Shown in pieces: positions 1 to 64,000 of a stretch of DNA of 64,000 bases (its first letter is position 1; every line of letters begins with the position of its first letter). Below the pieces are notes generated by a model, which did no database searches, was not told the DNA's origin, and saw nothing but the letters and a program-made list of their open reading frames with translations. The position numbers were made by a program, and so were the translations under genes. The stretch is from Lachnospiraceae bacterium AC2031 (GTDB lineage Bacteria; Bacillota; Clostridia; Lachnospirales; Lachnospiraceae). The stretch lies in NCBI GenBank assembly GCA_000687975.1, contig JIAB01000001.1, positions 1,852,501 through 1,916,500 of the forward strand, given 5' to 3'.

Positions 1-1925
<1,925 letters not shown>

Positions 1926-2003
1926 TAGAATTTAGGTAAAGATACGTTTCTTGATAAAAGTATCGTCTGTATGAAGTTTTGAAAGTACAACACTTTCAAG
2001 TAA

Positions 2004-2028
2004 TCCTCGATAGCTCAATGGTAGAGCA
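2004..2028 (+). repeat. 5' fragment of tRNA-Asn (partial duplicate)
   Basis: These 25 bases are identical to the first 25 bases of the complete tRNA-Asn at 2078: acceptor 5' strand and D arm. The following bases (2029-2077) do not form the remaining anticodon, T and acceptor arms. They do contain a 5-bp stem with a 7-base loop (CGAGT/ACTCG), but the spacing from the D arm is wrong for a tRNA. It is most likely a duplication or recombination scar lying in the 23S-tRNA spacer. Confidence 0.8.
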
Positions 2029-2077
2029 TTGCGGCGAGTTCCTTGGACTCGTTGATGGCTTCTATTGATGGGGATAT

Positions 2078-2149
2078 TCCTCGATAGCTCAATGGTAGAG
2101 CACTCGGCTGTTAACCGAGGGGTTGTTGGTTCGAGCCCAACTCGGGGAG
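2078..2149 (+). tRNA. tRNA-Asn (GTT)
   Basis: This is a full cloverleaf of 72 nt without an encoded CCA. The acceptor TCCTCGA pairs with TCGGGGA, the anticodon stem is CTCGG/CCGAG with loop CTGTTAA (anticodon GTT), and the T arm is GTTGG-TTCGAGC-CCAAC. It belongs to a tRNA cluster downstream of 23S rRNA and is probably co-transcribed with the rRNA operon. Confidence 0.97.
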
Positions 2150-2164
2150 TTAATTTTTTTATCC

Positions 2165-2236
2165 GGCCCGGTGGTCAAGAGGTTAAGACATCGCCCTTTC
2201 ACGGCGGTAACACGGGTTCAATTCCCGTCCGGGTCA
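2165..2236 (+). tRNA. tRNA-Glu (TTC)
   Basis: The acceptor GGCCCGG pairs with CCGGGTC with one G-T wobble. The anticodon loop is CCTTTCA with anticodon TTC, and the T loop is TTCAATT. The gene encodes 72 nt without CCA and is the second tRNA of the cluster behind the 23S gene. Confidence 0.96.
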
Positions 2237-2260
2237 CTTCTATTTCTTGAATAAATAAAG

Positions 2261-2334
2261 GGACGCTTAGCTCAGTTGGTTAGAGCATCCGGCTCATAAC
2301 CGGACGGTCCTGGGTTCGAGTCCCCGAGCGTCCA
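2261..2334 (+). tRNA. tRNA-Met (CAT)
   Basis: The acceptor GGACGCT pairs with AGCGTCC. The anticodon loop is CTCATAA (anticodon CAT) and the T loop TTCGAGT. The gene encodes 74 nt without CCA. A paired first base pair and an ordinary D arm point to elongator Met. A CAT anticodon lysidinylated to read AUA (tRNA-Ile2) cannot be excluded by eye. Confidence 0.93.
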
Positions 2335-2350
2335 CACGAACGAATCAAAG

Positions 2351-2387
2351 TCGCAAATCTTCATTTCGAGGGTTTGTGATTTTTTTA
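2351..2387 (+). terminator. Terminator of the rRNA-tRNA operon
   Basis: A 9-bp stem (TCGCAAATC with GGTTTGTGA, two wobbles) is followed by a run of seven T directly after the last tRNA. Confidence 0.7.
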
Positions 2388-2393
2388 TTACAT

Positions 2394-2424
2394 TTGGTTC
2401 TTTCGTTAGAAGTTGTGTTATAAT
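2394..2424 (+). promoter_or_regulatory. Promoter for the alpha/beta hydrolase gene
   Basis: A perfect TATAAT lies at 2419-2424 with the extended element TGT before it. A weak -35 TTGGTT lies 19 bases upstream. It sits between the rRNA-operon terminator and the hydrolase gene. Confidence 0.55.
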
Positions 2425-2470
2425 GTTGCTCGTGGCGTATTTATATTAACTACAGAGGTGATGGTAAAGT

Positions 2471-3682
2471 ATGAATGATAGGAGAACTGAGAAGCCACTT
2501 ACTGTGGCTCGAATCCACATGCTGTGGATGGGTAATCTTATGCTTAGTATTTTTCTTGTGTCTGTTGTTATTCTAAGCATTTGGTTAGTTAATAGGCTTT
2601 TGGATGATGGCTTTAAAGAGAGTTTTTTTGAACTCTGGTGGCCAATTCTACTTATTATAATATTTGAAAATCTGCTGTTCTGGGGCGGTATTATCCTTGT
2701 ATATATGACGTCGGTACAGCTGGGTATCAGGATGAGGATCATAGGAATTGCTTGTGGCATGATTCCTGTAGTGCATATTATAGTTCTGATAATGATCATA
2801 TCTATTACAGGTCGTGAAGCAAGATTCGAGAAAGCAAAGATGAAGCTGGACGAGCAGAGATCGGCGCAGCAGATCTGCAGGACTAAGTATCCAATCCTGA
2901 TGGTACATGGAGTCTTCTTTAGAGATATGAAGCACCTTAACTATTGGGGAAGAGTTCCTGCTGAACTTGAGAAGAATGGAGCTACAATCTACTATGGTAA
3001 TCACCAGTCGGCTCTATCAGTTGAGAATAGTGCGAAGGAGCTTGCATTAAGAATAAAGAATATAGTAGAAGAAACTGGTTGCGAAAAGGTCAACATCATA
3101 GCTCATTCTAAGGGGGGTCTTGATACTAAGTTTGCAGTTGCTGCGCTTGGTGTATCTCCATATGTTGCATCAATTACTACAGTTAATACTCCTCACAAAG
3201 GGTGTGAATTTGCAGATTTTCTTCTGGGAAAGGCTCCTGCGGGACTTAGAGATAAGGTGGCTGCTGCATATAATGGCACATTTAAAAAGCTTGGCGATAC
3301 GACTCCAAGTTTTATAGATGCGGTTACAGATCTGACAGCAAGTAGAGCAACAGAGATATCAGGATACATAGATCAGTTTGATTTTAAAGGGGCTGGGGTC
3401 TATACACAGAGTATCGGATCTTGGATGAAGAAAGCTACAAGCGGTGCATTTCCCCTTAATATGAGCTATAGCTTTGTAAATAAGTTTGATGGTCCTAATG
3501 ATGGACTTGTGGGTGAGCCATCATTTCACTGGGGAGAGCATTATACTTTTCTGGAGAATAAGAAGAAGCGTGGTATCTCCCATGCGGATATGATAGATCT
3601 AAGCCGTGAGAACATTGCCGGGTTTGATATTAGAGAGTTTTATGTACAGCTGGTTGCAGACTTGAAAAATAGAGGTTTGTAG
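2471..3682 (+). CDS. Membrane-anchored alpha/beta hydrolase (lipase-like)
   Basis: The 403-residue protein has three hydrophobic segments near residues 18-41, 55-79 and 90-113, followed by an alpha/beta hydrolase domain. The domain begins at YPILMVHG (the usual beta strand with oxyanion-hole HG) and carries the nucleophile elbow AHSKGG at about residue 213. That arrangement is typical of triacylglycerol-lipase or esterase families that act on lipid or acyl substrates at the membrane. Candidate acid and base residues follow in FDGPNDGLV and the C-terminal H in GISHADM. The start is preceded by GAGGTGATGG. It stands alone between its own promoter and terminators. The substrate is unknown. Confidence 0.8.
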   Translation: MNDRRTEKPLTVARIHMLWMGNLMLSIFLVSVVILSIWLVNRLLDDGFKESFFELWWPILLIIIFENLLFWGGIILVYMTSVQLGIRMRIIGIACGMIPVVHIIVLIMIISITGREARFEKAKMKLDEQRSAQQICRTKYPILMVHGVFFRDMKHLNYWGRVPAELEKNGATIYYGNHQSALSVENSAKELALRIKNIVEETGCEKVNIIAHSKGGLDTKFAVAALGVSPYVASITTVNTPHKGCEFADFLLGKAPAGLRDKVAAAYNGTFKKLGDTTPSFIDAVTDLTASRATEISGYIDQFDFKGAGVYTQSIGSWMKKATSGAFPLNMSYSFVNKFDGPNDGLVGEPSFHWGEHYTFLENKKKRGISHADMIDLSRENIAGFDIREFYVQLVADLKNRGL

Positions 3683-3706
3683 AATAATAATATGAAAACA
3701 ATTGCG

Positions 3707-3735
3707 AGGCGTCTATGAGTATCATAGACGCCTTT
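3707..3735 (+). terminator. Terminator after the hydrolase gene
   Basis: A perfect 12-bp stem (AGGCGTCTATGA with TCATAGACGCCT) with a 3-base loop is followed by TTT. Confidence 0.75.
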
Positions 3736-3785
3736 TAGTTTACAAAAGTGGTTCGAGTGGCAAAAATATTAAATGGAAGCCAAGA

Positions 3786-3824
3786 GGATAGTTCTCATTG
3801 ATTGAGAACTATCCTTATTTTTTT
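3786..3824 (+). terminator. Second terminator upstream of the ABC operon
   Basis: A perfect 12-bp stem (GGATAGTTCTCA with TGAGAACTATCC) is followed by a T-rich tract. It insulates the ABC importer operon from read-through. Confidence 0.8.
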
Positions 3825-3835
3825 GCAAAAAGGGG

Positions 3836-3864
3836 TTGACAAACAAGGGTTTAGGGTTTATTAT
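3836..3864 (+). promoter_or_regulatory. Sigma-A promoter of the sugar ABC operon
   Basis: TTGACA at 3836-3841 and TATTAT at 3859-3864 are separated by exactly 17 bases. The start of transcription is expected near 3871. Confidence 0.88.
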
Positions 3865-3899
3865 GTTCACCATCTGGTTAAAACAATAAATCGTGAACA
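3864..3899 (+). promoter_or_regulatory. Spaced inverted repeat at the ABC operon start (possible operator)
   Basis: TGTTCAC (3864-3870) and its exact inverse GTGAACA (3893-3899) flank the expected transcription start. They could be a two-site operator for a repressor or a stem in the 5' leader. No regulator gene is next to the operon, so the protein bound, if any, is unknown. Confidence 0.4.
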
Positions 3900-3917
3900 A
3901 TTCATGAAAAACATATT

Positions 3918-4808
3918 ATGAACAAAAGAACAGTTAAAAATAGAATAAAGAAGTTAGTGAAGGTTTTATTTTTTACTTTGCCTGCCATGATCCCTATGGC
4001 AGTTTTCTGGATTTACCCAATCCTGAAAAGTGGATGGCTTAGTTTTACAGACTGGGATTACATGACACCTGAGTATAACTATGTTGGTGTTGAGAACTAC
4101 ACATCAGTTCTTACTAACAGCGGTTTCTGGTCTGCATTTAAGACAACAGTGCTTTTCGCAATCGGAACCATTATTCCAATCATAATCCTGGGACTTTTTG
4201 TTGCTCTTCTTTTAGGAAATGAGTTAAAGGGAAAATCCATATACAGATTCCTGGTGTTCTCACCATGGGTTACTCCAACAGTTGCAATCTCAATAGTTTG
4301 GAGCTGGATATTTGAACCTAAGGGTGGAATTGCAAATCAGATTCTTTCATCTCTTGGTCTCCCAGAGCTTCAGTGGATCAACAGTAGCGAGACAGCGCTT
4401 CTGTCAGTAATAATTGTTACTGTTTGGAAGGCAGTTGGATATAGCGCAATATTTTATCTTACAGCTATAGATAAGATTCCTAGAGATCGATATGAGGCAG
4501 CTTCGCTGGATGGAGCAGGCTTCTGGAAGAAACTTTTCTATATTACATTACCTGGTGTTTCACCGACCACATTTTTCTTATGTATCATAACTATGGTCGA
4601 TGCCCTTAAGGCTTACGATCAGATACAGATACTTACGCAGGGTGGTCCTGCAGGAAGCACAAGAACGCTGACCTATCTCTTTTATCAGCTAGGATTTGAA
4701 CAGTTTAAGATGGGACAGGCATCAGCGGTAGCAATAATCATCGTAGCGATAACCGTCGCGCTTTCATATACGCAGTTTAGATTATCAAAGAGGTGGGTGA
4801 ATTACTAG
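3918..4808 (+). CDS. Sugar ABC transporter permease, MalF/UgpA type
   Basis: This 296-residue integral membrane protein is one half of the channel of a carbohydrate (CUT1) ABC importer. It has about six transmembrane helices, beginning near residues 14-36, and the cytoplasmic EAA loop EAASLDGAGFWKKLFYITLP near residues 194-213, which docks the ATPase. An upstream ATG at 3904 is stopped after four codons, so 3918 is the start even though no clear Shine-Dalgarno sequence precedes it. The stop is immediately followed by the start of the MalG-type permease. The substrate is probably an oligosaccharide or glycoside but cannot be read from the sequence. Confidence 0.92.
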   Translation: MNKRTVKNRIKKLVKVLFFTLPAMIPMAVFWIYPILKSGWLSFTDWDYMTPEYNYVGVENYTSVLTNSGFWSAFKTTVLFAIGTIIPIIILGLFVALLLGNELKGKSIYRFLVFSPWVTPTVAISIVWSWIFEPKGGIANQILSSLGLPELQWINSSETALLSVIIVTVWKAVGYSAIFYLTAIDKIPRDRYEAASLDGAGFWKKLFYITLPGVSPTTFFLCIITMVDALKAYDQIQILTQGGPAGSTRTLTYLFYQLGFEQFKMGQASAVAIIIVAITVALSYTQFRLSKRWVNY

Positions 4809-5639
4809 ATGAAGAAGGTATTCAAAAACAGCATTAAGCATATATCCCTCTCATTGATAAGCTTTGCGATGATCTTCCCGATGCTATGGATGGTGCTTGG
4901 AAGTTTAAAAACAAGTAAAGAGGCGATGGATCCTACGATGATCTTGCCGGATATAATTCATCTGGAAAATGTTATCGAAGTTGTGAAAGATTCACCGCTT
5001 ATGAAATACGTTGGTAACAGCCTTGTAGTTGCTATAGTGACAACATTGATACAGCTTGTTACAGGTGCAATGCTGGCGTATGCATTTAGCTTTATCAAGT
5101 TCAGAGGTAGAAATCTTTTATTCGGAATAGTGATGGCAACTTACATGCTGCCTTCATGTGCAACCTATATTCCAGCCTATGTAACACTGGCTAAGGTAGG
5201 TCTTCTGAATACAAGAGCAGGATTGATTATCTCACAGTGTGTTAGCATCTTCGGAATATTCTTACTGAGGACCGCATTTCTGCAGGTTCCGGACGAACTG
5301 ATAGAAGCAGCCAAGCTGGATGGAGCTAATGACTGGAATATATTATGGAAGATAGTGATGCCTGTTACGAGATCAAGCTTCGTGACATTTGGCCTTATGA
5401 GTTTTATCTCACTATATAACAATTATATGTGGCCGTCCCTTATTACTAAGGACAAGAACCAGTATCTTGTTGCACAGGGACTGAGAAGCTTTTTCATCGA
5501 TGATGGAGCTTTCGGTACAAACTGGGCAAAGGTTATGGCAGGAAGCACGGTCATAGTAATACCACTGCTGATACTTTTCGCTTTCACTCAGAGATGGTTC
5601 ATATCTGGCCTCTCAGGAGATAGCGGAGTTAAGGAATAA
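4809..5639 (+). CDS. Sugar ABC transporter permease, MalG/UgpE type
   Basis: This is the second channel subunit, 276 residues with about six membrane helices. The EAA motif EAAKLDGANDWNILWKIVMP is near residues 162-181. The start codon directly follows the stop codon of the first permease, so the two are likely translationally coupled and made in equal amounts. Together with the next gene it forms a CUT1 importer that lacks a dedicated ATPase. Such systems normally share a MsmK/UgpC-type ATPase encoded elsewhere. Confidence 0.92.
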   Translation: MKKVFKNSIKHISLSLISFAMIFPMLWMVLGSLKTSKEAMDPTMILPDIIHLENVIEVVKDSPLMKYVGNSLVVAIVTTLIQLVTGAMLAYAFSFIKFRGRNLLFGIVMATYMLPSCATYIPAYVTLAKVGLLNTRAGLIISQCVSIFGIFLLRTAFLQVPDELIEAAKLDGANDWNILWKIVMPVTRSSFVTFGLMSFISLYNNYMWPSLITKDKNQYLVAQGLRSFFIDDGAFGTNWAKVMAGSTVIVIPLLILFAFTQRWFISGLSGDSGVKE

Positions 5640-5653
5640 AAAGGAGAAAGATT

Positions 5654-7096
5654 ATGAGAAAGTTTAACAAGAATGTAGTTAAGAAGATTGCTGCAGGTGC
5701 ACTCAGTACTGCAATGCTGATGGGTGCTCTTACAGGATGTGGAGTAAGCACATCAAGTACTGAGGATACAGCTGATAATGCTGATACACAGGTTGCTGAG
5801 ACAACAACATCTGATGCATCAAATGGTACAGATTCAGATGCTGAGCTGTCTAGCGAAGTTAAGGAAACAGAGAAGGTTGCTGCATCAGCTGATGGCAGAA
5901 CAGAGGTTGAGTTCTGGTATGCTGGTGGTAAGACAGCTGTTGGTATTGTTGAGGAGATCGTTGAAGATTTCAATAACTCACAGGATGAGTATTTTGTAAC
6001 AACAGTTACACAGGGTGATTATGATGAGACATATCAGAAGCTTCAGGCTGGTATCGCTGGAAATGTAGCGCCTGATATCGCATTTCTCGAGGATGAGGCT
6101 GCAAAGAGCCTTGCAGATAAGGATCTTTTAACAGACCTCAGTTCATTAACAGACGCTGATGAGAGCTTTGATAGAGATGATTATCTTGATGTTTACTTCA
6201 ACCAGGGCGTTGATGGTGATAAGATATATGCTTTACCTGCTTATGGTACAACACAGGTTCTTTACTACAACAGAGAAGTATTTGAAAAGGCTGGAGTAAA
6301 TGCTGAAGATATCAAGACATGGAAGCAGCTTGGTGAGATTTCACAGCAGATTAAGGATGACGGTATCGCAACATATGGCTGGGAGCCAATGTGGGGTGAA
6401 GATAACCTTATAGATATGGCACTTTCAAATGGTGGTAAGATCCTTAGTGATGATGGTAAGACAGTTCTTATTAACTCAGAAGAGTGGGTTGATGTATGGG
6501 AGACAGTTCGTACTTGGATCCATGACGATGAGACAATGACTGTACATTCTGGCGGACAGGGCTGGGAGTACTGGTATGATACAATGGATGATGCTGTAGA
6601 TGGTACTGCAGGTGGTTACATCGGTTCAAGTGGTGACCAGGCAGATCTTGACTTCTCAGTTGTTGGAGCTATTGAGCAGCCAGCATGGGATGATGATAGT
6701 GAATCTCTTCCTGCAGCTGAAGCTAGACTTCTTGTAAGTATAGCTCAGTCTCCAGAAGATGAGAAGCAGGGTGCTTATGAGTTCATGAAGTTCTTCACAA
6801 ATCCTGAGAATCAGGCTAAGTGGTCACTTGGTACAGGTTATGTATCAGTTAGAAAGTCAACAACAGAGACAGATGATTTCAAGGCTTATTCAGAAGAGCA
6901 TCCAGAAATCCTTGTTCCACTTGCACAGTCAGAGCATGCATCTATCAGACCATTTGATCCAACAGATGGTGAAATCTATGATGCACTTAAGATCGCTGCT
7001 GATAAGGTAGAACTTGAAGGTGTATCTGCTCAGGAGGCACTTGACGAGGCAGCTAAGACAGCTCAGGCAGCACTTGATAAGGTAAACGCTGAGTAA
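5654..7096 (+). CDS. Sugar ABC transporter substrate-binding lipoprotein
   Basis: This 480-residue extracellular solute-binding protein (family 1) captures the sugar and delivers it to the two upstream permeases. A positively charged signal peptide ends in the lipobox LTGC near residue 29, followed by an acidic Ser/Thr/Asp-rich linker to about residue 80 and then the binding domain starting RTEVEFWYAGGKTA. A strong AAGGAG site precedes the start. Codon choice is much more uniform (GGT, GCT, AAG) than in the permease genes, as expected of an abundant protein. The order permease-permease-binding protein is the reverse of the more usual one. A strong terminator follows. Confidence 0.93.
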   Translation: MRKFNKNVVKKIAAGALSTAMLMGALTGCGVSTSSTEDTADNADTQVAETTTSDASNGTDSDAELSSEVKETEKVAASADGRTEVEFWYAGGKTAVGIVEEIVEDFNNSQDEYFVTTVTQGDYDETYQKLQAGIAGNVAPDIAFLEDEAAKSLADKDLLTDLSSLTDADESFDRDDYLDVYFNQGVDGDKIYALPAYGTTQVLYYNREVFEKAGVNAEDIKTWKQLGEISQQIKDDGIATYGWEPMWGEDNLIDMALSNGGKILSDDGKTVLINSEEWVDVWETVRTWIHDDETMTVHSGGQGWEYWYDTMDDAVDGTAGGYIGSSGDQADLDFSVVGAIEQPAWDDDSESLPAAEARLLVSIAQSPEDEKQGAYEFMKFFTNPENQAKWSLGTGYVSVRKSTTETDDFKAYSEEHPEILVPLAQSEHASIRPFDPTDGEIYDALKIAADKVELEGVSAQEALDEAAKTAQAALDKVNAE

Positions 7097-7128
7097 TATA
7101 AACCCTCCTTGGAATTGTATTTTGTTCT

Positions 7129-7174
7129 GGGCGAAGAGAAGAGTCCTGAGATTCTTCCCTTCGTCCTTTTTTTG
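7129..7174 (+). terminator. Terminator of the ABC operon
   Basis: A GC-containing hairpin (GGGCGAAG...CTTCGTCC, with an inner GAAGAG/TCTTC stem) is followed by seven T. Confidence 0.8.
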
Positions 7175-7299
7175 TTATGAAGAGGCAATTGAACGGAACA
7201 CGTGATTATTGAAAAAACAGTGATATTTTGGTACTCTTTAGGGTAGTTGGTAAAAGTATTACAGGGTTTAATGGTGTGGATAGGATGGTGAAGAATACT

Positions 7300-9048
7300 A
7301 TGAGAAAAGATGGTAAAAGAGTTGGAAAAAGGGCCCGAGTTCTTGCTGTAATACTAGTGGGTGCGATGGCATTTGGCCTTACAGGCTGTGGTGGTAGTGA
7401 TGATACAGCCAGTGACAAAAAGAGACGTACGGATAAGTCCAGTTCTATTGGAGATAAACTGGAACAGATGGCTGGAAACCAGCAGGATACAGAGGATCTT
7501 CAGCCTCAGGACGGAGGAGACTATTCGGCGCTGTCGACCGAGGAGGAAACTACTGAAGATGCGGCTGGAAAGGATCAGCCTGGTGCTCTGACTGGTTTTA
7601 TGCCTTGTATATATAGTGAGAGCACAACTTATTATGTTGAAGATGATGATTATACAACTCTCTATCAGAAGTCCTATGATATATTGAAGCTTCAGGATGG
7701 AACAGAGGAAGAGTATCCGGGAGTGAAGAAGGCTCTGGATAATTATAATTCGGCGATGGAAAGTGCTGGAGAGGATTATACAGAAGAAGAGCTTGTGGCA
7801 ACCGCCAAGGAGATGAAGGAGAACGATAGTCTTTATAGTTATCTGTATGATGGATCCACAGCATATATTCAGCGCGTGGATGATAATATCCTCAGTATCC
7901 TTCATACTTTTGAGGACTACTATGGTGGTGCCCATGGATACTATGGATGTACAGGATATAACTATGATCCAAGTACTGGCGAGGAAATGTCAATCGAGGA
8001 CGTGGTCAGCAGTATGGATGACCTTAAGGCAGCTGCTCAGGAGATGTTCTCCAGAGACTATGCATATCTGATCGAGAATGAACCAGGATGTGAGGATTCA
8101 CTGGCGGAAAGTTTTGATGATCCTGAAACTCTTTGCTGGACTCTTGGACCAGAAGAACTTCAGTTATATTATAATCCATATCACCTTGCCAGCTATGCGG
8201 CTGGAATGCAGATAATAAAAATCAGGATCGCTGATTATCCAGATCTTTTTAATAAAGGTATTGGCGTAGCTGAGGGCGACTGGATCATTAAGATGCCGGA
8301 TGATGGAATGCTGGAGGATATAGATGGAGATGGGTCCCTCGACTATGTGGACGTGACATTTAACTATTTCACAGAAGATGAGTCTGACTATTCGTATCTT
8401 GATTCTATAGATGTTGTGGCTGGTAATGGATCTAAGACTATAGTCTATTATGGATTTGAAGAGGGGGATGTCTACTTTATAAAGAAGGGTGACAGCTTCT
8501 ACCTTTACATATTAGGAACCGCTGAGAATGATTATAAGTTCATTCAGATGGTGGATATAACCGATGGAAATGTGAGAGACCTTAATTCATTTGATGGAAC
8601 CTTTACCGCTAAGGATTACACCTATGATTATGGCGAAGGATATTACAGCGCGACTCGCGGGCTGCTATATAATCCGAACTTCTTCTACGTCAGAGTCAGA
8701 CATCAATATATCAGTACACTAGATGCTACTGCTCCAGCTGAGGTCGGTGATAATGGTGAGATAAAGCTGCTTCATGATTATTATGATCTTCCGACTGATT
8801 TCTGTATTACTTCGAAGGTAGGTCTGGAATTAGATGAGGTGGACGCGGATGGAAATGTTATCGGCAAGACTAATATTTCAAGCGGAACTGACTACTACAT
8901 GTATCGCTCTGATGGTACGTCCTATGTGGACTGCAAGACTGAGGACGGAAAATATGTAAGAATAGTGATCGATGATTCAGAATATCCATTTACGGTAAAT
9001 GGAATCGACCTGGAAGAAGCTTTCGATGGAATAATATTTGCAGGATAA
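7300..9048 (+). CDS. Lipoprotein with RsiV/PdaC-like DUF3298 domain
   Basis: The surface lipoprotein has a lysine/arginine-rich signal peptide and lipobox GLTGC. An acidic linker follows, then a region matching the DUF3298 pattern: FEDYYGGAHGYYG, NYDPSTGEEMSIEDVV and, further on, LYYNPYHLASYAAG. That domain occurs in RsiV anti-sigma factors and in PdaC deacetylases, where it is extracellular. The C-terminal half, from about residue 330, has no fold I recognise; it is rich in Asp, Tyr and Gly. In-frame starts exist at TTG 7228, ATG 7285 and ATG 7300. I chose 7300 because it gives a normal-length signal peptide. The exact role is unknown. A convergent terminator separates it from the AAA+ gene. 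Confidence 0.72.
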   Translation: MRKDGKRVGKRARVLAVILVGAMAFGLTGCGGSDDTASDKKRRTDKSSSIGDKLEQMAGNQQDTEDLQPQDGGDYSALSTEEETTEDAAGKDQPGALTGFMPCIYSESTTYYVEDDDYTTLYQKSYDILKLQDGTEEEYPGVKKALDNYNSAMESAGEDYTEEELVATAKEMKENDSLYSYLYDGSTAYIQRVDDNILSILHTFEDYYGGAHGYYGCTGYNYDPSTGEEMSIEDVVSSMDDLKAAAQEMFSRDYAYLIENEPGCEDSLAESFDDPETLCWTLGPEELQLYYNPYHLASYAAGMQIIKIRIADYPDLFNKGIGVAEGDWIIKMPDDGMLEDIDGDGSLDYVDVTFNYFTEDESDYSYLDSIDVVAGNGSKTIVYYGFEEGDVYFIKKGDSFYLYILGTAENDYKFIQMVDITDGNVRDLNSFDGTFTAKDYTYDYGEGYYSATRGLLYNPNFFYVRVRHQYISTLDATAPAEVGDNGEIKLLHDYYDLPTDFCITSKVGLELDEVDADGNVIGKTNISSGTDYYMYRSDGTSYVDCKTEDGKYVRIVIDDSEYPFTVNGIDLEEAFDGIIFAG

Positions 9049-9054
9049 AAAATG

Positions 9055-9093
9055 AGGGACAGTTCTTAAGTATTTAAGAACCGTCCCTTTTAG
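9055..9093. terminator. Bidirectional terminator between convergent genes
   Basis: The stem GGGACAGTTCTTAA / TTAAGAACCGTCCC has one mismatch and is flanked by T on one side and A on the other. It can end transcription from both the lipoprotein gene and the minus-strand AAA+ gene. Confidence 0.8.
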
Positions 9094-9102
9094 GTTTCAT
9101 AT

Positions 9103-10536
9103 TTATTCAGATACATCGTCGATCGTGAGAGTTCTAAGATCATCATCACTGATATCTGCAATCTCTACGATACGAGTAGCCTGACGCTCGATACATCTTT
9201 CGAGATAGTTACGAGCTTCTCTTGCATTTGCGAAGTTCTCTTCGTGAGCCTTTGCTTTCTTTGTAAGATAATCTTCAACGTATGCAGCGGCTTCTTTATC
9301 GGTATCATATTCCTGCTTCTTAGCCATGTTGTTGAATATCTCTGTAAGCTCTGAACCAGAGTAATCATTGAAGAAGATATATTTGTTAAAGCGGGATTTA
9401 AGACCTGGGTTGGAATTAACGAATTCCTCCATCTTGTCTGTATATCCAGCAACGATTACGATGAGATCGTCTCGGTTATCCTCCATCAGCTTCAGCAGAG
9501 TATCAACTGCTTCCTGACCGAAGTCTTTTTCATCACCGCCTTTAATAAGGGTGTAGGCTTCATCGATGAAAAGGATTCCTCCGATGGCGCTTTCAACAAC
9601 TTCTGCAGTCTGGGTTGCGGTCTGACCAACATATCCAGCAACAAGTCCTGAACGATCAACCTCTACCAGCTGGCCTTCACTAACAACTCCCAGTGCTTTA
9701 TATATCTTAGCAAGAAGCCTTGCTACAGTAGTCTTTCCGGTTCCAGGATTACCTGAGAATACCAGGTGCAGCGTAATATCTGGCTGCTTCATTCCACGTT
9801 CTTCGCGGAGCTTACGGATCTTAACAAGATTTATAAGGTTGGTAAGATCCTGCTTAACAGACTTAAGGCCAACAAGAGTATTTAATTCTTCCATCAGCTG
9901 TTCCAGAGTTTCCTGCTGCTCGAGTTCTAGTCCGTCAGCTGTCTGCTTGATTACACCAGCCTTATTTGGTGTATTGGTCTTAGCATCTTTTCTAAAGTTT
10001 TTATTCTTAGGATTATTCTTATGACTGATTCCATCTGTGAAGTAGAGACCATACTGCTTTAAGAAGTTATCCAGCATTATTCCATAGTTAGAAAGGTTAG
10101 CAACCTCGGTTACTGTCTCTGTATTAATAGCGATAAATGCGGTTCCCACTTCCTTGAAGAGGTCAACAACTTCCTTGGACATAGGTCTTCCTGTTGATGC
10201 CTTCACACCTCCAGACATGTCGTACTTTGCTGTATAGAGAAGAACTCTAGGTGGAGTATTTATAAAATCTGCTTCCATGCACTTTCCATATTTGAAGTTC
10301 AGGAACTGTCCAATACTCATTATTGTTCCAAAATAGTCGCGGATAAAATCCAGCTCCAGTCTTCCGTCAGTTCCGTCTGATTCAAAAAGAAATCCTACGA
10401 ACTGAAGCAGGTTGTACTTTAACATTTCCCTGCATGTCATACCTGTTGATGCAGTAAGCTGAGGGTCGGAATTATAAATGTCATCCATCATTTTAAATGT
10501 GGCATCGACCTGATTTTTTAATGTGTAATCGATCAT
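9103..10536 (-). CDS. AAA+ ATPase, SpoVK/CbbX family
   Basis: The 477-residue protein has an N-terminal helical domain (about 1-190) of no clear family, a short Glu/Gln-rich linker, and a single AAA+ module of the CbxX/CfqX/SpoVK type. Visible motifs are Walker A GNPGTGKTT, Walker B ILFIDEAYTL, the pore-region GYVGQTA, sensor-1 region VIVAGY and the arginine-finger region NPGLKSRF. Relatives remodel protein complexes: CbbX reactivates Rubisco and SpoVK acts in sporulation. The client here is unknown. GAAGGGATT precedes the start. It is a single-gene unit convergent with the DUF3298 lipoprotein. Confidence 0.85.
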   Translation of the reverse strand: MIDYTLKNQVDATFKMMDDIYNSDPQLTASTGMTCREMLKYNLLQFVGFLFESDGTDGRLELDFIRDYFGTIMSIGQFLNFKYGKCMEADFINTPPRVLLYTAKYDMSGGVKASTGRPMSKEVVDLFKEVGTAFIAINTETVTEVANLSNYGIMLDNFLKQYGLYFTDGISHKNNPKNKNFRKDAKTNTPNKAGVIKQTADGLELEQQETLEQLMEELNTLVGLKSVKQDLTNLINLVKIRKLREERGMKQPDITLHLVFSGNPGTGKTTVARLLAKIYKALGVVSEGQLVEVDRSGLVAGYVGQTATQTAEVVESAIGGILFIDEAYTLIKGGDEKDFGQEAVDTLLKLMEDNRDDLIVIVAGYTDKMEEFVNSNPGLKSRFNKYIFFNDYSGSELTEIFNNMAKKQEYDTDKEAAAYVEDYLTKKAKAHEENFANAREARNYLERCIERQATRIVEIADISDDDLRTLTIDDVSE

Positions 10537-10860
10537 TGATTTAATCCCTTCACATGTAGTTCTCTTGAAACAAATCTTTCTTTATCTTAAAACATTTAGT
10601 TTTTTTATACAACCTTATTTAAAAATAATCAAAATCAGGCAACAGAATAGGTGGTAAATGACACTGTAAGAGCATAGAGAAAGAGGTAGAATTACCATTT
10701 ACGACTGTTAAGATTACCATTCGCGACTATTAAGCAACATTTCACTTCAAATTAAGGTTTTCTTAATGTTTGTATTGTATAGTTACACCATAAGTTGATG
10801 AACGGACAGTCAGATGACTGAAAAAGAGAGAATTTAAAATATATAGTGAGGTAAAAAGAT
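10537..10860. other. Intergenic region with a 22-bp tandem repeat
   Basis: No gene is visible in these 324 bases, which separate a minus-strand and a plus-strand gene. They contain two adjacent copies of a 22-bp sequence (10691-10712 and 10713-10734, about three mismatches, core ATTACCATT...CGACT.TTAAG). Two head-to-tail sites one per two helical turns are a plausible binding site for a dimeric regulator of either flanking gene. No convincing promoter is visible. Confidence 0.5.
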
Positions 10861-11073
10861 ATGGATGAAGTATTAGTACACACAGATTTAAGACAAAGAC
10901 TTTTTGATGTAGCAATATATGTTATGCTTTTTATGTTTGCACTTACAATGTGCTTTGTGGGAGTTCTTCATATCGCAGAAGTTAGTATCGGATCAGGAAT
11001 CTGCTATATAATTATCGGATTAGTTGATCTTATAATGATGGGTCTCTACCATAAAGGAGAATTCAGAAATTAG
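10861..11073 (+). CDS. Small two-helix membrane protein
   Basis: The 70-residue protein has two predicted membrane helices (about residues 16-38 and 43-61) and short polar ends. GTGAGG lies eight bases before the ATG, and the leader is well separated from neighbours, which supports real expression. No family is recognised, and it could be a small accessory or stress protein. Confidence 0.6.
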   Translation: MDEVLVHTDLRQRLFDVAIYVMLFMFALTMCFVGVLHIAEVSIGSGICYIIIGLVDLIMMGLYHKGEFRN

Positions 11074-11115
11074 TTTTCCCTCTGAGGGAGTAAAGTTGTT
11101 ATCCCTCTAGATAAT

Positions 11116-11144
11116 ATGACATTCACCTGTGATTGTGATATAAT
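11116..11144 (+). promoter_or_regulatory. Promoter of the L,D-transpeptidase gene
   Basis: ATGACA at 11116-11121 and TATAAT at 11139-11144 are separated by 17 bases, with an extended -10 TGA. Confidence 0.75.
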
Positions 11145-11232
11145 CTGTAATGTGCATTTTAAGGATTGTAACGATTACTGAATGGATTACTTGCTTAGGA
11201 GTTACAATGTTTTCGCAAGGGGTGGATGTCAT

Positions 11233-12309
11233 ATGAATTCTAGATTGATAGTGTATATATTGGATAAAGTGAAGGGAATAGGAATCCTAGCTATATGCAT
11301 AGGGTTCCTGTTTTCTTTGTTATTGGGAATAAATGTAGATGCGGCTGGCAGCTGGACAAAGACAGATGGCCGCTGGTGGTACGACAACGGAGACGGAACT
11401 TATGCCAAGGGTGAGTATATAGATGGTTACTGGCTGGACAGTGATGGCTGGTACAACAGTGCATGGAACGGAAGCTGGAAACACAACTCTAAGGGCTGGT
11501 GGTTCCAGTCTGGAAGCTGGTATCCAACAAGCAGCTGGCTGAAGGTTGACGGCGCATGGTATTACTTTGAAGCGAGTGGATATATGGCTGCTTCCAAATG
11601 GATTGAGCTGGGCGGTGACTGGTACTACATGACTGAGTCAGGAGCCATGGCTGTTTCTACAACCATAGATGGAAAGGAGATTGACGCGTCAGGAAAATGT
11701 ACTTCCATGTCTGCAGATTCTCCAACTATGAATGAACTGGTTTCAGGAAGCAAGACTGCAAAGAAGACAGATCAGATCGTTACAGTCGTTGGCCATGAAT
11801 TAACTTTATGGCAGAAGCAGGCAGATGGAAGCTGGACTGCGGGAGATACCTATTACTGTGGATTCGGACTGAACGGCTTCAGTGATCCAGAGACAAGAGT
11901 GATGGGGGACAAAACAACTCCTAAAGGATCCTTCCCACTGACGTATGCATTTGGCAAGGCAGAAAACCCTGGCACTGCTATGACTTACCGCAGCATCACT
12001 CCAAACTCATATCTTTCTTCCGAGAGAGATACATACAATACCTGGGTTGAGAGTGAGACCAGCATGATCGGTGAGCACTTAATCGATTATTATCAGTATA
12101 AGTATGCAGTTAATATAGGCTTTAATACGGATCCTGTTGTTTATGGAAGGGGAGCTGGAATCTTCCTTCATTGTAAGAGTACGGATCACTGGTATACCAG
12201 CGGATGCGTAAGTCTGGAGGAAGGAAATATGGTTACTGTTCTGAAGCAGCTGAAGAACGGTTCATATATGATCATTGTTGAATATAAGTCGGAGCTTATG
12301 AATTATTAG
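11233..12309 (+). CDS. L,D-transpeptidase (YkuD) with cell-wall-binding repeats
   Basis: This secreted enzyme probably makes 3-3 cross-links in peptidoglycan or attaches proteins to it. The signal peptide ends around VDAAG. About four aromatic wall-binding repeats follow (for example GRWWYDNGDG, GWWFQSGSWYP, GAWYYFEASGYM), then a YkuD catalytic domain with HCKSTDHWYTSGCVSL, where the Cys is the nucleophile and the upstream His its partner. An earlier in-frame ATG at 11182 exists, but AAGGGGTGG stands seven bases before 11233 and the signal peptide begins cleanly there. The following WYL gene starts nine bases after the stop, so the two probably share a transcript. Confidence 0.88.
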   Translation: MNSRLIVYILDKVKGIGILAICIGFLFSLLLGINVDAAGSWTKTDGRWWYDNGDGTYAKGEYIDGYWLDSDGWYNSAWNGSWKHNSKGWWFQSGSWYPTSSWLKVDGAWYYFEASGYMAASKWIELGGDWYYMTESGAMAVSTTIDGKEIDASGKCTSMSADSPTMNELVSGSKTAKKTDQIVTVVGHELTLWQKQADGSWTAGDTYYCGFGLNGFSDPETRVMGDKTTPKGSFPLTYAFGKAENPGTAMTYRSITPNSYLSSERDTYNTWVESETSMIGEHLIDYYQYKYAVNIGFNTDPVVYGRGAGIFLHCKSTDHWYTSGCVSLEEGNMVTVLKQLKNGSYMIIVEYKSELMNY

Positions 12310-12318
12310 AGGTGGCGA

Positions 12319-13305
12319 ATGGCGCGCGGTAAAAATCAGAAGCTTAAAATGTTATATCTGGCAAAGCTTTTTATCGAAAAGACGGATGAGAATCATGGCG
12401 TCACAATGCCTGAGATCATTGAGTATTTAGAGAAAAATGATATCGATGCGCAGAGGAAAAGTATCTACAGTGATATAGATGCGCTGGTGGAGTTTGGCTA
12501 TGACATTATTAAGGAGCAGCGCGGAAAGCAAACCTACTATTTTCTGGCAAGCAGGGATTTTGAAGTCCCTGAGCTGAAGCTTCTGGTTGATGCAATACAG
12601 GCTTCAAGATTTATCACAACACGAAAATCCAGAGAGCTTATTAAGAAGCTGGAGACTCTGGTGAGTGAATACGATGCAAAGCTGCTGGACCGCGAGGTTT
12701 ATGTGGCTGGCCGTATCAAGAACATGAACGAAAGCATTTATTACGGAATAGACGCCATACACAGTGCCCTTAACAATAATCATAAGATCAAGTTCCATTA
12801 TTTTAGATGGAATGTAAAGGGTGAGCAGGAGCTGGGACATGATGGTGAGTACTACGTGGTGAGCCCATGGGCTCTTACCTGGGATAATGAGAACTATTAT
12901 CTTGTGGCTCACGACGAACAGAGTGATCAGCTTCGGCATTACCGTGTTGATAAGATGAAGGAAATTGCAGAGATATCAGAGAAGCGAGCTGGATCTGCTC
13001 TCTTTAAAGATCAGGACAAGGCGGTTTATACGGAAAAACGTTTCAACATGTTTAATGGCGATGTGAAGCGTGTGAAGCTGAAGTGTAAGAACCATTTGTC
13101 AAATGTTATCGTAGATCAGTTCGGTCTCGAAGAGACTATGAGGCCTTGCGATGATGAGCACTTTACAGTGAATGTTGATGTGGCGGTGAGCCCACATTTT
13201 CTCGGCTGGGTTGTGGCCCTTGGCGATGAGATAGAGATTGTTGAACCGGAAGCAGTAGTAAATGAGATGAAAAGTTACCTTGACCGGATAAGGAGTTTAT
13301 ACTAG
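12319..13305 (+). CDS. WYL-domain transcriptional regulator
   Basis: The 328-residue regulator starts with a winged helix-turn-helix of the HTH_11 type (about 8-65), followed by a linker helix region, a WYL domain (about 140-210, with SPWALTWDNENYYLVAHDE and RHYRVDKM) and a C-terminal WCX extension. WYL domains sense nucleic-acid or nucleotide ligands and control diverse genes. It sits tightly between the L,D-transpeptidase and ispE. Its targets cannot be read from the sequence. Confidence 0.88.
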   Translation: MARGKNQKLKMLYLAKLFIEKTDENHGVTMPEIIEYLEKNDIDAQRKSIYSDIDALVEFGYDIIKEQRGKQTYYFLASRDFEVPELKLLVDAIQASRFITTRKSRELIKKLETLVSEYDAKLLDREVYVAGRIKNMNESIYYGIDAIHSALNNNHKIKFHYFRWNVKGEQELGHDGEYYVVSPWALTWDNENYYLVAHDEQSDQLRHYRVDKMKEIAEISEKRAGSALFKDQDKAVYTEKRFNMFNGDVKRVKLKCKNHLSNVIVDQFGLEETMRPCDDEHFTVNVDVAVSPHFLGWVVALGDEIEIVEPEAVVNEMKSYLDRIRSLY

Positions 13306-13316
13306 GGGATAGATAT

Positions 13317-14279
13317 ATGTTAGAAAAGAAAGCGTATGGAAAGGTAAATCTAAGCCTTGATATAGTTGGAAGAAGAGAGGATGGTTATCATCTGGTAAGA
13401 ATGGTAATGCAGTCTCTGGATATATATGATGTACTCGAGTTTGAAAAGCTGGATAGCCCAGAGATAATAGTACTTTTGCAGGATAGCGCTACGGAGGGGG
13501 ATTCTTCGAAGCAGACTGAGTCAGAGGACACTGCTGATAATCTGGGAAGGGTTCCTCTTGATGAAAATAACCTGATATATAAGGCAGCCCGACTTCTCTT
13601 TGAAAGATATATATGGAAAAGAGATAAAAACGCTGGAGTTAGAATAACACTTACAAAGAATATTCCGATTGCGGCTGGTATGGCTGGAGGAAGCAGCGAC
13701 GCAGCGGCTACATTTCGCGGTATAAATGAGCTGTTTGAACTATGTCTTTTTGACAAGGACCTGATGGAAATGGGAGTCACCCTGGGAGCGGATATTCCTT
13801 ACTGCATTATGGGAGGAACTGCTCTGTCAGAGGGTATCGGTGAGGAACTGACCAGACTTCCTGATCTTCCTGAATGTGTGTTCCTGGTTGCGAAACCTAA
13901 GGTTTCAGTATCTACAGCTGAGGCTTACGGAGGTTTTGATTCTCTGGTTGAGACTGTGGATCCGAAAACAGGAAAGAAAGCCCGGATCATTCATCCGGAT
14001 GTGGATGGCCAGGTGGATGCTCTATATGCAGGTAATCTGAAGGGCGTTACAGATAGATTCCTAAATGTTCTTGAATACGTTACAGCTGAAAAGCATGCTG
14101 TAATAGGGGAACTGGAGAAAATAATGCTGGACTTTGGGGCGTTAAATGCTATGATGAGTGGCAGTGGCCCTACAGTTTTTGGTATCTTTGAAAATGAGTC
14201 TCAGGCTGAGGCTGCGAAGAAAGAGATTGAAGCAAGAGAAGGAGCTGACCAGCTATTTGTTGTTAGAGCTTTATCTTAG
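13317..14279 (+). CDS. ispE: 4-diphosphocytidyl-2-C-methyl-D-erythritol kinase
   Basis: This GHMP kinase phosphorylates CDP-methylerythritol in the non-mevalonate isoprenoid pathway. The N-terminal AYGKVNLSLDIVGRREDGYH, the ATP-binding PIAAGMAGGSSDAAA and the C-terminal MMSGSGPTVFGIF are all present. At 320 residues it is longer than usual. The excess is a hydrophilic Ser/Glu/Asp-rich insertion near residues 55-80 and another around 200-225 (ETVDPKTGKKARII), both probably surface loops. It starts 11 bases after the WYL gene and is probably in the same operon. Confidence 0.95.
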   Translation: MLEKKAYGKVNLSLDIVGRREDGYHLVRMVMQSLDIYDVLEFEKLDSPEIIVLLQDSATEGDSSKQTESEDTADNLGRVPLDENNLIYKAARLLFERYIWKRDKNAGVRITLTKNIPIAAGMAGGSSDAAATFRGINELFELCLFDKDLMEMGVTLGADIPYCIMGGTALSEGIGEELTRLPDLPECVFLVAKPKVSVSTAEAYGGFDSLVETVDPKTGKKARIIHPDVDGQVDALYAGNLKGVTDRFLNVLEYVTAEKHAVIGELEKIMLDFGALNAMMSGSGPTVFGIFENESQAEAAKKEIEAREGADQLFVVRALS

Positions 14280-14306
14280 TTTGAATTTTTGAGAAGAGGA
14301 TAAATA

Positions 14307-15572
14307 GTGAGCAGAGAAGACGACAAAAATATACAGCGTCAAGAGTTGGCAAGACGTCGAGAAGCAAAACGTCTTGAAAGAGAGAGGCAGATAAAAAAGC
14401 TTAAGATAATGCTGGCTATCTGCGTCGTTTCTTTTGTGCTGATTGCTGCTGGTGTGGTAGCTCTGATCATTCGTCTTGTTCCGGAAGATGGAGGCAAGTC
14501 TGGAGGGGATAAAGCAGATAGTAGTGTTGATGCTGAAGTTTCTTCGTATTCGGAAAGTACTCAGACAGATGGAGAAGAGGATTCATCCAGGGTATTTAAT
14601 TCCTTTAATGATGAGGGGACTCCAGGAGATGCAGCAGAGTCGCTTGAAAAAGATTTCGACATAGATATGACATTTGTCGGTGACTGCTGTATGGCTACAA
14701 ATCTTGAAGATAGTTCATACGGAACACTTTTATGGTACGAGTCAAATGCGGACACAACCTATTTCTTTAGCGGCGTCCGTTCCTACTTTGATGATGATAT
14801 TACTATAGCAAACTGTGAGAATACATTTTCTGACAGATCTGTTGCTCCAAGAGATAAGGGAGAGGGACCGGCATACTGGTTCAAGTCTCCGGCCTGGTTT
14901 GCAAAGGTTTTTACTGACAATAGCATAGAGGCGGTAACCATCAACAACAATCATACAAATGACTATGGCCCAGAGGTTTTTGAGGATACGAAGGCGGCTC
15001 TTGACGCGGCCGGTGTTCGATGGGGCTTCCGGGATAATATCATTTATTATGAAGAGGAAGGCTTTAAGGTGGGAGTGGTCTGTGTTTCCTACTATTCCTA
15101 CAGTGAGGCGGAAGGCATTCTGCCATATTTGGAGCTTGCTAAGGAGAATTCAGATTTTCAGGTGATCTATTTCCATGGCGGAGTTGAGGGTGCGTATCAG
15201 CCAGAGGACTGGAAGGTGCAGGCCTGCCACATGCTGGTGGATAATGGAGCGGATCTGATCCTGGGGGCACATCCTCATGTTCTTCAGAAGAGGGAGAACT
15301 ATAACGGAGTTGATATAGTTTATTCGCTGGGAAATTTCTGCTTCGGTGGAAATGATAATCCTGTATCGAATAGAACCATAATATATAAGTATAAACTGAA
15401 GGTTCATGAGACTGCTGAAGGCTGTGAAGTGACAGCAAAGGAAGAAGAGATGATACCTTGCTATGTTTATACAGGTAGTACAAATAACTGGCAGCCATAC
15501 CCGATAGAAGATCAGGAAACGGTTGACCGGGTTATAAGATATATGAATGGTGAACTGGATTTACCAAACTAA
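14307..15572 (+). CDS. CapA-like poly-gamma-glutamate synthesis/metallophosphatase-fold protein
   Basis: The 421-residue protein has a cytoplasmic basic start, one membrane helix near residues 31-54, an acidic linker and an extracellular CapA (PGA_cap) domain. Family motifs are DMTFVGDCCMATN, the NNNHTNDYG metal-site region, and GAHPHVLQKRENYNG with YSLGNFCFGG. CapA proteins take part in synthesis or anchoring of poly-gamma-glutamate, but many homologues stand alone, as here, and may act on other surface polymers. The start is GTG, set by GAGAAGAGGA six bases upstream. No capB or capC genes are in the window. Confidence 0.85.
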   Translation: MSREDDKNIQRQELARRREAKRLERERQIKKLKIMLAICVVSFVLIAAGVVALIIRLVPEDGGKSGGDKADSSVDAEVSSYSESTQTDGEEDSSRVFNSFNDEGTPGDAAESLEKDFDIDMTFVGDCCMATNLEDSSYGTLLWYESNADTTYFFSGVRSYFDDDITIANCENTFSDRSVAPRDKGEGPAYWFKSPAWFAKVFTDNSIEAVTINNNHTNDYGPEVFEDTKAALDAAGVRWGFRDNIIYYEEEGFKVGVVCVSYYSYSEAEGILPYLELAKENSDFQVIYFHGGVEGAYQPEDWKVQACHMLVDNGADLILGAHPHVLQKRENYNGVDIVYSLGNFCFGGNDNPVSNRTIIYKYKLKVHETAEGCEVTAKEEEMIPCYVYTGSTNNWQPYPIEDQETVDRVIRYMNGELDLPN

Positions 15573-15576
15573 AAAA

Positions 15577-15603
15577 GTGCAGCGGGGTCCGTCCCCACTG
15601 CAC
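15577..15603. terminator. Hairpin between capA-like gene and tmk
   Basis: The stem GTGCAGCGGGG / CCCCACTGCAC has one mismatch. On the plus strand no T run follows, so tmk may be reached by read-through. On the minus strand it is followed by a T run and would be a good terminator. It resembles other GCAGTGG hairpins in this window. Confidence 0.5.
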
Positions 15604-15616
15604 CAAAGGGGAAGAT

Positions 15617-16246
15617 ATGAGTAGAGGAATATTTATTAGTATGGAGGGACCGGATGGTTCCGGAAAATCAACACAGATAGCGCTCATTAAGGAGTATCTG
15701 GAGCAGGAGGGTAAGGATGTTATAATTACCCGTGAGCCAGGAGGCAACCGAATCAGTGAGGCTATTCGTGAGATCATCTTAAATAAGGATTACACGGAAA
15801 TGTCACCGGTTACAGAGATGATGCTTTACGCAAGTGCCAGAGCACAGCTTATTGCTGAGGTTGTTGGACCAGCTATCGATGCTGGGAAGGCGGTAATATC
15901 TGACAGATTTGTTGACTCTTCTCTTGTATATCAGGGAATGGCACGTGGCCTTGGAGTCGATACAGTATATGAGATCAATAAGGTTGCCATAGGAAAGTAT
16001 ATGCCAGATGTGACATTTCTCCTTGATCTGCCTGCTGAGGTTGGTATCAGCAGAAAGAAGGATCAGAAGGAACTGGACCGAATGGAGATGGAGAGTCTGG
16101 AGTTTCACAAGAAGGTAGCAGAGGGTTACAGAAGCCTTGCAGACAGGTTCCCAGACAGAATCAAAACTGTAGATGCAACTTTGCCTATTGATGAGATATG
16201 TGGTATTATTAAAGCAAGTGTAAAGGACATATTATCTAGCATTTAG
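15617..16246 (+). CDS. tmk: Thymidylate kinase
   Basis: The 209-residue enzyme phosphorylates dTMP to dTDP for DNA synthesis. The P-loop MEGPDGSGKSTQ is at the N-terminus, followed by REPGG (dTMP binding), the DRFVDSSLVYQG motif and the lid region ISRKKDQKELDRME. Length is normal. It opens the conserved cluster tmk-holB-ricT-methyltransferase-rsmI known from many Firmicutes. Confidence 0.97.
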   Translation: MSRGIFISMEGPDGSGKSTQIALIKEYLEQEGKDVIITREPGGNRISEAIREIILNKDYTEMSPVTEMMLYASARAQLIAEVVGPAIDAGKAVISDRFVDSSLVYQGMARGLGVDTVYEINKVAIGKYMPDVTFLLDLPAEVGISRKKDQKELDRMEMESLEFHKKVAEGYRSLADRFPDRIKTVDATLPIDEICGIIKASVKDILSSI

Positions 16247-16281
16247 GTATAAAAGCTTTTGGGGAAAGCGGGGTGAGCAGC

Positions 16282-17268
16282 ATGGATTTTAAAAACATTA
16301 TTGGACACGAGGAAATCATCAGCCGCTTTATGAGCAGCATTGAAACAGACCGAGTGAGTCATGCTTATATAATTGCTGGCGAGGAGGGCAGTGGCAGGTA
16401 TACACTGGCCGAGGCCTTCGCCAAAGCACTTCAGTGTGAAGAAGGTGGTTCAGAAGCTTGTGGACATTGTAAGTCTTGTAAGCAGGCTGAGTCAGATAAT
16501 CACCCTGATATAATTACTGTGGCTCATGATAAGAACACAGTTCTTTCTGTTGATTGTATCAGAACTGAAGTTGTTGATTCCATGGGTATCAAGCCTTACA
16601 GTAGTAAGTATAAGATATATATTATCCGCGATGGTGAGATGATGACAGAGGAGGCAGAGAATGCTCTGCTGAAGACAATCGAGGAGCCACCTGAATATGG
16701 CATAATCATTATCATTACGAAGCAGCTTGAAAAGCTTCTTCCTACGATTCAGTCGCGCTGTGTGATCATTAACACCAAGCCTGTTAAAGAGAAGGATATT
16801 CATGATTATCTTGCTAGTAATTATGGAATATCAGAGGAAAAGATATCATTTGCCATCGAGTATGGTCAGGGAAATCTTGGAAAGGCTATACTTCTTGCAA
16901 CAAACGAGGAGTACGAGGGTCTGGTAAGATCTGTTATTGATCTTGAGTCCAACATCTTTGATATGACTCTTGATGAGATATCTGAGGCGATCAAGAGATG
17001 CGTGAATTATAGAATGAATATTAATGATTATCTGGATCTGATGATGATGTGGTACAGAGATATTCTGGTGCTGAAGGTTACAGGAAATCCGGATAAGATC
17101 CTTTTCAAGGAGCAGTATTCAGTTATAAAAGATCAGGCGAAGTATCTGAGCTTTAACGAGCTGGAGGATAAGTCGCGGGCTATAGAATCAGCTAAGCAGA
17201 GAATAAATGCTCATGCTGATATGGAGGATATTATGAGGCTTCTTATTCTGACTCTTAAGGAGGCGTAA
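16282..17268 (+). CDS. holB: DNA polymerase III delta' subunit
   Basis: This clamp-loader subunit is part of the complex that loads the sliding clamp. The N-terminal AAA+ domain begins IIGHEEIISRF and holds a zinc site with CGHCKSC plus an upstream Cys. The P-loop is degenerate (GEEGSGRYTLA, with Arg where Lys is needed). Non-catalytic delta' subunits commonly show this loss. An in-frame GTG at 16273 also exists. I prefer ATG 16282 because GGGGTGAG stands just before it. Its place between tmk and ricT is the conserved Firmicute order. Confidence 0.92.
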   Translation: MDFKNIIGHEEIISRFMSSIETDRVSHAYIIAGEEGSGRYTLAEAFAKALQCEEGGSEACGHCKSCKQAESDNHPDIITVAHDKNTVLSVDCIRTEVVDSMGIKPYSSKYKIYIIRDGEMMTEEAENALLKTIEEPPEYGIIIIITKQLEKLLPTIQSRCVIINTKPVKEKDIHDYLASNYGISEEKISFAIEYGQGNLGKAILLATNEEYEGLVRSVIDLESNIFDMTLDEISEAIKRCVNYRMNINDYLDLMMMWYRDILVLKVTGNPDKILFKEQYSVIKDQAKYLSFNELEDKSRAIESAKQRINAHADMEDIMRLLILTLKEA

Positions 17269-17323
17269 GTCTTCGGAGTTCTATAGGGAGCAGACTATAG
17301 TAAAGGAGAAAACGAGTTTCATT

Positions 17324-18253
17324 ATGAAGGAAGTAATAGGCGTCAGGTTCAGACCTAATGGCAAGATATACTATTTTGACCCCATTGATTATCATGTCCA
17401 GGTTGGAACCGATGTCATAGTTGAGACGGCCAGGGGAGTAGAATACGGCAAATGTGTTCTCGGCCGAAAAGCAATCGAGGATGAGAAAAGGATAGCAGGT
17501 CTCAAGCCTATCATCCGACTTGCAAATGATGAAGATAAGAAGAAGTTTGAGGCTAATCAGAAGAAGTCCGAGGAAGCTTTTGCAACCTGTGTTAAGAAGA
17601 TAAATGAGCATGGGCTTAAGATGAAGCTTATCTCTGCTGAGTATACATTTGATGGAAGCAAGGTGCTTTTCTACTTCACAGCAGATGGACGTGTTGACTT
17701 CAGAGAATTAGTTAGAGATCTGGCTGGTGTATTCAGAACCAGAATAGAGCTGAGACAGATTGGTGTAAGAGATGAAGCCAAGATATCTGGCGGAATCGGT
17801 ATGTGCGGCAGAGAGCTTTGCTGCAATAGTTACCTGTCAGAGTTTATTCCTGTTTCTATCAAGATGGCTAAGGAGCAGAATCTGTCACTTAATCCAACAA
17901 AGATTTCCGGCGTGTGTGGAAGACTTATGTGCTGTCTCAAGCATGAGCAGGACACATATGAGTATCTTAATTCAAAGATGCCTGGTGTTGGTGATAATGC
18001 AACTACAGCTGAGGGAGTTGTTGGAAAGGTTGAGTCGGTAAATGTTATGCGCCAGACGGTACGTCTCATAATTACTGATGAAGAAGACAACAAGACCATG
18101 GAAGAGTTCAAGGTCGATGAGCTGAAGTTTAAGCCTAGAAAGAAGAAAAAGGACAAGGGTGACAAGCGTCCTAAGGATGCTAAGAGAGATAAGGATCTTG
18201 AGGCTCTCGAAGCGCTTGAAAAGGAAGAGCATTCTGGTCTTGATGACGAATAA
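17324..18253 (+). CDS. ricT: PSP1-domain protein RicT (YaaT)
   Basis: The 309-residue homologue of B. subtilis RicT (YaaT) belongs to the Ric complex, which carries Fe-S clusters and guides RNase Y in mRNA maturation and influences sporulation and competence. The PSP1 region contains the conserved cysteines in GMCGRELCCNSYL and GVCGRLMCCLKHEQD. A charged Lys-rich tail ends the protein. No ricA or ricF is visible nearby. Confidence 0.9.
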   Translation: MKEVIGVRFRPNGKIYYFDPIDYHVQVGTDVIVETARGVEYGKCVLGRKAIEDEKRIAGLKPIIRLANDEDKKKFEANQKKSEEAFATCVKKINEHGLKMKLISAEYTFDGSKVLFYFTADGRVDFRELVRDLAGVFRTRIELRQIGVRDEAKISGGIGMCGRELCCNSYLSEFIPVSIKMAKEQNLSLNPTKISGVCGRLMCCLKHEQDTYEYLNSKMPGVGDNATTAEGVVGKVESVNVMRQTVRLIITDEEDNKTMEEFKVDELKFKPRKKKKDKGDKRPKDAKRDKDLEALEALEKEEHSGLDDE

Positions 18254-18256
18254 GCT

Positions 18257-18994
18257 ATGGGTGATTATATTCTAAAGGAAAATGAAAGAATAGATGATCT
18301 GGATGTAAATGGGTTCCGTATTATACAGAACCCATTTTGCTTCTGTTTTGGAATGGATGCAGTGCTGCTTGCAAACTTTGTAAGGGTCAATCCTAAGGCG
18401 AAGGGCCTTGATATAGGAACAGGTACAGGAGTTGTTCCGTTGATCCTTACGGCAAAAAATCGCGGGGCTCACTGGACAGGTCTTGAGGTGCAGCCTAATA
18501 TGGCTGATATGGCCAGCCGAAGCGTAAAGCTAAATGATGCTGAGGATAAGATATCTATAGTGGAAGGCGATGTGAAAAATGTTCGGGAGTTATTTGAGCC
18601 TGGCCAGTTTGGAGTTATCACATCCAATCCGCCATATATGAAGCCTAACAGTGGACTTCAAAGTGGCAGTGAGACCATCAACATCTCAAGGGCAGAGATA
18701 ATGGCAACCCTTGAAGATGTGGTAAGTGCAGCTTCGTATCTGCTAAAAACAAGCGGTACATTTGCTATGGTCCATAGACCGTCAAGGCTTCCAGAAATTA
18801 TGGATATACTTTTAAAGTACAGGCTGGAGCCTAAAAGAATGCAGCTTGTTCAGCCCACGGTGGACAAGGAAGCAAATCTGGTGCTTATAGAATGTGTGAA
18901 GGAAGCGGGGAAAGAACTGAGGCTCCTTCCAACTTTGATAGTTTACAAGGAAAATGGGGATTATACCGAGGAGCTTCTAAGCTACTATAGGTAG
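18257..18994 (+). CDS. tRNA1(Val) A37 N6-methyltransferase-like protein (YabB/TrmN6 family)
   Basis: The 245-residue SAM-dependent methyltransferase has a SAM-binding motif GLDIGTGTGVVPLIL, an acidic motif-II region and the NPPY motif (SNPPYMKP) of N6-adenine or N5-glutamine methylases. The YabB/TrmN6 family methylates A37 of a valine tRNA in E. coli; here that target is inferred from the family and context. It starts three bases after ricT, and the operon order matches B. subtilis. Confidence 0.88.
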   Translation: MGDYILKENERIDDLDVNGFRIIQNPFCFCFGMDAVLLANFVRVNPKAKGLDIGTGTGVVPLILTAKNRGAHWTGLEVQPNMADMASRSVKLNDAEDKISIVEGDVKNVRELFEPGQFGVITSNPPYMKPNSGLQSGSETINISRAEIMATLEDVVSAASYLLKTSGTFAMVHRPSRLPEIMDILLKYRLEPKRMQLVQPTVDKEANLVLIECVKEAGKELRLLPTLIVYKENGDYTEELLSYYR

Positions 18995-19023
18995 AGATAA
19001 CATTTTGCTGTAATGGAGGTTTT

Positions 19024-19893
19024 ATGGCTGGCATATTATATCTGGTGGCAACTCCTATAGGAAACCTGGAGGATATGACATATAGAGCGGTGAAGGTGCT
19101 GAACGAGGTGGATATCATCGCGGCGGAGGATACTCGTAACAGTATCAAGTTGCTGAACCATTTTGAGATAAAGAAGAGTCTTACCAGCTACCACGAGTTT
19201 AATCGTTATGATAAGGCGGAGTATCTGGTTGAGAAGCTGGAGCAGGGTGAGAATGTGGCGGTGATAACAGATGCTGGTACACCGGGTATTTCGGATCCGG
19301 GCGAGGTTCTGGTGGAGATGTGCTACGACCGCGGAATAAGGGTTGTGCCTGTTCCGGGAGCGGTAGCGGCGGTAAATGCCCTCGTCGCCTCTGGTCAGAA
19401 GACGCGTCGATTTGCATTTGAGGCTTTCCTTCCATTAGAGAAGGATAAAAAATCCAAGAAGGATCTTGAGAGAATACTGGAAGAATTAAAGGCGGAAACC
19501 AGAACGGTTGTGATATATGAGGCACCTCATAGACTTGTCAGTACTCTGGAGCTTTTGAAGAAGGAACTGGGAGAAAGTAGAAGTCTTACAATCTGCAAGG
19601 AACTCACAAAGAAGCATGAAACCTTTCGGAAGACTACTCTTGGAGAGGCCTGCCAGTTTTATCAATCAGAAGAAAATGCACCGCGTGGTGAATATGTTTT
19701 GGTAATCGCTGGAAAGTCTGAAGAAGAGCTGGAGCAGGAGAAAAGGCTTAGCTGGGAAGGGCTCAGTGTTGAAGAACACTTAAGAAGCTACATGGATCAG
19801 GGCGTAGATAAGAAGGAAGCAGTAAAGCTCGTGGCAAAAGAACGTGGGTTAAAGAAACAGGACGTTTATCTCATCGCGGTTAACATAAACTAA
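19024..19893 (+). CDS. rsmI: 16S rRNA (cytidine-1402-2'-O)-methyltransferase
   Basis: The 289-residue SAM-dependent enzyme of the tetrapyrrole-methylase fold methylates C1402 in the ribosomal P site. It has the diagnostic N-terminus LYLVATPIGNLEDMTYRA, AEDTRNSIKLL, the glycine-rich TDAGTPGISDPG and the PVPGAVAAVNAL motif. Length is standard. It ends the tmk cluster. Confidence 0.96.
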   Translation: MAGILYLVATPIGNLEDMTYRAVKVLNEVDIIAAEDTRNSIKLLNHFEIKKSLTSYHEFNRYDKAEYLVEKLEQGENVAVITDAGTPGISDPGEVLVEMCYDRGIRVVPVPGAVAAVNALVASGQKTRRFAFEAFLPLEKDKKSKKDLERILEELKAETRTVVIYEAPHRLVSTLELLKKELGESRSLTICKELTKKHETFRKTTLGEACQFYQSEENAPRGEYVLVIAGKSEEELEQEKRLSWEGLSVEEHLRSYMDQGVDKKEAVKLVAKERGLKKQDVYLIAVNIN

Positions 19894-19924
19894 TACAACT
19901 CTTTATTAGGAACAAAGATTAGTA

Positions 19925-19954
19925 TTGTCTAACAAATAGGGCTTATTGTATACT
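19925..19954 (+). promoter_or_regulatory. Promoter of the ferredoxin gene
   Basis: TTGTCT at 19925-19930 and TATACT at 19949-19954 are separated by 18 bases, giving a leader of about 35 bases before the ferredoxin start. Confidence 0.6.
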
Positions 19955-19994
19955 CCATCTAGAAACTTTGTATATTAATAAGGAGGTTAAGGCT

Positions 19995-20165
19995 ATGGCA
20001 TTTGTTATAGGTGATGCTTGTATCTCTTGTGGTACATGCGCAGGTAACTGCCCAGTTGGAGCAATCGCAGAGGGCGATGGAAAGTTTGAGATCGATGCAG
20101 ATTCTTGCATCTCTTGTGGAGCTTGTGCTTCAAATTGTCCTGTTAGCTGTATCGAAGAAGGCTAA
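19995..20165 (+). CDS. 2[4Fe-4S] ferredoxin
   Basis: This 56-residue clostridial-type ferredoxin is a cytoplasmic electron carrier. Two CxxCxxCxxxCP motifs (CISCGTCAGNCP and CISCGACASNCP) bind two cubane clusters and are related by internal duplication. The start is set by AAGGAGG seven bases upstream. A longer frame from 19968 would only add residues upstream of this site. Strong promoter, strong ribosome site and dedicated terminator suggest high expression. Confidence 0.96.
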   Translation: MAFVIGDACISCGTCAGNCPVGAIAEGDGKFEIDADSCISCGACASNCPVSCIEEG

Positions 20166-20186
20166 TTAAATATTAGGATATAAAGA

Positions 20187-20217
20187 AGGCCACCCAGTTT
20201 CCTGGGTGGTCTTTTTG
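20187..20217 (+). terminator. Terminator of the ferredoxin gene
   Basis: An 11-bp GC-rich stem (GGCCACCCAG / CTGGGTGGTC) is followed by five T. Confidence 0.88.
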
Positions 20218-20269
20218 TATGTTCGTTTGTTCGTTAATGTTTAATTAATCTACTGAGTTGTAATTTTAT

Positions 20270-20420
20270 TGTTTGGACAAACCTAAACTCCTTTCATAAG
20301 AAGGTTCTGTGATGTAAGAAAGGTTTATCCATATGGCTTTGATACATGACATACGGGGATGTCCCGAGGGACTATATCATGGCTCTCAGCCTGCGTGATG
20401 TCGTGGCATTATATTAGCAG
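20270..20420 (+). ncRNA. Possible structured RNA in the ferredoxin-mecA gap
   Basis: The 300-base gap between ferredoxin and mecA holds no gene but several nested complementary segments. GGACAAACCT pairs with AGGTTTATCC (one mismatch) around a short CCTT/AAGG hairpin. CATGACAT pairs fully with ATGTCGTG about 50 bases later, and inside that stem GACAT/ATGTC and GTCC-CGAG-GGAC are alternative hairpins. The GC content is higher than in the surrounding gap. I cannot match it to a known riboswitch or small RNA. It could be a leader of mecA or an independent RNA. Confidence 0.35.
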
Positions 20421-20517
20421 ATTAGGTCATCTACTTCAAGAAAAAAATACACCAAAATAACACTTTACGAATCGAAAATATATGTTAGAATACATAGTAA
20501 TAAAAAGGGGAAAATGT

Positions 20518-21186
20518 ATGAAACTAGAAAGAATCAATGACAATCAAATAAGAATTACACTTGATCCTCATGATTTTGATGACTTCGATGTATCGGTTGT
20601 TGATCTTCTTACTGACAGGGAAGGAAAGGCAAAGGATTTTATCGAAACTCTTATGGGTATGGCAAAGGATGACTTAAACTTTGAAGCTGATGGCCGTCCT
20701 ATAATGGTAGAAGTAACACAGACTGGGAAGGATGCAATAGTCCTGATGGTGACAAAGGTTGATAAAGATTCCAAGCTTACACCAGGCAGTCATCCGGCTC
20801 CTGAATCTGTTGAGTCCGTGGAAGTGCAGGAAATAAAAGAAGATGCGCCTATTCCAAATATTCCTATTCCAGCGGCAGAGAATGAGAAGACAATAACTCC
20901 AAGCTATGGAGTGTGCAAGTTTAGTAATCTCGATGATGTGATCCGTGTTGCAAAGATGTCTGAGAACTACTATGACAGCGACAATTCTTTGTATAAGGAC
21001 GAGGATAGTTACTATCTGATGTACACCAGAAGCAGAAATACAGAGGAAGATTTTAGAATGCTTTCAAGTCAGGCTAGAGAATTTGGAGAGCCTGCTACCT
21101 TCCATTATGCTTCCCGTTATTATCTTGAGGAACATTTTACTTTGGTTGTGGCTAATGAAGCGCTTCAGCTTTTATCAGAGACATAA
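20518..21186 (+). CDS. mecA: MecA-family adaptor protein
   Basis: The 223-residue adaptor hands substrate proteins to the ClpCP protease; in Bacillus it controls competence. The N-terminal MKLERINDNQIRITL is the family signature, followed by an acidic Pro-rich linker (about 90-130) and a C-terminal domain (from about 135) that binds ClpC in characterised homologues. AAAAGGGGAAA precedes the chosen ATG; an earlier in-frame start at 20482 has no such site. A bidirectional terminator follows. Confidence 0.88.
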   Translation: MKLERINDNQIRITLDPHDFDDFDVSVVDLLTDREGKAKDFIETLMGMAKDDLNFEADGRPIMVEVTQTGKDAIVLMVTKVDKDSKLTPGSHPAPESVESVEVQEIKEDAPIPNIPIPAAENEKTITPSYGVCKFSNLDDVIRVAKMSENYYDSDNSLYKDEDSYYLMYTRSRNTEEDFRMLSSQAREFGEPATFHYASRYYLEEHFTLVVANEALQLLSET

Positions 21187-21217
21187 AAAATCACCTGGAT
21201 TTCCAGGTGATTTTTTC
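21185..21217. terminator. Bidirectional terminator between mecA and rpiB
   Basis: The perfect stem AAAAAATCACCTGGA / TCCAGGTGATTTTTT serves both convergent genes. Confidence 0.9.
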
Positions 21218-21236
21218 GTATGTAATATTTTTTATC

Positions 21237-21665
21237 TTATGAATACATGCTGATTCTTCTGATATGACGCTCATCATTTGAAAATGGTGTATCAAGAAAT
21301 GTATCAATGATCATAAGAGCGAGACCAGGACCAACTACTCTTGCGCCCATGCATAGGATGTTTGCGTCATTGTGCTCTCTTGTAGCCTGAGCAGAGAAAG
21401 TGTCGTGGCAAAGTGCAGCTCTTATTCCTTCAATCTTGTTTGCAGCCATTGACATACCGATTCCAGTTCCACAGATAAGGATACCTAAATCTGCATTTTT
21501 GCTGGTGATATCAGCGGCAACCTTTTTTGCGTAGATAGGATAATCACAGGATGCTGGACTATCAGTTCCTACATCGATAACCTCAAAACCACGTGCTTTA
21601 AGATGTTCGATAACCTCAAGTTTAAGCTCATATCCGCCGTGATCTGACCCAATACTTACCTTCAT
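21237..21665 (-). CDS. rpiB: Ribose-5-phosphate isomerase B
   Basis: The 142-residue RpiB/LacAB family enzyme interconverts ribose-5-phosphate and ribulose-5-phosphate in the pentose phosphate pathway. Features are SIGSDHGGYELK, DYP, the active-site Cys region LICGTGIGMSMAANK and HNDANILCMGARV. It lies downstream of ywlC, an order widespread in Firmicutes. A GGGAGG site precedes the start. Confidence 0.95.
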   Translation of the reverse strand: MKVSIGSDHGGYELKLEVIEHLKARGFEVIDVGTDSPASCDYPIYAKKVAADITSKNADLGILICGTGIGMSMAANKIEGIRAALCHDTFSAQATREHNDANILCMGARVVGPGLALMIIDTFLDTPFSNDERHIRRISMYS

Positions 21666-21713
21666 ATTAATAACCTCCCTAATATATAAGACAACCCTAA
21701 GACTTTGTCTTTA

Positions 21714-22790
21714 TTATACATGTATTATTCTCTGACCTGCTGCTTTGAGCAGTCTGTTCATTATGGCTCCACCGATCTCGCAGTCCTTAAAGCTTTCACT
21801 GTAGATAAATTCGGCGCCTCTTTCGTCGCATTCTCTAAGTGCAGCGTAGAGTCTTGCTGCAACAGTGATCCCTGAATCAATGCTGCCAACTGCTATAGTA
21901 TCTTTACTATTATAGAAGTGACAGTGCTCTTCAGGTGCCAGGATCAGAACCTTAGAACCTTCCTCTTTCTTCTTATTATATAAGTCATTTATCATATCTG
22001 CAACAGCAGCTGAATCTTCATCTTTGAATCTAGCATCAGTTGGGACTGCGATGTCCGTTTTCTCTACTACAGTAAGCTCTCCTACAGGAGCATAGTGAGT
22101 ATACTTCATTCCTGGTGCCTTAGGTCTGAGGCTTGGGTCTGGGTGAATGATAGCTGGATCGATTCGAACCTCCCCGATAATATCCTCTAGATTTTTCTTT
22201 GTAATAAAACCTGGTCTTAGAATAGTAGGAATATCAGATGTGAGGTCCACTATTGTGGATTCAATGCCGATTCCTACTGCGCCTCCATCGATTATAGCGT
22301 CTATACGACCATCCATATCTTCCTTAACATGTTCAGCAGTAGTAGGAGATGGTCTGCCTGAGGTGTTAGCTGATGGGGCAGCAATATATACACCGCTTCG
22401 TCGTATCAGTTCCATAGCAGCAGGATGTGAAGGGAAACGTATTGCTACAGTATCCAATCCTCCTGTAGTCTCTTTAGGAACTATATCTGCTTTAGGAAGA
22501 ATGATAGTAAGTGGTCCCGGCCAGAATGCCTCCATAAGAGTTTTGGCTGTTTCTGGAACCTCGGTAGCCAGTTCATAGACAGAAGCTGTATCAGCTATAT
22601 GTACAATAAGCGGGTTGTCCGAAGGACGTCCCTTTGCAGCGTAGATTGCCTGAGATGCAGAAGCCTCCAGGGCATTTCCGCCTAGTCCATATACAGTCTC
22701 GGTAGGAAATGCTACCAGCCCGCCATTCTTTAGAATCTGAGCTGCTACCTCAATATCCTGTTCGCTGTCAGATAAAAACTTTGTAATCAA
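21714..22790 (-). CDS. ywlC: L-threonylcarbamoyladenylate synthase (Sua5/YwlC)
   Basis: The enzyme makes threonylcarbamoyl-AMP for the t6A37 modification of ANN-decoding tRNAs. The N-terminal Sua5/YciO/YrdC domain (about 1-205) has FPTETVYGLGGNA, KGRPSDNPL and SPTTAEHV. A C-terminal Sua5 domain extends to residue 358, as in YwlC. It starts 15 bases after gatD on the minus strand and is probably co-transcribed with murT-gatD. Confidence 0.95.
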   Translation of the reverse strand: MITKFLSDSEQDIEVAAQILKNGGLVAFPTETVYGLGGNALEASASQAIYAAKGRPSDNPLIVHIADTASVYELATEVPETAKTLMEAFWPGPLTIILPKADIVPKETTGGLDTVAIRFPSHPAAMELIRRSGVYIAAPSANTSGRPSPTTAEHVKEDMDGRIDAIIDGGAVGIGIESTIVDLTSDIPTILRPGFITKKNLEDIIGEVRIDPAIIHPDPSLRPKAPGMKYTHYAPVGELTVVEKTDIAVPTDARFKDEDSAAVADMINDLYNKKKEEGSKVLILAPEEHCHFYNSKDTIAVGSIDSGITVAARLYAALRECDERGAEFIYSESFKDCEIGGAIMNRLLKAAGQRIIHV

Positions 22791-22804
22791 AGTTATACTC
22801 CTTA

Positions 22805-23563
22805 TCAGTCTCCACTCATATCGCCGCGAAGGACCTTGTCCAGCACGTAGTCATGAGCTTCGTTTTCGTATGTATCAGGAAGTGACTCAAGTTCATCACT
22901 TCCATAACGCTCCTTAAGAGCAGTTTTGATCAAATGGTCCGCAAATGCGGGATTCTTTGGAAGAATAGGGCCGTGGCTGTAGGATCCGAAAAGATTCTTA
23001 TATCTTACGCCTTCAGTTTTATCCTCCCCATTATTTCCATAGCCTGCAAGTACAGTGCCCAAAGGCTTTACGCCTTCACCAAGATAGGTTCTTCCACTGT
23101 GGTTCTCAAAGCCGACCACATCAGATCCACCGGATTCAGTAGGGAGTCGGAATGCATAGTTGCCTATCATACGAACATCGCCGCCAATGGTATGGTAGTC
23201 AACTACACCGAGGAAAGGAAGCTTCTCGCCCTCCTTTGTCTGGTAGTAGTGCCCCATCATCTGGTAACCACCACAGATGCAGAGGAAAACCTTTCCGCCT
23301 TCAACTGCAGAGCGGATGCTGTCACCCTTGCCGGATCTCAGGTCATTCAGCAGTACCTCCTGCTCGAAATCCTGTCCGCCGCCGATGAAGAATATATCGA
23401 AGTCCGAAAGACTCTGGTTATCTCCAAGCTTTACCTCGGTAACCTCGCAATCTATACCACGCCATTCAAGACGTTTTTTAAGACAGAGGATATTGCCGCG
23501 GTCGCCGTAAAGATTCAGCACTTCCGGATATAAATGTGCTATTTTAAGCTTTCTGTCAGACAT
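22805..23563 (-). CDS. gatD: Lipid II isoglutaminyl synthase, glutaminase subunit GatD
   Basis: The 252-residue class I glutamine amidotransferase supplies ammonia to MurT for amidating the D-glutamate of lipid II. The nucleophile elbow is LCICGGYQMMGHYY (Cys near residue 94) and the catalytic His is in SYSHGP near residue 195. It is encoded directly behind murT with the fixed MurT-GatD partnership, so the role is secure from pairing as well as motif. Confidence 0.93.
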   Translation of the reverse strand: MSDRKLKIAHLYPEVLNLYGDRGNILCLKKRLEWRGIDCEVTEVKLGDNQSLSDFDIFFIGGGQDFEQEVLLNDLRSGKGDSIRSAVEGGKVFLCICGGYQMMGHYYQTKEGEKLPFLGVVDYHTIGGDVRMIGNYAFRLPTESGGSDVVGFENHSGRTYLGEGVKPLGTVLAGYGNNGEDKTEGVRYKNLFGSYSHGPILPKNPAFADHLIKTALKERYGSDELESLPDTYENEAHDYVLDKVLRGDMSGD

Positions 23564-23581
23564 ATCATTTCCTTATTAGTA

Positions 23582-24982
23582 TTATTTCTGATCCTTCCAG
23601 AATTCCTTCTTACCTGTTGCGGCACCAACTACAGCCCTGAGACTAAGCATAGACGTGTAGTTTGGAAGTGCAAATACTGGAAGTGAGTGGCTGGTCATAG
23701 CCTTCAGTAGTTCGTTTTCATCCTCAACAAGAGATATGATGCTTTCGTCAGCACCCGCATACTTGAGACGAAGTCTTATGTCAGTAGCTCGGGTGCCTGA
23801 AACATATATCTTCTTGCAGTTCTTGTCATTTGCCACCTTTTCAAAGTCGGCATCCCAGATCCATGAGATATCATGACCATCAGCTGTCTTATCATTTAGA
23901 CAAAATACTGCCACGTAGTCATTCTCCATTGAAGAAAGATAGGACAGAGACTGATTACAGCCTGCTGGGTTTTTAACAAGGATCATCTGTATATCTACAT
24001 TATTATATGTAAAGGTTTCCATTCGGCCGAAGCTGGATGCAACCTTTCCTAAAGACTGAGTAATATCTGAGCGCTTCCAGCCTGCTGCTTCGTAAGCGCC
24101 GATAGCTGCGATGCCATTATATATGTTATACAGGGCAGGAAGTCCGATAGTTATGTCCTGATTTTCGTCCTGGAAACGAACGGTGATATCACTACCTTTT
24201 GGAGATATCTTATTAATAGAAGAAACTTCTATATTGGTAGCAGCACGCTTGTAGCCACATTTAGGACATCTGAAGCCGCCCAGGTGCTGATATGTATGAT
24301 AGTCATACTCATATTCAGTGCCGCAGTTTATGCAGTACTTGGCATCGGAGAGGTCGTTTGACTCGTCAGTGTTCTTCTGATCTACCGCGTCGGGTCCTAT
24401 TCCATAGTAGAAAACCTTGTTAGGAACTCCGTTTGCCAGAGAAGAAGTGAGGGAGCAGTCAGCGTTAAGACACAGAGTTGTGTCTGGAACCAGACCTACG
24501 CCTGTACGTATTTCTTCCAATGTATGCATTACCTCTCCGTATCGATCCAGCTGATCTCTGAAGAGGTTAGTTACAACGATAACCTTTGGATGAATAAGTG
24601 GAACTACCTTCTTGAGGGCGCCTTCATCACATTCTACTATAGCAAAATGTTTTTTCGGCTTACCAGATAGAGTAGCCAGCGCGGTGAACTCTGCAGTTAT
24701 ACCTGTCAGCAGATTCGCACCGGATATATTAGACAGCGGATCCACGCCGCTTTCCTGCAGGGCATTTCTCAGCATACTGCATGTAGTTGTCTTACCGTTT
24801 GTACCTGTTACTACTATTATTTCCATTCCACTGGATACTACTTCGAGAATCTTCTTATCAAAAAGAAGTGCAGATCTGCCAGGGAGTGTAGTGCCTCCAC
24901 GATGGGCTACACGCAGTCCCCATCTAGTTAGACGACAGGCTGCAACGGCAAAAAATGTTTTAACTGGATTATGTCCGTTCAT
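23582..24982 (-). CDS. murT: Lipid II isoglutaminyl synthase, Mur ligase subunit MurT
   Basis: The 466-residue Mur-ligase-type ATPase activates the lipid II glutamate and amidates it with ammonia from GatD. The central domain carries the P-loop VTGTNGKTTTCSML near residue 57. A zinc-ribbon insertion with CINC and CPKC lies at about residues 216-241, diagnostic of MurT. The C-terminal MurT domain ends the protein. It heads the group murT-gatD-ywlC-rpiB on the minus strand. Confidence 0.95.
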   Translation of the reverse strand: MNGHNPVKTFFAVAACRLTRWGLRVAHRGGTTLPGRSALLFDKKILEVVSSGMEIIVVTGTNGKTTTCSMLRNALQESGVDPLSNISGANLLTGITAEFTALATLSGKPKKHFAIVECDEGALKKVVPLIHPKVIVVTNLFRDQLDRYGEVMHTLEEIRTGVGLVPDTTLCLNADCSLTSSLANGVPNKVFYYGIGPDAVDQKNTDESNDLSDAKYCINCGTEYEYDYHTYQHLGGFRCPKCGYKRAATNIEVSSINKISPKGSDITVRFQDENQDITIGLPALYNIYNGIAAIGAYEAAGWKRSDITQSLGKVASSFGRMETFTYNNVDIQMILVKNPAGCNQSLSYLSSMENDYVAVFCLNDKTADGHDISWIWDADFEKVANDKNCKKIYVSGTRATDIRLRLKYAGADESIISLVEDENELLKAMTSHSLPVFALPNYTSMLSLRAVVGAATGKKEFWKDQK

Positions 24983-25153
24983 AATTATAATAAATGTCTT
25001 CCTATTATATAATTCGCAGTTTTTTATGATTGATAACGTTTAGATGCAAGAGTATAATAAACTCATAGTGTGCATATCAGCAAGATTAGCACAAATAGGT
25101 TGTTTTTTCAACCTTGTATGATGTTCTAGTTTACGCCTGCCGGGGATTTTATG

Positions 25154-25182
25154 TTGACAAGACAGGCGTATCGTGCTATTAT
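25154..25182 (+). promoter_or_regulatory. Sigma-A promoter of the NlpC/P60 gene
   Basis: TTGACA at 25154-25159 and TATTAT at 25177-25182 are spaced by 17 bases. The murT start lies divergently upstream. The remaining part of this 298-base gap contains no gene. Confidence 0.87.
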
Positions 25183-25187
25183 AACAA

Positions 25188-25235
25188 CGTAACATTTTTG
25201 TAACAAATCAATTAAAAATGTAAAAAAAATGTAAC
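25188..25235 (+). promoter_or_regulatory. Two WalR-like boxes in the NlpC/P60 leader
   Basis: TGTAAA-N5-TGTAAC at 25219-25235 matches the WalR (YycF) consensus TGTWAH-N5-TGTWAH exactly. CGTAAC-N5-TGTAAC at 25188-25204 differs at one position. Their starts are 31 bp apart, so they face the same side of the helix. WalR controls NlpC/P60 endopeptidases in Bacillus, which fits the gene behind. Both boxes are downstream of the visible -10, a position more typical of repression. Binding is inferred. Confidence 0.55.
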
Positions 25236-25280
25236 AAACCACAAGATATTGTGTGTGAAAGTCGATTAGGAGGTTACATA

Positions 25281-26741
25281 ATGTATAAACCAACAAAGAG
25301 AGTTTTGGCTGCGTGCCTTACAGCGGGAGTTGTATTTTCCCTATTTAGTACAACACCTGAAGTAAAAGCTGGTCAGGAATATGACTCATCTAATGTGGGA
25401 ATTTCAGGAAAAGTAGGCGAGTATATTCAGAATACAGAATCTGAGGATCCTGTAGCTGATCTTACAAACGGTATAGTAACAAAGGCTGATGTTGAGAGCG
25501 CATTTGCTGAGGCAACTACTGCAGATTCATTAGTAGATGCAAGTAATACTGATGCTAGTTCAACAGATGCAAGTGAGACAGACGCATCTCCAACAGATGC
25601 TAAGATCTATACTCAGTTCCAGGATAGAGCAGTTTGTACTGCTGATGGAAAGGTTAACATTCGTACAGCTTCTAGCACAGATGCAGATGTTGTAGGTGTC
25701 CTTGACAGAGGTGGTATCTGCCTGGTTGATGAAATTGGCGAAGAGTGGACAAAGATTGAGTCTGGTACTTGCGTAGGATATATCGCAAATATGTATCTTG
25801 CTTATGGCGATGATGCTGGAGTATGGTGTGAGAACAACGGTATCGCTCGTACAGCAGTTGTTAACACAGCAACACTTAAGGTTCGTGAAGGCAAGGACGA
25901 AGAAAGCGAATGTGTAACACTTCTCCCAGAGGGTGAAGAGTACTCAGTATATAGTGTAAGTGGTGATTGGACTGAGGTTTCAGTTGATGATGACGTTCGT
26001 GGTTTCGTAAAGAGCGAATATGTATCAGTAACATTTGAAACAACAAGAGCCGTATCCGTTGAGGAGCAGGCAGAGGCTGATAGAAAGGCTAAGGAAGAGG
26101 CTGATGCAGCATGGCTTGCATATCTTGCAGAGCAGGAAGCAAAAGCACAGGCCGCAGCTACTCAGACAGCTAATACACAGACTACAAACACAACTACTAC
26201 AACAAATACAACAACTACTACAACTCAGACTACAGATGCAGCTGCACAGACTCAGACAACTGATACTGCAGCACAGCCAGCAGCTGAGCCAGCAGCAGAA
26301 ACACAGCCTGCTACAGAGGCTCCAACAGAGGCACCTACAGAAGCTCCAACACAGGCTTCTATCGCAGCACCTGCTGGTCAGACAGGAGTTGATCTTGCAA
26401 ACTATGCTTGTCAGTTCGTTGGTTACCCATATGTTTGGGGTGGATCAAGTCTTACAGGTGGTGCAGACTGTTCAGGATTTACAATGAGTGTATATGCTCA
26501 GTTCGGATATTCACTTCCTCATAACGCAGCAGCTCAGTCAGGTTACGGCGTTGAGGTTAGTCTTTCAGATCTTCAGGCTGGAGACCTTCTGTTCTACAGC
26601 AATGGTGGTGGAATCGGACACGTAGCTATCTACATTGGTGGTGGTTCAGTAGTTCATGCATCTAACTCAAGAGATGGTATCAAGATTTCATCTTACAACT
26701 ACAGAACTCCTGTAAAGGCTGTAAGAATTATCGGTCAGTAA
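25281..26741 (+). CDS. Secreted NlpC/P60 peptidoglycan endopeptidase with SH3 domains
   Basis: The 486-residue secreted enzyme probably cuts D,L-peptide bonds in the wall stem peptide. A signal peptide (to about VKAG) is followed by an Asp/Ser/Thr spacer of DAS-type repeats and two bacterial SH3 domains (about 108-175 and 180-245, with VCTADGKVNIRTASS and TATLKVREGKDEE). Next come a short coiled-coil-like stretch, a Thr/Gln/Pro-rich linker and the NlpC/P60 domain. Catalytic Cys is in ADCSGF (residue 396), His in GHVAIY (residue 447) and a second His in VVHAS. AGGAGGTT sets the start at 25281, not the upstream ATG at 25251. Confidence 0.95.
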   Translation: MYKPTKRVLAACLTAGVVFSLFSTTPEVKAGQEYDSSNVGISGKVGEYIQNTESEDPVADLTNGIVTKADVESAFAEATTADSLVDASNTDASSTDASETDASPTDAKIYTQFQDRAVCTADGKVNIRTASSTDADVVGVLDRGGICLVDEIGEEWTKIESGTCVGYIANMYLAYGDDAGVWCENNGIARTAVVNTATLKVREGKDEESECVTLLPEGEEYSVYSVSGDWTEVSVDDDVRGFVKSEYVSVTFETTRAVSVEEQAEADRKAKEEADAAWLAYLAEQEAKAQAAATQTANTQTTNTTTTTNTTTTTTQTTDAAAQTQTTDTAAQPAAEPAAETQPATEAPTEAPTEAPTQASIAAPAGQTGVDLANYACQFVGYPYVWGGSSLTGGADCSGFTMSVYAQFGYSLPHNAAAQSGYGVEVSLSDLQAGDLLFYSNGGGIGHVAIYIGGGSVVHASNSRDGIKISSYNYRTPVKAVRIIGQ

Positions 26742-26764
26742 ATTCTAATTATCATATGACTATC

Positions 26765-26801
26765 AGGTGACAAACAGTGAATGCTGTTTGTCACCTTTTT
26801 T
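26765..26801 (+). terminator. Terminator of the NlpC/P60 gene
   Basis: The perfect 13-bp stem AGGTGACAAACAG / CTGTTTGTCACCT is followed by six T. Confidence 0.92.
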
Positions 26802-27185
26802 GTTTTCTTCGGAAATAAAGTTACTTACATAGAATGTTTTGTAAAGAAGGTGTTTAAAATAACTTGCAAAAATATGTTACAAACATATTTCGTGAACACA
26901 AAAATGGGGTTTTTGTGCACTATGCACAAAAGAATGAACTGGCGGTTGACAATAATTAACATAGGGGGGAGAGGGTGTGTGTTGATAACTATGCTTGTAA
27001 AGGCTTTTGAATGGGGTTGTTAACAAAGTTATCAACATTGTCCACATTTTTTTAGTGGACATAATCTTCGTTTTTATGACGTCAAAAAAAAATAAATTTC
27101 GTGATTTGTAACAAAGTTTTAACAATCTAAGATTTTTTTGGCTGATTTTACATTCGAAAAATGTGAAATCAACCTCCCCCAATCG
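26802..27185. other. Gene-free AT-rich gap with palindromes
   Basis: No credible gene lies here. The gap holds a perfect 9-bp inverted repeat TTTTGTGCA-CTA-TGCACAAAA (26911-26931), a TGTCCAC/GTGGACA inverted repeat (27039-27061), a 15-bp imperfect stem around GATTTTACATT-CGAAA-AATGTGAAATC (about 27140-27174), and the DnaA-box-like cluster listed separately. The overall A+T richness is well above the coding regions. Confidence 0.55.
26980..27046. promoter_or_regulatory. Cluster of DnaA-box-like sites
   Basis: TTATCAACA occurs at 26980-26988 (minus) and 27029-27037 (plus), TTGTCCACA at 27038-27046 and a weak TTGTTAACA at 27017-27025. The first three each differ by one base from the DnaA consensus TTATCCACA. 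No dnaA, dnaN or rpmH is nearby, so this is unlikely to be the main origin. It may be a titration or regulatory cluster. Confidence 0.45.
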
Positions 27186-27214
27186 TTGAATGAAGGGGGT
27201 AAATATGGTATAAT
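27186..27214 (+). promoter_or_regulatory. Promoter of hpf
   Basis: TTGAAT (27186-27191) and TATAAT (27209-27214) have a 17-base spacer and an extended -10 TGG. Confidence 0.85.
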
Positions 27215-27284
27215 CAATTAAGCTGTTCTACAGGCCTAGGGGGGTCTATAGTACAGTATTTCTAGCGAGAAGGAGAACAACACT

Positions 27285-27812
27285 ATGAATTATATGATTA
27301 GCGGAAAAAACATCGACGTAACCGAAGGTTTGAAGCAGGCGATTTATGATAAGCTGGGAAGACTCGAGAAGTTCTTTGCAGAAGATACGAATGCTCAAGT
27401 AACTCTATCTGTAGAAAAGGAGAGACAGAAGATAGAGGTAACTATTCCAATGAAGGGACACATAGTTCGTGCTGAGCAGGTTAGTGATGATATGTATGTG
27501 TCTATCGATATGGTAGCAGAGATAATAGAGCGTCAGGTAGTACGCTACAAGAAAAAGATTATAGATCAGAGCCAGGATGCAGCATTCTTCCAGGATAGAT
27601 TCCTTGAGGAAGAGGATATTGAGGATGATGAGATTCAGATCATCAGAAGCAAGAGATTTGCTGTTAAGCCTATGTATCCAGAAGATGCTTGTGTACAGAT
27701 GGAACTTCTTGGACACAGCTTCTATGTATTCCGTAACGCTGAGACAAATGAGGTTAATGTAGTTTATAAGAGAAAGGGAAGTACTTACGGACTTATTGAG
27801 CCAGAGTTCTAG
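27285..27812 (+). CDS. hpf: Long-form ribosome hibernation promoting factor
   Basis: The 175-residue protein binds idle 30S subunits and pairs ribosomes into inactive 100S dimers. The N-terminal S30AE domain (about 1-100) starts MNYMISGKNIDVTEGLKQAI. A linker rich in Glu/Asp follows, and the C-terminal dimerisation domain (about 120-175) carries KPMYPEDACVQMELLGHSFY and the ending YGLIEPEF. AGAAGGAG precedes the start. The zinc-ribbon gene begins 21 bases downstream. Confidence 0.96.
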   Translation: MNYMISGKNIDVTEGLKQAIYDKLGRLEKFFAEDTNAQVTLSVEKERQKIEVTIPMKGHIVRAEQVSDDMYVSIDMVAEIIERQVVRYKKKIIDQSQDAAFFQDRFLEEEDIEDDEIQIIRSKRFAVKPMYPEDACVQMELLGHSFYVFRNAETNEVNVVYKRKGSTYGLIEPEF

Positions 27813-27833
27813 ATAGTATCAGGGGGATAAATC

Positions 27834-28775
27834 ATGAAGTTTTGTACAATGTGTGGGCAGCAGATAGACGATAACATGCCTTTCTGTCCATATTGTGGAG
27901 CCCCACAGCAGACTGCACCGCAGCCACAGCAGGCGGCACCGCAGCCACAGCAGGTGGCACCACAGCCACAGCAGGCAGCACCGCAGCCACAGCAGGCAGC
28001 ACCACAGCCACAGCAGGCAGCACCGCAGCCACAGCAGGCAGCACCGCAGCCACAGCAGGCGGCATCACAGCCACAGCAGGCAGCACCACAGCCACAGCAG
28101 GCGGCATCACAGCCACAGCAGGCAGCACCGCAGCCACAGCAGGCAGCACCACAGCAGCAACCACCACAGTTTGGTCAGTATCAGACACCACCTCCTATGC
28201 AGGCTGGGTTTGGTGGACCAGGACCTAAGGCTCCAAAGAAGCCACTTGATAAGAAGATTTTATTCATTATTATCGGAGCCGTAGCATTTATACTTGTTGT
28301 TATAGGTATTATATGTGGACTCTCAGGCAGAAGAGGAGCTGGCAGCTATAAAGGAGCTGTTGAGAAACTCTTCAATGCGTTAGCTGATGGTAGTGCCAAG
28401 AAGACAGTTCATATCATGATGCCAGCAGAACTTGAGAAGGCTGCTGACAAGGAACTGAAGGGTGGTGAGCTTGAGTATCTGGGCTATGACAGTATGCAGG
28501 ACTTCATTGATGATATGTACAGCACTGAACTTGATAAAGATATGCAATTCCAGAATGTTGAGATAACAGATAAGGATAAGCTTTCTAAGGATGAGCTCGA
28601 AGAAATCGAGGAACAGTGCAGTGATGAGATGGGATGTGACATCAAGGTCAAAGAAGCTTACGAACTTGAGATCGAGTACGAGTACCGTGAAAAGGGCGAT
28701 AAGAAGTGGCATGATGATTACATGGAGATGACAGCCTATAAGGTTGGCGGAAGATGGTACATATTCCCTTGGTAA
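27834..28775 (+). CDS. Zinc-ribbon membrane protein with PQPQQAA repeats
   Basis: The 313-residue protein begins with a zinc ribbon (CTMCG...CPYCGAP, residues 4-23). It continues with 11 copies of a Gln/Pro/Ala heptad (about 28-104), then one membrane helix (about 143-162) and a C-terminal domain of about 150 residues with alternating helices and strands. The topology places the ribbon and repeats inside and the last domain outside. The function is unknown; similar zinc-ribbon/one-helix proteins are common in Lachnospiraceae. It is probably co-transcribed with hpf. Confidence 0.8.
   Translation: MKFCTMCGQQIDDNMPFCPYCGAPQQTAPQPQQAAPQPQQVAPQPQQAAPQPQQAAPQPQQAAPQPQQAAPQPQQAASQPQQAAPQPQQAASQPQQAAPQPQQAAPQQQPPQFGQYQTPPPMQAGFGGPGPKAPKKPLDKKILFIIIGAVAFILVVIGIICGLSGRRGAGSYKGAVEKLFNALADGSAKKTVHIMMPAELEKAADKELKGGELEYLGYDSMQDFIDDMYSTELDKDMQFQNVEITDKDKLSKDELEEIEEQCSDEMGCDIKVKEAYELEIEYEYREKGDKKWHDDYMEMTAYKVGGRWYIFPW
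27915..28145 (+). repeat. 21-bp tandem repeats coding for PQPQQAA
   Basis: Eleven in-frame 21-bp units of the type GCACCGCAGCCACAGCAGGC vary mainly at third positions (CCG/CCA) and by P to S changes. Perfect framing and near identity suggest recent expansion and likely length variation between strains. Confidence 0.92.
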
Positions 28776-28793
28776 AAACTGATAAGTAATATT

Positions 28794-28834
28794 AAATGTG
28801 TCACAGAGATGAAAACTCTGTGGCACATTTTTTA
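28794..28834 (+). terminator. Terminator of the hpf transcript
   Basis: The stem AAATGTGTCACAGAG / CTCTGTGGCACATTT has one mismatch and is followed by T. Confidence 0.9.
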
Positions 28835-28849
28835 ATTTTCGAAAAAACA

Positions 28850-28878
28850 TTGCTAGAATAAGGCATTAGTGGTATAGT
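28850..28878 (+). promoter_or_regulatory. Promoter of secA
   Basis: TTGCTA (28850-28855) and TATAGT (28873-28878) have a 17-base spacer and an extended -10 TGG. Confidence 0.75.
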
Positions 28879-28926
28879 ATTGAGATGGCTAACCGCCTAT
28901 TGATTTCTATATTTTGGAGGAAAAAC

Positions 28927-31680
28927 ATGTTTCTAACGGACAAGATTTTCGGAACATATAGTGACCGAGAATTAAAAAAGATAGATAAGACTGTTGATGC
29001 GGTTATGGCTCTTGAAGATAAGTACAGTCAGGAGAACTATACCGATGAACAGCTTAGGGCTAAAACAGAGGAGTTTAAAGCTGCTCTTGCAGATGGCAAG
29101 ACTTTAGATGATATCTTAGTTGATGCATTTGCAGTAGTTAGAGAGGCTGCCTGGAGAGTTCTAGGCATGCGTCCATATAGAGTACAGGTAATTGGTGGAC
29201 TTATTCTACATCAGGGACGTCTCGCTGAGATGAAGACTGGTGAAGGTAAGACTCTTGTTTCAACAATGCCTGCATACCTGAATGCTCTTGAGGGAAAGGG
29301 CGTGCATATCGTTACTGTTAACGATTACCTGGCACAGCGTGACTCAGAGTGGATGGGTCGTGTACATGAGTTCCTTGGTCTGAAGGTTGCTTATATTCTT
29401 CAGAGCTTTAAGAAGGAAGAGCGTAAAGCAGCTTATGAAGCTGATATTACATATATTACAAATAACGAGCTCGGTTTCGATTACCTGAGAGATAACATGG
29501 TTACATATAAGGATCAGCTGGTTCAGCGTGGTCTCCACTATGCTATCATCGATGAGATTGACTCGATCCTTATCGACGAGGCTAGAACACCACTTATCAT
29601 TTCTGGTAGAGGCGGAAAACCAACAGAGCTTTATAAGATCTGCGATAATCTGGCTAAGAGAATGCAGAGAGGTACTGCATCTACAGAGATTACAAAGGCT
29701 CAGGCTATTATGGGCGAGCAGGTTCAGGAGGATGGAGATTATCTTGTAAACGAGAAGGATAACTTCATTGTATTTACTGAGCAGGGTGTTAAGCAGATAG
29801 AGAATTATCTGGATATCACTAATCTGACAGATCCAGAGCATCTGGACGAATATCACTGTATGCTGCAGGCTGTTCGTGCTCATGCTCTTATGCATAGAGA
29901 TAAGGACTACATCGTTAAGGATAACGAGGTTCTGATCGTTGATGAGTTTACTGGCCGTGTAATGCCTGGACGTCGTTTCAGTGATGGTCTTCATCAGGCA
30001 CTGGAGGCTAAGGAAGGCGTTAAGGTTAATAGAGAGAATAAGACTCTTGCTACTATTACATTCCAGAACTTCTTCAATAAGTATGATAAGAAGGCTGGTA
30101 TGACTGGTACAGCTCAGACAGAGGAAACAGAGTTCCGTGAAATCTACGGAATGGACGTTGTTGTTATTCCTCCTAACAGACCAGTTGCAAGAAATGATAT
30201 GGAAGACAGTCTCTATGCAACTAAAGAGGACAAGTACAATGCTATTGTAGCTGCTACTATCGCAGCACATGAGAAGAAGCAGCCTGTCCTTGTAGGTACA
30301 GCAAATATTGAAGTATCTGAGACTCTCAGCAAGATGCTGAAGAAGAAGGGTATTAAGCATAATGTCCTCAATGCTAAGTTCCATGATAAGGAAGCTGAGA
30401 TCGTTGCTGAGGCAGGACGTCTTGGAGCAGTTACTATTGCTACTAACATGGCCGGCCGTGGTACCGATATCGTTCTCGGTGGTAACCCAGAGAAGATGGC
30501 TGAGCATATTCTTAAGGAAGAAGGCATTGAGTTCGAGTCCGCTACTGATGAAGAAAGAAAGACTGCTCTTAAGAAAGCAAAAGAAATCTCTGCTGCAGAA
30601 GCTGCTGAGGTTAAGGAAATAGGTGGTCTTAAGGTTATCGGTTCTGAGAGACATGAGTCAAGACGTATTGATAACCAGCTCCGTGGTCGTTCAGGACGTC
30701 AGGGAGACCCAGGTGAGTCAAAGTTCTATCTTTCACTTGAGGATGATCTTCTTAGACTCTTTGGTGCTGAGAGAACTATGGAAACACTAAAGAGACTCAG
30801 TGGAGACGATGGTGGTGAGATTGTAGAGAACCGCATGGTTTCTAAGGGTATTGAGACCGCACAGAAGAGAATTGAGTCAAACCACTATGGTATAAGAAAG
30901 AGCCTTCTCGAGTTCGACCAGGTAAACAATGAGCAGAGAGAAATCATTTACGAAGAGAGACGTCGTGTTCTTGATGGTGAGGATATGCACGAGACTGTTC
31001 GTGAGATGCTCAGTGAGACTATTGGTAAGACTATAGATAAGTTCATTTCAAATGAAATCGATCCTGAGGAGTGGGATGTTAAGGCAATGGCTAAAGAGCT
31101 TGCTCAGTCAATGCCACCTCAGAAGACAGATAATAGAATAGATATTAAGCCAACTGAAGCAGAGCTTAACAAGGGCGATGCTGCAGGCTACAGAGATAGA
31201 ATTGTAACGGCTGCTCTTGCTGCATTTGAGGAATTCTGTGATGCAGTATATGAGAATCCTGAACAGCTTCACGACTTTGAGCGTAAGATGATTCTTCAGG
31301 CTGTAGATGAGAGATGGATGGAGCAGATCGATGACATGGAACAGCTCCGTCAGGGTATTGGCTTACAGGGCTATGGTAACAGAGATCCAGTAGTTGAGTA
31401 CAAGCTTGCTGGTTTTGATATGTTCAACGATATGATTGCTTCAATACGTGAGAGAGTTGCATTTAACATGACTCACTATATTCCTAAGCCAAAGGAAGAA
31501 GCAGTTAGAGAACAGGTTGCCAAGGAAACTGGAACTAATAAGGATGACAGCGTAAAGCAGGGACCAAAGGTTAATAAGCAGAAGAAGATTAACCGAAATG
31601 ACCTCTGTCCATGTGGTTCAGGCAAGAAGTATAAGAATTGCCACCTTCCACTTGGCGGCTGGGATGGTCCAGTTAAATAA
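28927..31680 (+). CDS. secA: Preprotein translocase ATPase SecA
   Basis: The 917-residue motor drives secretory proteins through SecYEG. Walker A MKTGEGKT is near residue 101, the DEAD-type motif DEIDSILIDEAR near 208-219, and motif VI region QLRGRSGRQGDPG near 595-607. The zinc-binding SEC-C tail CPCGSGKKYKNCH for SecB or membrane contact is at the end. GGAGG lies just before ATG 28927. The in-frame ATG at 28885 lies upstream of this site and is rejected. Codon use is strongly biased, as in highly expressed genes. prfB follows after nine bases. Confidence 0.97.
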   Translation: MFLTDKIFGTYSDRELKKIDKTVDAVMALEDKYSQENYTDEQLRAKTEEFKAALADGKTLDDILVDAFAVVREAAWRVLGMRPYRVQVIGGLILHQGRLAEMKTGEGKTLVSTMPAYLNALEGKGVHIVTVNDYLAQRDSEWMGRVHEFLGLKVAYILQSFKKEERKAAYEADITYITNNELGFDYLRDNMVTYKDQLVQRGLHYAIIDEIDSILIDEARTPLIISGRGGKPTELYKICDNLAKRMQRGTASTEITKAQAIMGEQVQEDGDYLVNEKDNFIVFTEQGVKQIENYLDITNLTDPEHLDEYHCMLQAVRAHALMHRDKDYIVKDNEVLIVDEFTGRVMPGRRFSDGLHQALEAKEGVKVNRENKTLATITFQNFFNKYDKKAGMTGTAQTEETEFREIYGMDVVVIPPNRPVARNDMEDSLYATKEDKYNAIVAATIAAHEKKQPVLVGTANIEVSETLSKMLKKKGIKHNVLNAKFHDKEAEIVAEAGRLGAVTIATNMAGRGTDIVLGGNPEKMAEHILKEEGIEFESATDEERKTALKKAKEISAAEAAEVKEIGGLKVIGSERHESRRIDNQLRGRSGRQGDPGESKFYLSLEDDLLRLFGAERTMETLKRLSGDDGGEIVENRMVSKGIETAQKRIESNHYGIRKSLLEFDQVNNEQREIIYEERRRVLDGEDMHETVREMLSETIGKTIDKFISNEIDPEEWDVKAMAKELAQSMPPQKTDNRIDIKPTEAELNKGDAAGYRDRIVTAALAAFEEFCDAVYENPEQLHDFERKMILQAVDERWMEQIDDMEQLRQGIGLQGYGNRDPVVEYKLAGFDMFNDMIASIRERVAFNMTHYIPKPKEEAVREQVAKETGTNKDDSVKQGPKVNKQKKINRNDLCPCGSGKKYKNCHLPLGGWDGPVK

Positions 31681-31689
31681 GGAAAACTT

Positions 31690-32805
31690 ATGCTAGAATT
31701 AGACGAGTATAAGCTTGAACTTCAGAAATATAGAAACCCCCTAGAAGAAGTTAAAGCTTCACTTGATATTGAAGGAAAAGAAAAAAGAATAGCTGAGCTG
31801 GATGCGGCTATGGCTGAGCCAGGATTTTGGGATGATGTTGAAAGATCAGGCCAGATAATGAAGGAAATCAAAGGTCTTAAGGGTACGCTGGAGATGTATG
31901 AAAGTATCCGTCAGGACTTTGAAGATCTGGAGACAATGATTGAGATGGCTGAAGAGGATTCGGACGACGACCTGGTTACTGAAACTGGAGAGATGCTTCG
32001 TAGCTTCACTAAGCGTTTCGAGGATTTCCGTATTGAAACCCTTCTTTCTGGAGAGTTTGACGCTAATGACTGTACAGTAAAGATAAATGCTGGAACTGGT
32101 GGAACTGAGGCCTGCGACTGGACTAGTATGGTATACCGTATGTATTCCCGTTGGGCTGAACGTCATGGATTTACCATTACAGTTCTTGATCTTCTGGATG
32201 GTGATGAAGCTGGTATCAAGACAGTAACCTTCCAGGTTAGCGGCTATCATGCTTATGGCTATATGAAGTCTGAGCATGGAGTGCACAGACTGGTCAGGAT
32301 ATCGCCATTTAATGCAAATGGAAAACGGCAGACGTCATTTTGCGCCGTAGAAGTATTGCCAGTCATTGACGACACTATAGAGATTGAGGTTCCGGATGAC
32401 GATATAAGAATTGATACTTATAGAGCCAGCGGAGCAGGCGGTCAGCATATTAATAAGACATCTTCTGCAATTCGTATTACACATATTCCTACAGGAATCG
32501 TGGTACAGTGTCAGAACGAAAGAAGTCAGCATCAGAACAAGGATCAGGCAATGAAAATGCTGAAGTCTAAGCTCTTCCTTTTGAAAGAGCAGGAAAATGC
32601 TGAGAAAATGTCAGATATTAAGGGCGAGGCTTTTGAAAATGGATTCGGAAGTCATATCAGATCCTATTTCCTGCAGCCATATACTCTTGTAAAGGATTCA
32701 AGAACCGGCGCAGAAAATGGAGATGCTTACAGAGTGCTGGATGGAGATATTGATCTCTTCATCAATGCATATCTGGTATGGAAGGCAGCAGGCCCAGAGG
32801 AATAA
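31690..32805 (+). CDS. prfB: Peptide chain release factor 2
   Basis: The 371-residue factor ends translation at UGA and UAA. The stop-recognition tripeptide SPF is near residue 205 and the catalytic GGQ near residue 250. Unlike in many bacteria the gene is one continuous frame. At the place of the usual programmed +1 frameshift (CTT TGA) the sequence reads CTT GAT, with no internal stop. The secA-prfB order is common in Firmicutes. A weak hairpin AATGAG...CTCATT follows. Confidence 0.97.
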   Translation: MLELDEYKLELQKYRNPLEEVKASLDIEGKEKRIAELDAAMAEPGFWDDVERSGQIMKEIKGLKGTLEMYESIRQDFEDLETMIEMAEEDSDDDLVTETGEMLRSFTKRFEDFRIETLLSGEFDANDCTVKINAGTGGTEACDWTSMVYRMYSRWAERHGFTITVLDLLDGDEAGIKTVTFQVSGYHAYGYMKSEHGVHRLVRISPFNANGKRQTSFCAVEVLPVIDDTIEIEVPDDDIRIDTYRASGAGGQHINKTSSAIRITHIPTGIVVQCQNERSQHQNKDQAMKMLKSKLFLLKEQENAEKMSDIKGEAFENGFGSHIRSYFLQPYTLVKDSRTGAENGDAYRVLDGDIDLFINAYLVWKAAGPEE

Positions 32806-32853
32806 AAATGAGCCGAATCGACTCATTAAGAATATATAAAAGAGGATAGAAGT

Positions 32854-34074
32854 ATGATAAACGTAGCAATTCTTGGATATGGAACAGTTGGTTCTGGAGT
32901 TTTTAAGATCATCAATGAGAATAATTCCCATATCTCACGTCGTGCAGGTGATGATGTAAAGGTTAAGTATGTGCTTGATCTTAGAGATTTCCCTGGAGAT
33001 CCTGTAGAGGATATCCTTGTACACGATGTTGATATTATCATGAACGATGAGACAGTTGATGTTGTCGTTGAAGTAATGGGTGGTGTTGAGCCTGCATATA
33101 CATTTGTTAAGAGAGCTCTTGAAGCTGGTAAGAGTGCTTGTACTTCTAATAAGGAATTAGTTGCAAAGCATGGTGTTGAGCTTCTTCAGATCGCAAGAGA
33201 CAACAATGTAAACTTCTTCTTTGAGGCATCTGTTGGCGGTGGTATCCCTATCATTCGTCCACTTATTGAGTGTCTCACAGTTGATCATATTGAAGAGATT
33301 CAGGGTATCATGAACGGTACAACTAACTACATCCTTACAAAGATGGAGGATGAGGGTGCTGATTTCGATACAGTTCTTAAGGATGCTCAGGATAAGGGTT
33401 ATGCTGAGAGAAATCCAGAGGCTGATATCGAGGGTTATGATGCATGCCGTAAGATTGCTATCCTTACATCACTTGCTTATGAGAAGCAGGTTGATTTCGA
33501 AGATATCTATACAGAGGGAATCACAAAGATCACAACCGCTGATTTTGATTACATGAAGAAGATTGGTGCTTCAATCAAGCTTCTTGGTATGGCTCGTAAG
33601 GACGATGGAGTTACATATTCTATGGTTGCTCCTTTCGTAGTATATAATGATAATCCACTTTACAACGTTAAGGACGTATTCAATGCAATCCTCGTTAAGG
33701 GCGATATGCTTGGTGAGGTTATGTTCTATGGTAAGGGCGCTGGTAGTCTTCCAACTGCAAGTGCTGTAGTATCTGACGTTGTAGATGCAGTTAAGAGACA
33801 GGGTTATACAGAAAAGATCTTCTGGAATGATACTAAGAGAATTCTTGGTACAGTTGATGCCTTTACTACACCTTACTTTGTAAGAGTAGGTCTTGGTGGT
33901 GAGGACGCTGCTTCTGTAAAGGCTGCTGTAGAATCCCATTTTGGTAATGTGGAATATATTGACGGTGTTAAGAGTGATGAGGTTGCATTTATCACTAAGG
34001 TTATGTCTGGTTCTGAGTATGATAAGGCTGCAGAGGGACTTAACGTAGTTAGCCGTATTCGTGTTAGTAAATAA
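32854..34074 (+). CDS. hom: Homoserine dehydrogenase
   Basis: The 406-residue enzyme reduces aspartate semialdehyde to homoserine for threonine and methionine synthesis. It has a Rossmann start ILGYGTVGSGV, catalytic-domain motif GIMNGTTNYIL and the YAERNPEADIEGYDA region. The last 80 residues (from about PYFVRVGL) look like a feedback-sensing ACT domain. lysC lies 56 bases downstream after a perfect ATGTGAT/ATCACAT hairpin with no T run, so partial read-through into lysC is likely. Confidence 0.95.
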   Translation: MINVAILGYGTVGSGVFKIINENNSHISRRAGDDVKVKYVLDLRDFPGDPVEDILVHDVDIIMNDETVDVVVEVMGGVEPAYTFVKRALEAGKSACTSNKELVAKHGVELLQIARDNNVNFFFEASVGGGIPIIRPLIECLTVDHIEEIQGIMNGTTNYILTKMEDEGADFDTVLKDAQDKGYAERNPEADIEGYDACRKIAILTSLAYEKQVDFEDIYTEGITKITTADFDYMKKIGASIKLLGMARKDDGVTYSMVAPFVVYNDNPLYNVKDVFNAILVKGDMLGEVMFYGKGAGSLPTASAVVSDVVDAVKRQGYTEKIFWNDTKRILGTVDAFTTPYFVRVGLGGEDAASVKAAVESHFGNVEYIDGVKSDEVAFITKVMSGSEYDKAAEGLNVVSRIRVSK

Positions 34075-34130
34075 ATGTGATCTCAGCATCACATTGTTTG
34101 GGGGAGAAATAAATTCAGGAGGCATGAAAA

Positions 34131-35333
34131 ATGCTAATAGTTAAGAAGTTCGGTGGTACTTCGGTAGGAAACCGCGACCGTATATTTAACGTGGCGAACC
34201 GATGCATCGAGGATTACAAAAAGGGAAATGATGTAGTTGTAGTTCTTTCTGCTATGGGTAAGTACACAGATGTACTTATCGATATGGCAAAGGAGATCAA
34301 CCCAAATCCTCCAAAGAGAGAAATGGATATGATCCTGACTACAGGTGAGCAGCAGTCTGTTGCGCTTATGTCCATGGCAATGGCTTCTCTCGGAGTTCCA
34401 GCTGTTTCTCTGAATGCTTACCAGGTTGCTATGCACACAACTAGTGTTTACAGCAATGCGCGTCTCAAGAGAATCGATACAGAGCGTATCAGAAATGAGC
34501 TGGAGCAACACAAGATTGTTATCGTAACAGGATTCCAGGGTGTTAATAAGTATGATGATTATACAACCCTTGGACGTGGAGGAAGCGATACTACTGCAGT
34601 TGCTATCGCTGCTGCGCTTCATGCAGATAAATGTGAAATCTATACCGACGTTGACGGTGTTTACACAGCAGACCCAAGAAAGGTTCCTGGAGCTCGTAAG
34701 CTTGATCAGGTAACTTATGATGAGATGCTGGAGCTGGCAACTCTTGGAGCGGGAGTACTTCACAACCGTTCAGTAGAGCTTGCAAAGAAATATGGCGTAC
34801 GTCTTGTTGTACGCAGCAGTTTAAATACTAATGAAGGAACCGTCGTAAGGGAGGGAACTAAGATGGAAAAGATGATAGTAAGCGGTGTTGCAGCCGATAC
34901 AGATGCAGCTAGAGTTGCTGTAATAGGTCTTAAGGATGAGCCAGGAGTAGCATTTAAGCTTTTCAATGCACTTGCAAAGCAGAATATTAATATAGATATG
35001 ATTCTCCAGTCAATTGGACGTCATGGCAAGAAGGATATCTCCTTCACATGTACAGATGAGGATGCAGATGTTGCTAAGCAGATCATCGAGGATCAGATGG
35101 ATTTTGAAGAGATCGATGTAGATAAGGGTGTTTCAAAGGTATCTATCGTAGGTGCAGGAATGCAGACAAATGCAGGTGTTGCAGCTAAGATGTTCGAAGC
35201 TCTTTATGATGCTAACATCAATATTCGTATGATTTCAACATCAGAGATCAGAGTTACTGTTCTTATCAACGAGAAGAATACTGAGCGTGCTATGAACGCT
35301 ATTCATGATAAGTTCAATCTTGGAAATGAGTAA
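34131..35333 (+). CDS. lysC: Aspartate kinase
   Basis: The 400-residue enzyme carries out the first step of the aspartate amino-acid pathway. The N-terminal KFGGTSVGNRDRI, TTLGRGGSDTTAVA and DVDGVYTADPR are kinase signatures. Two ACT domains at about 265-400 (VAVIGLKDEPGVAFKLF and VSIVGAGMQTNAGVAAKMF) provide allosteric control. AGGAGG stands eight bases before ATG 34131. Together with hom it gives the route to homoserine. Confidence 0.96.
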   Translation: MLIVKKFGGTSVGNRDRIFNVANRCIEDYKKGNDVVVVLSAMGKYTDVLIDMAKEINPNPPKREMDMILTTGEQQSVALMSMAMASLGVPAVSLNAYQVAMHTTSVYSNARLKRIDTERIRNELEQHKIVIVTGFQGVNKYDDYTTLGRGGSDTTAVAIAAALHADKCEIYTDVDGVYTADPRKVPGARKLDQVTYDEMLELATLGAGVLHNRSVELAKKYGVRLVVRSSLNTNEGTVVREGTKMEKMIVSGVAADTDAARVAVIGLKDEPGVAFKLFNALAKQNINIDMILQSIGRHGKKDISFTCTDEDADVAKQIIEDQMDFEEIDVDKGVSKVSIVGAGMQTNAGVAAKMFEALYDANINIRMISTSEIRVTVLINEKNTERAMNAIHDKFNLGNE

Positions 35334-35341
35334 TTGTTTAT

Positions 35342-35375
35342 AAGTCACGAGATTTTCAGTCTCGTGACTTTTATA
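35342..35375 (+). terminator. Terminator of lysC
   Basis: The perfect 11-bp stem AAGTCACGAGA / TCTCGTGACTT is followed by a T-rich tract. Confidence 0.85.
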
Positions 35376-35390
35376 TGTGGGTGGTTTGTT

Positions 35391-36635
35391 ATGAAGAAAA
35401 GAATAAATGTATTATCATATATTGTTGTTTTAATTCTATTTATTGCTGTTATAGCATCTTCTGTAGAGGTTTTTGCATCTAATACAGAACCGACAGATAC
35501 TCCAGCTGAGACACAGACAGAAGCTCCAACAGAGGCTGAGACTACAAGTGATGGTCGAAGAGTGAGAGATGACTCGGATATAGTTCATACTGTTGATGAG
35601 ATTGCTACTGAGGCCGCAACTGAAGCCGCAACTGAGGCTCCTGCTGTAACTCCTTCCTATACTCCAAAGAGTAATAATTCGAAGAAGACAACACAGGCCA
35701 CAACAGAAGCTACAACAGAGGCAACCACTGAGGCTACAACGGAAGCTACAACGGAAGCAACCACTGAGGCTACAACGGAAGCTACGACGGAAGCAACCAC
35801 TGAGGCTACAACAGAAGCCACAACAGAGGCAACCACTGAGGCTACAACGGAAGTAACAACAGAGGTTACCACTGAAGCTGTAAATACTACAGAAACAGGT
35901 TCATCTAGTTCTGCTATGGATTTCATTAAGGATAACTGGATTATTCTGGTTGCTGGTCTGGCAGTTTTACTCGGTATTATTATTGCGGTTGTAGTGAAGA
36001 AGAGAAAAGAGGCAGCCAGTGCTGCTGCATATAGGGAAGCTACAGCTAAAAGAGCTGAGGAAATGAAAAAGAGAACTCAGGGTGCAAGTACACAGAAGAA
36101 AGATACTACTGAGGTATTAGCTAAAAAGCCTGAAAAGAAGGATACAACAGAGATTCTCGCAAAGAAGCCTGAAAAGAAAGGCACAACAGAGATTCTTGCA
36201 AAGAAACCTGAGCCAGAAGAGGATCTGGAACCAGAGATTGAACCTGAGAAGGAAGAGGCAGCTGAGGCAAGAAAGAAGATGACGGATGTTCTTGTTGGTT
36301 CTGAATCTTCATATTACGTTAAAGCTGGTGTGACTTCAGGTGTTCCACTTATTATCGAAGTATATAGAGATGGATTCCTTCAGAAGAAACTGAATGCAAG
36401 AATCAATGAAAGTGCTATTCTTGGTAGCGATGAAAGCTGCGATATAGTTATAAAGAATGATGCTTTCGCAAAGAAACATCTTGCTATAGATTATTCTGAT
36501 GGTTCATTCTATGTTCAGGACTTAGACACAGAAACAGGTTCACTATTAAATGGTGTAGGTTTTGATGGTTCTGTGGAACTGGAAAAAGATGATGAAGTAA
36601 ATATTGGTAATCTTGATCTGATATTTAACTGGTAA
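35391..36635 (+). CDS. Membrane protein with TTEA repeats and cytoplasmic FHA domain
   Basis: The 414-residue protein has an N-terminal signal or anchor segment, an outside region with Thr/Glu/Ala repeats, and a membrane helix (WIILVAGLAVLLGIIIAVVV, near residues 181-200). A basic stretch and three 13-residue repeats of the type KKDTTEVLAKKPE follow, then a C-terminal FHA domain (about 320-414). FHA domains bind phosphothreonine; here the usual GR and S..H residues read GS and A..H, so binding may be weakened. TTEVL/TTEIL repeats resemble the phospho-motif of GarA. The start with GGGTGG upstream is preferred to the TTG at 35334. The function is unknown. Confidence 0.8.
   Translation: MKKRINVLSYIVVLILFIAVIASSVEVFASNTEPTDTPAETQTEAPTEAETTSDGRRVRDDSDIVHTVDEIATEAATEAATEAPAVTPSYTPKSNNSKKTTQATTEATTEATTEATTEATTEATTEATTEATTEATTEATTEATTEATTEATTEVTTEVTTEAVNTTETGSSSSAMDFIKDNWIILVAGLAVLLGIIIAVVVKKRKEAASAAAYREATAKRAEEMKKRTQGASTQKKDTTEVLAKKPEKKDTTEILAKKPEKKGTTEILAKKPEPEEDLEPEIEPEKEEAAEARKKMTDVLVGSESSYYVKAGVTSGVPLIIEVYRDGFLQKKLNARINESAILGSDESCDIVIKNDAFAKKHLAIDYSDGSFYVQDLDTETGSLLNGVGFDGSVELEKDDEVNIGNLDLIFNW
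35697..35876 (+). repeat. 12-bp tandem repeats coding for ATTE
   Basis: Fifteen in-frame 12-bp units such as GCTACAACGGAA show a higher order of three units (36 bp). They encode a Thr-rich extracellular stalk probably variable in length. Confidence 0.93.
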
Positions 36636-36640
36636 TATTA

Positions 36641-36696
36641 AAAAGAGTTGAGAGTCAAATGACACACAAGTTCATTTGCTTCTCAACTCTTTTTTT
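36641..36696. terminator. Bidirectional terminator between convergent genes
   Basis: AAAAAGAGTTGAGA and TCTCAACTCTTTTTTT form a 14-bp stem closing a 27-base loop. It serves the FHA gene and the minus-strand aminotransferase. Confidence 0.8.
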
Positions 36697-36720
36697 ATTT
36701 AGCTAATCTTATCTCGAGTT

Positions 36721-37881
36721 TTAATCCTGAATGTGAGCAAAGATTGCGATTCTGTCCAGCGCTTCACGGAGCTGATCTATGGAATAAGCGTAGGATATAC
36801 GGACAAAGCCTTCGCCAGACTGGCCGAATGCGTTGCCAGGAACAACTGCCAGTTTCTGACTTTCCAGTAATCTAGTGGCAAATTCGTCTGATGTCATACC
36901 GAAACGTTCGATGCTAGGGAAGATGTAGAATGCTCCCTCTGGCTCAAAGGCTGGCATACCGATATCGGATAGTCTTTTTATCAGATAACGACGTCTCTCG
37001 TCGTAGGATTTACGCATATTTTCAATGTCTTTATCGCCGTTGCGAAGTGCTTCGATAGCAGCGTACTGGCTTGTGGTTGGTGCACACATGATACAGAACT
37101 GGTGAATCTTAACCATAAGCTTTGCTATAGAAGAAGGGGCCAGGGCATAGCCAAGACGCCATCCTGTCATCGCAAATGCCTTTGAGAAGCCATTTATTAC
37201 GATTGTTCTTTCAATCATTCCAGGAAGTGATGCGATAGAGCAGTGAGGCTCCTCTGTATAAGTAAGTTCTGAATATATCTCATCGGATATTACATAGAGG
37301 TCGTGTTTTATAGCAAGTCTGGCGATAGGCTCCAGGTCTTCTTTTGTCATGATTGCGCCAGTTGGGTTATTAGGATACGAAAGGATCAGAACCTTGGTCT
37401 TATCTGTAATGTGACTTGCCAGTTCTTCCTCTGTCAGTTTGAACTTGTTTTCGTTTTTAAGGTCAATAGTAACAGGCTTTCCACCTGCAAGACTTACGCA
37501 TGGAACATAGGATACATAGCTTGGCTCTGGGATGATTACTTCGTCCCCTGGATTAAGCATAGCACGAAGTGCCAGATCTATTCCTTCTGAACCACCAACA
37601 GTTATAAGTGCTTCGGTGGCTGCGTTATAAGAAACATTATATTTTCTTTCGTACCATTTGCATATTTCTTCTCTAAGCTCCATAAGACCTGAGTTGGAGG
37701 TATAGTAGGTTTTTCCTCTCTCAAGTGAGTAGATTCCTTCGTCTACTACGTGCCATGGGGTATCAAAATCTGGCTCACCAACTCCTAGAGAGATTGCATC
37801 AGGCATCTCGCTTACTATATCAAAGAATTTTCTAATTCCGGATGGTTTCATATCCAGAACTGTTTTATTTACTGATTTCAT
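36721..37881 (-). CDS. Class I/II pyridoxal-phosphate aminotransferase
   Basis: The 386-residue fold-type I aminotransferase resembles aspartate or aromatic aminotransferases (PatA/AspC-like). Motifs include SLGVGEPDFDTPWHV, YPNNPTG, DEIYSELTY, the PLP lysine in NGFSKAFAMTGWRLG and the carboxylate-binding Arg in GFVRISYA. It lies 46 bases behind an Lrp-type regulator on the same strand, which suggests amino-acid-responsive control. The exact substrate is not evident. Confidence 0.9.
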   Translation of the reverse strand: MKSVNKTVLDMKPSGIRKFFDIVSEMPDAISLGVGEPDFDTPWHVVDEGIYSLERGKTYYTSNSGLMELREEICKWYERKYNVSYNAATEALITVGGSEGIDLALRAMLNPGDEVIIPEPSYVSYVPCVSLAGGKPVTIDLKNENKFKLTEEELASHITDKTKVLILSYPNNPTGAIMTKEDLEPIARLAIKHDLYVISDEIYSELTYTEEPHCSIASLPGMIERTIVINGFSKAFAMTGWRLGYALAPSSIAKLMVKIHQFCIMCAPTTSQYAAIEALRNGDKDIENMRKSYDERRRYLIKRLSDIGMPAFEPEGAFYIFPSIERFGMTSDEFATRLLESQKLAVVPGNAFGQSGEGFVRISYAYSIDQLREALDRIAIFAHIQD

Positions 37882-37926
37882 ATTTATTCCTTTTAAGTTA
37901 ATGATAGGACATGGACATCCTTTGGA

Positions 37927-38415
37927 TTAAGGCATTATCTGTATACGGTTATCATCTCCGTGTCCTTCGGTCAGATCGATGTAGTGATCCTTATATTTCT
38001 TCAGTACAAAGAAGGTAGCAGTAGAAACAACTGTATCCATAGGAGCAATCTTCTCATAAACGAAATGAGATATATCTTTAAGAGAATCACCTTCAATAGT
38101 GAGGATTAGGTCATGACTTGCTCCTGACATAAGGAACACTGACTTTACCTCTTCAAATTTGCTGATCCTTGTGGATATACGGTCGAAGCCTTCGCCGCGA
38201 ACTGGAGATATTTTGAGGCCGATAAGAGCTGTAACTCGCTCATGCTCAATCTTGTCCCAGTCAACAAGTGCGTGGTATCCGCAGATGATCTTTTCGGATT
38301 CCATAGCTTTGATCTCATTTGCCACTGTTTCTTCGTCGGAGCCGATCATAGCGGCTATCTCCGCAGCAGTGAGACGGCTGTTCTTTTCAAGAAGTCTAAG
38401 AATTTCTTTTCTCAT
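37927..38415 (-). CDS. Lrp/AsnC-family transcriptional regulator
   Basis: The 162-residue regulator has an N-terminal winged helix (about 1-55, RLLEKNSRLTAAEIAAMIGS) and an AsnC/RAM ligand domain (about 70-140). It probably senses an amino acid and may regulate the aminotransferase directly downstream. The pairing of such a regulator with a PLP aminotransferase is frequent in Firmicutes. Confidence 0.9.
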   Translation of the reverse strand: MRKEILRLLEKNSRLTAAEIAAMIGSDEETVANEIKAMESEKIICGYHALVDWDKIEHERVTALIGLKISPVRGEGFDRISTRISKFEEVKSVFLMSGASHDLILTIEGDSLKDISHFVYEKIAPMDTVVSTATFFVLKKYKDHYIDLTEGHGDDNRIQIMP

Positions 38416-38464
38416 GATTTATCCTTTCGCTAGACAATGTGCGTTGGTAGAGTCCTCTGGCACA

Positions 38465-40030
38465 TTACAGGGTATTGTTTGGGTTAATGAGGATCTGAGT
38501 TTCACCTGAATGAGTAGCGTCTGCACTTGCTTTAGTCAGAGTGAATACGAATTCGGATCCTTCGCCTTCTTTACTATATACATCGATTGTTTCGTTGTGT
38601 GCTTTGATGATTTGCTTGGTTATGGCAAGACCGAGACCAGTTCCGCCCTTATCCTTACCGCGGCTTGTGTCATTTTTATAGAATCTGGTCCAGATTTTCT
38701 TCTGAGTATCTTCGTTCATTCCGATACCCTCATCCTTTACAGAAACATGAAGCTTATCGCCCTTCTCAATGATATTGATATAGATATTCTTGTTGGAAGG
38801 AGTGAACTTCAGTGCATTGTCGATAAGGTTGTAAAGTACCTGCTGGATCTTTGTCTTATCGGCTGTAACTATGGTTGCTTCAGCATGGTTGTTTAGATAG
38901 ATTGCAACCTTCTTGTCGATACATTTGATTTCGAAGGTATTAAGTGTGGTCTTTACAATATCGATAAAATCAAAATCTATAAGATTCAGATAAGGTCCAT
39001 ATATCTCCAGACGGTTAAGATCCAGAAGTCCCTGGGTCAGCTTGGTAAGACGATTGGTCTCGTCCAGTACGATTCCCAGATAGCGCTCCTGCTTTTCAGG
39101 TGGGATAGTACCATCCTGAATAGCTGTAACATAGCCTCTGATAGATGTGAGAGGACTTCTGAAGTCGTGAGATATATTGGAGATGAAATCGTGACGATAT
39201 TCTTCCAGCTTTGAAAGCTCGGACGCCATATATTCCATGGAGTCAGCCAGCTGACCAATCTCATCTGAAGATTTGATTCCTGTTTCAACGTCAAAGTCAC
39301 CCTTTGAGTAATCCTGGGCAACCTCTGCCAGCTTCTTAATAGGTCTAAGGACCTTATGGGATACAATCTGAAGCAAGGCAAATGAAATAACGATGATGAC
39401 GAGACAAGGGATAAATGTAATGCTATAAATGCTCTTCATCATAGTGTTGATATCTTCGGTTGTGGAGTGAATGATCAGAGCTCCACAGTTAAGATTCTGC
39501 GGATTGTTCGCGCCTGTTGGATCCATTTGGACAGAGAGGACGACAGGTGTATTTACCGAGATAACCTTGTCACTATAGATTCCGTAGAAATCGGATGTGG
39601 TAAAGTTTTTCTCGGTTAAGTCGTAGTTCTCATCAAGATCATATATGGATTTAGGAAGGGTTTTTATAATTCCAACACCAGGCTTTGAAACAACAGTAGA
39701 GTCAGTTTCTGTTCCAACACTTATTTCTTCAAAGTAACCTGAAGTAGCTACAATCTCTCCATCATTATTTACATACCAGATATCGGCCTTAAGAGTTCCT
39801 GAGTAGTAGTTAAGGTATGAAGCCAGCTGGATTGTAGAAATATCTCCAGTCATATAATAGGTTATAGCTTCAGTAGCTATGAGAGTCGCTTCATTTGATA
39901 GAGTCGACTGTTTTTCGGAGATAAGAGATCTCCTGGTAAAATATGAGATAAAAAATATAAGGAATCCAAATGATACGATAAGTATCAAGAGAAAAGCTAT
40001 ATATATTCTATCAAGAACCGAACGCTGCAT
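38465..40030 (-). CDS. Sensor histidine kinase
   Basis: The 521-residue membrane kinase has a first helix at about 9-31, an extracellular sensor domain of about 155 residues, a second helix near 190-213, HAMP (about 213-265) and a HisKA domain with phospho-acceptor His in ISHDFRSPLTS (about residue 286). The HATPase has N (NLIDNALKF), G1 (DEGIGM) and G2 (GGTGLGLAI) boxes. There is no PAS domain between HAMP and HisKA, unlike WalK. It lies ten bases behind its response regulator gene. Confidence 0.95.
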   Translation of the reverse strand: MQRSVLDRIYIAFLLILIVSFGFLIFFISYFTRRSLISEKQSTLSNEATLIATEAITYYMTGDISTIQLASYLNYYSGTLKADIWYVNNDGEIVATSGYFEEISVGTETDSTVVSKPGVGIIKTLPKSIYDLDENYDLTEKNFTTSDFYGIYSDKVISVNTPVVLSVQMDPTGANNPQNLNCGALIIHSTTEDINTMMKSIYSITFIPCLVIIVISFALLQIVSHKVLRPIKKLAEVAQDYSKGDFDVETGIKSSDEIGQLADSMEYMASELSKLEEYRHDFISNISHDFRSPLTSIRGYVTAIQDGTIPPEKQERYLGIVLDETNRLTKLTQGLLDLNRLEIYGPYLNLIDFDFIDIVKTTLNTFEIKCIDKKVAIYLNNHAEATIVTADKTKIQQVLYNLIDNALKFTPSNKNIYINIIEKGDKLHVSVKDEGIGMNEDTQKKIWTRFYKNDTSRGKDKGGTGLGLAITKQIIKAHNETIDVYSKEGEGSEFVFTLTKASADATHSGETQILINPNNTL

Positions 40031-40040
40031 ATAATAACCT

Positions 40041-40760
40041 CTACTTTACTTCGAACTTATATCCGATACGATATACTGTCTGGATGGACCAGTTATGGAT
40101 ACCGCCCAGCTTTTCTCTAAGTCGTTTGATATGTACATCAACTGTACGAGTATCACCAACAAAGTCATAGCCCCAGAGCTGATTGAGAAGCTGATCTCTG
40201 GTAAATACCTGGTTTGGATGAACACCAAGGAAATATAGAAGCTCCAGCTCCTTAGGTGGCATTTCGATATTGTTGCCTTCAAAGGTTACAGTGTAGTTAG
40301 AGATATTGACAATGAGACCGTCATATTCGATAAAGTCGCCAGTATGCTCGAAATCTGTTATTTCAGGAGCATTTGGCTCTTCAGACTTGGAAGTACCTGA
40401 ACGTCTAAGAACGGCACTGACTCTGGCGATAAGCTCATTTGCATCAAATGGCTTAACCATATAGTCGTCAGCTCCCATCTTAAGTCCAAGAACCTTATCA
40501 AATACTTCACCTTTGGCAGACAGCATAATTATAGGAATGTCGCGGGTCTTTCTTACCTGCTGACAAACCTCGTAGCCGTCAATTCCAGGAAGCATTAGGT
40601 CCAGAAGAAGAAGATCTGGATTATAAACCTCGATAAGCTTCAGTGCCTCTTCGCCGTCGTGAGCTGTTTCGGTATCGTATTGCTCCTTCTCAAGATAAAG
40701 TGAGATAAGCTCTGCGATATTTTCATCATCGTCAACAATTAAAATTTTTTGTTTTAACAT
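40041..40760 (-). CDS. OmpR/PhoB-family response regulator
   Basis: The 239-residue regulator has a receiver domain (about 1-120) with the acidic pair VDDDE, phospho-acceptor Asp in LLLLDLMLPG (about residue 54), the conserved Ser in MLSAKG and Lys in YMVKPF. A winged-helix Trans_reg_C domain follows (about 145-237, RDQLLNQLWGYDF...HIKRLREKLG). It is the partner of the adjacent histidine kinase. The regulon is unknown; OmpR-type regulators include WalR, whose consensus sites occur elsewhere in the window. Confidence 0.95.
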   Translation of the reverse strand: MLKQKILIVDDDENIAELISLYLEKEQYDTETAHDGEEALKLIEVYNPDLLLLDLMLPGIDGYEVCQQVRKTRDIPIIMLSAKGEVFDKVLGLKMGADDYMVKPFDANELIARVSAVLRRSGTSKSEEPNAPEITDFEHTGDFIEYDGLIVNISNYTVTFEGNNIEMPPKELELLYFLGVHPNQVFTRDQLLNQLWGYDFVGDTRTVDVHIKRLREKLGGIHNWSIQTVYRIGYKFEVK

Positions 40761-40797
40761 CTCTTCACCTCAACAAATAGAATAAAGTTCTCTCTCT

Positions 40798-43182
40798 TTA
40801 CAACTTAACAATAGTGACACCGGCGTCTCCCTCTCCGAATTCGCCGCTTCGAAACTCTTTAACGAAGCTCTTTTTCTTTAAGTACTCTGTGATTCCGCGT
40901 CTCAGAGCCCCAGTTCCTTTTCCGTGTATAATAGTGATCTGCTCTGCATGAGCAAGTAGTGCATCGTCTAGATATTTGTCCAGGGACATGATTGCATCGT
41001 CCACAGTTTTACCCAGGAGGTTAATCTCAGGTCTAAATGTGTACGCAACACCAGGTCCGACTGAAGCCATTCTAAACTGTTCTGCTGCGTTCTTAGTTTT
41101 AATCTTATCCTCATCAATAATCAGAAGGTCATCAGCAGGGTGGCGGGAGGTAAGTATTCCCATCTCAACCTCCAGAAGCCCCTTTGAATCAGGAAGTCCT
41201 ATAATGTGACCTTCAGTGTCAAGGCTCAGTACAAGGACCTTGTCGCCGATATGGAAGTCAGTAAGCTTATGACCAGAATACTTTTTCTTCTTTTTCTCTT
41301 CCTTAATATTGTAGGAATCCTTCTTCTTTCGAAGATCAGTTCTAGTCTGCTCCATGATCCTTGCATCGGCAGCATGAGGATTCTTAAGCCATTTATTGTA
41401 GTCGCGGATTGCTGCATCAGCAGTATCCTTTGCGTCTTCAACGATTTCTCTTGCTTCGATACGGGCTTTATCCAGTATCTCAGCCTTCTTTTCATCCAGC
41501 GTCTTCTCTTTATCAGCAAGACGTTGCCTGATCTGGGCAGCTGAGTTAGTTTGTATCTCAAGCTCTTCCCTGAGACGTGACATTTCCTTCTCGTTCTCTT
41601 CCAGTTGGGAGATGATACGCTCCATATTCAGCTGGTTCTCATCCATGCCGTCTCTTGCTGCATTTGTGATCTCGTCAGGCATTCCCAGTCTTTTGGCTAT
41701 AGCAAAAGCGTTGGATGAACCTGGAATACCGATCATCAGCTTGTAGGTTGGCGCCAGGCTCTTTATATCAAACTCGCAGGATGCATTCTCAACACCCTCG
41801 GTTCCGATGGCGTAGGTCTTAAGCTCAGTGTAGTGAGTTGTTGCCATTACTCTGGCACCCTTAGCCTTCAGATCATTAAGTATTGAAATCGCAAGAGCAG
41901 CACCTTCGGCAGGATCTGTTCCGCCACCTGGCTCATCAAAGAGAACCAGAGATTTATCGTTAGCATGCTTTACGATAAAAATGATATTACTCATATGCGA
42001 AGAGAATGTAGAGAGGCTAAGCTCAATACTCTGCTCGTCACCGATATCAGCAAATACATCGTCAAAAACTGAAAGCTGACTGCCTGCCATAGCTGGTATA
42101 TGAAGTCCGGACTGTCCCATAAGTGTGAGAAGACCAAGAGTCTTCAGGGATACAGTCTTACCACCAGTATTAGGACCAGTTATGATCAGCAGGTTGTAGT
42201 CCTTTCCAAGTGCTATATCTATAGGAACAGCAGTCTTTTGATCCAGAAGAGGATGAACTGCCGCCTTAAGTTCTATGATACCTTCGTCATTCCAGACGGG
42301 TTCGCTTGCATTTAGCGCCTTAGCGTACTTTGCTTTAGCGAAGATGAAATCCAGCTCCACAAGTGTTTTGTAGTCATCCTGGATATCTTCTCTTACAGGA
42401 GCGGCCATACGGCTGAGGTCCGAGAGAATCTTTTCTATCTCCATCAGCTCCTCAGAGTGAAGGTCCTGAATTGTATTATTCAGCTCCACCACCTGCATTG
42501 GCTCGATGAAAACTGTAGAACCAGTCTGGGAGCGGTCGTGAACCATTCCTGGGAAAGCATTCTTATATTCTATCTTTACCGGAATACAATATCTTCCGTT
42601 ACGAGTAGTGACCAGGGAATCCATGAGCATATCCCTGTTGGCACTGCTCTTGATTATCTTGTTAAGTGTGTTGTGAAGATTTGCTTCTGACTCAGTAATC
42701 TTCCTTCTTATAGACCTTAGGTTGCCAGATGCATCATCGGCGATTTCATCAGACGAGATGATACATCTTCTTATCTCGCTGGATACATCCTCCAGTGGGA
42801 TAAGGGTCTCGAAAAATGTAGTAAGTGAATCGAAGCTCTTCTCATTATCAGCACCAGCACTGTCTCCGTAGCTTTTAACTTCTGCTGCAGCCTCAAGGAG
42901 ACTTGCGATATCCAGCAGCTCCGCCGCAGAAAGTGAAGAGTCGATCTCCAGAAGCCTTAGACTTTCAGATACATTTCGCACTCCGGAAAATGACACGGAA
43001 CCATGTCTTTCCAGTCGAAGGAAAGCGTCTCGGGTGTTCTGCTGCAGTGCCTCAATCTGGGCTCTATCTTTCAGAGGCTTAAGCCTCTGAACCATGCGTT
43101 TTGCACCTATTGTTACGGCATGTGTTTCCAGCTGTTCAAGTATCTTATTATATTCAAGTACACGTATTGATCGTTTATTCAT
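40798..43182 (-). CDS. mutS2: MutS2 with C-terminal Smr domain
   Basis: The 794-residue MutS2 protein is implicated in suppressing homologous recombination and in rescuing collided ribosomes. The MutS ATPase core contains GPNTGGKTVSLKTLG and the Walker B region LVLFDEPGGGTDPAEG. A long coiled coil (about 515-630) and a KOW-like region follow, and the C-terminal Smr domain carries HGKGTGALRRGI. The Smr LDLRG motif is altered to INLLG, so nuclease activity is uncertain. TGGAGG four bases before ATG 43182 is preferred to an ATG 15 bases upstream. Confidence 0.95.
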   Translation of the reverse strand: MNKRSIRVLEYNKILEQLETHAVTIGAKRMVQRLKPLKDRAQIEALQQNTRDAFLRLERHGSVSFSGVRNVSESLRLLEIDSSLSAAELLDIASLLEAAAEVKSYGDSAGADNEKSFDSLTTFFETLIPLEDVSSEIRRCIISSDEIADDASGNLRSIRRKITESEANLHNTLNKIIKSSANRDMLMDSLVTTRNGRYCIPVKIEYKNAFPGMVHDRSQTGSTVFIEPMQVVELNNTIQDLHSEELMEIEKILSDLSRMAAPVREDIQDDYKTLVELDFIFAKAKYAKALNASEPVWNDEGIIELKAAVHPLLDQKTAVPIDIALGKDYNLLIITGPNTGGKTVSLKTLGLLTLMGQSGLHIPAMAGSQLSVFDDVFADIGDEQSIELSLSTFSSHMSNIIFIVKHANDKSLVLFDEPGGGTDPAEGAALAISILNDLKAKGARVMATTHYTELKTYAIGTEGVENASCEFDIKSLAPTYKLMIGIPGSSNAFAIAKRLGMPDEITNAARDGMDENQLNMERIISQLEENEKEMSRLREELEIQTNSAAQIRQRLADKEKTLDEKKAEILDKARIEAREIVEDAKDTADAAIRDYNKWLKNPHAADARIMEQTRTDLRKKKDSYNIKEEKKKKKYSGHKLTDFHIGDKVLVLSLDTEGHIIGLPDSKGLLEVEMGILTSRHPADDLLIIDEDKIKTKNAAEQFRMASVGPGVAYTFRPEINLLGKTVDDAIMSLDKYLDDALLAHAEQITIIHGKGTGALRRGITEYLKKKSFVKEFRSGEFGEGDAGVTIVKL

Positions 43183-43352
43183 AATTCCTCCAGACATACC
43201 TCCTTCTAATATACCCTAAAACCTACAAAAATGGAAGAAAAACTGTGGGTTTCTACGCATGTTTGATCAAGTAAATATAAAGAGTTTCCTTGCTAATCGA
43301 ATTGATACGTGTTACCCTAAATAAGTACTAAAATACTAGAAAGGACTAGATC

Positions 43353-44294
43353 ATGATATACATAAACGAGCTTCGTGAAGGAGATACTATAACAGAAACC
43401 TATTTTTGCAAGGATAAAACTGTAGCTCAGTCAAAGGCTGGAAAGACCTATTACAGCCTTAAACTCCAGGATAGAACTGGAATTGTGGACGCAAAAATCT
43501 GGGATCTTACCAATGCTATAGAGCATTTCGAGTCCATGGACTACATTCGAATAACTGGACAGGTGACTTCATTTAACAACGCTCTTCAGCTGAACGTAAG
43601 ACAGGCCAGAAAGGCTCAGGAGGGAACCTACGATGTGGCAGATTACATGCCAGTATCTCCATACAATATAGATGAAATGTTTAAAGATTTGCTGGAGCTC
43701 ATCGATACAATACAGGAACCACATTTAAATGGTATCTTAAAGGCTTTCTTCGTCGAAGATTCTGATTTCATCAAAGCCTTCAAGAAGTCAAGTGCCGCAA
43801 AGGCAATGCACCACTCATTTATTGGAGGACTGCTTCAGCATACATTATCTGTTGCACAGATTGCTGACCATATAGCAGGTCATTATCCTCTGATCAACAG
43901 AGACCTTCTTGTGACAGCAGCTATATGCCACGATATTGGAAAGGTGAATGAGCTTTCTGAGTTCCCAGAAAATGATTACACAGACGTAGGTAATCTGGTG
44001 GGACATATTGTAATGGGAACAATTATGGTGCGCACAAAAGCAAGCCGTATTGAGGGAATGCCAATAGACCTCCTGAATAAGCTTATGCACTGTATCCTGG
44101 CTCATCACGGAAAGCTGGAGTTTGGATCACCTGAGAAGCCAAAGATCATAGAGGCGCTGGCTCTTTCCTTTGCTGACGATATGGATGCAAAGCTTGAGGC
44201 CTTCACTGAGGCTGTGGAAGGCGACCAGACTGGCGAGGTTTGGCTTCCATATAATAAGATGTTTGAAACTTATATCAGAAAGACTGATAACTAA
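43353..44294 (+). CDS. yhaM: 3'-5' exoribonuclease YhaM family protein
   Basis: The 313-residue protein has an N-terminal OB fold (about 12-90, GKTYYSLKLQDRTGIVDAKIW) and a C-terminal HD domain with HHSFIGGLLQHTLSV, ICHDIGK and HCILAHHG metal ligands. YhaM trims RNA (and DNA) from the 3' end in Bacillus and relatives. Length matches the family. It leads a plus-strand run with the two following genes. Confidence 0.93.
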   Translation: MIYINELREGDTITETYFCKDKTVAQSKAGKTYYSLKLQDRTGIVDAKIWDLTNAIEHFESMDYIRITGQVTSFNNALQLNVRQARKAQEGTYDVADYMPVSPYNIDEMFKDLLELIDTIQEPHLNGILKAFFVEDSDFIKAFKKSSAAKAMHHSFIGGLLQHTLSVAQIADHIAGHYPLINRDLLVTAAICHDIGKVNELSEFPENDYTDVGNLVGHIVMGTIMVRTKASRIEGMPIDLLNKLMHCILAHHGKLEFGSPEKPKIIEALALSFADDMDAKLEAFTEAVEGDQTGEVWLPYNKMFETYIRKTDN

Positions 44295-44315
44295 TAGATT
44301 CTTCTGGAGAAATAA

Positions 44316-44936
44316 ATGGTTACACGCGAGGAAGCTCTTGAATACGGACTAAGTTTCCCGGATACCTACCAGGAAGCACCCTTCCATGACGACAACTGGC
44401 AGCTTGTAAGAGTGAAAGGCAGTAAGAAGGCATTTCTCTGGACCTATGAAAGAGACGGCTTCATCAATCTGAATGTTAAGGTGGATCCAGAGACCAGAGA
44501 TTTCTGGCGACGGATCTACGAAGCGGTAATACCAGGATGGCACCAGAATAAGGAACACTGGAACACTATAATCCTGGACGGCTCCATCCCAGATGAGGAT
44601 GTGAAGACCATGATCGATGAAAGCTATAACATGGTTACCGACAGTCCGACCAAGAGAATCTACGAGGCTGTAAAAAGAATCCCTTATGGCAGAGTGGCAA
44701 CCTACGGGAAGGTGGCTGAAATGGCGGGCAATCCCAGAATGTGTAGGGCAGTAGGCAACGCTCTTCATAAAAATCCGGATCCAGATAACATACCTTGCTA
44801 CCGCGTGGTAAACGGTAAGGGCGAACTGGCAGAAGCCTTCGTCTTTGGAGGACGCAACATGCAGGAAGTATTCCTGAAGGAAGAAGGCGTCGAGGTGGTA
44901 GACGGCAAAGTCGACCTCTCAAAATATGGAATATAA
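44316..44936 (+). CDS. MmcQ/YjbR domain fused to MGMT-type alkyltransferase domain
   Basis: The 206-residue fusion has an N-terminal MmcQ/YjbR domain (about 1-105, a DNA-binding-like fold) and a C-terminal O6-methylguanine-DNA methyltransferase DNA-binding domain (about 110-195). The latter shows RIPYGRVATYGKVAEMAG, RAVGNALHKNP and the active-site segment IPCYRVV. The acceptor Cys is kept but the usual PCHR reads PCYR, so the His that activates Cys is missing. It could repair alkylated DNA or only recognise it. Gene order yhaM-fusion-hydrolase suggests one transcript. Confidence 0.85.
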   Translation: MVTREEALEYGLSFPDTYQEAPFHDDNWQLVRVKGSKKAFLWTYERDGFINLNVKVDPETRDFWRRIYEAVIPGWHQNKEHWNTIILDGSIPDEDVKTMIDESYNMVTDSPTKRIYEAVKRIPYGRVATYGKVAEMAGNPRMCRAVGNALHKNPDPDNIPCYRVVNGKGELAEAFVFGGRNMQEVFLKEEGVEVVDGKVDLSKYGI

Positions 44937-44977
44937 TAAAACATCATATTTGATATATGTAAGTGAGGTACATGAAT

Positions 44978-45478
44978 ATGAAAAAGACATTAATTGTAAT
45001 TGATATGCAGAACGACTTCATCGATGGAAGTCTTGGTACCGCAGAGGCAGTAGCTATAGTAGAAAATGTAAAGAATAAGATTCGGGAGTATAAGTCTCGC
45101 GGCGACGAGATAATCTTCACCCGCGATACACATCAAGATAACTATATGGATACCAACGAGGGAAAGCACCTTCCAGTGGTACATTGTATAGAAGGAACTC
45201 CTGGATGGGAAATCCGTGAAGGTCTCTACGTAGAAGGAGCAGAGATAATAAATAAGCCATCATTCGGCTATACAGGCTGGGCTGATCATAACTTCGAGGA
45301 AGTAGAGCTTATCGGCCTTTGCACAGATATTTGCGTAGTATCAAACGCCCTTATCATCAAGGCACTTTTCCCAGAAATTAAGGTCAGCGTGGACAGCGCA
45401 TGTTGTGCAGGCGTAACCCCTGACAGCCATAATGCCGCACTTAATACCATGAAAATGTGCCAGATTGAGGTTCAGTAA
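44978..45478 (+). CDS. Isochorismatase/nicotinamidase-family cysteine hydrolase
   Basis: The 166-residue hydrolase is probably a nicotinamidase or related amidase. It has VIDMQNDFIDGSLG with the catalytic Asp, a metal-binding DTH in TRDTHQDNY, a Lys in INKPSFG and the nucleophile Cys in GLCTDICVVSNA. GTGAGGT lies eight bases before ATG 44978, favouring it over ATG 44972 and GTG 44963. The last codons and stop are duplicated just downstream. NAD salvage is the best guess. Confidence 0.88.
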   Translation: MKKTLIVIDMQNDFIDGSLGTAEAVAIVENVKNKIREYKSRGDEIIFTRDTHQDNYMDTNEGKHLPVVHCIEGTPGWEIREGLYVEGAEIINKPSFGYTGWADHNFEEVELIGLCTDICVVSNALIIKALFPEIKVSVDSACCAGVTPDSHNAALNTMKMCQIEVQ

Positions 45479-45519
45479 TCAAAAAAACGTGTCAGTTTGA
45501 GGTTCAGTAACTAGAAAAA
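45457..45519 (+). repeat. Tandem duplication of the hydrolase gene end
   Basis: A stretch of about 30 bases covering the last seven codons and stop (45457-45486) is repeated with a few changes at 45490-45519 (core TTGAGGTTCAGTAA). It looks like a slippage duplication and is non-coding. Confidence 0.7.
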
Positions 45520-45543
45520 TACCGAAAAACATTAAAAAAGTGC

Positions 45544-45572
45544 TTGCATTTTGTAATTTGGTTGTATATAAT
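45544..45572 (+). promoter_or_regulatory. Promoter of tRNA-Gln
   Basis: TTGCAT (45544-45549) and TATAAT (45567-45572) have a 17-base spacer. A 7-bp inverted repeat CTTGCGC/GCGCAAG lies between the promoter and the tRNA. Confidence 0.87.
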
Positions 45573-45614
45573 ACATCTTGCGCTGTGGAAATCGGCGCAA
45601 GATTAATTACATAT

Positions 45615-45686
45615 TGGGGTATCGCCAAATGGTAAGGCAACGGACTCTGACTCCGTCATTTCTAGGTTCGAATCCTAGTACCCCAG
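45615..45686 (+). tRNA. tRNA-Gln (CTG)
   Basis: The acceptor TGGGGTA pairs with TACCCCA. The anticodon stem ACGGA/TCCGT holds loop CTCTGAC (anticodon CTG), and the T arm is CTAGG-TTCGAAT-CCTAG. It encodes 72 nt without CCA. Its 3' part is repeated 1.2 kb downstream, marking it as an integration target. Confidence 0.95.
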
Positions 45687-45691
45687 CTTAG

Positions 45692-45723
45692 AGACATCAG
45701 ATAACTATCTGGTGTCTTTTTTG
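45692..45723 (+). terminator. Terminator of tRNA-Gln
   Basis: The stem GACATCAGATA / ATCTGGTGTC is followed by six T, directly after the tRNA. Confidence 0.87.
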
Positions 45724-45761
45724 TTTCTTTGCTTGTAAATCTCTATGTCCGTAAAAATTCT

Positions 45762-45791
45762 TTGCTTGAAAAATCACTTTTCTCGCATAAT
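45762..45791 (+). promoter_or_regulatory. Putative promoter of the repeat RNA
   Basis: TTGCTT (45762-45767) and CATAAT (45786-45791) are spaced by 18 bases, with the start expected a few bases before the first 73-bp repeat. Confidence 0.45.
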
Positions 45792-45814
45792 AAGACGATT
45801 GAAAAAAAGTAAAA

Positions 45815-46010
45815 GCAACACAAATGTATAAAAAGGCGGGAAATTGTTGTAGAAGACGGTAGAATTAGGACAATTCGAAGGGGAAAGGCAACACAAGTGA
45901 ATGGAAAAGGTGAGAATTGTTGTTGAGGGCATTTGAATTAGGACGTTTTGAAGGCGAAAGGCAACATAAATGAGATAAAAGCACCCAAAATGTTGCTGGA
46001 TGATTTCCAA
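45815..46010 (+). repeat. 73-bp tandem repeat, 2.6 copies
   Basis: Units start at 45815, 45888 and 45961. Shared blocks are GCAACACAA.TG, ATTGTTGT, GAATTAGGAC and GAAGG.GAAAG. The copies have diverged substantially outside these blocks, so the blocks look selected or are the oldest shared parts. Confidence 0.8.
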
Positions 46011-46040
46011 GTAAAGAATAAAGAGTTATTTAAAAATATA

Positions 46041-46079
46041 ACATCGGTGTTTTCTCTTGGGAAGACACCGGTGTTTTTT
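46041..46079 (+). terminator. Terminator after the 73-bp repeats
   Basis: The 10-bp stem ACATCGGTGT / ACACCGGTGT (one G-T) is followed by TTTTTT. It precedes the toxin-antitoxin promoter, so it must end a different transcript coming from the repeat region. Confidence 0.85.
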
Positions 46080-46112
46080 CAATATTTATAAGTTGAGAAT
46101 TTGATAATAATC

Positions 46113-46147
46113 TTTACATTAGATATAAAATCCTATACAATGTATAG
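46113..46147 (+). promoter_or_regulatory. Promoter and operator of the toxin-antitoxin operon
   Basis: TTTACA (46113-46118), 17 bases, then TACAAT (46136-46141). The perfect palindrome CTATACA-A-TGTATAG (46133-46147) covers the -10. Such a palindrome is the expected binding site of the RelB-type antitoxin for autoregulation. Confidence 0.8.
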
Positions 46148-46164
46148 AAAAAGGAGGCGATATT

Positions 46165-46440
46165 ATGGCTCAGGTTAATATAAGAGTAGATGATAATGTA
46201 AAAGCTAGAGCAGAAAGTGCATGTTTAGAAATGGGATTAAATATGACAACTGCAATTAATATTTTTCTTGTTAAGCTCGGTAATGAAAGAAGGATTCCTT
46301 TTGAAGTCAGCGCAAATCCTTTAATGACCCGGAAAGAAGCAGAAGAACTATTCCTTAGAAAAATGAAAGCTGCTGAAAAAGAAGTTTCTGAAGGTAAATA
46401 TAAAACCTCAGAGGAAGTTCATAAGATACTTGGAGTATAA
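46165..46440 (+). CDS. RelB/DinJ-family antitoxin
   Basis: The 91-residue antitoxin begins with a ribbon-helix-helix DNA-binding segment (MAQVNIRVDDNVKARAESAC, then MGLNMTTAINIFL) as in RelB/DinJ. It has a charged C-terminal tail that should wrap the toxin. AAAGGAGG precedes the start. The toxin start lies two bases after its stop. It should repress its own promoter through the palindrome over the -10. Confidence 0.93.
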   Translation: MAQVNIRVDDNVKARAESACLEMGLNMTTAINIFLVKLGNERRIPFEVSANPLMTRKEAEELFLRKMKAAEKEVSEGKYKTSEEVHKILGV

Positions 46441-46442
46441 TC

Positions 46443-46787
46443 ATGAAACAGGTTATATATGCTGATGGTGTAGTCACTAAATTACAGGCTTTAAGGGATG
46501 AATTCGATAATAAGTATGGAAATAAGAAAAGCGTTGATATTTTAAGAAAAATTACGGGAAGACTAGATGATTTAGGACGATTTAATTCGGGAGAATCAAC
46601 GAAGGATAGATTTGGAATTGATAGCGACTATATGGTGATTTACAGTTATCATAACTTCTTTTTTTATCTAGAACAAGATGACCAAATAGTTATCCTTGAG
46701 ATGTTTAATGAAAGAGAAGACTTTATTTATGTTTTATTTGGGATTCCAATGAGAAGTCACGAATCGATAGATTATTGGGGAGAATAA
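46443..46787 (+). CDS. RelE/ParE-superfamily toxin
   Basis: The 114-residue protein is encoded immediately behind the antitoxin. Its order of helices then strands (VTKLQALRDEFDNKYG, then DRFGIDSDYMVIYSYHNFFFYLEQDDQIVILEMFNERED) fits the RelE/ParE fold. RelE-type members cut mRNA on the ribosome; ParE-type members poison gyrase. The sequence does not decide which. The class call rests on pairing and fold pattern. Confidence 0.85.
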   Translation: MKQVIYADGVVTKLQALRDEFDNKYGNKKSVDILRKITGRLDDLGRFNSGESTKDRFGIDSDYMVIYSYHNFFFYLEQDDQIVILEMFNEREDFIYVLFGIPMRSHESIDYWGE

Positions 46788-46851
46788 AAAAGATAGATGG
46801 TATGATAGATGATATTTGTCAGCGTTTGTTGTAGGAAATGTAGATAACTAG

Positions 46852-46889
46852 CGGAGTCAGAGGGTACATAGCAACACCCTCTGACTCCG
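46852..46889. repeat. 13-bp inverted repeat at the right islet end
   Basis: CGGAGTCAGAGGG (46852-46864) is the exact inverse of CCCTCTGACTCCG (46877-46889), with a 12-base spacer. The right arm runs into the tRNA-derived repeat. It may be a recombinase core-type site. Confidence 0.8.
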
Positions 46890-46922
46890 TCATTTCTAGG
46901 TTCGAATCCTAGTACCCCAGCT
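46879..46922 (+). other. tRNA-Gln 3' fragment (putative attachment site copy)
   Basis: The fragment is 44 bases identical to 45645-45688: anticodon loop 3' side, variable region, T arm and acceptor 3' strand. It lacks the 5' half and cannot be a functional tRNA. Confidence 0.93.
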
Positions 46923-46980
46923 CTGAACCTCGGTATATATTGCCGGGTTTTTTCTTTTATTTGGAAATAACTCTCTAGGA

Positions 46981-47016
46981 AATGCAGTGGACATGCTTTG
47001 TTCCACTGCATTTTTT
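46981..47016 (+). terminator. GCAGTGG-type terminator
   Basis: The perfect 11-bp stem AATGCAGTGGA / TCCACTGCATT is followed by six T. It lies between the islet and the first secreted paralogue. Confidence 0.87.
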
Positions 47017-47146
47017 CGTGCCTGAAAAAAGCTTTATAAGAATGTATGCAACACTTTGCAGTTTTCGTTGTACTTATATGAATGACGGCTTTTGAAATGA
47101 ATATTTGAAAAGTCAAAATTATTTAAATCAAGGGGAGGATTTAAAA

Positions 47147-48994
47147 ATGAAGAAAAATATTGTGTCGAAACTATTATCAATCACGTTAGCTTCGTGCCTG
47201 ATAATTGGTGGAGTGTCATTTGGTGGCATTAAGAGTGTAAATGCTGCAGGTAAAAGTGACACATTGTATCTTAAAGCAAGTGATATGAATGATGGCAAAG
47301 TATCTTTCTATGATACTTCAACTAAAAGATTAGATTTCGACGGCATCCATCCTGGCTTTAAAAATGTATGTATCGAACTTGATGAAAAGATTACCTTTGG
47401 TACAATAAGCAGTTTCGCTAATTTAATTTTTTCAGGAGATAAAGAGGCTAAATTAGAAGGCGATATATTTTCTTATAACGATACTGATCTTACTGTTAAT
47501 AAGGATGTGACATTAAAAGCTGATACTTTATATAATAATTATATTGATACTACGAATCTATATTTTTATGGAAAGCTAGAAGGAATATATATTGATCATA
47601 TTTGTGCAGAGGAGACTGCTCTTTTTTCTGGAGCCAGTATTAATTTAGAAAGTTGCAAGAATTTTTTTGATTCGTTTGATAATCTTGAAATAATTGATTC
47701 TCAAATTGATATAGAAGATTGTCAGAGCCTTTTTGATTGCGAATCAATCAAGATAAAAAACTCTTCGATTAATTGCGATAGTGTTGATTCCATGTTTATT
47801 GCAGCACAACAAATTACTATAGAAGATAGTGATATCGTTGCAGGAGAATCTGAATACGGTATTTATGCCACGCTCGCGAATAGGCCTTATAAAGGAGTAA
47901 TTTTATCTATTAGTGGAAATACTAATATTAATATTAATTCGGATGAATATGCTTTATATTCGGATGAGAATATAGAGATAAATGGTGGAAATATCGTATT
48001 AAATAGCCAAAAATCAGAGGCTATTTTCGCTAAGGGAGATTTCACATTTGACGGAGATAGTATAAGTGCAACAACTGAAGACGCTAGCAAAAGCTGTATT
48101 AGTGTAGATGGAGATATAATAACAGGTGATAAGTGCAATATTAAGTCTGAGGGCGGAACGGGTTCCTTTGAAATTGAGAAGTCATATGATTTAAAGGATG
48201 CAGAAATTTCGAGTGTTGAAGATAAGACATATACTGGTCAACCTGTTACACAGAGTCCTGTTCTTACAATTAAGGGTACAGCACTTACTGAAGGAAAGGA
48301 TTACACAGTTTCATATTCAGATAATGCTTCAGTTGGAACAGCAACTATTACATTTAAAGCGATTGAAGGTTCAAGATATTACGGTGAAACTTCAGTTACT
48401 TTCCAAATAGCTGAGGCTAAAGACGAAACAAATATGAAGGAAGAGCGTGAATCGAGAGATGGAAAGCCTGATGAGTCAGGATTAACAGTTGATAAGACAA
48501 AAGACCAGTCAGCAGGTAGCCAGAGCAACGACGCACAGTCAGCAGGTAGCCAGAGTAACGACGCACAGTCAACAGGTAGCCAGGAAAATGAAGCTCAGTC
48601 AGCTGAAGAAGTAAAGAGAAGCAGTGAATGGGTGAATGGCCAGTGGTACGATGCCGATGGAAATGCGTCATATGCACCAAAGGGTCAGTGGAAAGAAAAT
48701 GAAACTGGTTACTGGTACGAAGACGAATCCGGATGGTATCCTGTAAGTCAGTGGCAGAAGATTGACGGCAAATGGTATTACTTCACAGCGGATGGCTATA
48801 TGGACTATAGCGAGTATCGAGATGGTTACTGGCTCCAGGCAGATGGCTCATGGGATGAAGTATCATCAAATGGTAGATGGTGCCAGGATTCAACTGGATG
48901 GTGGTATGAAGACGACGGTTGGTATCCAAAGAATCAGAATCTCTGGATCGATGGAGTAAAGTATTACTTTAACGCAGAGGGATACTGGAAATAA
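47147..48994 (+). CDS. Secreted surface protein, paralogue 1 (wall-binding tail)
   Basis: The 615-residue exported protein has signal peptide MKKNIVSKLLSITLASCLII and continues to VNAAG. Next is a region of about 300 residues made of short repeated strands (NSSINCDS, GNTNINI, INGGNIVLNS), which suggests a parallel beta-helix. An Ig-like MBG/YDG-type domain (about 345-425, TYTGQPVTQSPVLTIKG) follows, then an SAGSQSNDAQ linker and aromatic cell-wall-binding repeats (GQWYDADG, GWYPVSQWQKIDGKWYYFTA). AGGGGAGG sets the start. The ligand is unknown. Its last 800 bases are nearly identical to those of paralogue 3. Confidence 0.88.
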   Translation: MKKNIVSKLLSITLASCLIIGGVSFGGIKSVNAAGKSDTLYLKASDMNDGKVSFYDTSTKRLDFDGIHPGFKNVCIELDEKITFGTISSFANLIFSGDKEAKLEGDIFSYNDTDLTVNKDVTLKADTLYNNYIDTTNLYFYGKLEGIYIDHICAEETALFSGASINLESCKNFFDSFDNLEIIDSQIDIEDCQSLFDCESIKIKNSSINCDSVDSMFIAAQQITIEDSDIVAGESEYGIYATLANRPYKGVILSISGNTNININSDEYALYSDENIEINGGNIVLNSQKSEAIFAKGDFTFDGDSISATTEDASKSCISVDGDIITGDKCNIKSEGGTGSFEIEKSYDLKDAEISSVEDKTYTGQPVTQSPVLTIKGTALTEGKDYTVSYSDNASVGTATITFKAIEGSRYYGETSVTFQIAEAKDETNMKEERESRDGKPDESGLTVDKTKDQSAGSQSNDAQSAGSQSNDAQSTGSQENEAQSAEEVKRSSEWVNGQWYDADGNASYAPKGQWKENETGYWYEDESGWYPVSQWQKIDGKWYYFTADGYMDYSEYRDGYWLQADGSWDEVSSNGRWCQDSTGWWYEDDGWYPKNQNLWIDGVKYYFNAEGYWK

Positions 48995-49100
48995 AAGACA
49001 TGCAACACTTTGGCTTTCTCGACATACTTATATAAATGGCGGCTTTTGAAATGTATATTTGAAAAGTCAAAATTATTTAAATCAAGGGGAGGATTTAAAA

Positions 49101-50708
49101 ATGAAGAAAAATATTGTGTCGAAACTATTATCAATCACGTTAGCTTCGTGTTTGATAATTGGAGGGGTGTCATTTGGTGGCATTAAGAGTGTAAATGCTG
49201 CAGGAAACAGTGACACATTGTATCTTAAAGCAAGTGATATGAATGATGGCAAAGTATATTACTATGATACTGATGATAATACATTTAGTATTGGCGATTC
49301 AGATGGCTATCAAAATGTAAGTATCGATGTTGACGAAGATATTACCTTTGGGTCATCTTATTGCGGTGTTAATTTAGTCTTTTCAGGAGATCATAATGTT
49401 ATATTTGACAATGATACTTATGGTCTTGAAGTTCATGGTGGTGATCTTACTGTAAATAAAGGAGTAACTTTTATATCTGACGATAATCAAGGGATTGAGG
49501 CTCTGTCATATGGTGGAAAAGGTGGTAGTTTATATTTTTATGGAAAGCTAGAAGGAAAGGATTTTAATACTTTTAGTACAGATGGTTATGCTCTCTTTTC
49601 TGGAGCAAGTATTAATTTAGATAGTTGCAATTATCTTATTAATGAACCATCTCAAAATGTTGATATTATAGATTCAGATATTTCTATAACGAATTGTGAG
49701 TGGGATTTTATAGTTTCCAAAGCGGTTAAGATAAAGAATTCTTCGATTGATTGTGGTTCTGTCCAAGGTCAAGGTATTTGGTCTATGGGAAATATAAATA
49801 TTTCTATGGGAAATATAAATATCACTTCGAATAATTGCGCGTTATATGCATATGGAAACATTGATATAAATGGAGGTAATTTAGTATTAAATGGATGTGA
49901 TTCAGATTATTCAGCAGTTGTCGCTTTAGGACAATTTACATTTAATGGTGATTATTGTAAAGTAACTAGTCCTTGTCGAGCGATAGATGTCCAAGGAGGA
50001 ATTATTTTGGGGGATGATTGTTATATAGAGTCGCCCAAAGGGGCAACCATAGGTATTTATTCTATTTATGATTCTAATGGTTCCGAATGTAAGGATGTAG
50101 AGCTTAGAGAACATACTAATATAATGAAACCTAAAGACTCAGAAGGTGAAGATAAGACTAAAGATCAGTCAACAGGTGGTCAGGGAAATGAAGCACAGTC
50201 AGCTGGTAGTCAGGGAAATGAAGCACAGTCAACAGGTAGTCAGGGAAGTGAAGCCCAGTCTGGAGAAGAAGTAAAGAGACAGAATGAATGGGTAGATGGT
50301 AAATGGTATGATGCTGACGGAAAGCAGACATACAGTGGTACTATGAGCTGGAAGAGTAATGATAAGGGCTGGTGGATTGAAGATAGCGAAGGCTGGTATC
50401 CTGTAAGTCAGTGGCAGAAGATTGATGGTAAATGGTATTACTTCACAGCGGATGGCTATATGGACTACAGCGAGTATCGAGATGGCTGCTGGCTTGGTTC
50501 AGACGGTGCCTGGGTAGAAGATTACTACGGTGGAACATGGAAGCAGGATTCATCAGGTTGGTGGTATGAGGATGCATCAGGCTGGTATCCACAGAGCCAG
50601 TGGGTATGGATTGATGGAAGCTGCTACTACTTTGGAGCAGATGGTTATATGCTTACAAATCAGTATGTAGATGGTTACTGGGTAGGCGCTGATGGAGCTA
50701 GCCAGTAA
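49101..50708 (+). CDS. Secreted surface protein, paralogue 2 (wall-binding tail)
   Basis: The 535-residue paralogue shares about 150 bases of leader and signal-peptide sequence with paralogue 1 almost unchanged. It keeps the beta-helix-like region but lacks the Ig-like domain. A shorter STGSQGNEAQ linker leads to wall-binding repeats (GWWIEDSEGWYP, GCWLGSDGAW, GSCYYFGADGYM) that differ from the other two copies and include one more unit. It is expected at the cell surface. A terminator follows. Confidence 0.88.
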   Translation: MKKNIVSKLLSITLASCLIIGGVSFGGIKSVNAAGNSDTLYLKASDMNDGKVYYYDTDDNTFSIGDSDGYQNVSIDVDEDITFGSSYCGVNLVFSGDHNVIFDNDTYGLEVHGGDLTVNKGVTFISDDNQGIEALSYGGKGGSLYFYGKLEGKDFNTFSTDGYALFSGASINLDSCNYLINEPSQNVDIIDSDISITNCEWDFIVSKAVKIKNSSIDCGSVQGQGIWSMGNINISMGNINITSNNCALYAYGNIDINGGNLVLNGCDSDYSAVVALGQFTFNGDYCKVTSPCRAIDVQGGIILGDDCYIESPKGATIGIYSIYDSNGSECKDVELREHTNIMKPKDSEGEDKTKDQSTGGQGNEAQSAGSQGNEAQSTGSQGSEAQSGEEVKRQNEWVDGKWYDADGKQTYSGTMSWKSNDKGWWIEDSEGWYPVSQWQKIDGKWYYFTADGYMDYSEYRDGCWLGSDGAWVEDYYGGTWKQDSSGWWYEDASGWYPQSQWVWIDGSCYYFGADGYMLTNQYVDGYWVGADGASQ

Positions 50709-50760
50709 AATCTGAATGTCATATGGTGTTCAAAGATAGATTTGACACATGTATCATAAT

Positions 50761-50822
50761 AAAATTCCCCTTGCTGGATTGACATTTCCCCTTTCTGGAA
50801 GAATCTGGCAAGGGGATTTTGT
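50761..50822 (+). terminator. Terminator after paralogue 2
   Basis: AAAATTCCCCTTGC and GCAAGGGGATTTT form a long stem closing a 33-base loop, followed by TTT. Confidence 0.65.
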
Positions 50823-50843
50823 ATTTCGTAATAATAATGTATG

Positions 50844-50852
50844 TGATATAAT
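50844..50852 (+). promoter_or_regulatory. Extended -10 promoter element of paralogue 3
   Basis: TGA-TATAAT gives a perfect extended -10. No good -35 at 17 bases is visible (TTTCGT). It lies 45 bases before the paralogue 3 start. Confidence 0.5.
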
Positions 50853-50896
50853 AGCCATCGTGTTGAGTTTATAAAAGTATTTATGGAGGCATAATT

Positions 50897-52789
50897 ATGA
50901 AGAAAAGAAATATATCTAAACTTTTATCAATTGCATTAACTTCGTGTTTGATAATAGGTGGAGGGGCATTTGGCAACTTAAAGAGTGTAAATGCTTCGGG
51001 CGGAACATTAGAAATTAACGCGAGTGATATGAATGCTGGTAAATGTGATTACTATGAAAATAATAAATTTAGATTGGACTCCAATTCTGGTTATTCTAAT
51101 GTGATTATTAATCTTGATGAAAACATTACTTTTGATAAGTTTTATAGTGGCGTTGATGTGGTTTTTTCTGGAACGGGAAGTGTTTTATTAAATGATGATT
51201 TATCTGTTACTGGAGATCTTACTGTAAATAAAGATGTTACTATTAAAACTGATGCTTATCATGATCAAGATATTGATGTATGTAAGAAAAATGTAAATGA
51301 TAATGATGGTGGCAAACTATATTTTTATGGGAAAGTAGAGGGTGAGTATCTTTTCCGTTTTAAAGCTGAGGATACTGCTATTTTTGACGGGGCTAGTATC
51401 AAATTAAATAGGTGCAATTACTTTTTTGATCAACCTTCAAATCTTGAGGTAAATAATTCGCAAATTGAGATAAAAAAAGTGACTAATAGCTTTATTCATG
51501 ACCCTTCAACTATTATAAAAAATTCATCTATTGAATGTGATACCATATATGATAAATTTATTCAGTCAAAATATGATGTTACTATAGAAAATAGTGATAT
51601 AAGTGTAGATAATACTTTAAGTCTTCACGGTATTGATGCAGACGGAGCATTATCTATTGATGGAAATATATATTTAAATTCATGTCTTCCTACGTTACAT
51701 TCAAAGGAAAAGATAGATATAAAAGGTGGCAATTTTGTATTAAACTCTTCTAAAAATGAGGCAATTATCTCTGAAGGTGATATCACTATTAATTGTGATT
51801 ATCTTAAAGCGACAAGTGAAGAGAGCTTTGCTATTTGCACTGCAGGTAATATATCGTTGGGTGAAAATTGCTATATTAAGTCTCCAGAGAGTGCATATAT
51901 TGGTGAGAGAGAGACTGTAAAATCAGTTCTTGATGCTGATGGTGAACCTAGTAAATCGGTTGAAATTATAGGGATGTTTGCTCTAAAGGGTGCTGATATA
52001 TCGGGTGTTGAGAATAAGACATATACTGGTCAACCTATTACACAGAGTCCTGTACTTACACTTAATGGTACTGTACTTACTGAAGGAAAGGATTACACAG
52101 TTTCATATTCAGATAATACTGCAGTTGGAACAGCAACCATTACATTTAAAGCTGTCGAAGGATCACCTTATTGTGGTGAATCTTCAGTTACTTTCCAAAT
52201 AGCTGAGGCTAAGAATGATGAAACAAATATGAAGGAAGAGCGCGAATCGCGAGATGGAAAGCCTGATGAGTCAGGATTAACAGTTGATAAGACAAAAGAC
52301 CAGTCAGCAGGTAGCCAGAGTAACGACGCGCAGTCAACAGGTAGCCAGAGTAATAACGCACAGTCAACAGGTAGCCAGGAAAATGAAGCTCAGTCAGCTG
52401 AAGAAGTAAAGAGAAGCAGTGAATGGGTAAATGGCCAGTGGTACGATGCTGATGGAAATGCATCATATGCACCAAAGGGTCAGTGGAAAGAAAATGAAAC
52501 TGGTTACTGGTACGAAGACGAATCTGGATGGTATCCTGTAAGTCAGTGGCAGAAGATTGACGGCAAATGGTATTACTTCACAGCCGATGGCTATATGGAC
52601 TATAGCGAGTATCGAGATGGTTATTGGCTCCAGGCAGATGGTTCATGGGATGAAGTATCATCAAATGGTAGATGGTGCCAGGATTCAACTGGATGGTGGT
52701 ATGAAGACGACGGTTGGTATCCAAAGAATCAGAATCTCTGGATCGATGGAGTAAAGTATTACTTTAACGCAGAGGGATACTGGAAATAA
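50897..52789 (+). CDS. Secreted surface protein, paralogue 3 (wall-binding tail)
   Basis: The 630-residue third copy has a diverged signal peptide and N-terminal half (GGTLEINASDMNAGKCDYY) and a beta-helix-like region. Its Ig-like domain (TYTGQPITQSPVLTLNG), linker and wall-binding tail are almost base-for-base those of paralogue 1. TGGAGG precedes the start. It has its own promoter, unlike the shared leader of copies 1 and 2. The mosaic similarity points to gene conversion. Adhesion or wall-surface display is a guess. Confidence 0.88.
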   Translation: MKKRNISKLLSIALTSCLIIGGGAFGNLKSVNASGGTLEINASDMNAGKCDYYENNKFRLDSNSGYSNVIINLDENITFDKFYSGVDVVFSGTGSVLLNDDLSVTGDLTVNKDVTIKTDAYHDQDIDVCKKNVNDNDGGKLYFYGKVEGEYLFRFKAEDTAIFDGASIKLNRCNYFFDQPSNLEVNNSQIEIKKVTNSFIHDPSTIIKNSSIECDTIYDKFIQSKYDVTIENSDISVDNTLSLHGIDADGALSIDGNIYLNSCLPTLHSKEKIDIKGGNFVLNSSKNEAIISEGDITINCDYLKATSEESFAICTAGNISLGENCYIKSPESAYIGERETVKSVLDADGEPSKSVEIIGMFALKGADISGVENKTYTGQPITQSPVLTLNGTVLTEGKDYTVSYSDNTAVGTATITFKAVEGSPYCGESSVTFQIAEAKNDETNMKEERESRDGKPDESGLTVDKTKDQSAGSQSNDAQSTGSQSNNAQSTGSQENEAQSAEEVKRSSEWVNGQWYDADGNASYAPKGQWKENETGYWYEDESGWYPVSQWQKIDGKWYYFTADGYMDYSEYRDGYWLQADGSWDEVSSNGRWCQDSTGWWYEDDGWYPKNQNLWIDGVKYYFNAEGYWK

Positions 52790-52817
52790 AAGTAACTTGA
52801 GATTTATAGATTCAGGA

Positions 52818-52846
52818 AATGCAGTGGACTTGTTCCGCTGCATTTT
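52818..52846 (+). terminator. GCAGTGG-type terminator after paralogue 3
   Basis: AAATGCAGTGGA / TCCGCTGCATTT form a stem with one wobble, followed by TTTT-like sequence. Confidence 0.72.
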
Positions 52847-52936
52847 GTATTGTAAGCTCAATGACAGTCATAGAAAAAAATGGTATTATGGACAGGACGA
52901 CTAGGAAACCTAAAGTGATAGGAAGGTTAAGGGATT

Positions 52937-54430
52937 ATGAAGATTAATTATTTTAGTGGCTTTGATGATTTCAGAGAATATGATGATAAAAATGAAAGAT
53001 ATATTCTGTTTATAATTGAGGATCATGGCCTTGAGTATCAATTTAGTATTAATGAAGATTATGATGTAAATGTGTTCCTTTATGGTTATGGAATAGATCG
53101 TATGGGATCATTTCATCTCGATAGTGATGATGCATTTGTTGCTGTGGAAAAGGAGAAGTATCTGAAAGCAGGTGAGACTGAGAATAATGCATTCGCCTTT
53201 GCTGTATATGAGAGGTGGCTTCTCATCCCTAAGAGTGTTGATTTCAAATGGGTCTTTGACTGTAATTCTGTCGAGGAGGCGTTAGAAGCATTTGCCGCAG
53301 ATGAAAGTAAGATATGTGAGTCATTTATAAGAAATAGAGTTATTCAATATCATACTTCCAAGATACTCTGTGGTCTTATCAAGAGATATATAAAACTTCT
53401 TTTCCAGCAGTCTGCGGAAAGGGAAATTAAAGACGATGATCTAAGTGCTGTAGCATTTGTCACATATGTTCTTAGCCTACGAGATGATGCACTGAAAGAA
53501 GTGGTTAAACAGGAAGTTTTAGATGATGAAAATATAAAATATGATGAGTATGCTGATGAAAACTATTATCTGACCTCCGTTGCAGAGCTGAGATCTGTTT
53601 TTGCAGATCTGATAAGTGATCTGAAGGAATATGGTATTGAATTGTCCAGTGACGTGGCTGCGTATAGACTTGGAACACTGGACGCACTTTTAAATAGGCT
53701 GGGAGGTTATCGGAAATTTATAGATAATTACGACTTGTTGATGGACTCTGATTACAGTTTTCATATGGGGGATTCGTATCCGGATGAGGAAGGTGCGAAG
53801 GATTTTGAGTCAGATGTATATAAGATTGCTGAAGCGCTTAAATGCCCTAAGGAAAAAATATACATGTCAAAGCCATATAGATATAGATGGTATGATGAAG
53901 CTCATACGAAAATAGTTGCAGTATATGATAGAGCAATACTTCCAGCAGAAGTTTTTGGCGAAGATTCAAAGGAAATTAAAGAAGCCAATAGAACAGATCC
54001 TGAATTAAAGCAGTTTTCTCCTGATTTAGATCTTACCGAAAATGTCAGAGTAGTATTTGATTGTGAGGTGCCTTATAGTAGAGGAAAGACTGCTATTATA
54101 GAACTGAAAAAGAGCTTCAGCTCAAGAGATGGCTTTTGTTCAACTTATCTTTCGATAACAATAAAGAGACATTATGCATGTTTCGATGAAGATGAAATAT
54201 GCCTGGTTACAAAGGATTGTTTAAATAGCGGTCTGGATATTGAACAATTATTTATAATGGAGACAGAGGAGTCTGATTCTTATGAGGGAGACGTTAAGCT
54301 TTTCGTAGGAAAGAATCAAGATGAAAAGTATCTTTGTGATGGGGCAAATAGTATCAGATGCAGCCTTTTCGGAGTACTAAGATTATGTAAAAATTCAGAC
54401 GTGATTAATTTAATACAAATGGGTGAGTAA
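52937..54430 (+). CDS. Unrecognised 497-residue cytoplasmic protein
   Basis: No signal peptide, membrane helix or known motif is visible. The N-terminal part (1-110) is acidic and beta-rich and the middle (about 115-260) is helical. The C-terminal half starts near SYPDEEGAKDFESDVYKIAEAL and ends beta-rich. GGAAGGTTAAGG precedes the start. It stands alone between two GCAGTGG-type terminators in the accessory region. I do not recognise the family and assign no function. Confidence 0.75.
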   Translation: MKINYFSGFDDFREYDDKNERYILFIIEDHGLEYQFSINEDYDVNVFLYGYGIDRMGSFHLDSDDAFVAVEKEKYLKAGETENNAFAFAVYERWLLIPKSVDFKWVFDCNSVEEALEAFAADESKICESFIRNRVIQYHTSKILCGLIKRYIKLLFQQSAEREIKDDDLSAVAFVTYVLSLRDDALKEVVKQEVLDDENIKYDEYADENYYLTSVAELRSVFADLISDLKEYGIELSSDVAAYRLGTLDALLNRLGGYRKFIDNYDLLMDSDYSFHMGDSYPDEEGAKDFESDVYKIAEALKCPKEKIYMSKPYRYRWYDEAHTKIVAVYDRAILPAEVFGEDSKEIKEANRTDPELKQFSPDLDLTENVRVVFDCEVPYSRGKTAIIELKKSFSSRDGFCSTYLSITIKRHYACFDEDEICLVTKDCLNSGLDIEQLFIMETEESDSYEGDVKLFVGKNQDEKYLCDGANSIRCSLFGVLRLCKNSDVINLIQMGE

Positions 54431-54557
54431 ATCAGAAAAGCTGGATTGATAAGAAGGAGCCTAAGTTTATATAGCATATAGAAAAAAACAAAACAAAAAT
54501 CAGTCAAAACTTTTTAATAATCTACTTTTTTAAAAATACGGTATTCTATAGAATAAG

Positions 54558-54591
54558 ATGCAGTGGTGGACTAGAGCCACTGCATTTTTAT
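54558..54591 (+). terminator. GCAGTGG-type terminator
   Basis: The 9-bp stem ATGCAGTGG / CCACTGCAT is followed by TTTTTA. Confidence 0.83.
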
Positions 54592-54626
54592 ATGGGTTGA
54601 AATGATAAAGAAAGAAGGTAGTGGTT

Positions 54627-55457
54627 ATGAGATTCGGTACTTCTTCGCCCCTTGCGCATGAATCGGCAAGGGATTGGGCTGAGCAGCAGGTTGCTCTTGG
54701 CTGTAAGACAGTTGTATTTCCAGTGAAGAGCGATGCGCCTATTGGAAAGATAGATAGTTATAAGAATGCTGCGGCGGAGTATGGACTGACTATCGCTGAG
54801 GTTGGAATCTGGAGAAATGCCCTCGCACTGGATAAGGAAGAACGTAAGGCAAATATGGACTACTGTGTTGAGCAGCTTCGCCTGGCGGATTACCTGGGTG
54901 CGCGTTGTGCAGTAAACGTGGCAGGTGCATTTGGCCCGAGATGGGACGGCCATTATAAGGCTAACTTCTCGAAAGAAGCAAGAGTTGAGACGGTAAAGAT
55001 GGTTCGTGAGATCATCGACCGTGCGGATGTGAAGAATACCTACTTTACTTTAGAGCCTATGCCTTGGATGATTCCAACTGGACCTCAGGATTATCTGCAG
55101 CTTCTGGAGGAAGTTGACAGGGACCGGTTCATGGTTCATATGGACATAATCAACATGACAAATTCGGCAGAGAGATACTTTAACGCTGAGGAGTTTATTG
55201 ATGAATGCGCGGAGCTTCTTGGTAACAGGATCAGAAGCTGTCACATCAAGGATGTGCATCTAAAGGAAGATTATACCTTCCAGCTTAGGGAGTGTGCTCC
55301 AGGCTGCGGCGAATATCCACTGGGATATTATATGAAGAAAATGAACGAGATAGATAGTGAGATGCCTATAATCGTGGAGCATCTTGATACAGATGAGGAA
55401 TATAAGAAATATCTGAAGGTGGTTCAAAGGGTTGCAAAATCCATGAACCTGCAGTAA
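54627..55457 (+). CDS. Sugar phosphate isomerase/epimerase (TIM barrel)
   Basis: The 276-residue AP-endonuclease-2/xylose-isomerase-like TIM barrel resembles sugar epimerases and isomerases. Likely metal ligands are in TLEPMPW, MVHMDIINM, RSCHIKDVHL and PIIVEHLD, in the order usual for the family. AAGAAGGT favours ATG 54627 over an upstream GTG. The FMN oxidoreductase gene follows after 34 bases, so the pair probably handles one carbohydrate-derived substrate. Confidence 0.88.
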   Translation: MRFGTSSPLAHESARDWAEQQVALGCKTVVFPVKSDAPIGKIDSYKNAAAEYGLTIAEVGIWRNALALDKEERKANMDYCVEQLRLADYLGARCAVNVAGAFGPRWDGHYKANFSKEARVETVKMVREIIDRADVKNTYFTLEPMPWMIPTGPQDYLQLLEEVDRDRFMVHMDIINMTNSAERYFNAEEFIDECAELLGNRIRSCHIKDVHLKEDYTFQLRECAPGCGEYPLGYYMKKMNEIDSEMPIIVEHLDTDEEYKKYLKVVQRVAKSMNLQ

Positions 55458-55491
55458 AAGCTTGATTACTAGATAAAAGAGGAGAACAGAC

Positions 55492-56388
55492 ATGGGATAC
55501 ACCAGAGAATCAGATGCAAATGATATTACAGCCCGCTATATGGACAGCATCCTTATTAAGGAGAGACTGATAGATTCAGTAGTAGCAGAAACTTCTATAG
55601 ATTTCCTTGGGGACAGCTTTGATATGCCGGTAATGACACCAGCTTTCTCACACCTTGGATGCTTTAATGGACGTGAGAAGACTGGGCTTGAAGAGTACAG
55701 CATTGCTGCAAAGGAGCTGAACATTCTGAACTTTGTTGGAATGATGGAGAATGACAGCTATGACAAGATAGCAGCTACTGGGGCAAAGACTGTTCGTATC
55801 GTAAAGCCTTATGCAGATAACGGCAAGGTGAGAGATCAGATGCAGTATGCTGAAGAAAAGGGCGCTTTTGGAATCGGAATGGATATTGATCATATTTTCG
55901 GTGAGGAAGGCGAGGATATAGTTATTGGCGAAAAAATGGCTGTACAGACAACGGATATGCTGAGATCCTATGTGGAGTCAACGAAGCTTCCTTTCTTTAT
56001 AAAGGGTGTTCTTTCTGCTGAGGATGCAGTTAAGGCTGCTAATATTGGAGCAAAGGCAATAATAGTAAGTCATCATCATGGAAGACTTCCTTATGCGGTT
56101 CCACCTATGATGGTTCTGCCAGAGATAAAGGAAGCTCTCTATGGACGCGATATAAAGATAATAGTAGATTGTGGAATCGCCAGTGGAGCGGATGTGTATA
56201 AGGCGCTGGCTCTTGGAGCAGATGCTGCTGCTGTGGGAAGATCCATGCTTCCATCTCTTGAGGCTGATGGAGTAGAAGGAGTGAAGAACTTCGTGAAGGG
56301 AGTTCAGAAGGAGCTTCGTTTCTGCATGAGCTGCACAGGTTTTGCGAGGCCGGCGGATATAAATGATTCCTGTCTTTATATGGACTAG
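55492..56388 (+). CDS. FMN-dependent alpha-hydroxy-acid oxidoreductase-like protein
   Basis: The 298-residue TIM barrel belongs to the FMN-dependent dehydrogenase family (lactate or glycolate oxidase-like). Matches are MPVMTPAFSHLG at the start of the barrel, FFIKGVLSAEDAVKAANIGAKAIIV, IIVDCGIASGADVYKALALGADA and VGRS. The active-site SNHGGRQLD of classic members is replaced by SHHHGRLPY, and it is about 50 residues shorter, so the substrate probably differs. AGAGGAG precedes the start. It pairs with the isomerase gene upstream. Confidence 0.85.
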   Translation: MGYTRESDANDITARYMDSILIKERLIDSVVAETSIDFLGDSFDMPVMTPAFSHLGCFNGREKTGLEEYSIAAKELNILNFVGMMENDSYDKIAATGAKTVRIVKPYADNGKVRDQMQYAEEKGAFGIGMDIDHIFGEEGEDIVIGEKMAVQTTDMLRSYVESTKLPFFIKGVLSAEDAVKAANIGAKAIIVSHHHGRLPYAVPPMMVLPEIKEALYGRDIKIIVDCGIASGADVYKALALGADAAAVGRSMLPSLEADGVEGVKNFVKGVQKELRFCMSCTGFARPADINDSCLYMD

Positions 56389-56682
56389 CACGTGCCTAAA
56401 CCATTTTAATATATGACAAAGGATGGCTGAGAAACTGAAGGAGAGCGAAGAGGAGAAGCATCAGGGTACTCTGAAGTATATCCTGGCAGAGGGGAAGAAC
56501 TGTTTTTCAGTACGTATAAAGGCGTCTTATTCATAATTTGTTCATAATTTGTTTACTGCATATTTATTTATTATTTACTGTATATTTAACACTCTACTCA
56601 CAAGTAGTGGTATATTGTATACAAGTTCAACAGAAGAAAAGCAAATCTCTTTTGAAACGTAAATAGTGTAAATAGTGTAAAA
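56389..56682. other. Gap with short direct repeats and a possible gene remnant
   Basis: The stretch contains a 37-codon open frame at 56423-56536 with codon use like a real gene but no ribosome site at proper distance. Next are AT-rich direct repeats (TTCATAATTTG twice, ATTTACTG.ATATTTA twice, TAAATAGTG twice) and a possible promoter TTAACA-N19-TATATT with extended TGG at 56586-56616. Confidence 0.5.
56423..56536 (+). pseudogene. Possible gene remnant (37 codons)
   Basis: A short open frame reads MAEKLKESEEEKHQGTLKYI and continues for 17 codons to a TAA. Amino-acid composition looks protein-like, but the frame is short, lacks spacing for a ribosome site and has no recognised relative. It may be the end of a decayed gene. 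Confidence 0.25.
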
Positions 56683-56719
56683 ACAAAGGACGCAGAGAAA
56701 TCAGCGTCCTTTGTTTTTT
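56683..56719 (+). terminator. Terminator-like hairpin 19 bases before dus
   Basis: The perfect 11-bp stem ACAAAGGACGC / GCGTCCTTTGT is followed by a T run. There is no room for a promoter between it and the dus start, so dus transcripts must pass it; it may act as an attenuator. Confidence 0.8.
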
Positions 56720-56737
56720 GTAAAAAGGAAATTCGAT

Positions 56738-57718
56738 ATGTCGACATTATATCTTGCCCCGCTTGAGGGCATTACTACATACGTATATAGAAATGCATTT
56801 AAGAAGTATTACGGCGGGATTGACAAATACTTTACCCCATTCTTAACTGCCAGCCATCTTAAGGGCAGAGAGAAGAGAGAAGTGCATCCTGACAATAATC
56901 AGGGTATTGAAGTAGTTCCTCAGATACTGACAAATGATAGCTCCCTTTTTGTTACTATATCGAAGCAGCTGGCAGAACTGGGATACCGTGAGGTAAATCT
57001 TAATCTGGGATGCCCTTCAGGTACAGTTGTATCAAAGGGCCGCGGTGCTGGATTCCTGGACAGAGTTACTGAACTAGATAAATTCTTAGATGATATATAT
57101 GATCAGCTTCCAGATATGAAGATTTCAATAAAGACCCGTATTGGTGTGGAATTTGAATCTGAATGGGATGACATCCTTGAGATATATAAGAAGTATCCTA
57201 TAAAGGAACTGATCATTCACCCTCGTCTTAGAAATGATTTTTATGATGGACAGGTTCGACTGGATGCATATGGACATGCAATGAAGTCAGTTATTCCACT
57301 CTGCTATAACGGAGACATTGTGGACATAGAGTCATATCAGAGGATTTCTTCTTATATAGAAGAAAAAGCAAAAGAGTTTTCATATCCAGTAAAGGATATC
57401 TTCATGATCGGAAGAGGTGTGATCGCAAATCCGGAACTGCCGGGAATGCTTAAAAAGATTGATGGGGAGATGACATTTGGCTCCGAAGACAGTACGGGAA
57501 AGATAGATAGGAAGAAACTGAGAGCTTTCCTTGGAGATATTGTGGATAGCTACCTGGTTGAGATGTCCAACGAGAAGCAGGTTGTTATGAAGATGAAGGA
57601 GCTTTGGACCTATCTTGCAAAGGGACTGGAACTGGATGTGCAGGATATCAAGGCGATTCATAAGACCAACCGTCTTGCGGACTACAAGTCAGTGGAGCAG
57701 ATGATCCTGCTTAGATAG
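56738..57718 (+). CDS. tRNA-dihydrouridine synthase
   Basis: The 326-residue FMN enzyme reduces uridines in tRNA D loops. LYLAPLEGITTYVYRNAF starts the barrel. NLGCPSGTVVSKGRGAGFL carries the catalytic Cys, and SIKTRIG, LIIHPRLRNDFYDG and MIGRGVIANPEL are FMN/tRNA-contact motifs. AAAAGGAAA sets the start at 56738. Which uridine it modifies is unclear (DusA/B/C type not resolved). Confidence 0.92.
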   Translation: MSTLYLAPLEGITTYVYRNAFKKYYGGIDKYFTPFLTASHLKGREKREVHPDNNQGIEVVPQILTNDSSLFVTISKQLAELGYREVNLNLGCPSGTVVSKGRGAGFLDRVTELDKFLDDIYDQLPDMKISIKTRIGVEFESEWDDILEIYKKYPIKELIIHPRLRNDFYDGQVRLDAYGHAMKSVIPLCYNGDIVDIESYQRISSYIEEKAKEFSYPVKDIFMIGRGVIANPELPGMLKKIDGEMTFGSEDSTGKIDRKKLRAFLGDIVDSYLVEMSNEKQVVMKMKELWTYLAKGLELDVQDIKAIHKTNRLADYKSVEQMILLR

Positions 57719-57823
57719 TAGCAAAGCAGTACTAAAACTTTTCTGTTATGTAATAGGATTATATGGTATATTTATTACGCTGAAGGGTGCGTAACCCGTA
57801 ATTCAAACATAGGATGCAGAATT

Positions 57824-58858
57824 ATGGCTGTAAAGAAAGAAGAAAATCCAACAGGTGCTTCAAAAGGCACTGTAAAAAAACATATAATGAGCGGCGAGTT
57901 TTCCAAGGTTTATCTTATGTACGGCGCTGAGCAGTATCTTGCCACATTTTACCGTGACCAGATAAAGAATGCGCTGGTTAACGCGGATGATGACCTGAAC
58001 TGCCGTGTTTATGATTCGGACAGCTTTGACCTGAATACCCTTATAAATGATTCGATCACTATGCCATTTTTCGCGGAGCATAGAGTGGTGGTTGTGAACG
58101 GAAGCGGCTACTTTGACGGCTCAGATCCTGAATTTATCGAAAATGTGGGACAGATTCCGGATTCAAATGTGGTCATCTTCTGCGAGCAGAAGGTAAATAA
58201 GGCGAAGAAGGCTTATCTTGCAGCGTCTAAATGTCCTGATGTGACTTGTCTTGAGTTTAAGGGACTGGAAAAGAACGACCTGATCACCTGGCTTGCTACG
58301 ATCTTGGGTGATGGAGGACTTAAGGTAAAGCTTTCTGTTCCGGAAAAGATCCTGGATGCCTGTGGTCCTGGTGCAGATATGTACATGCTGGAGAATGAAG
58401 CGAAAAAGGTTCATGACTACTGCATGGATAAAGGAGTGGTCAGTCCAGAGGATGTGGAGCTTCTTTGTTCAAATGCTATCGAGGACAAGATCTTCGATAT
58501 GTGCCGCGCCATATCCCAGAAGGATTCATCTGTGGCCATCAGTCAATACGAGGACCTTCTGAAGCTGAAGAAAAATGTGGTCACCATCATGATCCGTATC
58601 GAAGCCCAGTATAATCAGCTGCTGGACATAAAGATTCTTCTGGAAGAAGGAAAGAAAGAGTCGGAAATCGCTGATAAAATGAGGCTTTCCAAGTGGGTTG
58701 TATCAAGGCTTGTTTCCCTTGCTAAGTCCTATACAAGGAAGGAACTTATTGCTGCAGTTGATGCATGTCAGGAAGCAATGATGCTGAAAACCAGCGGCGG
58801 ACTTCTTGGAAATTCAGCTGTTGAGAATCTTATAGTAAAGCTTCTGGCAACCAGTTAA
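57824..58858 (+). CDS. holA: DNA polymerase III delta subunit
   Basis: The 344-residue clamp-loader subunit opens the sliding clamp. It begins with a basic segment, then VYLMYGAEQYLATFYRDQIKNAL (the holA start), MPFFAEHRVVVVNGSGYF, and a C-terminal helical collar (MIRIEAQYNQLLDIKILLEEGK, VVSRLVSLAKSYTRKEL). The next gene is rpsT, the usual Firmicute neighbour. Together with holB this window encodes two of the clamp-loader subunits. Confidence 0.93.
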   Translation: MAVKKEENPTGASKGTVKKHIMSGEFSKVYLMYGAEQYLATFYRDQIKNALVNADDDLNCRVYDSDSFDLNTLINDSITMPFFAEHRVVVVNGSGYFDGSDPEFIENVGQIPDSNVVIFCEQKVNKAKKAYLAASKCPDVTCLEFKGLEKNDLITWLATILGDGGLKVKLSVPEKILDACGPGADMYMLENEAKKVHDYCMDKGVVSPEDVELLCSNAIEDKIFDMCRAISQKDSSVAISQYEDLLKLKKNVVTIMIRIEAQYNQLLDIKILLEEGKKESEIADKMRLSKWVVSRLVSLAKSYTRKELIAAVDACQEAMMLKTSGGLLGNSAVENLIVKLLATS

Positions 58859-58894
58859 GTCCCTACAAATGGCTGTATTACTAGAAAAAACCAC

Positions 58895-58923
58895 TTGACG
58901 TGACGTGTAGACTTTGTTATTAT
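58895..58923 (+). promoter_or_regulatory. Promoter of rpsT
   Basis: TTGACG (58895-58900) and TATTAT (58918-58923) have a 17-base spacer. Confidence 0.87.
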
Positions 58924-58929
58924 GACATT

Positions 58930-59111
58930 TGCTGTAGATTAATAGGTCTCTATATGCCCGGTATATCTAACCCATATATCGAACGTGTCTTGGCTAAGTA
59001 GAAATCTGTGAGGTGCTTATCTAAAGAACGGCTGACTTTAGTTGCTGCATTTCAGATACAGTGAGAAATATAGAATAGTTATAATCGATTAAATCCGGAG
59101 GAAATGAAGAC
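58930..59111 (+). promoter_or_regulatory. Long rpsT leader, possible autoregulatory RNA
   Basis: About 180 bases separate the promoter from the S20 start. No reading frame is apparent. Ribosomal protein genes with long leaders are often controlled by their own product; the secondary structure was not computed. Confidence 0.4.
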
Positions 59112-59378
59112 ATGGCAAATATTAAATCTGCAAAGAAGAGAATTCTTACAAGCAAGAAGAGAGAGATGAAGAATAAGAGCGTTAAGAGCAAGGTTAAGAC
59201 ACTTGTAAAGAAGGTTGAGGCTGCTATCGAGGCTAATGATAAGGCTGCAGCTGAGGCAGCTCTTCAGGTTGCTATCTCAGAGATCAGCAAGGCTGCTAAC
59301 AAGGGTATCTACCACAAGAACACAGCTTCACGTAAGATTTCTCGTCTCACAATTGCTGTTAACAAGATTGGTCAGTAA
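59112..59378 (+). CDS. rpsT: Small ribosomal subunit protein bS20
   Basis: The 88-residue Lys-rich helical protein binds 16S rRNA during 30S assembly. MANIKSAKKRILTSKKRE and the ending YHKNTASRKISRLTIAVNKI are typical. CCGGAGG precedes the start. Codon use is strongly biased, as in highly expressed genes. Confidence 0.97.
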   Translation: MANIKSAKKRILTSKKREMKNKSVKSKVKTLVKKVEAAIEANDKAAAEAALQVAISEISKAANKGIYHKNTASRKISRLTIAVNKIGQ

Positions 59379-59401
59379 TATATAGACTAATAAAGATTAT
59401 T

Positions 59402-59436
59402 AATGAGTCGCTTTTTGAAAGTGGCTCATTTTTTTA
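59402..59436 (+). terminator. Terminator of rpsT
   Basis: The stem AATGAGTCGCTTT / AAAGTGGCTCATT (wobbles) is followed by seven T. Confidence 0.85.
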
Positions 59437-59520
59437 TGTTTGCTTATTCTGGAATATTAGGTAAAATAACCTATAGGTTTTAATCCGAATAGATATAAAG
59501 GGTTACAAGAGGAATAGGAA

Positions 59521-60891
59521 ATGGGTAAACAAACTAAGCAGGATGAGATGGCGAAGCGCCGTGAGGCAGTATTACGTCTGCTGTTGGAAAAACCATATAC
59601 ATATGACGAGCTGGCTGAGAAGCTGGAGCAATCAGTTCGAAACATCAAGTATGATATCAAGGCTCTTCAGGAATCAGGATATGAGATTCCTAAGCATAAG
59701 AAGGGCGTTGGTTATATTATTCCTGAGGAGAAGAAGGAAGAATATCTAAAGAGTCTTGAAGGTTCTGAGACTGGTTCTGGTAAGAATAAGGAAAAGAAAA
59801 GGACTGTCTACAAGCATGTTGTCACTGAGGGTATTGAAAAACTGATCGTTCTTCTGACGCTTCAAAAATCAAAAGAGGGGATGACATTTGACGATCTTTT
59901 TGATGAATATATTGCATTTGCAGATGAGTCGTCTATATTCCTGATGACTAAGGAAGAAAAAGCGAGATTCTACAAGAATAAAAAAGAGACCATCAAGACC
60001 AGATGTGAGGAACTGGTGAGTGGTGGATTTGTTGACTATGACAAGAAGCAAAAAATCTATAGTATCCCTAAGAATGCACCTGTTCTTCTGAATATTGATA
60101 TGGATACAGTAGATGAATATCTGTATGCCATAAGGGCATTTGGTGCCACATATGCTCTGGGGAATAAACTGAAGTCAGTTGAAGAAAAACTGGCTATGAT
60201 TTCTGGAGAGACTCAGCGCAGCGAAGATGATAACTACATAATTGTTGGAAGTAAGATCAATAACAATCCTAAGGTTATGGTGTGTCTGCAGATTCTCGAG
60301 GACATTCCATATGATAGATATGCTATAAAGGTACCAGTTAAAGGAAAGCCTGTTACTATAAAGGTCGGACTTGTGGTTTATACTGCCGACAAGGACAAGC
60401 TCTATATCATAGGAAAGTCGGGAAAGGAAAAGTTCAGGATAATTGATACTGAGGATATGGTGTCCGCAGATGAAAAAGGAGCGATGGAATCTGCTATAGA
60501 GGTGCTCAAGGACACGCCAAATGATATCTATCAGTCACCAGAATATATCCGTATATATAATGAGAGCTTCTCTCTTTCTACTGAGGCGCCTCAGCATGTG
60601 GTGGTAGAAGTAAAAGAATTCGGTAATCTAAGACATAAGTTTGAGGTTCTTAAACTCCAGAGAAACAGGTTCGAAATTCGAAGTGAGATGCAGCCAGCTA
60701 AGATATATCAAAAAGATGACGAGACATTTGTTTACGAAGATGATCTTCGAGGAATGTCTGATTTTGCCAAATATCTTCGAAGATTCGGTAGAAGTGTGAA
60801 GGTTCTGGAACCAGAGAGTCTACGCAAGATGATGCTGGATGATGTGGACCGTTTAGAAGAGGTGTATAGAAAAGAGGGGCTGTATGAATAA
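59521..60891 (+). CDS. Divergent HTH-WYL regulator A
   Basis: The 456-residue protein has an N-terminal winged helix-turn-helix (about 10-65, YTYDELAEKLEQSVRNIKYDI) and a charged linker. A middle helical region (about 95-180) is not seen in ordinary WYL regulators. It resembles a second HTH-like segment (GMTFDDLFDEYIAF). A WYL-like domain (about 245-320, LVVYTADKDKLYIIGKSG) has LYI in place of WYL, and a C-terminal WCX-like part ends the protein. GAGGAAT precedes the start. Its end overlaps the next regulator by eight bases. Targets are unknown. Confidence 0.72.
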   Translation: MGKQTKQDEMAKRREAVLRLLLEKPYTYDELAEKLEQSVRNIKYDIKALQESGYEIPKHKKGVGYIIPEEKKEEYLKSLEGSETGSGKNKEKKRTVYKHVVTEGIEKLIVLLTLQKSKEGMTFDDLFDEYIAFADESSIFLMTKEEKARFYKNKKETIKTRCEELVSGGFVDYDKKQKIYSIPKNAPVLLNIDMDTVDEYLYAIRAFGATYALGNKLKSVEEKLAMISGETQRSEDDNYIIVGSKINNNPKVMVCLQILEDIPYDRYAIKVPVKGKPVTIKVGLVVYTADKDKLYIIGKSGKEKFRIIDTEDMVSADEKGAMESAIEVLKDTPNDIYQSPEYIRIYNESFSLSTEAPQHVVVEVKEFGNLRHKFEVLKLQRNRFEIRSEMQPAKIYQKDDETFVYEDDLRGMSDFAKYLRRFGRSVKVLEPESLRKMMLDDVDRLEEVYRKEGLYE

Positions 60892-61927
60892 GCTGATAAG
60901 TAATAATCTGCTGAGACTGCAGCATGAGATGACATTTTTAAAGGATGAAGGCATTACGCCGGAGGGGCTTGCTGCAATTCTCGGAGTAAGTAAAAGTATA
61001 ATTTACGATGATATCATTGCACTCAACAATGAACCGAATTTTCCGCTGTTGATAAACCTGACTCCAGATAAACTTAAGGAATTTAAGAAGCAAAAAAATA
61101 AAAATCTGGATGAAAAAGATTTAAAAATAAAAGATTCAGAATACTTTGATGATAGTAGCGAAGAACTACTAACTGATCCGAAGTTTGCATCTGTTCTAAA
61201 AAGTGGAGCTTATGATGACTGCCTGTTTCGCTATGATACACTAAGTGAGACTGTAGAAGTTATGCTCACTTCAGATGAGGTTGATACACTGAATAGTTTC
61301 CTAAATAAGGAAGATGGTGCAAGGGCATTTTTTGTGAAGAATAGTAACCGTCTTCGTGCTATAGACCAGGTGGATATGGTAAATTATCTGCTGGAGGTAA
61401 TAAAGGATGGAAGCAGTATCGACTTTAGTTATAAAGCTAAATCGAAGATAATAAAGAAGACAATTCGTCCGATCAAGATCATTCATAACACCACGGAAGA
61501 TACTTATTATGTATTCGATCATAAGGGAGTATCCTACAACATGGATAAGATCTTCACTGCCAGCGTTAAGGATTCAAATGTGAAGCAGAACATTGCCCGT
61601 AACATCGATGAGAAACGTTTCGAAAAGATGTGGGGAGTTAACTACTCTGAGAAGGGCGTAAAAGTAAAGCTCAAGATATTCAATGAGGGCAAGGTGATCG
61701 AACGAGTTAAGAACGACCTTGGCTCAAAACTAAATGATAATAACTTCAAGTTCTTCGAAGAAAATGGAACTGAATATGCCATTTTCGAAGATGAAGTGAT
61801 TGGTACAGAAGTTTTTCTCTCATGGGTTTATAGTTACGGTGCCTCTATGGTACTTCTTGAACCAAGGGAACTTGTTGATAAAGTAATAGACTCCATAGAG
61901 CAAAGAAAACTGGAAGCAAAACAATAA
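60884..61927 (+). CDS. Divergent HTH-WYL regulator B
   Basis: The 347-residue relative of regulator A has an N-terminal HTH (about 8-50, GITPEGLAAILGVSKSIIYDDI), a charged Lys/Asp linker, a WYL-like domain (about 165-230, IRPIKIIHNTTEDTYYVFDH) with changed core residues, and a WCX domain (about 255-345, GTEVFLSWVYSYGASMVLLEP). It overlaps regulator A by eight bases and therefore is translationally coupled. The two may act as a heterodimer. Confidence 0.75.
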   Translation: MNKLISNNLLRLQHEMTFLKDEGITPEGLAAILGVSKSIIYDDIIALNNEPNFPLLINLTPDKLKEFKKQKNKNLDEKDLKIKDSEYFDDSSEELLTDPKFASVLKSGAYDDCLFRYDTLSETVEVMLTSDEVDTLNSFLNKEDGARAFFVKNSNRLRAIDQVDMVNYLLEVIKDGSSIDFSYKAKSKIIKKTIRPIKIIHNTTEDTYYVFDHKGVSYNMDKIFTASVKDSNVKQNIARNIDEKRFEKMWGVNYSEKGVKVKLKIFNEGKVIERVKNDLGSKLNDNNFKFFEENGTEYAIFEDEVIGTEVFLSWVYSYGASMVLLEPRELVDKVIDSIEQRKLEAKQ

Positions 61928-61951
61928 GAAAAATAAAGTAGAAGGAAAAGT

Positions 61952-64000
61952 ATGGAACAGGAAAGAAAGTTAAGAATTATATCATTGGATGAATCAGGAG
62001 AATTTGAAAGATTTCTCTCCGATGATATCCGTTTTATAGGGGGACTGATAATAGATAAACCCCTTCCTGAAAATGCCAAAACTGATAATATAGTTGCAAA
62101 TGTCAGGAAAGAAATAAGAAGTGAACTTACCAGATTAACTGAGGAGTACAATAGGCTCCTTGAAGAGAAGGAATTCCTTTTTGAGGATAAAGAGGTAATA
62201 GTTAAGTACCCTGAGAGTCTTCATATGTCGGATTCAAATACATATTATTCGAAGAATGGTGTGGGAATCAAGAAGGCAAAACTTGAGAAGAAACTCCGTG
62301 CGGAAGAAATACTGCCTTTCTCTATGTGGATGAAAGAAAGAAGTATGGAATTCATCAAGGAAATGGGCTATGGAATCTATGCATATATTTATCCTTTTGG
62401 TGATAACTTTGTAAATGTCGAAGGTGTGGAAAGTAACTTAGGTGCAGCGGATTATGCATCACATCTATATTCCAGAATGTCTACAGTTTCAATGTTTAAT
62501 ACAGTGTTCTATATGTTTGATGATAGCTTCACTGATTACTCTCTTCAGTTTGCACAGCGTTCACTTGTATTTTCAGGTCTTACAAACGACAGAGAGCGTG
62601 AGGTAAATCAGGGACTTAGCAAAGAGTATGCTAAGCATATTGTTGTTGAAAAAGGACCAAATGACAGAGAAAAGAAATCCACCATATATACCATTACAAA
62701 TGTAAGCTCCTACAGAACTTCGCTCACAGATGAGATATATGGTTCGGAGCTGACAGGTGGTTATAAGAATAAGAGTTACTATCTGGGAGTTGACTCCATA
62801 GATTATTCTGGCAAGAAGGATATGGCTATTCATTATCTCACTGATATTCTGTGCAGTCATATTAGAAATACCATAGATAGACTTAATTCGAAAAATGAGA
62901 TCTACAATGACACAGCAGAACTGATCCAGCAGGAACTAGGCGCTGAGGTTGGAGATAGTACTGTAGATATAAGATTCTACTCCAAGGCAGATGCAGATTT
63001 CAGAAAGATATATCGACATATCATGCTGGGTGATCTGGCTAAGGCTTTCGATGCCGAATTCGATTTCAGCCTTGTAAGCCGCAGCGTGGATGAGAGCGAT
63101 GACGCAGATTATGTCAGAGAAAATATCCTGAGTAAGTACTATGAGCAAGAGTTTGCTCCAAGACTAGATGCTTATATTGAGAGCCTCCTTGCAGATGAAA
63201 AGTATTACGCTGATATTATCTCAAGATACGACGAGTACGTAAGTTACGCAGAACGTTTCATGGGTAAGGATGGAAATCTTGGTTATAACCGAGGTCTCCA
63301 TATTGCCGAAAGGCTGATTGAAGTCTTTGATAAGCTTCGTGCTATAGAGGAGTCAAAGCCTCGGGAGGACAGAGTTATCTTCGATAGAAAGATTGGGGAG
63401 ATAACATTTAGATTAAATGATATCCGCCTCCGTGGTCTTAATCATAAGGGAGTGGTGCGTGGACTGCTGCCTGTGATCGATAAATGTAACGAAAATAAGC
63501 TTTATATTTCACCAATGGATTATATTCATTTTAAGACAAGGGCGGCTCAGCTTTACTTCAATTCCTTTGAGTATGTGAAGGTGAAGGATCTTTTTATTGA
63601 CGATGTATGGCCAAGAATCTTTGCAGAAAATGCCAAAAAGAATATTGATATCGGCAGTTCCGAGACTCTGATTGAGCAGCTGGAAATGGTTATGGCAGGC
63701 TTAACTGGAATCGAGAATACAACACAGGTTGTTTCCGGAAAGATCTTCAGTACTTTGGGACAGGCCTATGCTTTTATGGGCGACGAAAGTATTTCAGAGA
63801 ACTGGTTTGAATCGGCGCTGGAAAAATGGTCTGGAGACGTTGCCAATCAGAATATCACTCTGTCATATCTGATGAATCTCTATGTGGATACAGCAAATAT
63901 GGGTGGGTATGAGAAATATGCACCGCAGTACTTTGGATTTTTTGATACAAAGGGCCTGGGCTGCGACAGTGTGGCTGGACAGCTGAAGGTTCTGAAGGAA
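61952..64000 (+). CDS. Large protein with DUF3800-like start, cut by window end
   Basis: The frame is open from ATG 61952 (AGAAGGAAA upstream) to the window edge, 683 codons without stop. The start IISLDESGEFERF followed by IRFIGGLIIDK resembles the first two strands of DUF3800 RNase-H-fold proteins, where DESG supplies an acidic metal ligand. AIHYLTDILCSHIRNTI (near residue 295) could match the later conserved Asp helix. The rest (from about residue 480) is helical and repeat-like (FSTLGQAYAFMGDESISENWFESAL), suggesting TPR-type repeats. It lies 24 bases after regulator B in one operon. The function is unknown; the family link is tentative. Confidence 0.65.
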   Translation, partial: MEQERKLRIISLDESGEFERFLSDDIRFIGGLIIDKPLPENAKTDNIVANVRKEIRSELTRLTEEYNRLLEEKEFLFEDKEVIVKYPESLHMSDSNTYYSKNGVGIKKAKLEKKLRAEEILPFSMWMKERSMEFIKEMGYGIYAYIYPFGDNFVNVEGVESNLGAADYASHLYSRMSTVSMFNTVFYMFDDSFTDYSLQFAQRSLVFSGLTNDREREVNQGLSKEYAKHIVVEKGPNDREKKSTIYTITNVSSYRTSLTDEIYGSELTGGYKNKSYYLGVDSIDYSGKKDMAIHYLTDILCSHIRNTIDRLNSKNEIYNDTAELIQQELGAEVGDSTVDIRFYSKADADFRKIYRHIMLGDLAKAFDAEFDFSLVSRSVDESDDADYVRENILSKYYEQEFAPRLDAYIESLLADEKYYADIISRYDEYVSYAERFMGKDGNLGYNRGLHIAERLIEVFDKLRAIEESKPREDRVIFDRKIGEITFRLNDIRLRGLNHKGVVRGLLPVIDKCNENKLYISPMDYIHFKTRAAQLYFNSFEYVKVKDLFIDDVWPRIFAENAKKNIDIGSSETLIEQLEMVMAGLTGIENTTQVVSGKIFSTLGQAYAFMGDESISENWFESALEKWSGDVANQNITLSYLMNLYVDTANMGGYEKYAPQYFGFFDTKGLGCDSVAGQLKVLKE

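Follow-up and report, generated by a model that had tools for sequence, protein, structure and literature searches.

Several class 2 CRISPR systems have accessory proteins with which the locus described here can be compared. A TPR-DUF3800 protein adjoins Cas12a2 in type V-A2 loci; an RNase-H fold was reported for its DUF3800-type domain by AlphaFold2, and the protein was suggested to contribute to interference or to the making or breakdown of crRNA (Altae-Tran et al. 2023, PMC10910872). A DUF3800-family nuclease has also been recorded in type VI-F, which is confined to one genus (Brachyspira), and in V-A2, and Csx27 and Csx28 are described as accessories of Cas13b (Makarova et al. 2025, PMC12669027). 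Among WYL proteins, the WYL1 of type VI-D binds ssRNA and stimulates Cas13d (cited in PMC9122601), and PafBC is a heterodimeric WYL protein of the DNA damage response (PMC11804915). A link of TPR-DUF3800 proteins to VI-A, VI-D or STAND proteins was not met in the literature searched.

The large protein of the present locus resembles the Cas12a2-linked protein in its putative DUF3800-type domain and TPR-like part, and in its apparent role as accessory of an RNA-triggered class 2 effector (PMC10910872), but differs, in a comparison made by description, in having Cas13a, Cas13d, Mokosh-like or STAND partners and, in its own genome, a WYL pair in front with no CRISPR part found. As a candidate accessory to a type VI effector it is also like the DUF3800 nuclease of VI-F and V-A2, again compared by description, although VI-A and VI-D are not named in the available text of that account (PMC12669027). 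The likeness to Csx27 and Csx28 would be one of function, that of an effector-linked protein augmenting Cas13 immunity; Csx28 differs in forming a membrane pore.

Two overlapping WYL genes precede a gene for a large DUF3800-like protein

The genes lie at the 3' end of the window, the whole 64,000-nucleotide stretch of Lachnospiraceae bacterium AC2031 DNA that was analysed, and are all on the forward strand. WYL1 (59521..60891; HTH_11 and WCX regulator, 456 aa) overlaps WYL2 (60884..61927; HTH-WYL-WCX regulator, 347 aa) by 8 bases, both being open reading frames with Pfam and PADLOC matches, and 24 bases then lead to the ATG of the large frame, which is open from 61952 to 64000 (683 codons) inside the window. 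The window and a fetched chromosome stretch were identical across their overlap, and reading on past 64000, as the preliminary description had advised, completed the large protein at 854 aa (61952..64516; DUF3800-like and helical, TPR-like). A terminator-like hairpin 3' of rpsT (59402..59430, forward strand; 13 pairs and a T tail) separates the trio from the preceding gene, by consensus match only. The arrangement first described was borne out, and the trio of genes is confirmed as real.

The large protein resembles DUF3800 proteins in its motifs

The DESG motif occupies residues 13-16 of the large protein, and D13, E14, H91 and D298 were invariant in a ten-sequence family alignment, with the motifs in the order found in DUF3800 (an N-terminal DES/DE, then H, then hydrophobic-xxD-x-hydrophobic). 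A YLADxICS-type motif was found by pattern in 9 of the 10 family sequences, being absent from that of G1063, and a LFQVADLICT-type motif in 12 of 13 Pfam-type DUF3800 members, the xxxD motif being common to both sets. When the family profile was compared with these 13 members, DESG was aligned on DESG (E 1.3e-4, probability 54%) in a single, weak comparison that spans only about 100 columns; the C-terminal part, used as a control, gave 0.2%.

The Pfam DUF3800 model (PF12686) did not match in the own genome, in the large protein or in the four homologs scanned, and as it reaches none of these, the resemblance is one of motif and not a family match. Nor was there a Pfam TPR match in the large protein, which gave nothing below E 0.03 against Pfam, PADLOC, NCBIfam and PHROGs, and the family profile found, among solved-structure sequences, one de novo protein at chance level (E 0.11). 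An AlphaFold2 single-sequence model of the L009 family protein was too poor to judge the fold (mean pLDDT 39) and had helices, at low confidence, in its C-terminal half. Of the domain reading in the preliminary description, which had also called for profile searches, the DUF3800 resemblance therefore stands in the motifs and the weak profile alignment and falls short of the Pfam family, and the helical C-terminal region stands in the secondary structure of the low-confidence model and not as a Pfam TPR.

A tblastn search of plasmids and phages with the large protein gave no match, and neither did a scan of viral contigs with three family proteins at six peptide patterns each; the family alignment held no sufficiently conserved stretch. 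Six patterns scanned over genome contigs met only a 99% copy, in the MAG RUG10561.

Homologs of the large protein recur in Cas13 loci

The full-length protein is encoded in 12 genomes. Six of these, from five genera, have Cas13a in the same locus (G177, G161, G004, G236, G352 and G366) and one has Cas13d (G1038, E 2.3e-226); Mokosh-like genes are found in one (G1063; MkoA E 9.5e-123, MkoB weak) and a STAND-type NTPase with a HEPN-like motif in three (the own genome, G155 and G180). The locus of G700 had none of Cas13, Mokosh-like or STAND genes, and a weak HEPN_AbiU2 match lay below the cut-off two genes on. The two G180 pieces were counted as one gene split by contig ends (69-aa overlap, 97%), and G180 is absent from the tree described below.

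Some matches were left out of the twelve: those in G384 and a second one in G352 were to kinase-TPR proteins only, and that in G1029 was limited to the helical part (E 6e-5). The G1029 protein starts with a DESG motif and is followed by a DUF4145 protein.

Conversely, 6 of the 8 Cas13a-bearing genomes (2/61 in the genus search and 6/394 in a family draw) have the large protein in the Cas13a locus. Presence of the two was associated in the family draw (Fisher, p 7.6e-8; 4 genomes with both, 1 with the protein only and 2 with Cas13a only, among 394; the draws were of 397 and 394 genomes and the table uses the latter). A crude probability of adjacency was set aside, as the loci are not independent of one another. 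The genes are closely placed, with 21-55 bases between them in four of the six loci and a 4-base overlap in one; in G366, cas1 and an array lie between them. Cas13a with an array (type VI-A) is present in G177, G161, G004, G352 and G366, and in G236, which has Cas13a with cas1/cas2, the stretch fetched yielded no array call. The G161 array gave no match to phage records.

The defence role and the type VI CRISPR lead that had been put forward from the window were supported by these Cas13 loci, in which 7 of the 12 full-length homologs lie, and by the patchy presence of the protein (in the genus, 5 genomes out of 61). The homologs from Cas13a-, Cas13d-, Mokosh-like- and STAND-linked loci were shown to share the DUF3800-like part, in which D, E, H and D are invariant; the large protein recurs beside proteins with RNx3-4H motifs. 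We do not claim that all partners are HEPN RNases, as the MkoA-like helicase and the G1029 DUF4145 protein are without the motif.

In its own genome the protein stands near a STAND-like gene, with no CRISPR part found

On the family tree the own copy groups with that of the Cas13a-linked G177, and then with G161 (support 100/99 at both forks). The Cas13 label changes three times on this tree, and as 231 of 500 shuffles reach as few changes, the partners are not clustered by kinship. Cas1, Cas13a and an array with a matching repeat core were sought in the own genome and none was found; homologs in seven genomes do lie in the locus of a class 2 effector. No relic of an array was seen near the trio in the window, or in the fetched loci L001, L010, L012 and L013 with up to 6 changes allowed in the 26-base core.

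Downstream, about 520 bases 3' of the large-protein gene, lies a gene for a 1484-aa STAND-like protein. Like STAND/NACHT-type immune NTPases it has a P-loop (GTGKT) and a DGIDE Walker B (LVLVVDGIDE), which are kept in G155 and have one change each in G180; unlike them, it stays below cut-off with Pfam STAND-type models (NPHP3_N 20.9 bits against 24.8; AAA_22 17.9 against 27) and its N-terminus is HEPN-like by motif only. This R-x4-6-H motif reads RNEVIGH, and RNETIGH in G180; it was present in 11 of 2000 shuffles, and of the 177 ORFs of at least 300 aa in the fetched loci, 10 have a motif of this type within residues 1-250. Pfam HEPN did not match the STAND-like protein, and AlphaFold2 of its N-part gave an unusable model (pLDDT 36); we call the protein HEPN-like on this one motif. 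Compared with its G180 counterpart it is 40-55% identical per block of 100 over the first 700 residues and 15-34% in later blocks.

A terminator-like hairpin (16 pairs and a T tail) lies directly 3' of the large-protein gene, also in G155, and since it stands between the large-protein and STAND genes these may be separate units. Together with the distance of about 520 bases, and with G700, which has a WYL pair and a DUF3800-like gene and in which neither a STAND nor a Cas13a gene was recognised, the hairpin would fit a self-contained WYL1-WYL2-DUF3800 unit, with the STAND gene a mere neighbour in a defence hotspot and the DUF3800-like protein, controlled by the WYL pair, producing the effect by itself. 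We hold this to be somewhat unlikely, as the two genes are only about 65 bases apart in G180, where the C-terminal part of the DUF3800-like protein shows about 40% identity, and as one exchanged block holds both genes in the own genome and G155. Own and G155 DNA are 69-86% identical per 500 bases from position 54.5 kb through the WYL genes; at about 62000 the identity rises to 95-99% and stays there inside the STAND gene, to the G155 contig end. This shows a recent exchange between two species that took in the large-protein gene and no less than the first 1.9 kb of the STAND gene.

The large protein as a probable portable accessory of RNA-targeting effectors

These results lead us to think that the large protein is probably a portable nuclease, controlled by WYL proteins, that acts as accessory to immune effectors targeting RNA; the nuclease activity is what we infer. 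The family is often found beside Cas13 in related bacteria, and here beside a STAND gene without CRISPR, which hints at a spare part passed from one bacterial immune system to another. The STAND protein with its HEPN-like RNx4H motif, or Cas13 elsewhere, would detect phage and become an RNase; the helical part would dock the accessory onto the effector or its product, and the DUF3800-like domain would then cut nucleic acid (RNA, RNA/DNA hybrid or ssDNA), so that growth of the infected cell is arrested more deeply. Some WYL proteins bind single-stranded nucleic acid, and by analogy the pair found here might hold the operon low or turn it on during attack.

If right, this would mean that a single accessory works with guide-directed systems (Cas13a, Cas13d and, by report, Cas12a2) as well as with guide-free ones (STAND, Mokosh-like), which would point to a shared intermediate that it reads, either the activated RNase or the RNA products. 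Cas13a, a widely used tool, would gain a natural partner able to change its collateral activity, and the reuse of a CRISPR accessory in an innate system could be traced at this locus. More tentatively, the DUF3800-TPR protein may be a general amplifier for HEPN ribonucleases that passes between adaptive and innate immunity. A VI-A locus of this lineage may have lost Cas13a, Cas1, Cas2 and its array and retained both amplifier and WYL switch, with a HEPN-STAND sensor acquired to replace the guide-directed one.

The protein might instead serve the effector, by processing or degrading guide or cleaved RNA or by restraining the RNase in the manner of an antidote, and would here restrain or clean up after the STAND protein. 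A role in crRNA biogenesis or degradation has been suggested for the Cas12a2-linked TPR-DUF3800 protein (PMC10910872). The tight coupling of the gene with Cas13a, and its recurrence beside the RNx3-4H-motif proteins, would suit such a role too. Cas13a, however, processes its own guides, and three genomes that lack cas1, Cas13a and a matching array still keep the protein, so that there is no such guide to process there; we regard this explanation as unlikely.

The WYL pair is not consistently linked to the large protein

WCX was above the Pfam cut-off in both WYL1 and WYL2, HTH_11 was above it in WYL1 and below it in WYL2, and the Pfam WYL model itself was absent from the matches of either; PADLOC WYL models matched both (E 1.5e-10 and 7e-16). 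Against solved structures, WYL1 alone met two HTH chains (E 0.035-0.6) and its profile met HTH chains (E 0.003-0.08) and WYL-domain chains (E 0.02-0.08), and WYL2 gave no match either alone or as a profile. A WYL pair fixed to a possible nuclease had been called an unrecognised arrangement; adjacent WYL pairs are already known as PafBC, and two adjacent HTH-WYL-WCX genes are found here, with the HTH of WYL2 below cut-off. The make-up is alike, in a heterodimer there and two adjacent genes here (PMC11804915, PMC9122601); the WYL1 and WYL2 profiles, however, matched no named PafBC chain, WYL1 weakly matching other WYL-domain chains.

The WYL pair had also been taken to be fixed to the large protein, which did not hold. 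With 29 WYL proteins as tblastn queries, no match at E 1e-3 was obtained in the fetched stretches (19-20 kb) that surround the homologs of G177, G161, G352, G366, G1038 and G1063; G180 carries one WYL gene only, 3' of the STAND gene. The converse linkage failed as well, with none of the 11 WYL1-like loci of the genus carrying a DUF3800- or Cas13a-like gene (in stretches of 3-20 kb, several limited by contig ends). WYL genes are present in the Cas13 loci of G004 and G236, a likeness to the WYL1 of type VI-D; unlike it, the present WYL genes are two and adjacent, lie in Cas13a loci or without Cas13, and none was found near the G1038 Cas13d gene.

A WYL-controlled stress operon that answers DNA damage and is unrelated to phage would agree with the role of PafBC (PMC11804915) and with the similar WYL genes of the genus that also adjoin genes not recognised as defence, but is very improbable given the Cas13 loci of the homologs, the patchy presence in the genus and the recent exchange between species.

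The closest WYL1 homolog in the genus outside G155 (51%, in G176) lies beside a CRISPR array, and one of the 11 WYL1-like loci comes after a cas2 end and an array. The nearest relatives of the WYL pair (51/59%) come after a cas2 end and a similar array, and the clades that join the own WYL proteins to these cas2- and array-linked relatives have support of 100/99 for WYL1 and 91/82 for WYL2.

Layout of the locus

The coordinates in the preliminary description, which had placed two overlapping WYL-type genes ahead of a large open frame, were all borne out, with the WYL-type genes at 59521-60891 and 60884-61927 (8-base overlap) and, 24 bases after the second, an ATG frame open as far as the window end. 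Extension past 64000, as that description had proposed, was made on L001, a stretch of the same chromosome (window coordinate = L001 + 58999; overlap with the window identical), where the third gene ends at 64516 and encodes 854 aa. The genes 5' of the trio are, from their resemblance, presumably holA and rpsT. Terminator-like hairpins stand behind rpsT and again behind the 854-aa gene (13 such hairpins found versus 6.5 expected in shuffles), so the two WYL genes and the large gene look like one predicted transcription unit.

Beyond the window, an ORF of 102 codons with one hydrophobic stretch (L001:5679-5987) lies between the large gene and a STAND-type gene, and is absent from the sister species G155 through an indel of about 300 bases. 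The next frame in L001 has 1492 codons, and its start was set at the ninth, giving the STAND-type NTPase P0004 (1484 aa), because this codon matches the start of the homolog in genome G180. P0004 carries the motifs GTGKT and LVLVVDGIDE as well as RNEVIGH close to its N-terminus, and G180 retains the three with small changes; in blocks of 100 residues the two proteins are 40-55% identical over the first 700 and 15-34% later, a profile with the pattern of a conserved effector-NTPase and a putative fast-changing sensor. HEPN in P0004 is suggested at motif level only, and a HEPN-like motif within the first 250 residues occurs in 10 of the 177 ORFs of the fetched loci. The following protein, P0005 (710 aa; L001:10624-12756, also beyond the window), combines a T4SS-DNA_transf-like (VirD4/TraG-like) N-terminal part with a ClpX-like AAA C-terminal part, and has a relative near the locus of genome G700 (44% over ~290 residues).

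Similarity of the large protein to DUF3800

No Pfam, PADLOC, NCBIfam or PHROGs family matched the 854-aa protein below E 0.03. Ten full-length homologs were aligned, and in the first part all of them share D13, E14, F18, G31, H91, Y173 and D298. Pfam DUF3800 proteins are frequent in the bacterial family (20/100 genomes), and the short ones aligned begin with a DE motif (13/13) and carry an LFQVADLICT-like motif near the end (12/13), to which a YLADxICS-type counterpart was found by pattern in 9/10 homologs of the large protein. Profile comparison placed the DESG motifs in register (single-comparison E 1.3e-4, probability 54%; 0.2% for the C-terminal part of the large protein as control). From these shared motifs and this register, the large protein is by sequence DUF3800-like.

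Association with Cas13 and other partners

The large protein is rare, occurring, with AC2031 counted each time and in genome draws that overlap in part, in 2/150, 5/61 (genus), 2/295, 6/397 (one kinase-TPR only) and 4/391 genomes (one weak); twelve genomes encode it at full length. Cas13a was assigned in six of their loci at E 8e-161 or better. G177 (L011) shows an unknown 671-aa protein, a kinase, the DUF3800-like protein, Cas13a, cas1, cas2 and a ten-repeat array; G161 (L014) an array, two DUF4230 genes, DUF3800-like, Cas13a, a second array, cas1 and cas2; and G352 (L030) an array, cas1, cas2, an unknown gene, kinase-like, DUF3800-like and Cas13a. G004 (L015) has Cas13a, DUF3800-like, WYL1 and WYL2, with 4-base overlaps between the four, flanked by arrays on both sides, and at another contig end (L045) cas1-cas2 adjoining the same repeat. 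In G236 (L029) DUF3800-like and Cas13a are followed on the opposite strand by WYL2-like, WYL1-like, cas2 and cas1, and in G366 (L031) the order is Cas13a, here with a long extra N-terminal part, a 638-aa protein resembling Cas1, an array and DUF3800-like. G1038, from another family of the same class, has DUF3800-like, 220 bases, then Cas13d (E 2.3e-226), with an array ~4 kb on (L104).

The partner is STAND-type in AC2031, G155 and G180. In G1063 (L105) the neighbours of the DUF3800-like gene are two kinase genes, a gene for an MkoA-like helicase and one that weakly resembles MkoB. In G700 (L034) the DUF3800-like gene and a WYL1-WYL2 pair are divergently oriented; behind the DUF3800-like gene come genes for 174 aa and then 525 aa, the second product having RNx4H and a weak, below-cut-off match to HEPN_AbiU2. 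WYL pairs occur in AC2031, G155, G004, G236 and G700, and a single WYL gene behind STAND in G180; tblastn detected none in the fetched stretches of the remaining six.

From the reverse side, Cas13a was present in 2/61 genomes of the genus and 6/394 of the family draw, and a DUF3800-like gene lay in the locus of six of the eight Cas13a genomes. Co-presence gave Fisher p values of 7.6e-8 (family draw) and 0.0055 (genus), which overstate independence because the genomes are related. The tight spacing of the two genes in 5/6 loci, from a 4-base overlap to a 55-base gap, is better evidence for the link than these values. The fetched stretches of the other two Cas13a genomes, G336 and G347, held no DUF3800-like gene; in both, a CorA-like gene lies directly 3' of Cas13a, and its product is a possible alternative membrane accessory. 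The CorA-like proteins (L043:5885-7570, minus strand; L044:11971-13566, plus; L034:3001-4659, minus) matched PADLOC CorA at E 2e-10, 5e-15 and 7e-8. The CorA-like gene of G700 is 4 kb from its DUF3800-like gene.

The DUF3800-like family displays co-localisation, shared motifs, exchange and grouping; its members would act as nucleases docking via the helical part, the WYL pair may control the trio, and growth arrest would be the predicted outcome. According to the text of PMC10910872, TPR+DUF3800 accompanies a Cas12a2 sub-branch and has an RNase-H fold with catalytic rearrangement; neither 'Cas13a' nor 'VI-A' occurs in its main text. In PMC12669027, some VI-F and V-A2 loci are described as containing DUF3800, and WYL genes are counted among the dispensable components of type VI loci. 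Passages on DUF3800 in these open-literature papers name no VI-A, VI-D or STAND partner.

Partner exchange

In a tree of eleven copies of the large protein (G180 excluded), AC2031 and G155, both with STAND, grouped with G177 and next with G161, both with Cas13a (support 100/99 at both forks). The Cas13 label required three changes on this tree, and since 231/500 shuffles match that number, partner swapping is frequent; its direction is one that we infer.

The nearest relatives of the AC2031 WYL pair are those of G176 (51 and 59%), in WYL trees where several rows, including G176, are of atypical residue composition and where the G004, G236 and G700 proteins sit on long branches; by similarity, the AC2031 pair is nearer to WYL pairs elsewhere in the genus than to the G004 proteins. 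The G176 pair lies 3' of a cas2 gene end (55% over 53 aa, E 6e-21) and of an array of five repeats and one decayed, the contig stopping behind WYL2, and the repeat core fits a pattern otherwise matched, among 61 genomes, in G161 and G177 alone. Searches of the AC2031 genome found no cas1, no Cas13a and no repeat with this core.

Per 500 bases, the DNA of AC2031 and G155 is 69-86% identical in the part that begins at 54.5 kb and takes in the WYL genes. At ~62000, close to codon 17 of the DUF3800-like gene, identity rises to 95-99%, and it stays there until the G155 contig ends within the STAND gene. From this jump, the sequences indicate that exchange took place behind resident regulators.

Other genes of the loci

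In two Cas13a loci, each from a different genus, a kinase-like protein with a TPR-like C-terminal part and an unknown protein are encoded 5' of the DUF3800-like gene (this pair and relatives: L011:4213-8361, L030:4272-7788, L032:3470-5719 and 10827-12985); relatives are also present in G384, a genome in which the search for Cas13a gave no hit. DUF4230 proteins adjoin the G161 Cas13a locus (L014:7311-8724), and one, by similarity only, is near the G1038 Cas13d locus (L104:4518-5315). In G366 (L031:12259-14175 and 14200-19335), Cas13a with ~400 extra N-terminal residues is followed by the 638-aa protein, whose C-terminal part is Cas1-like and which is possibly a reverse transcriptase fusion, as the text of PMC6753606 describes RT-Cas1 in VI-A loci. 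G1029, excluded from the homolog counts, encodes a further protein that starts with DESG and matches TPR weakly; a DUF4145 protein of 844 aa comes next (L106:8685-13368).
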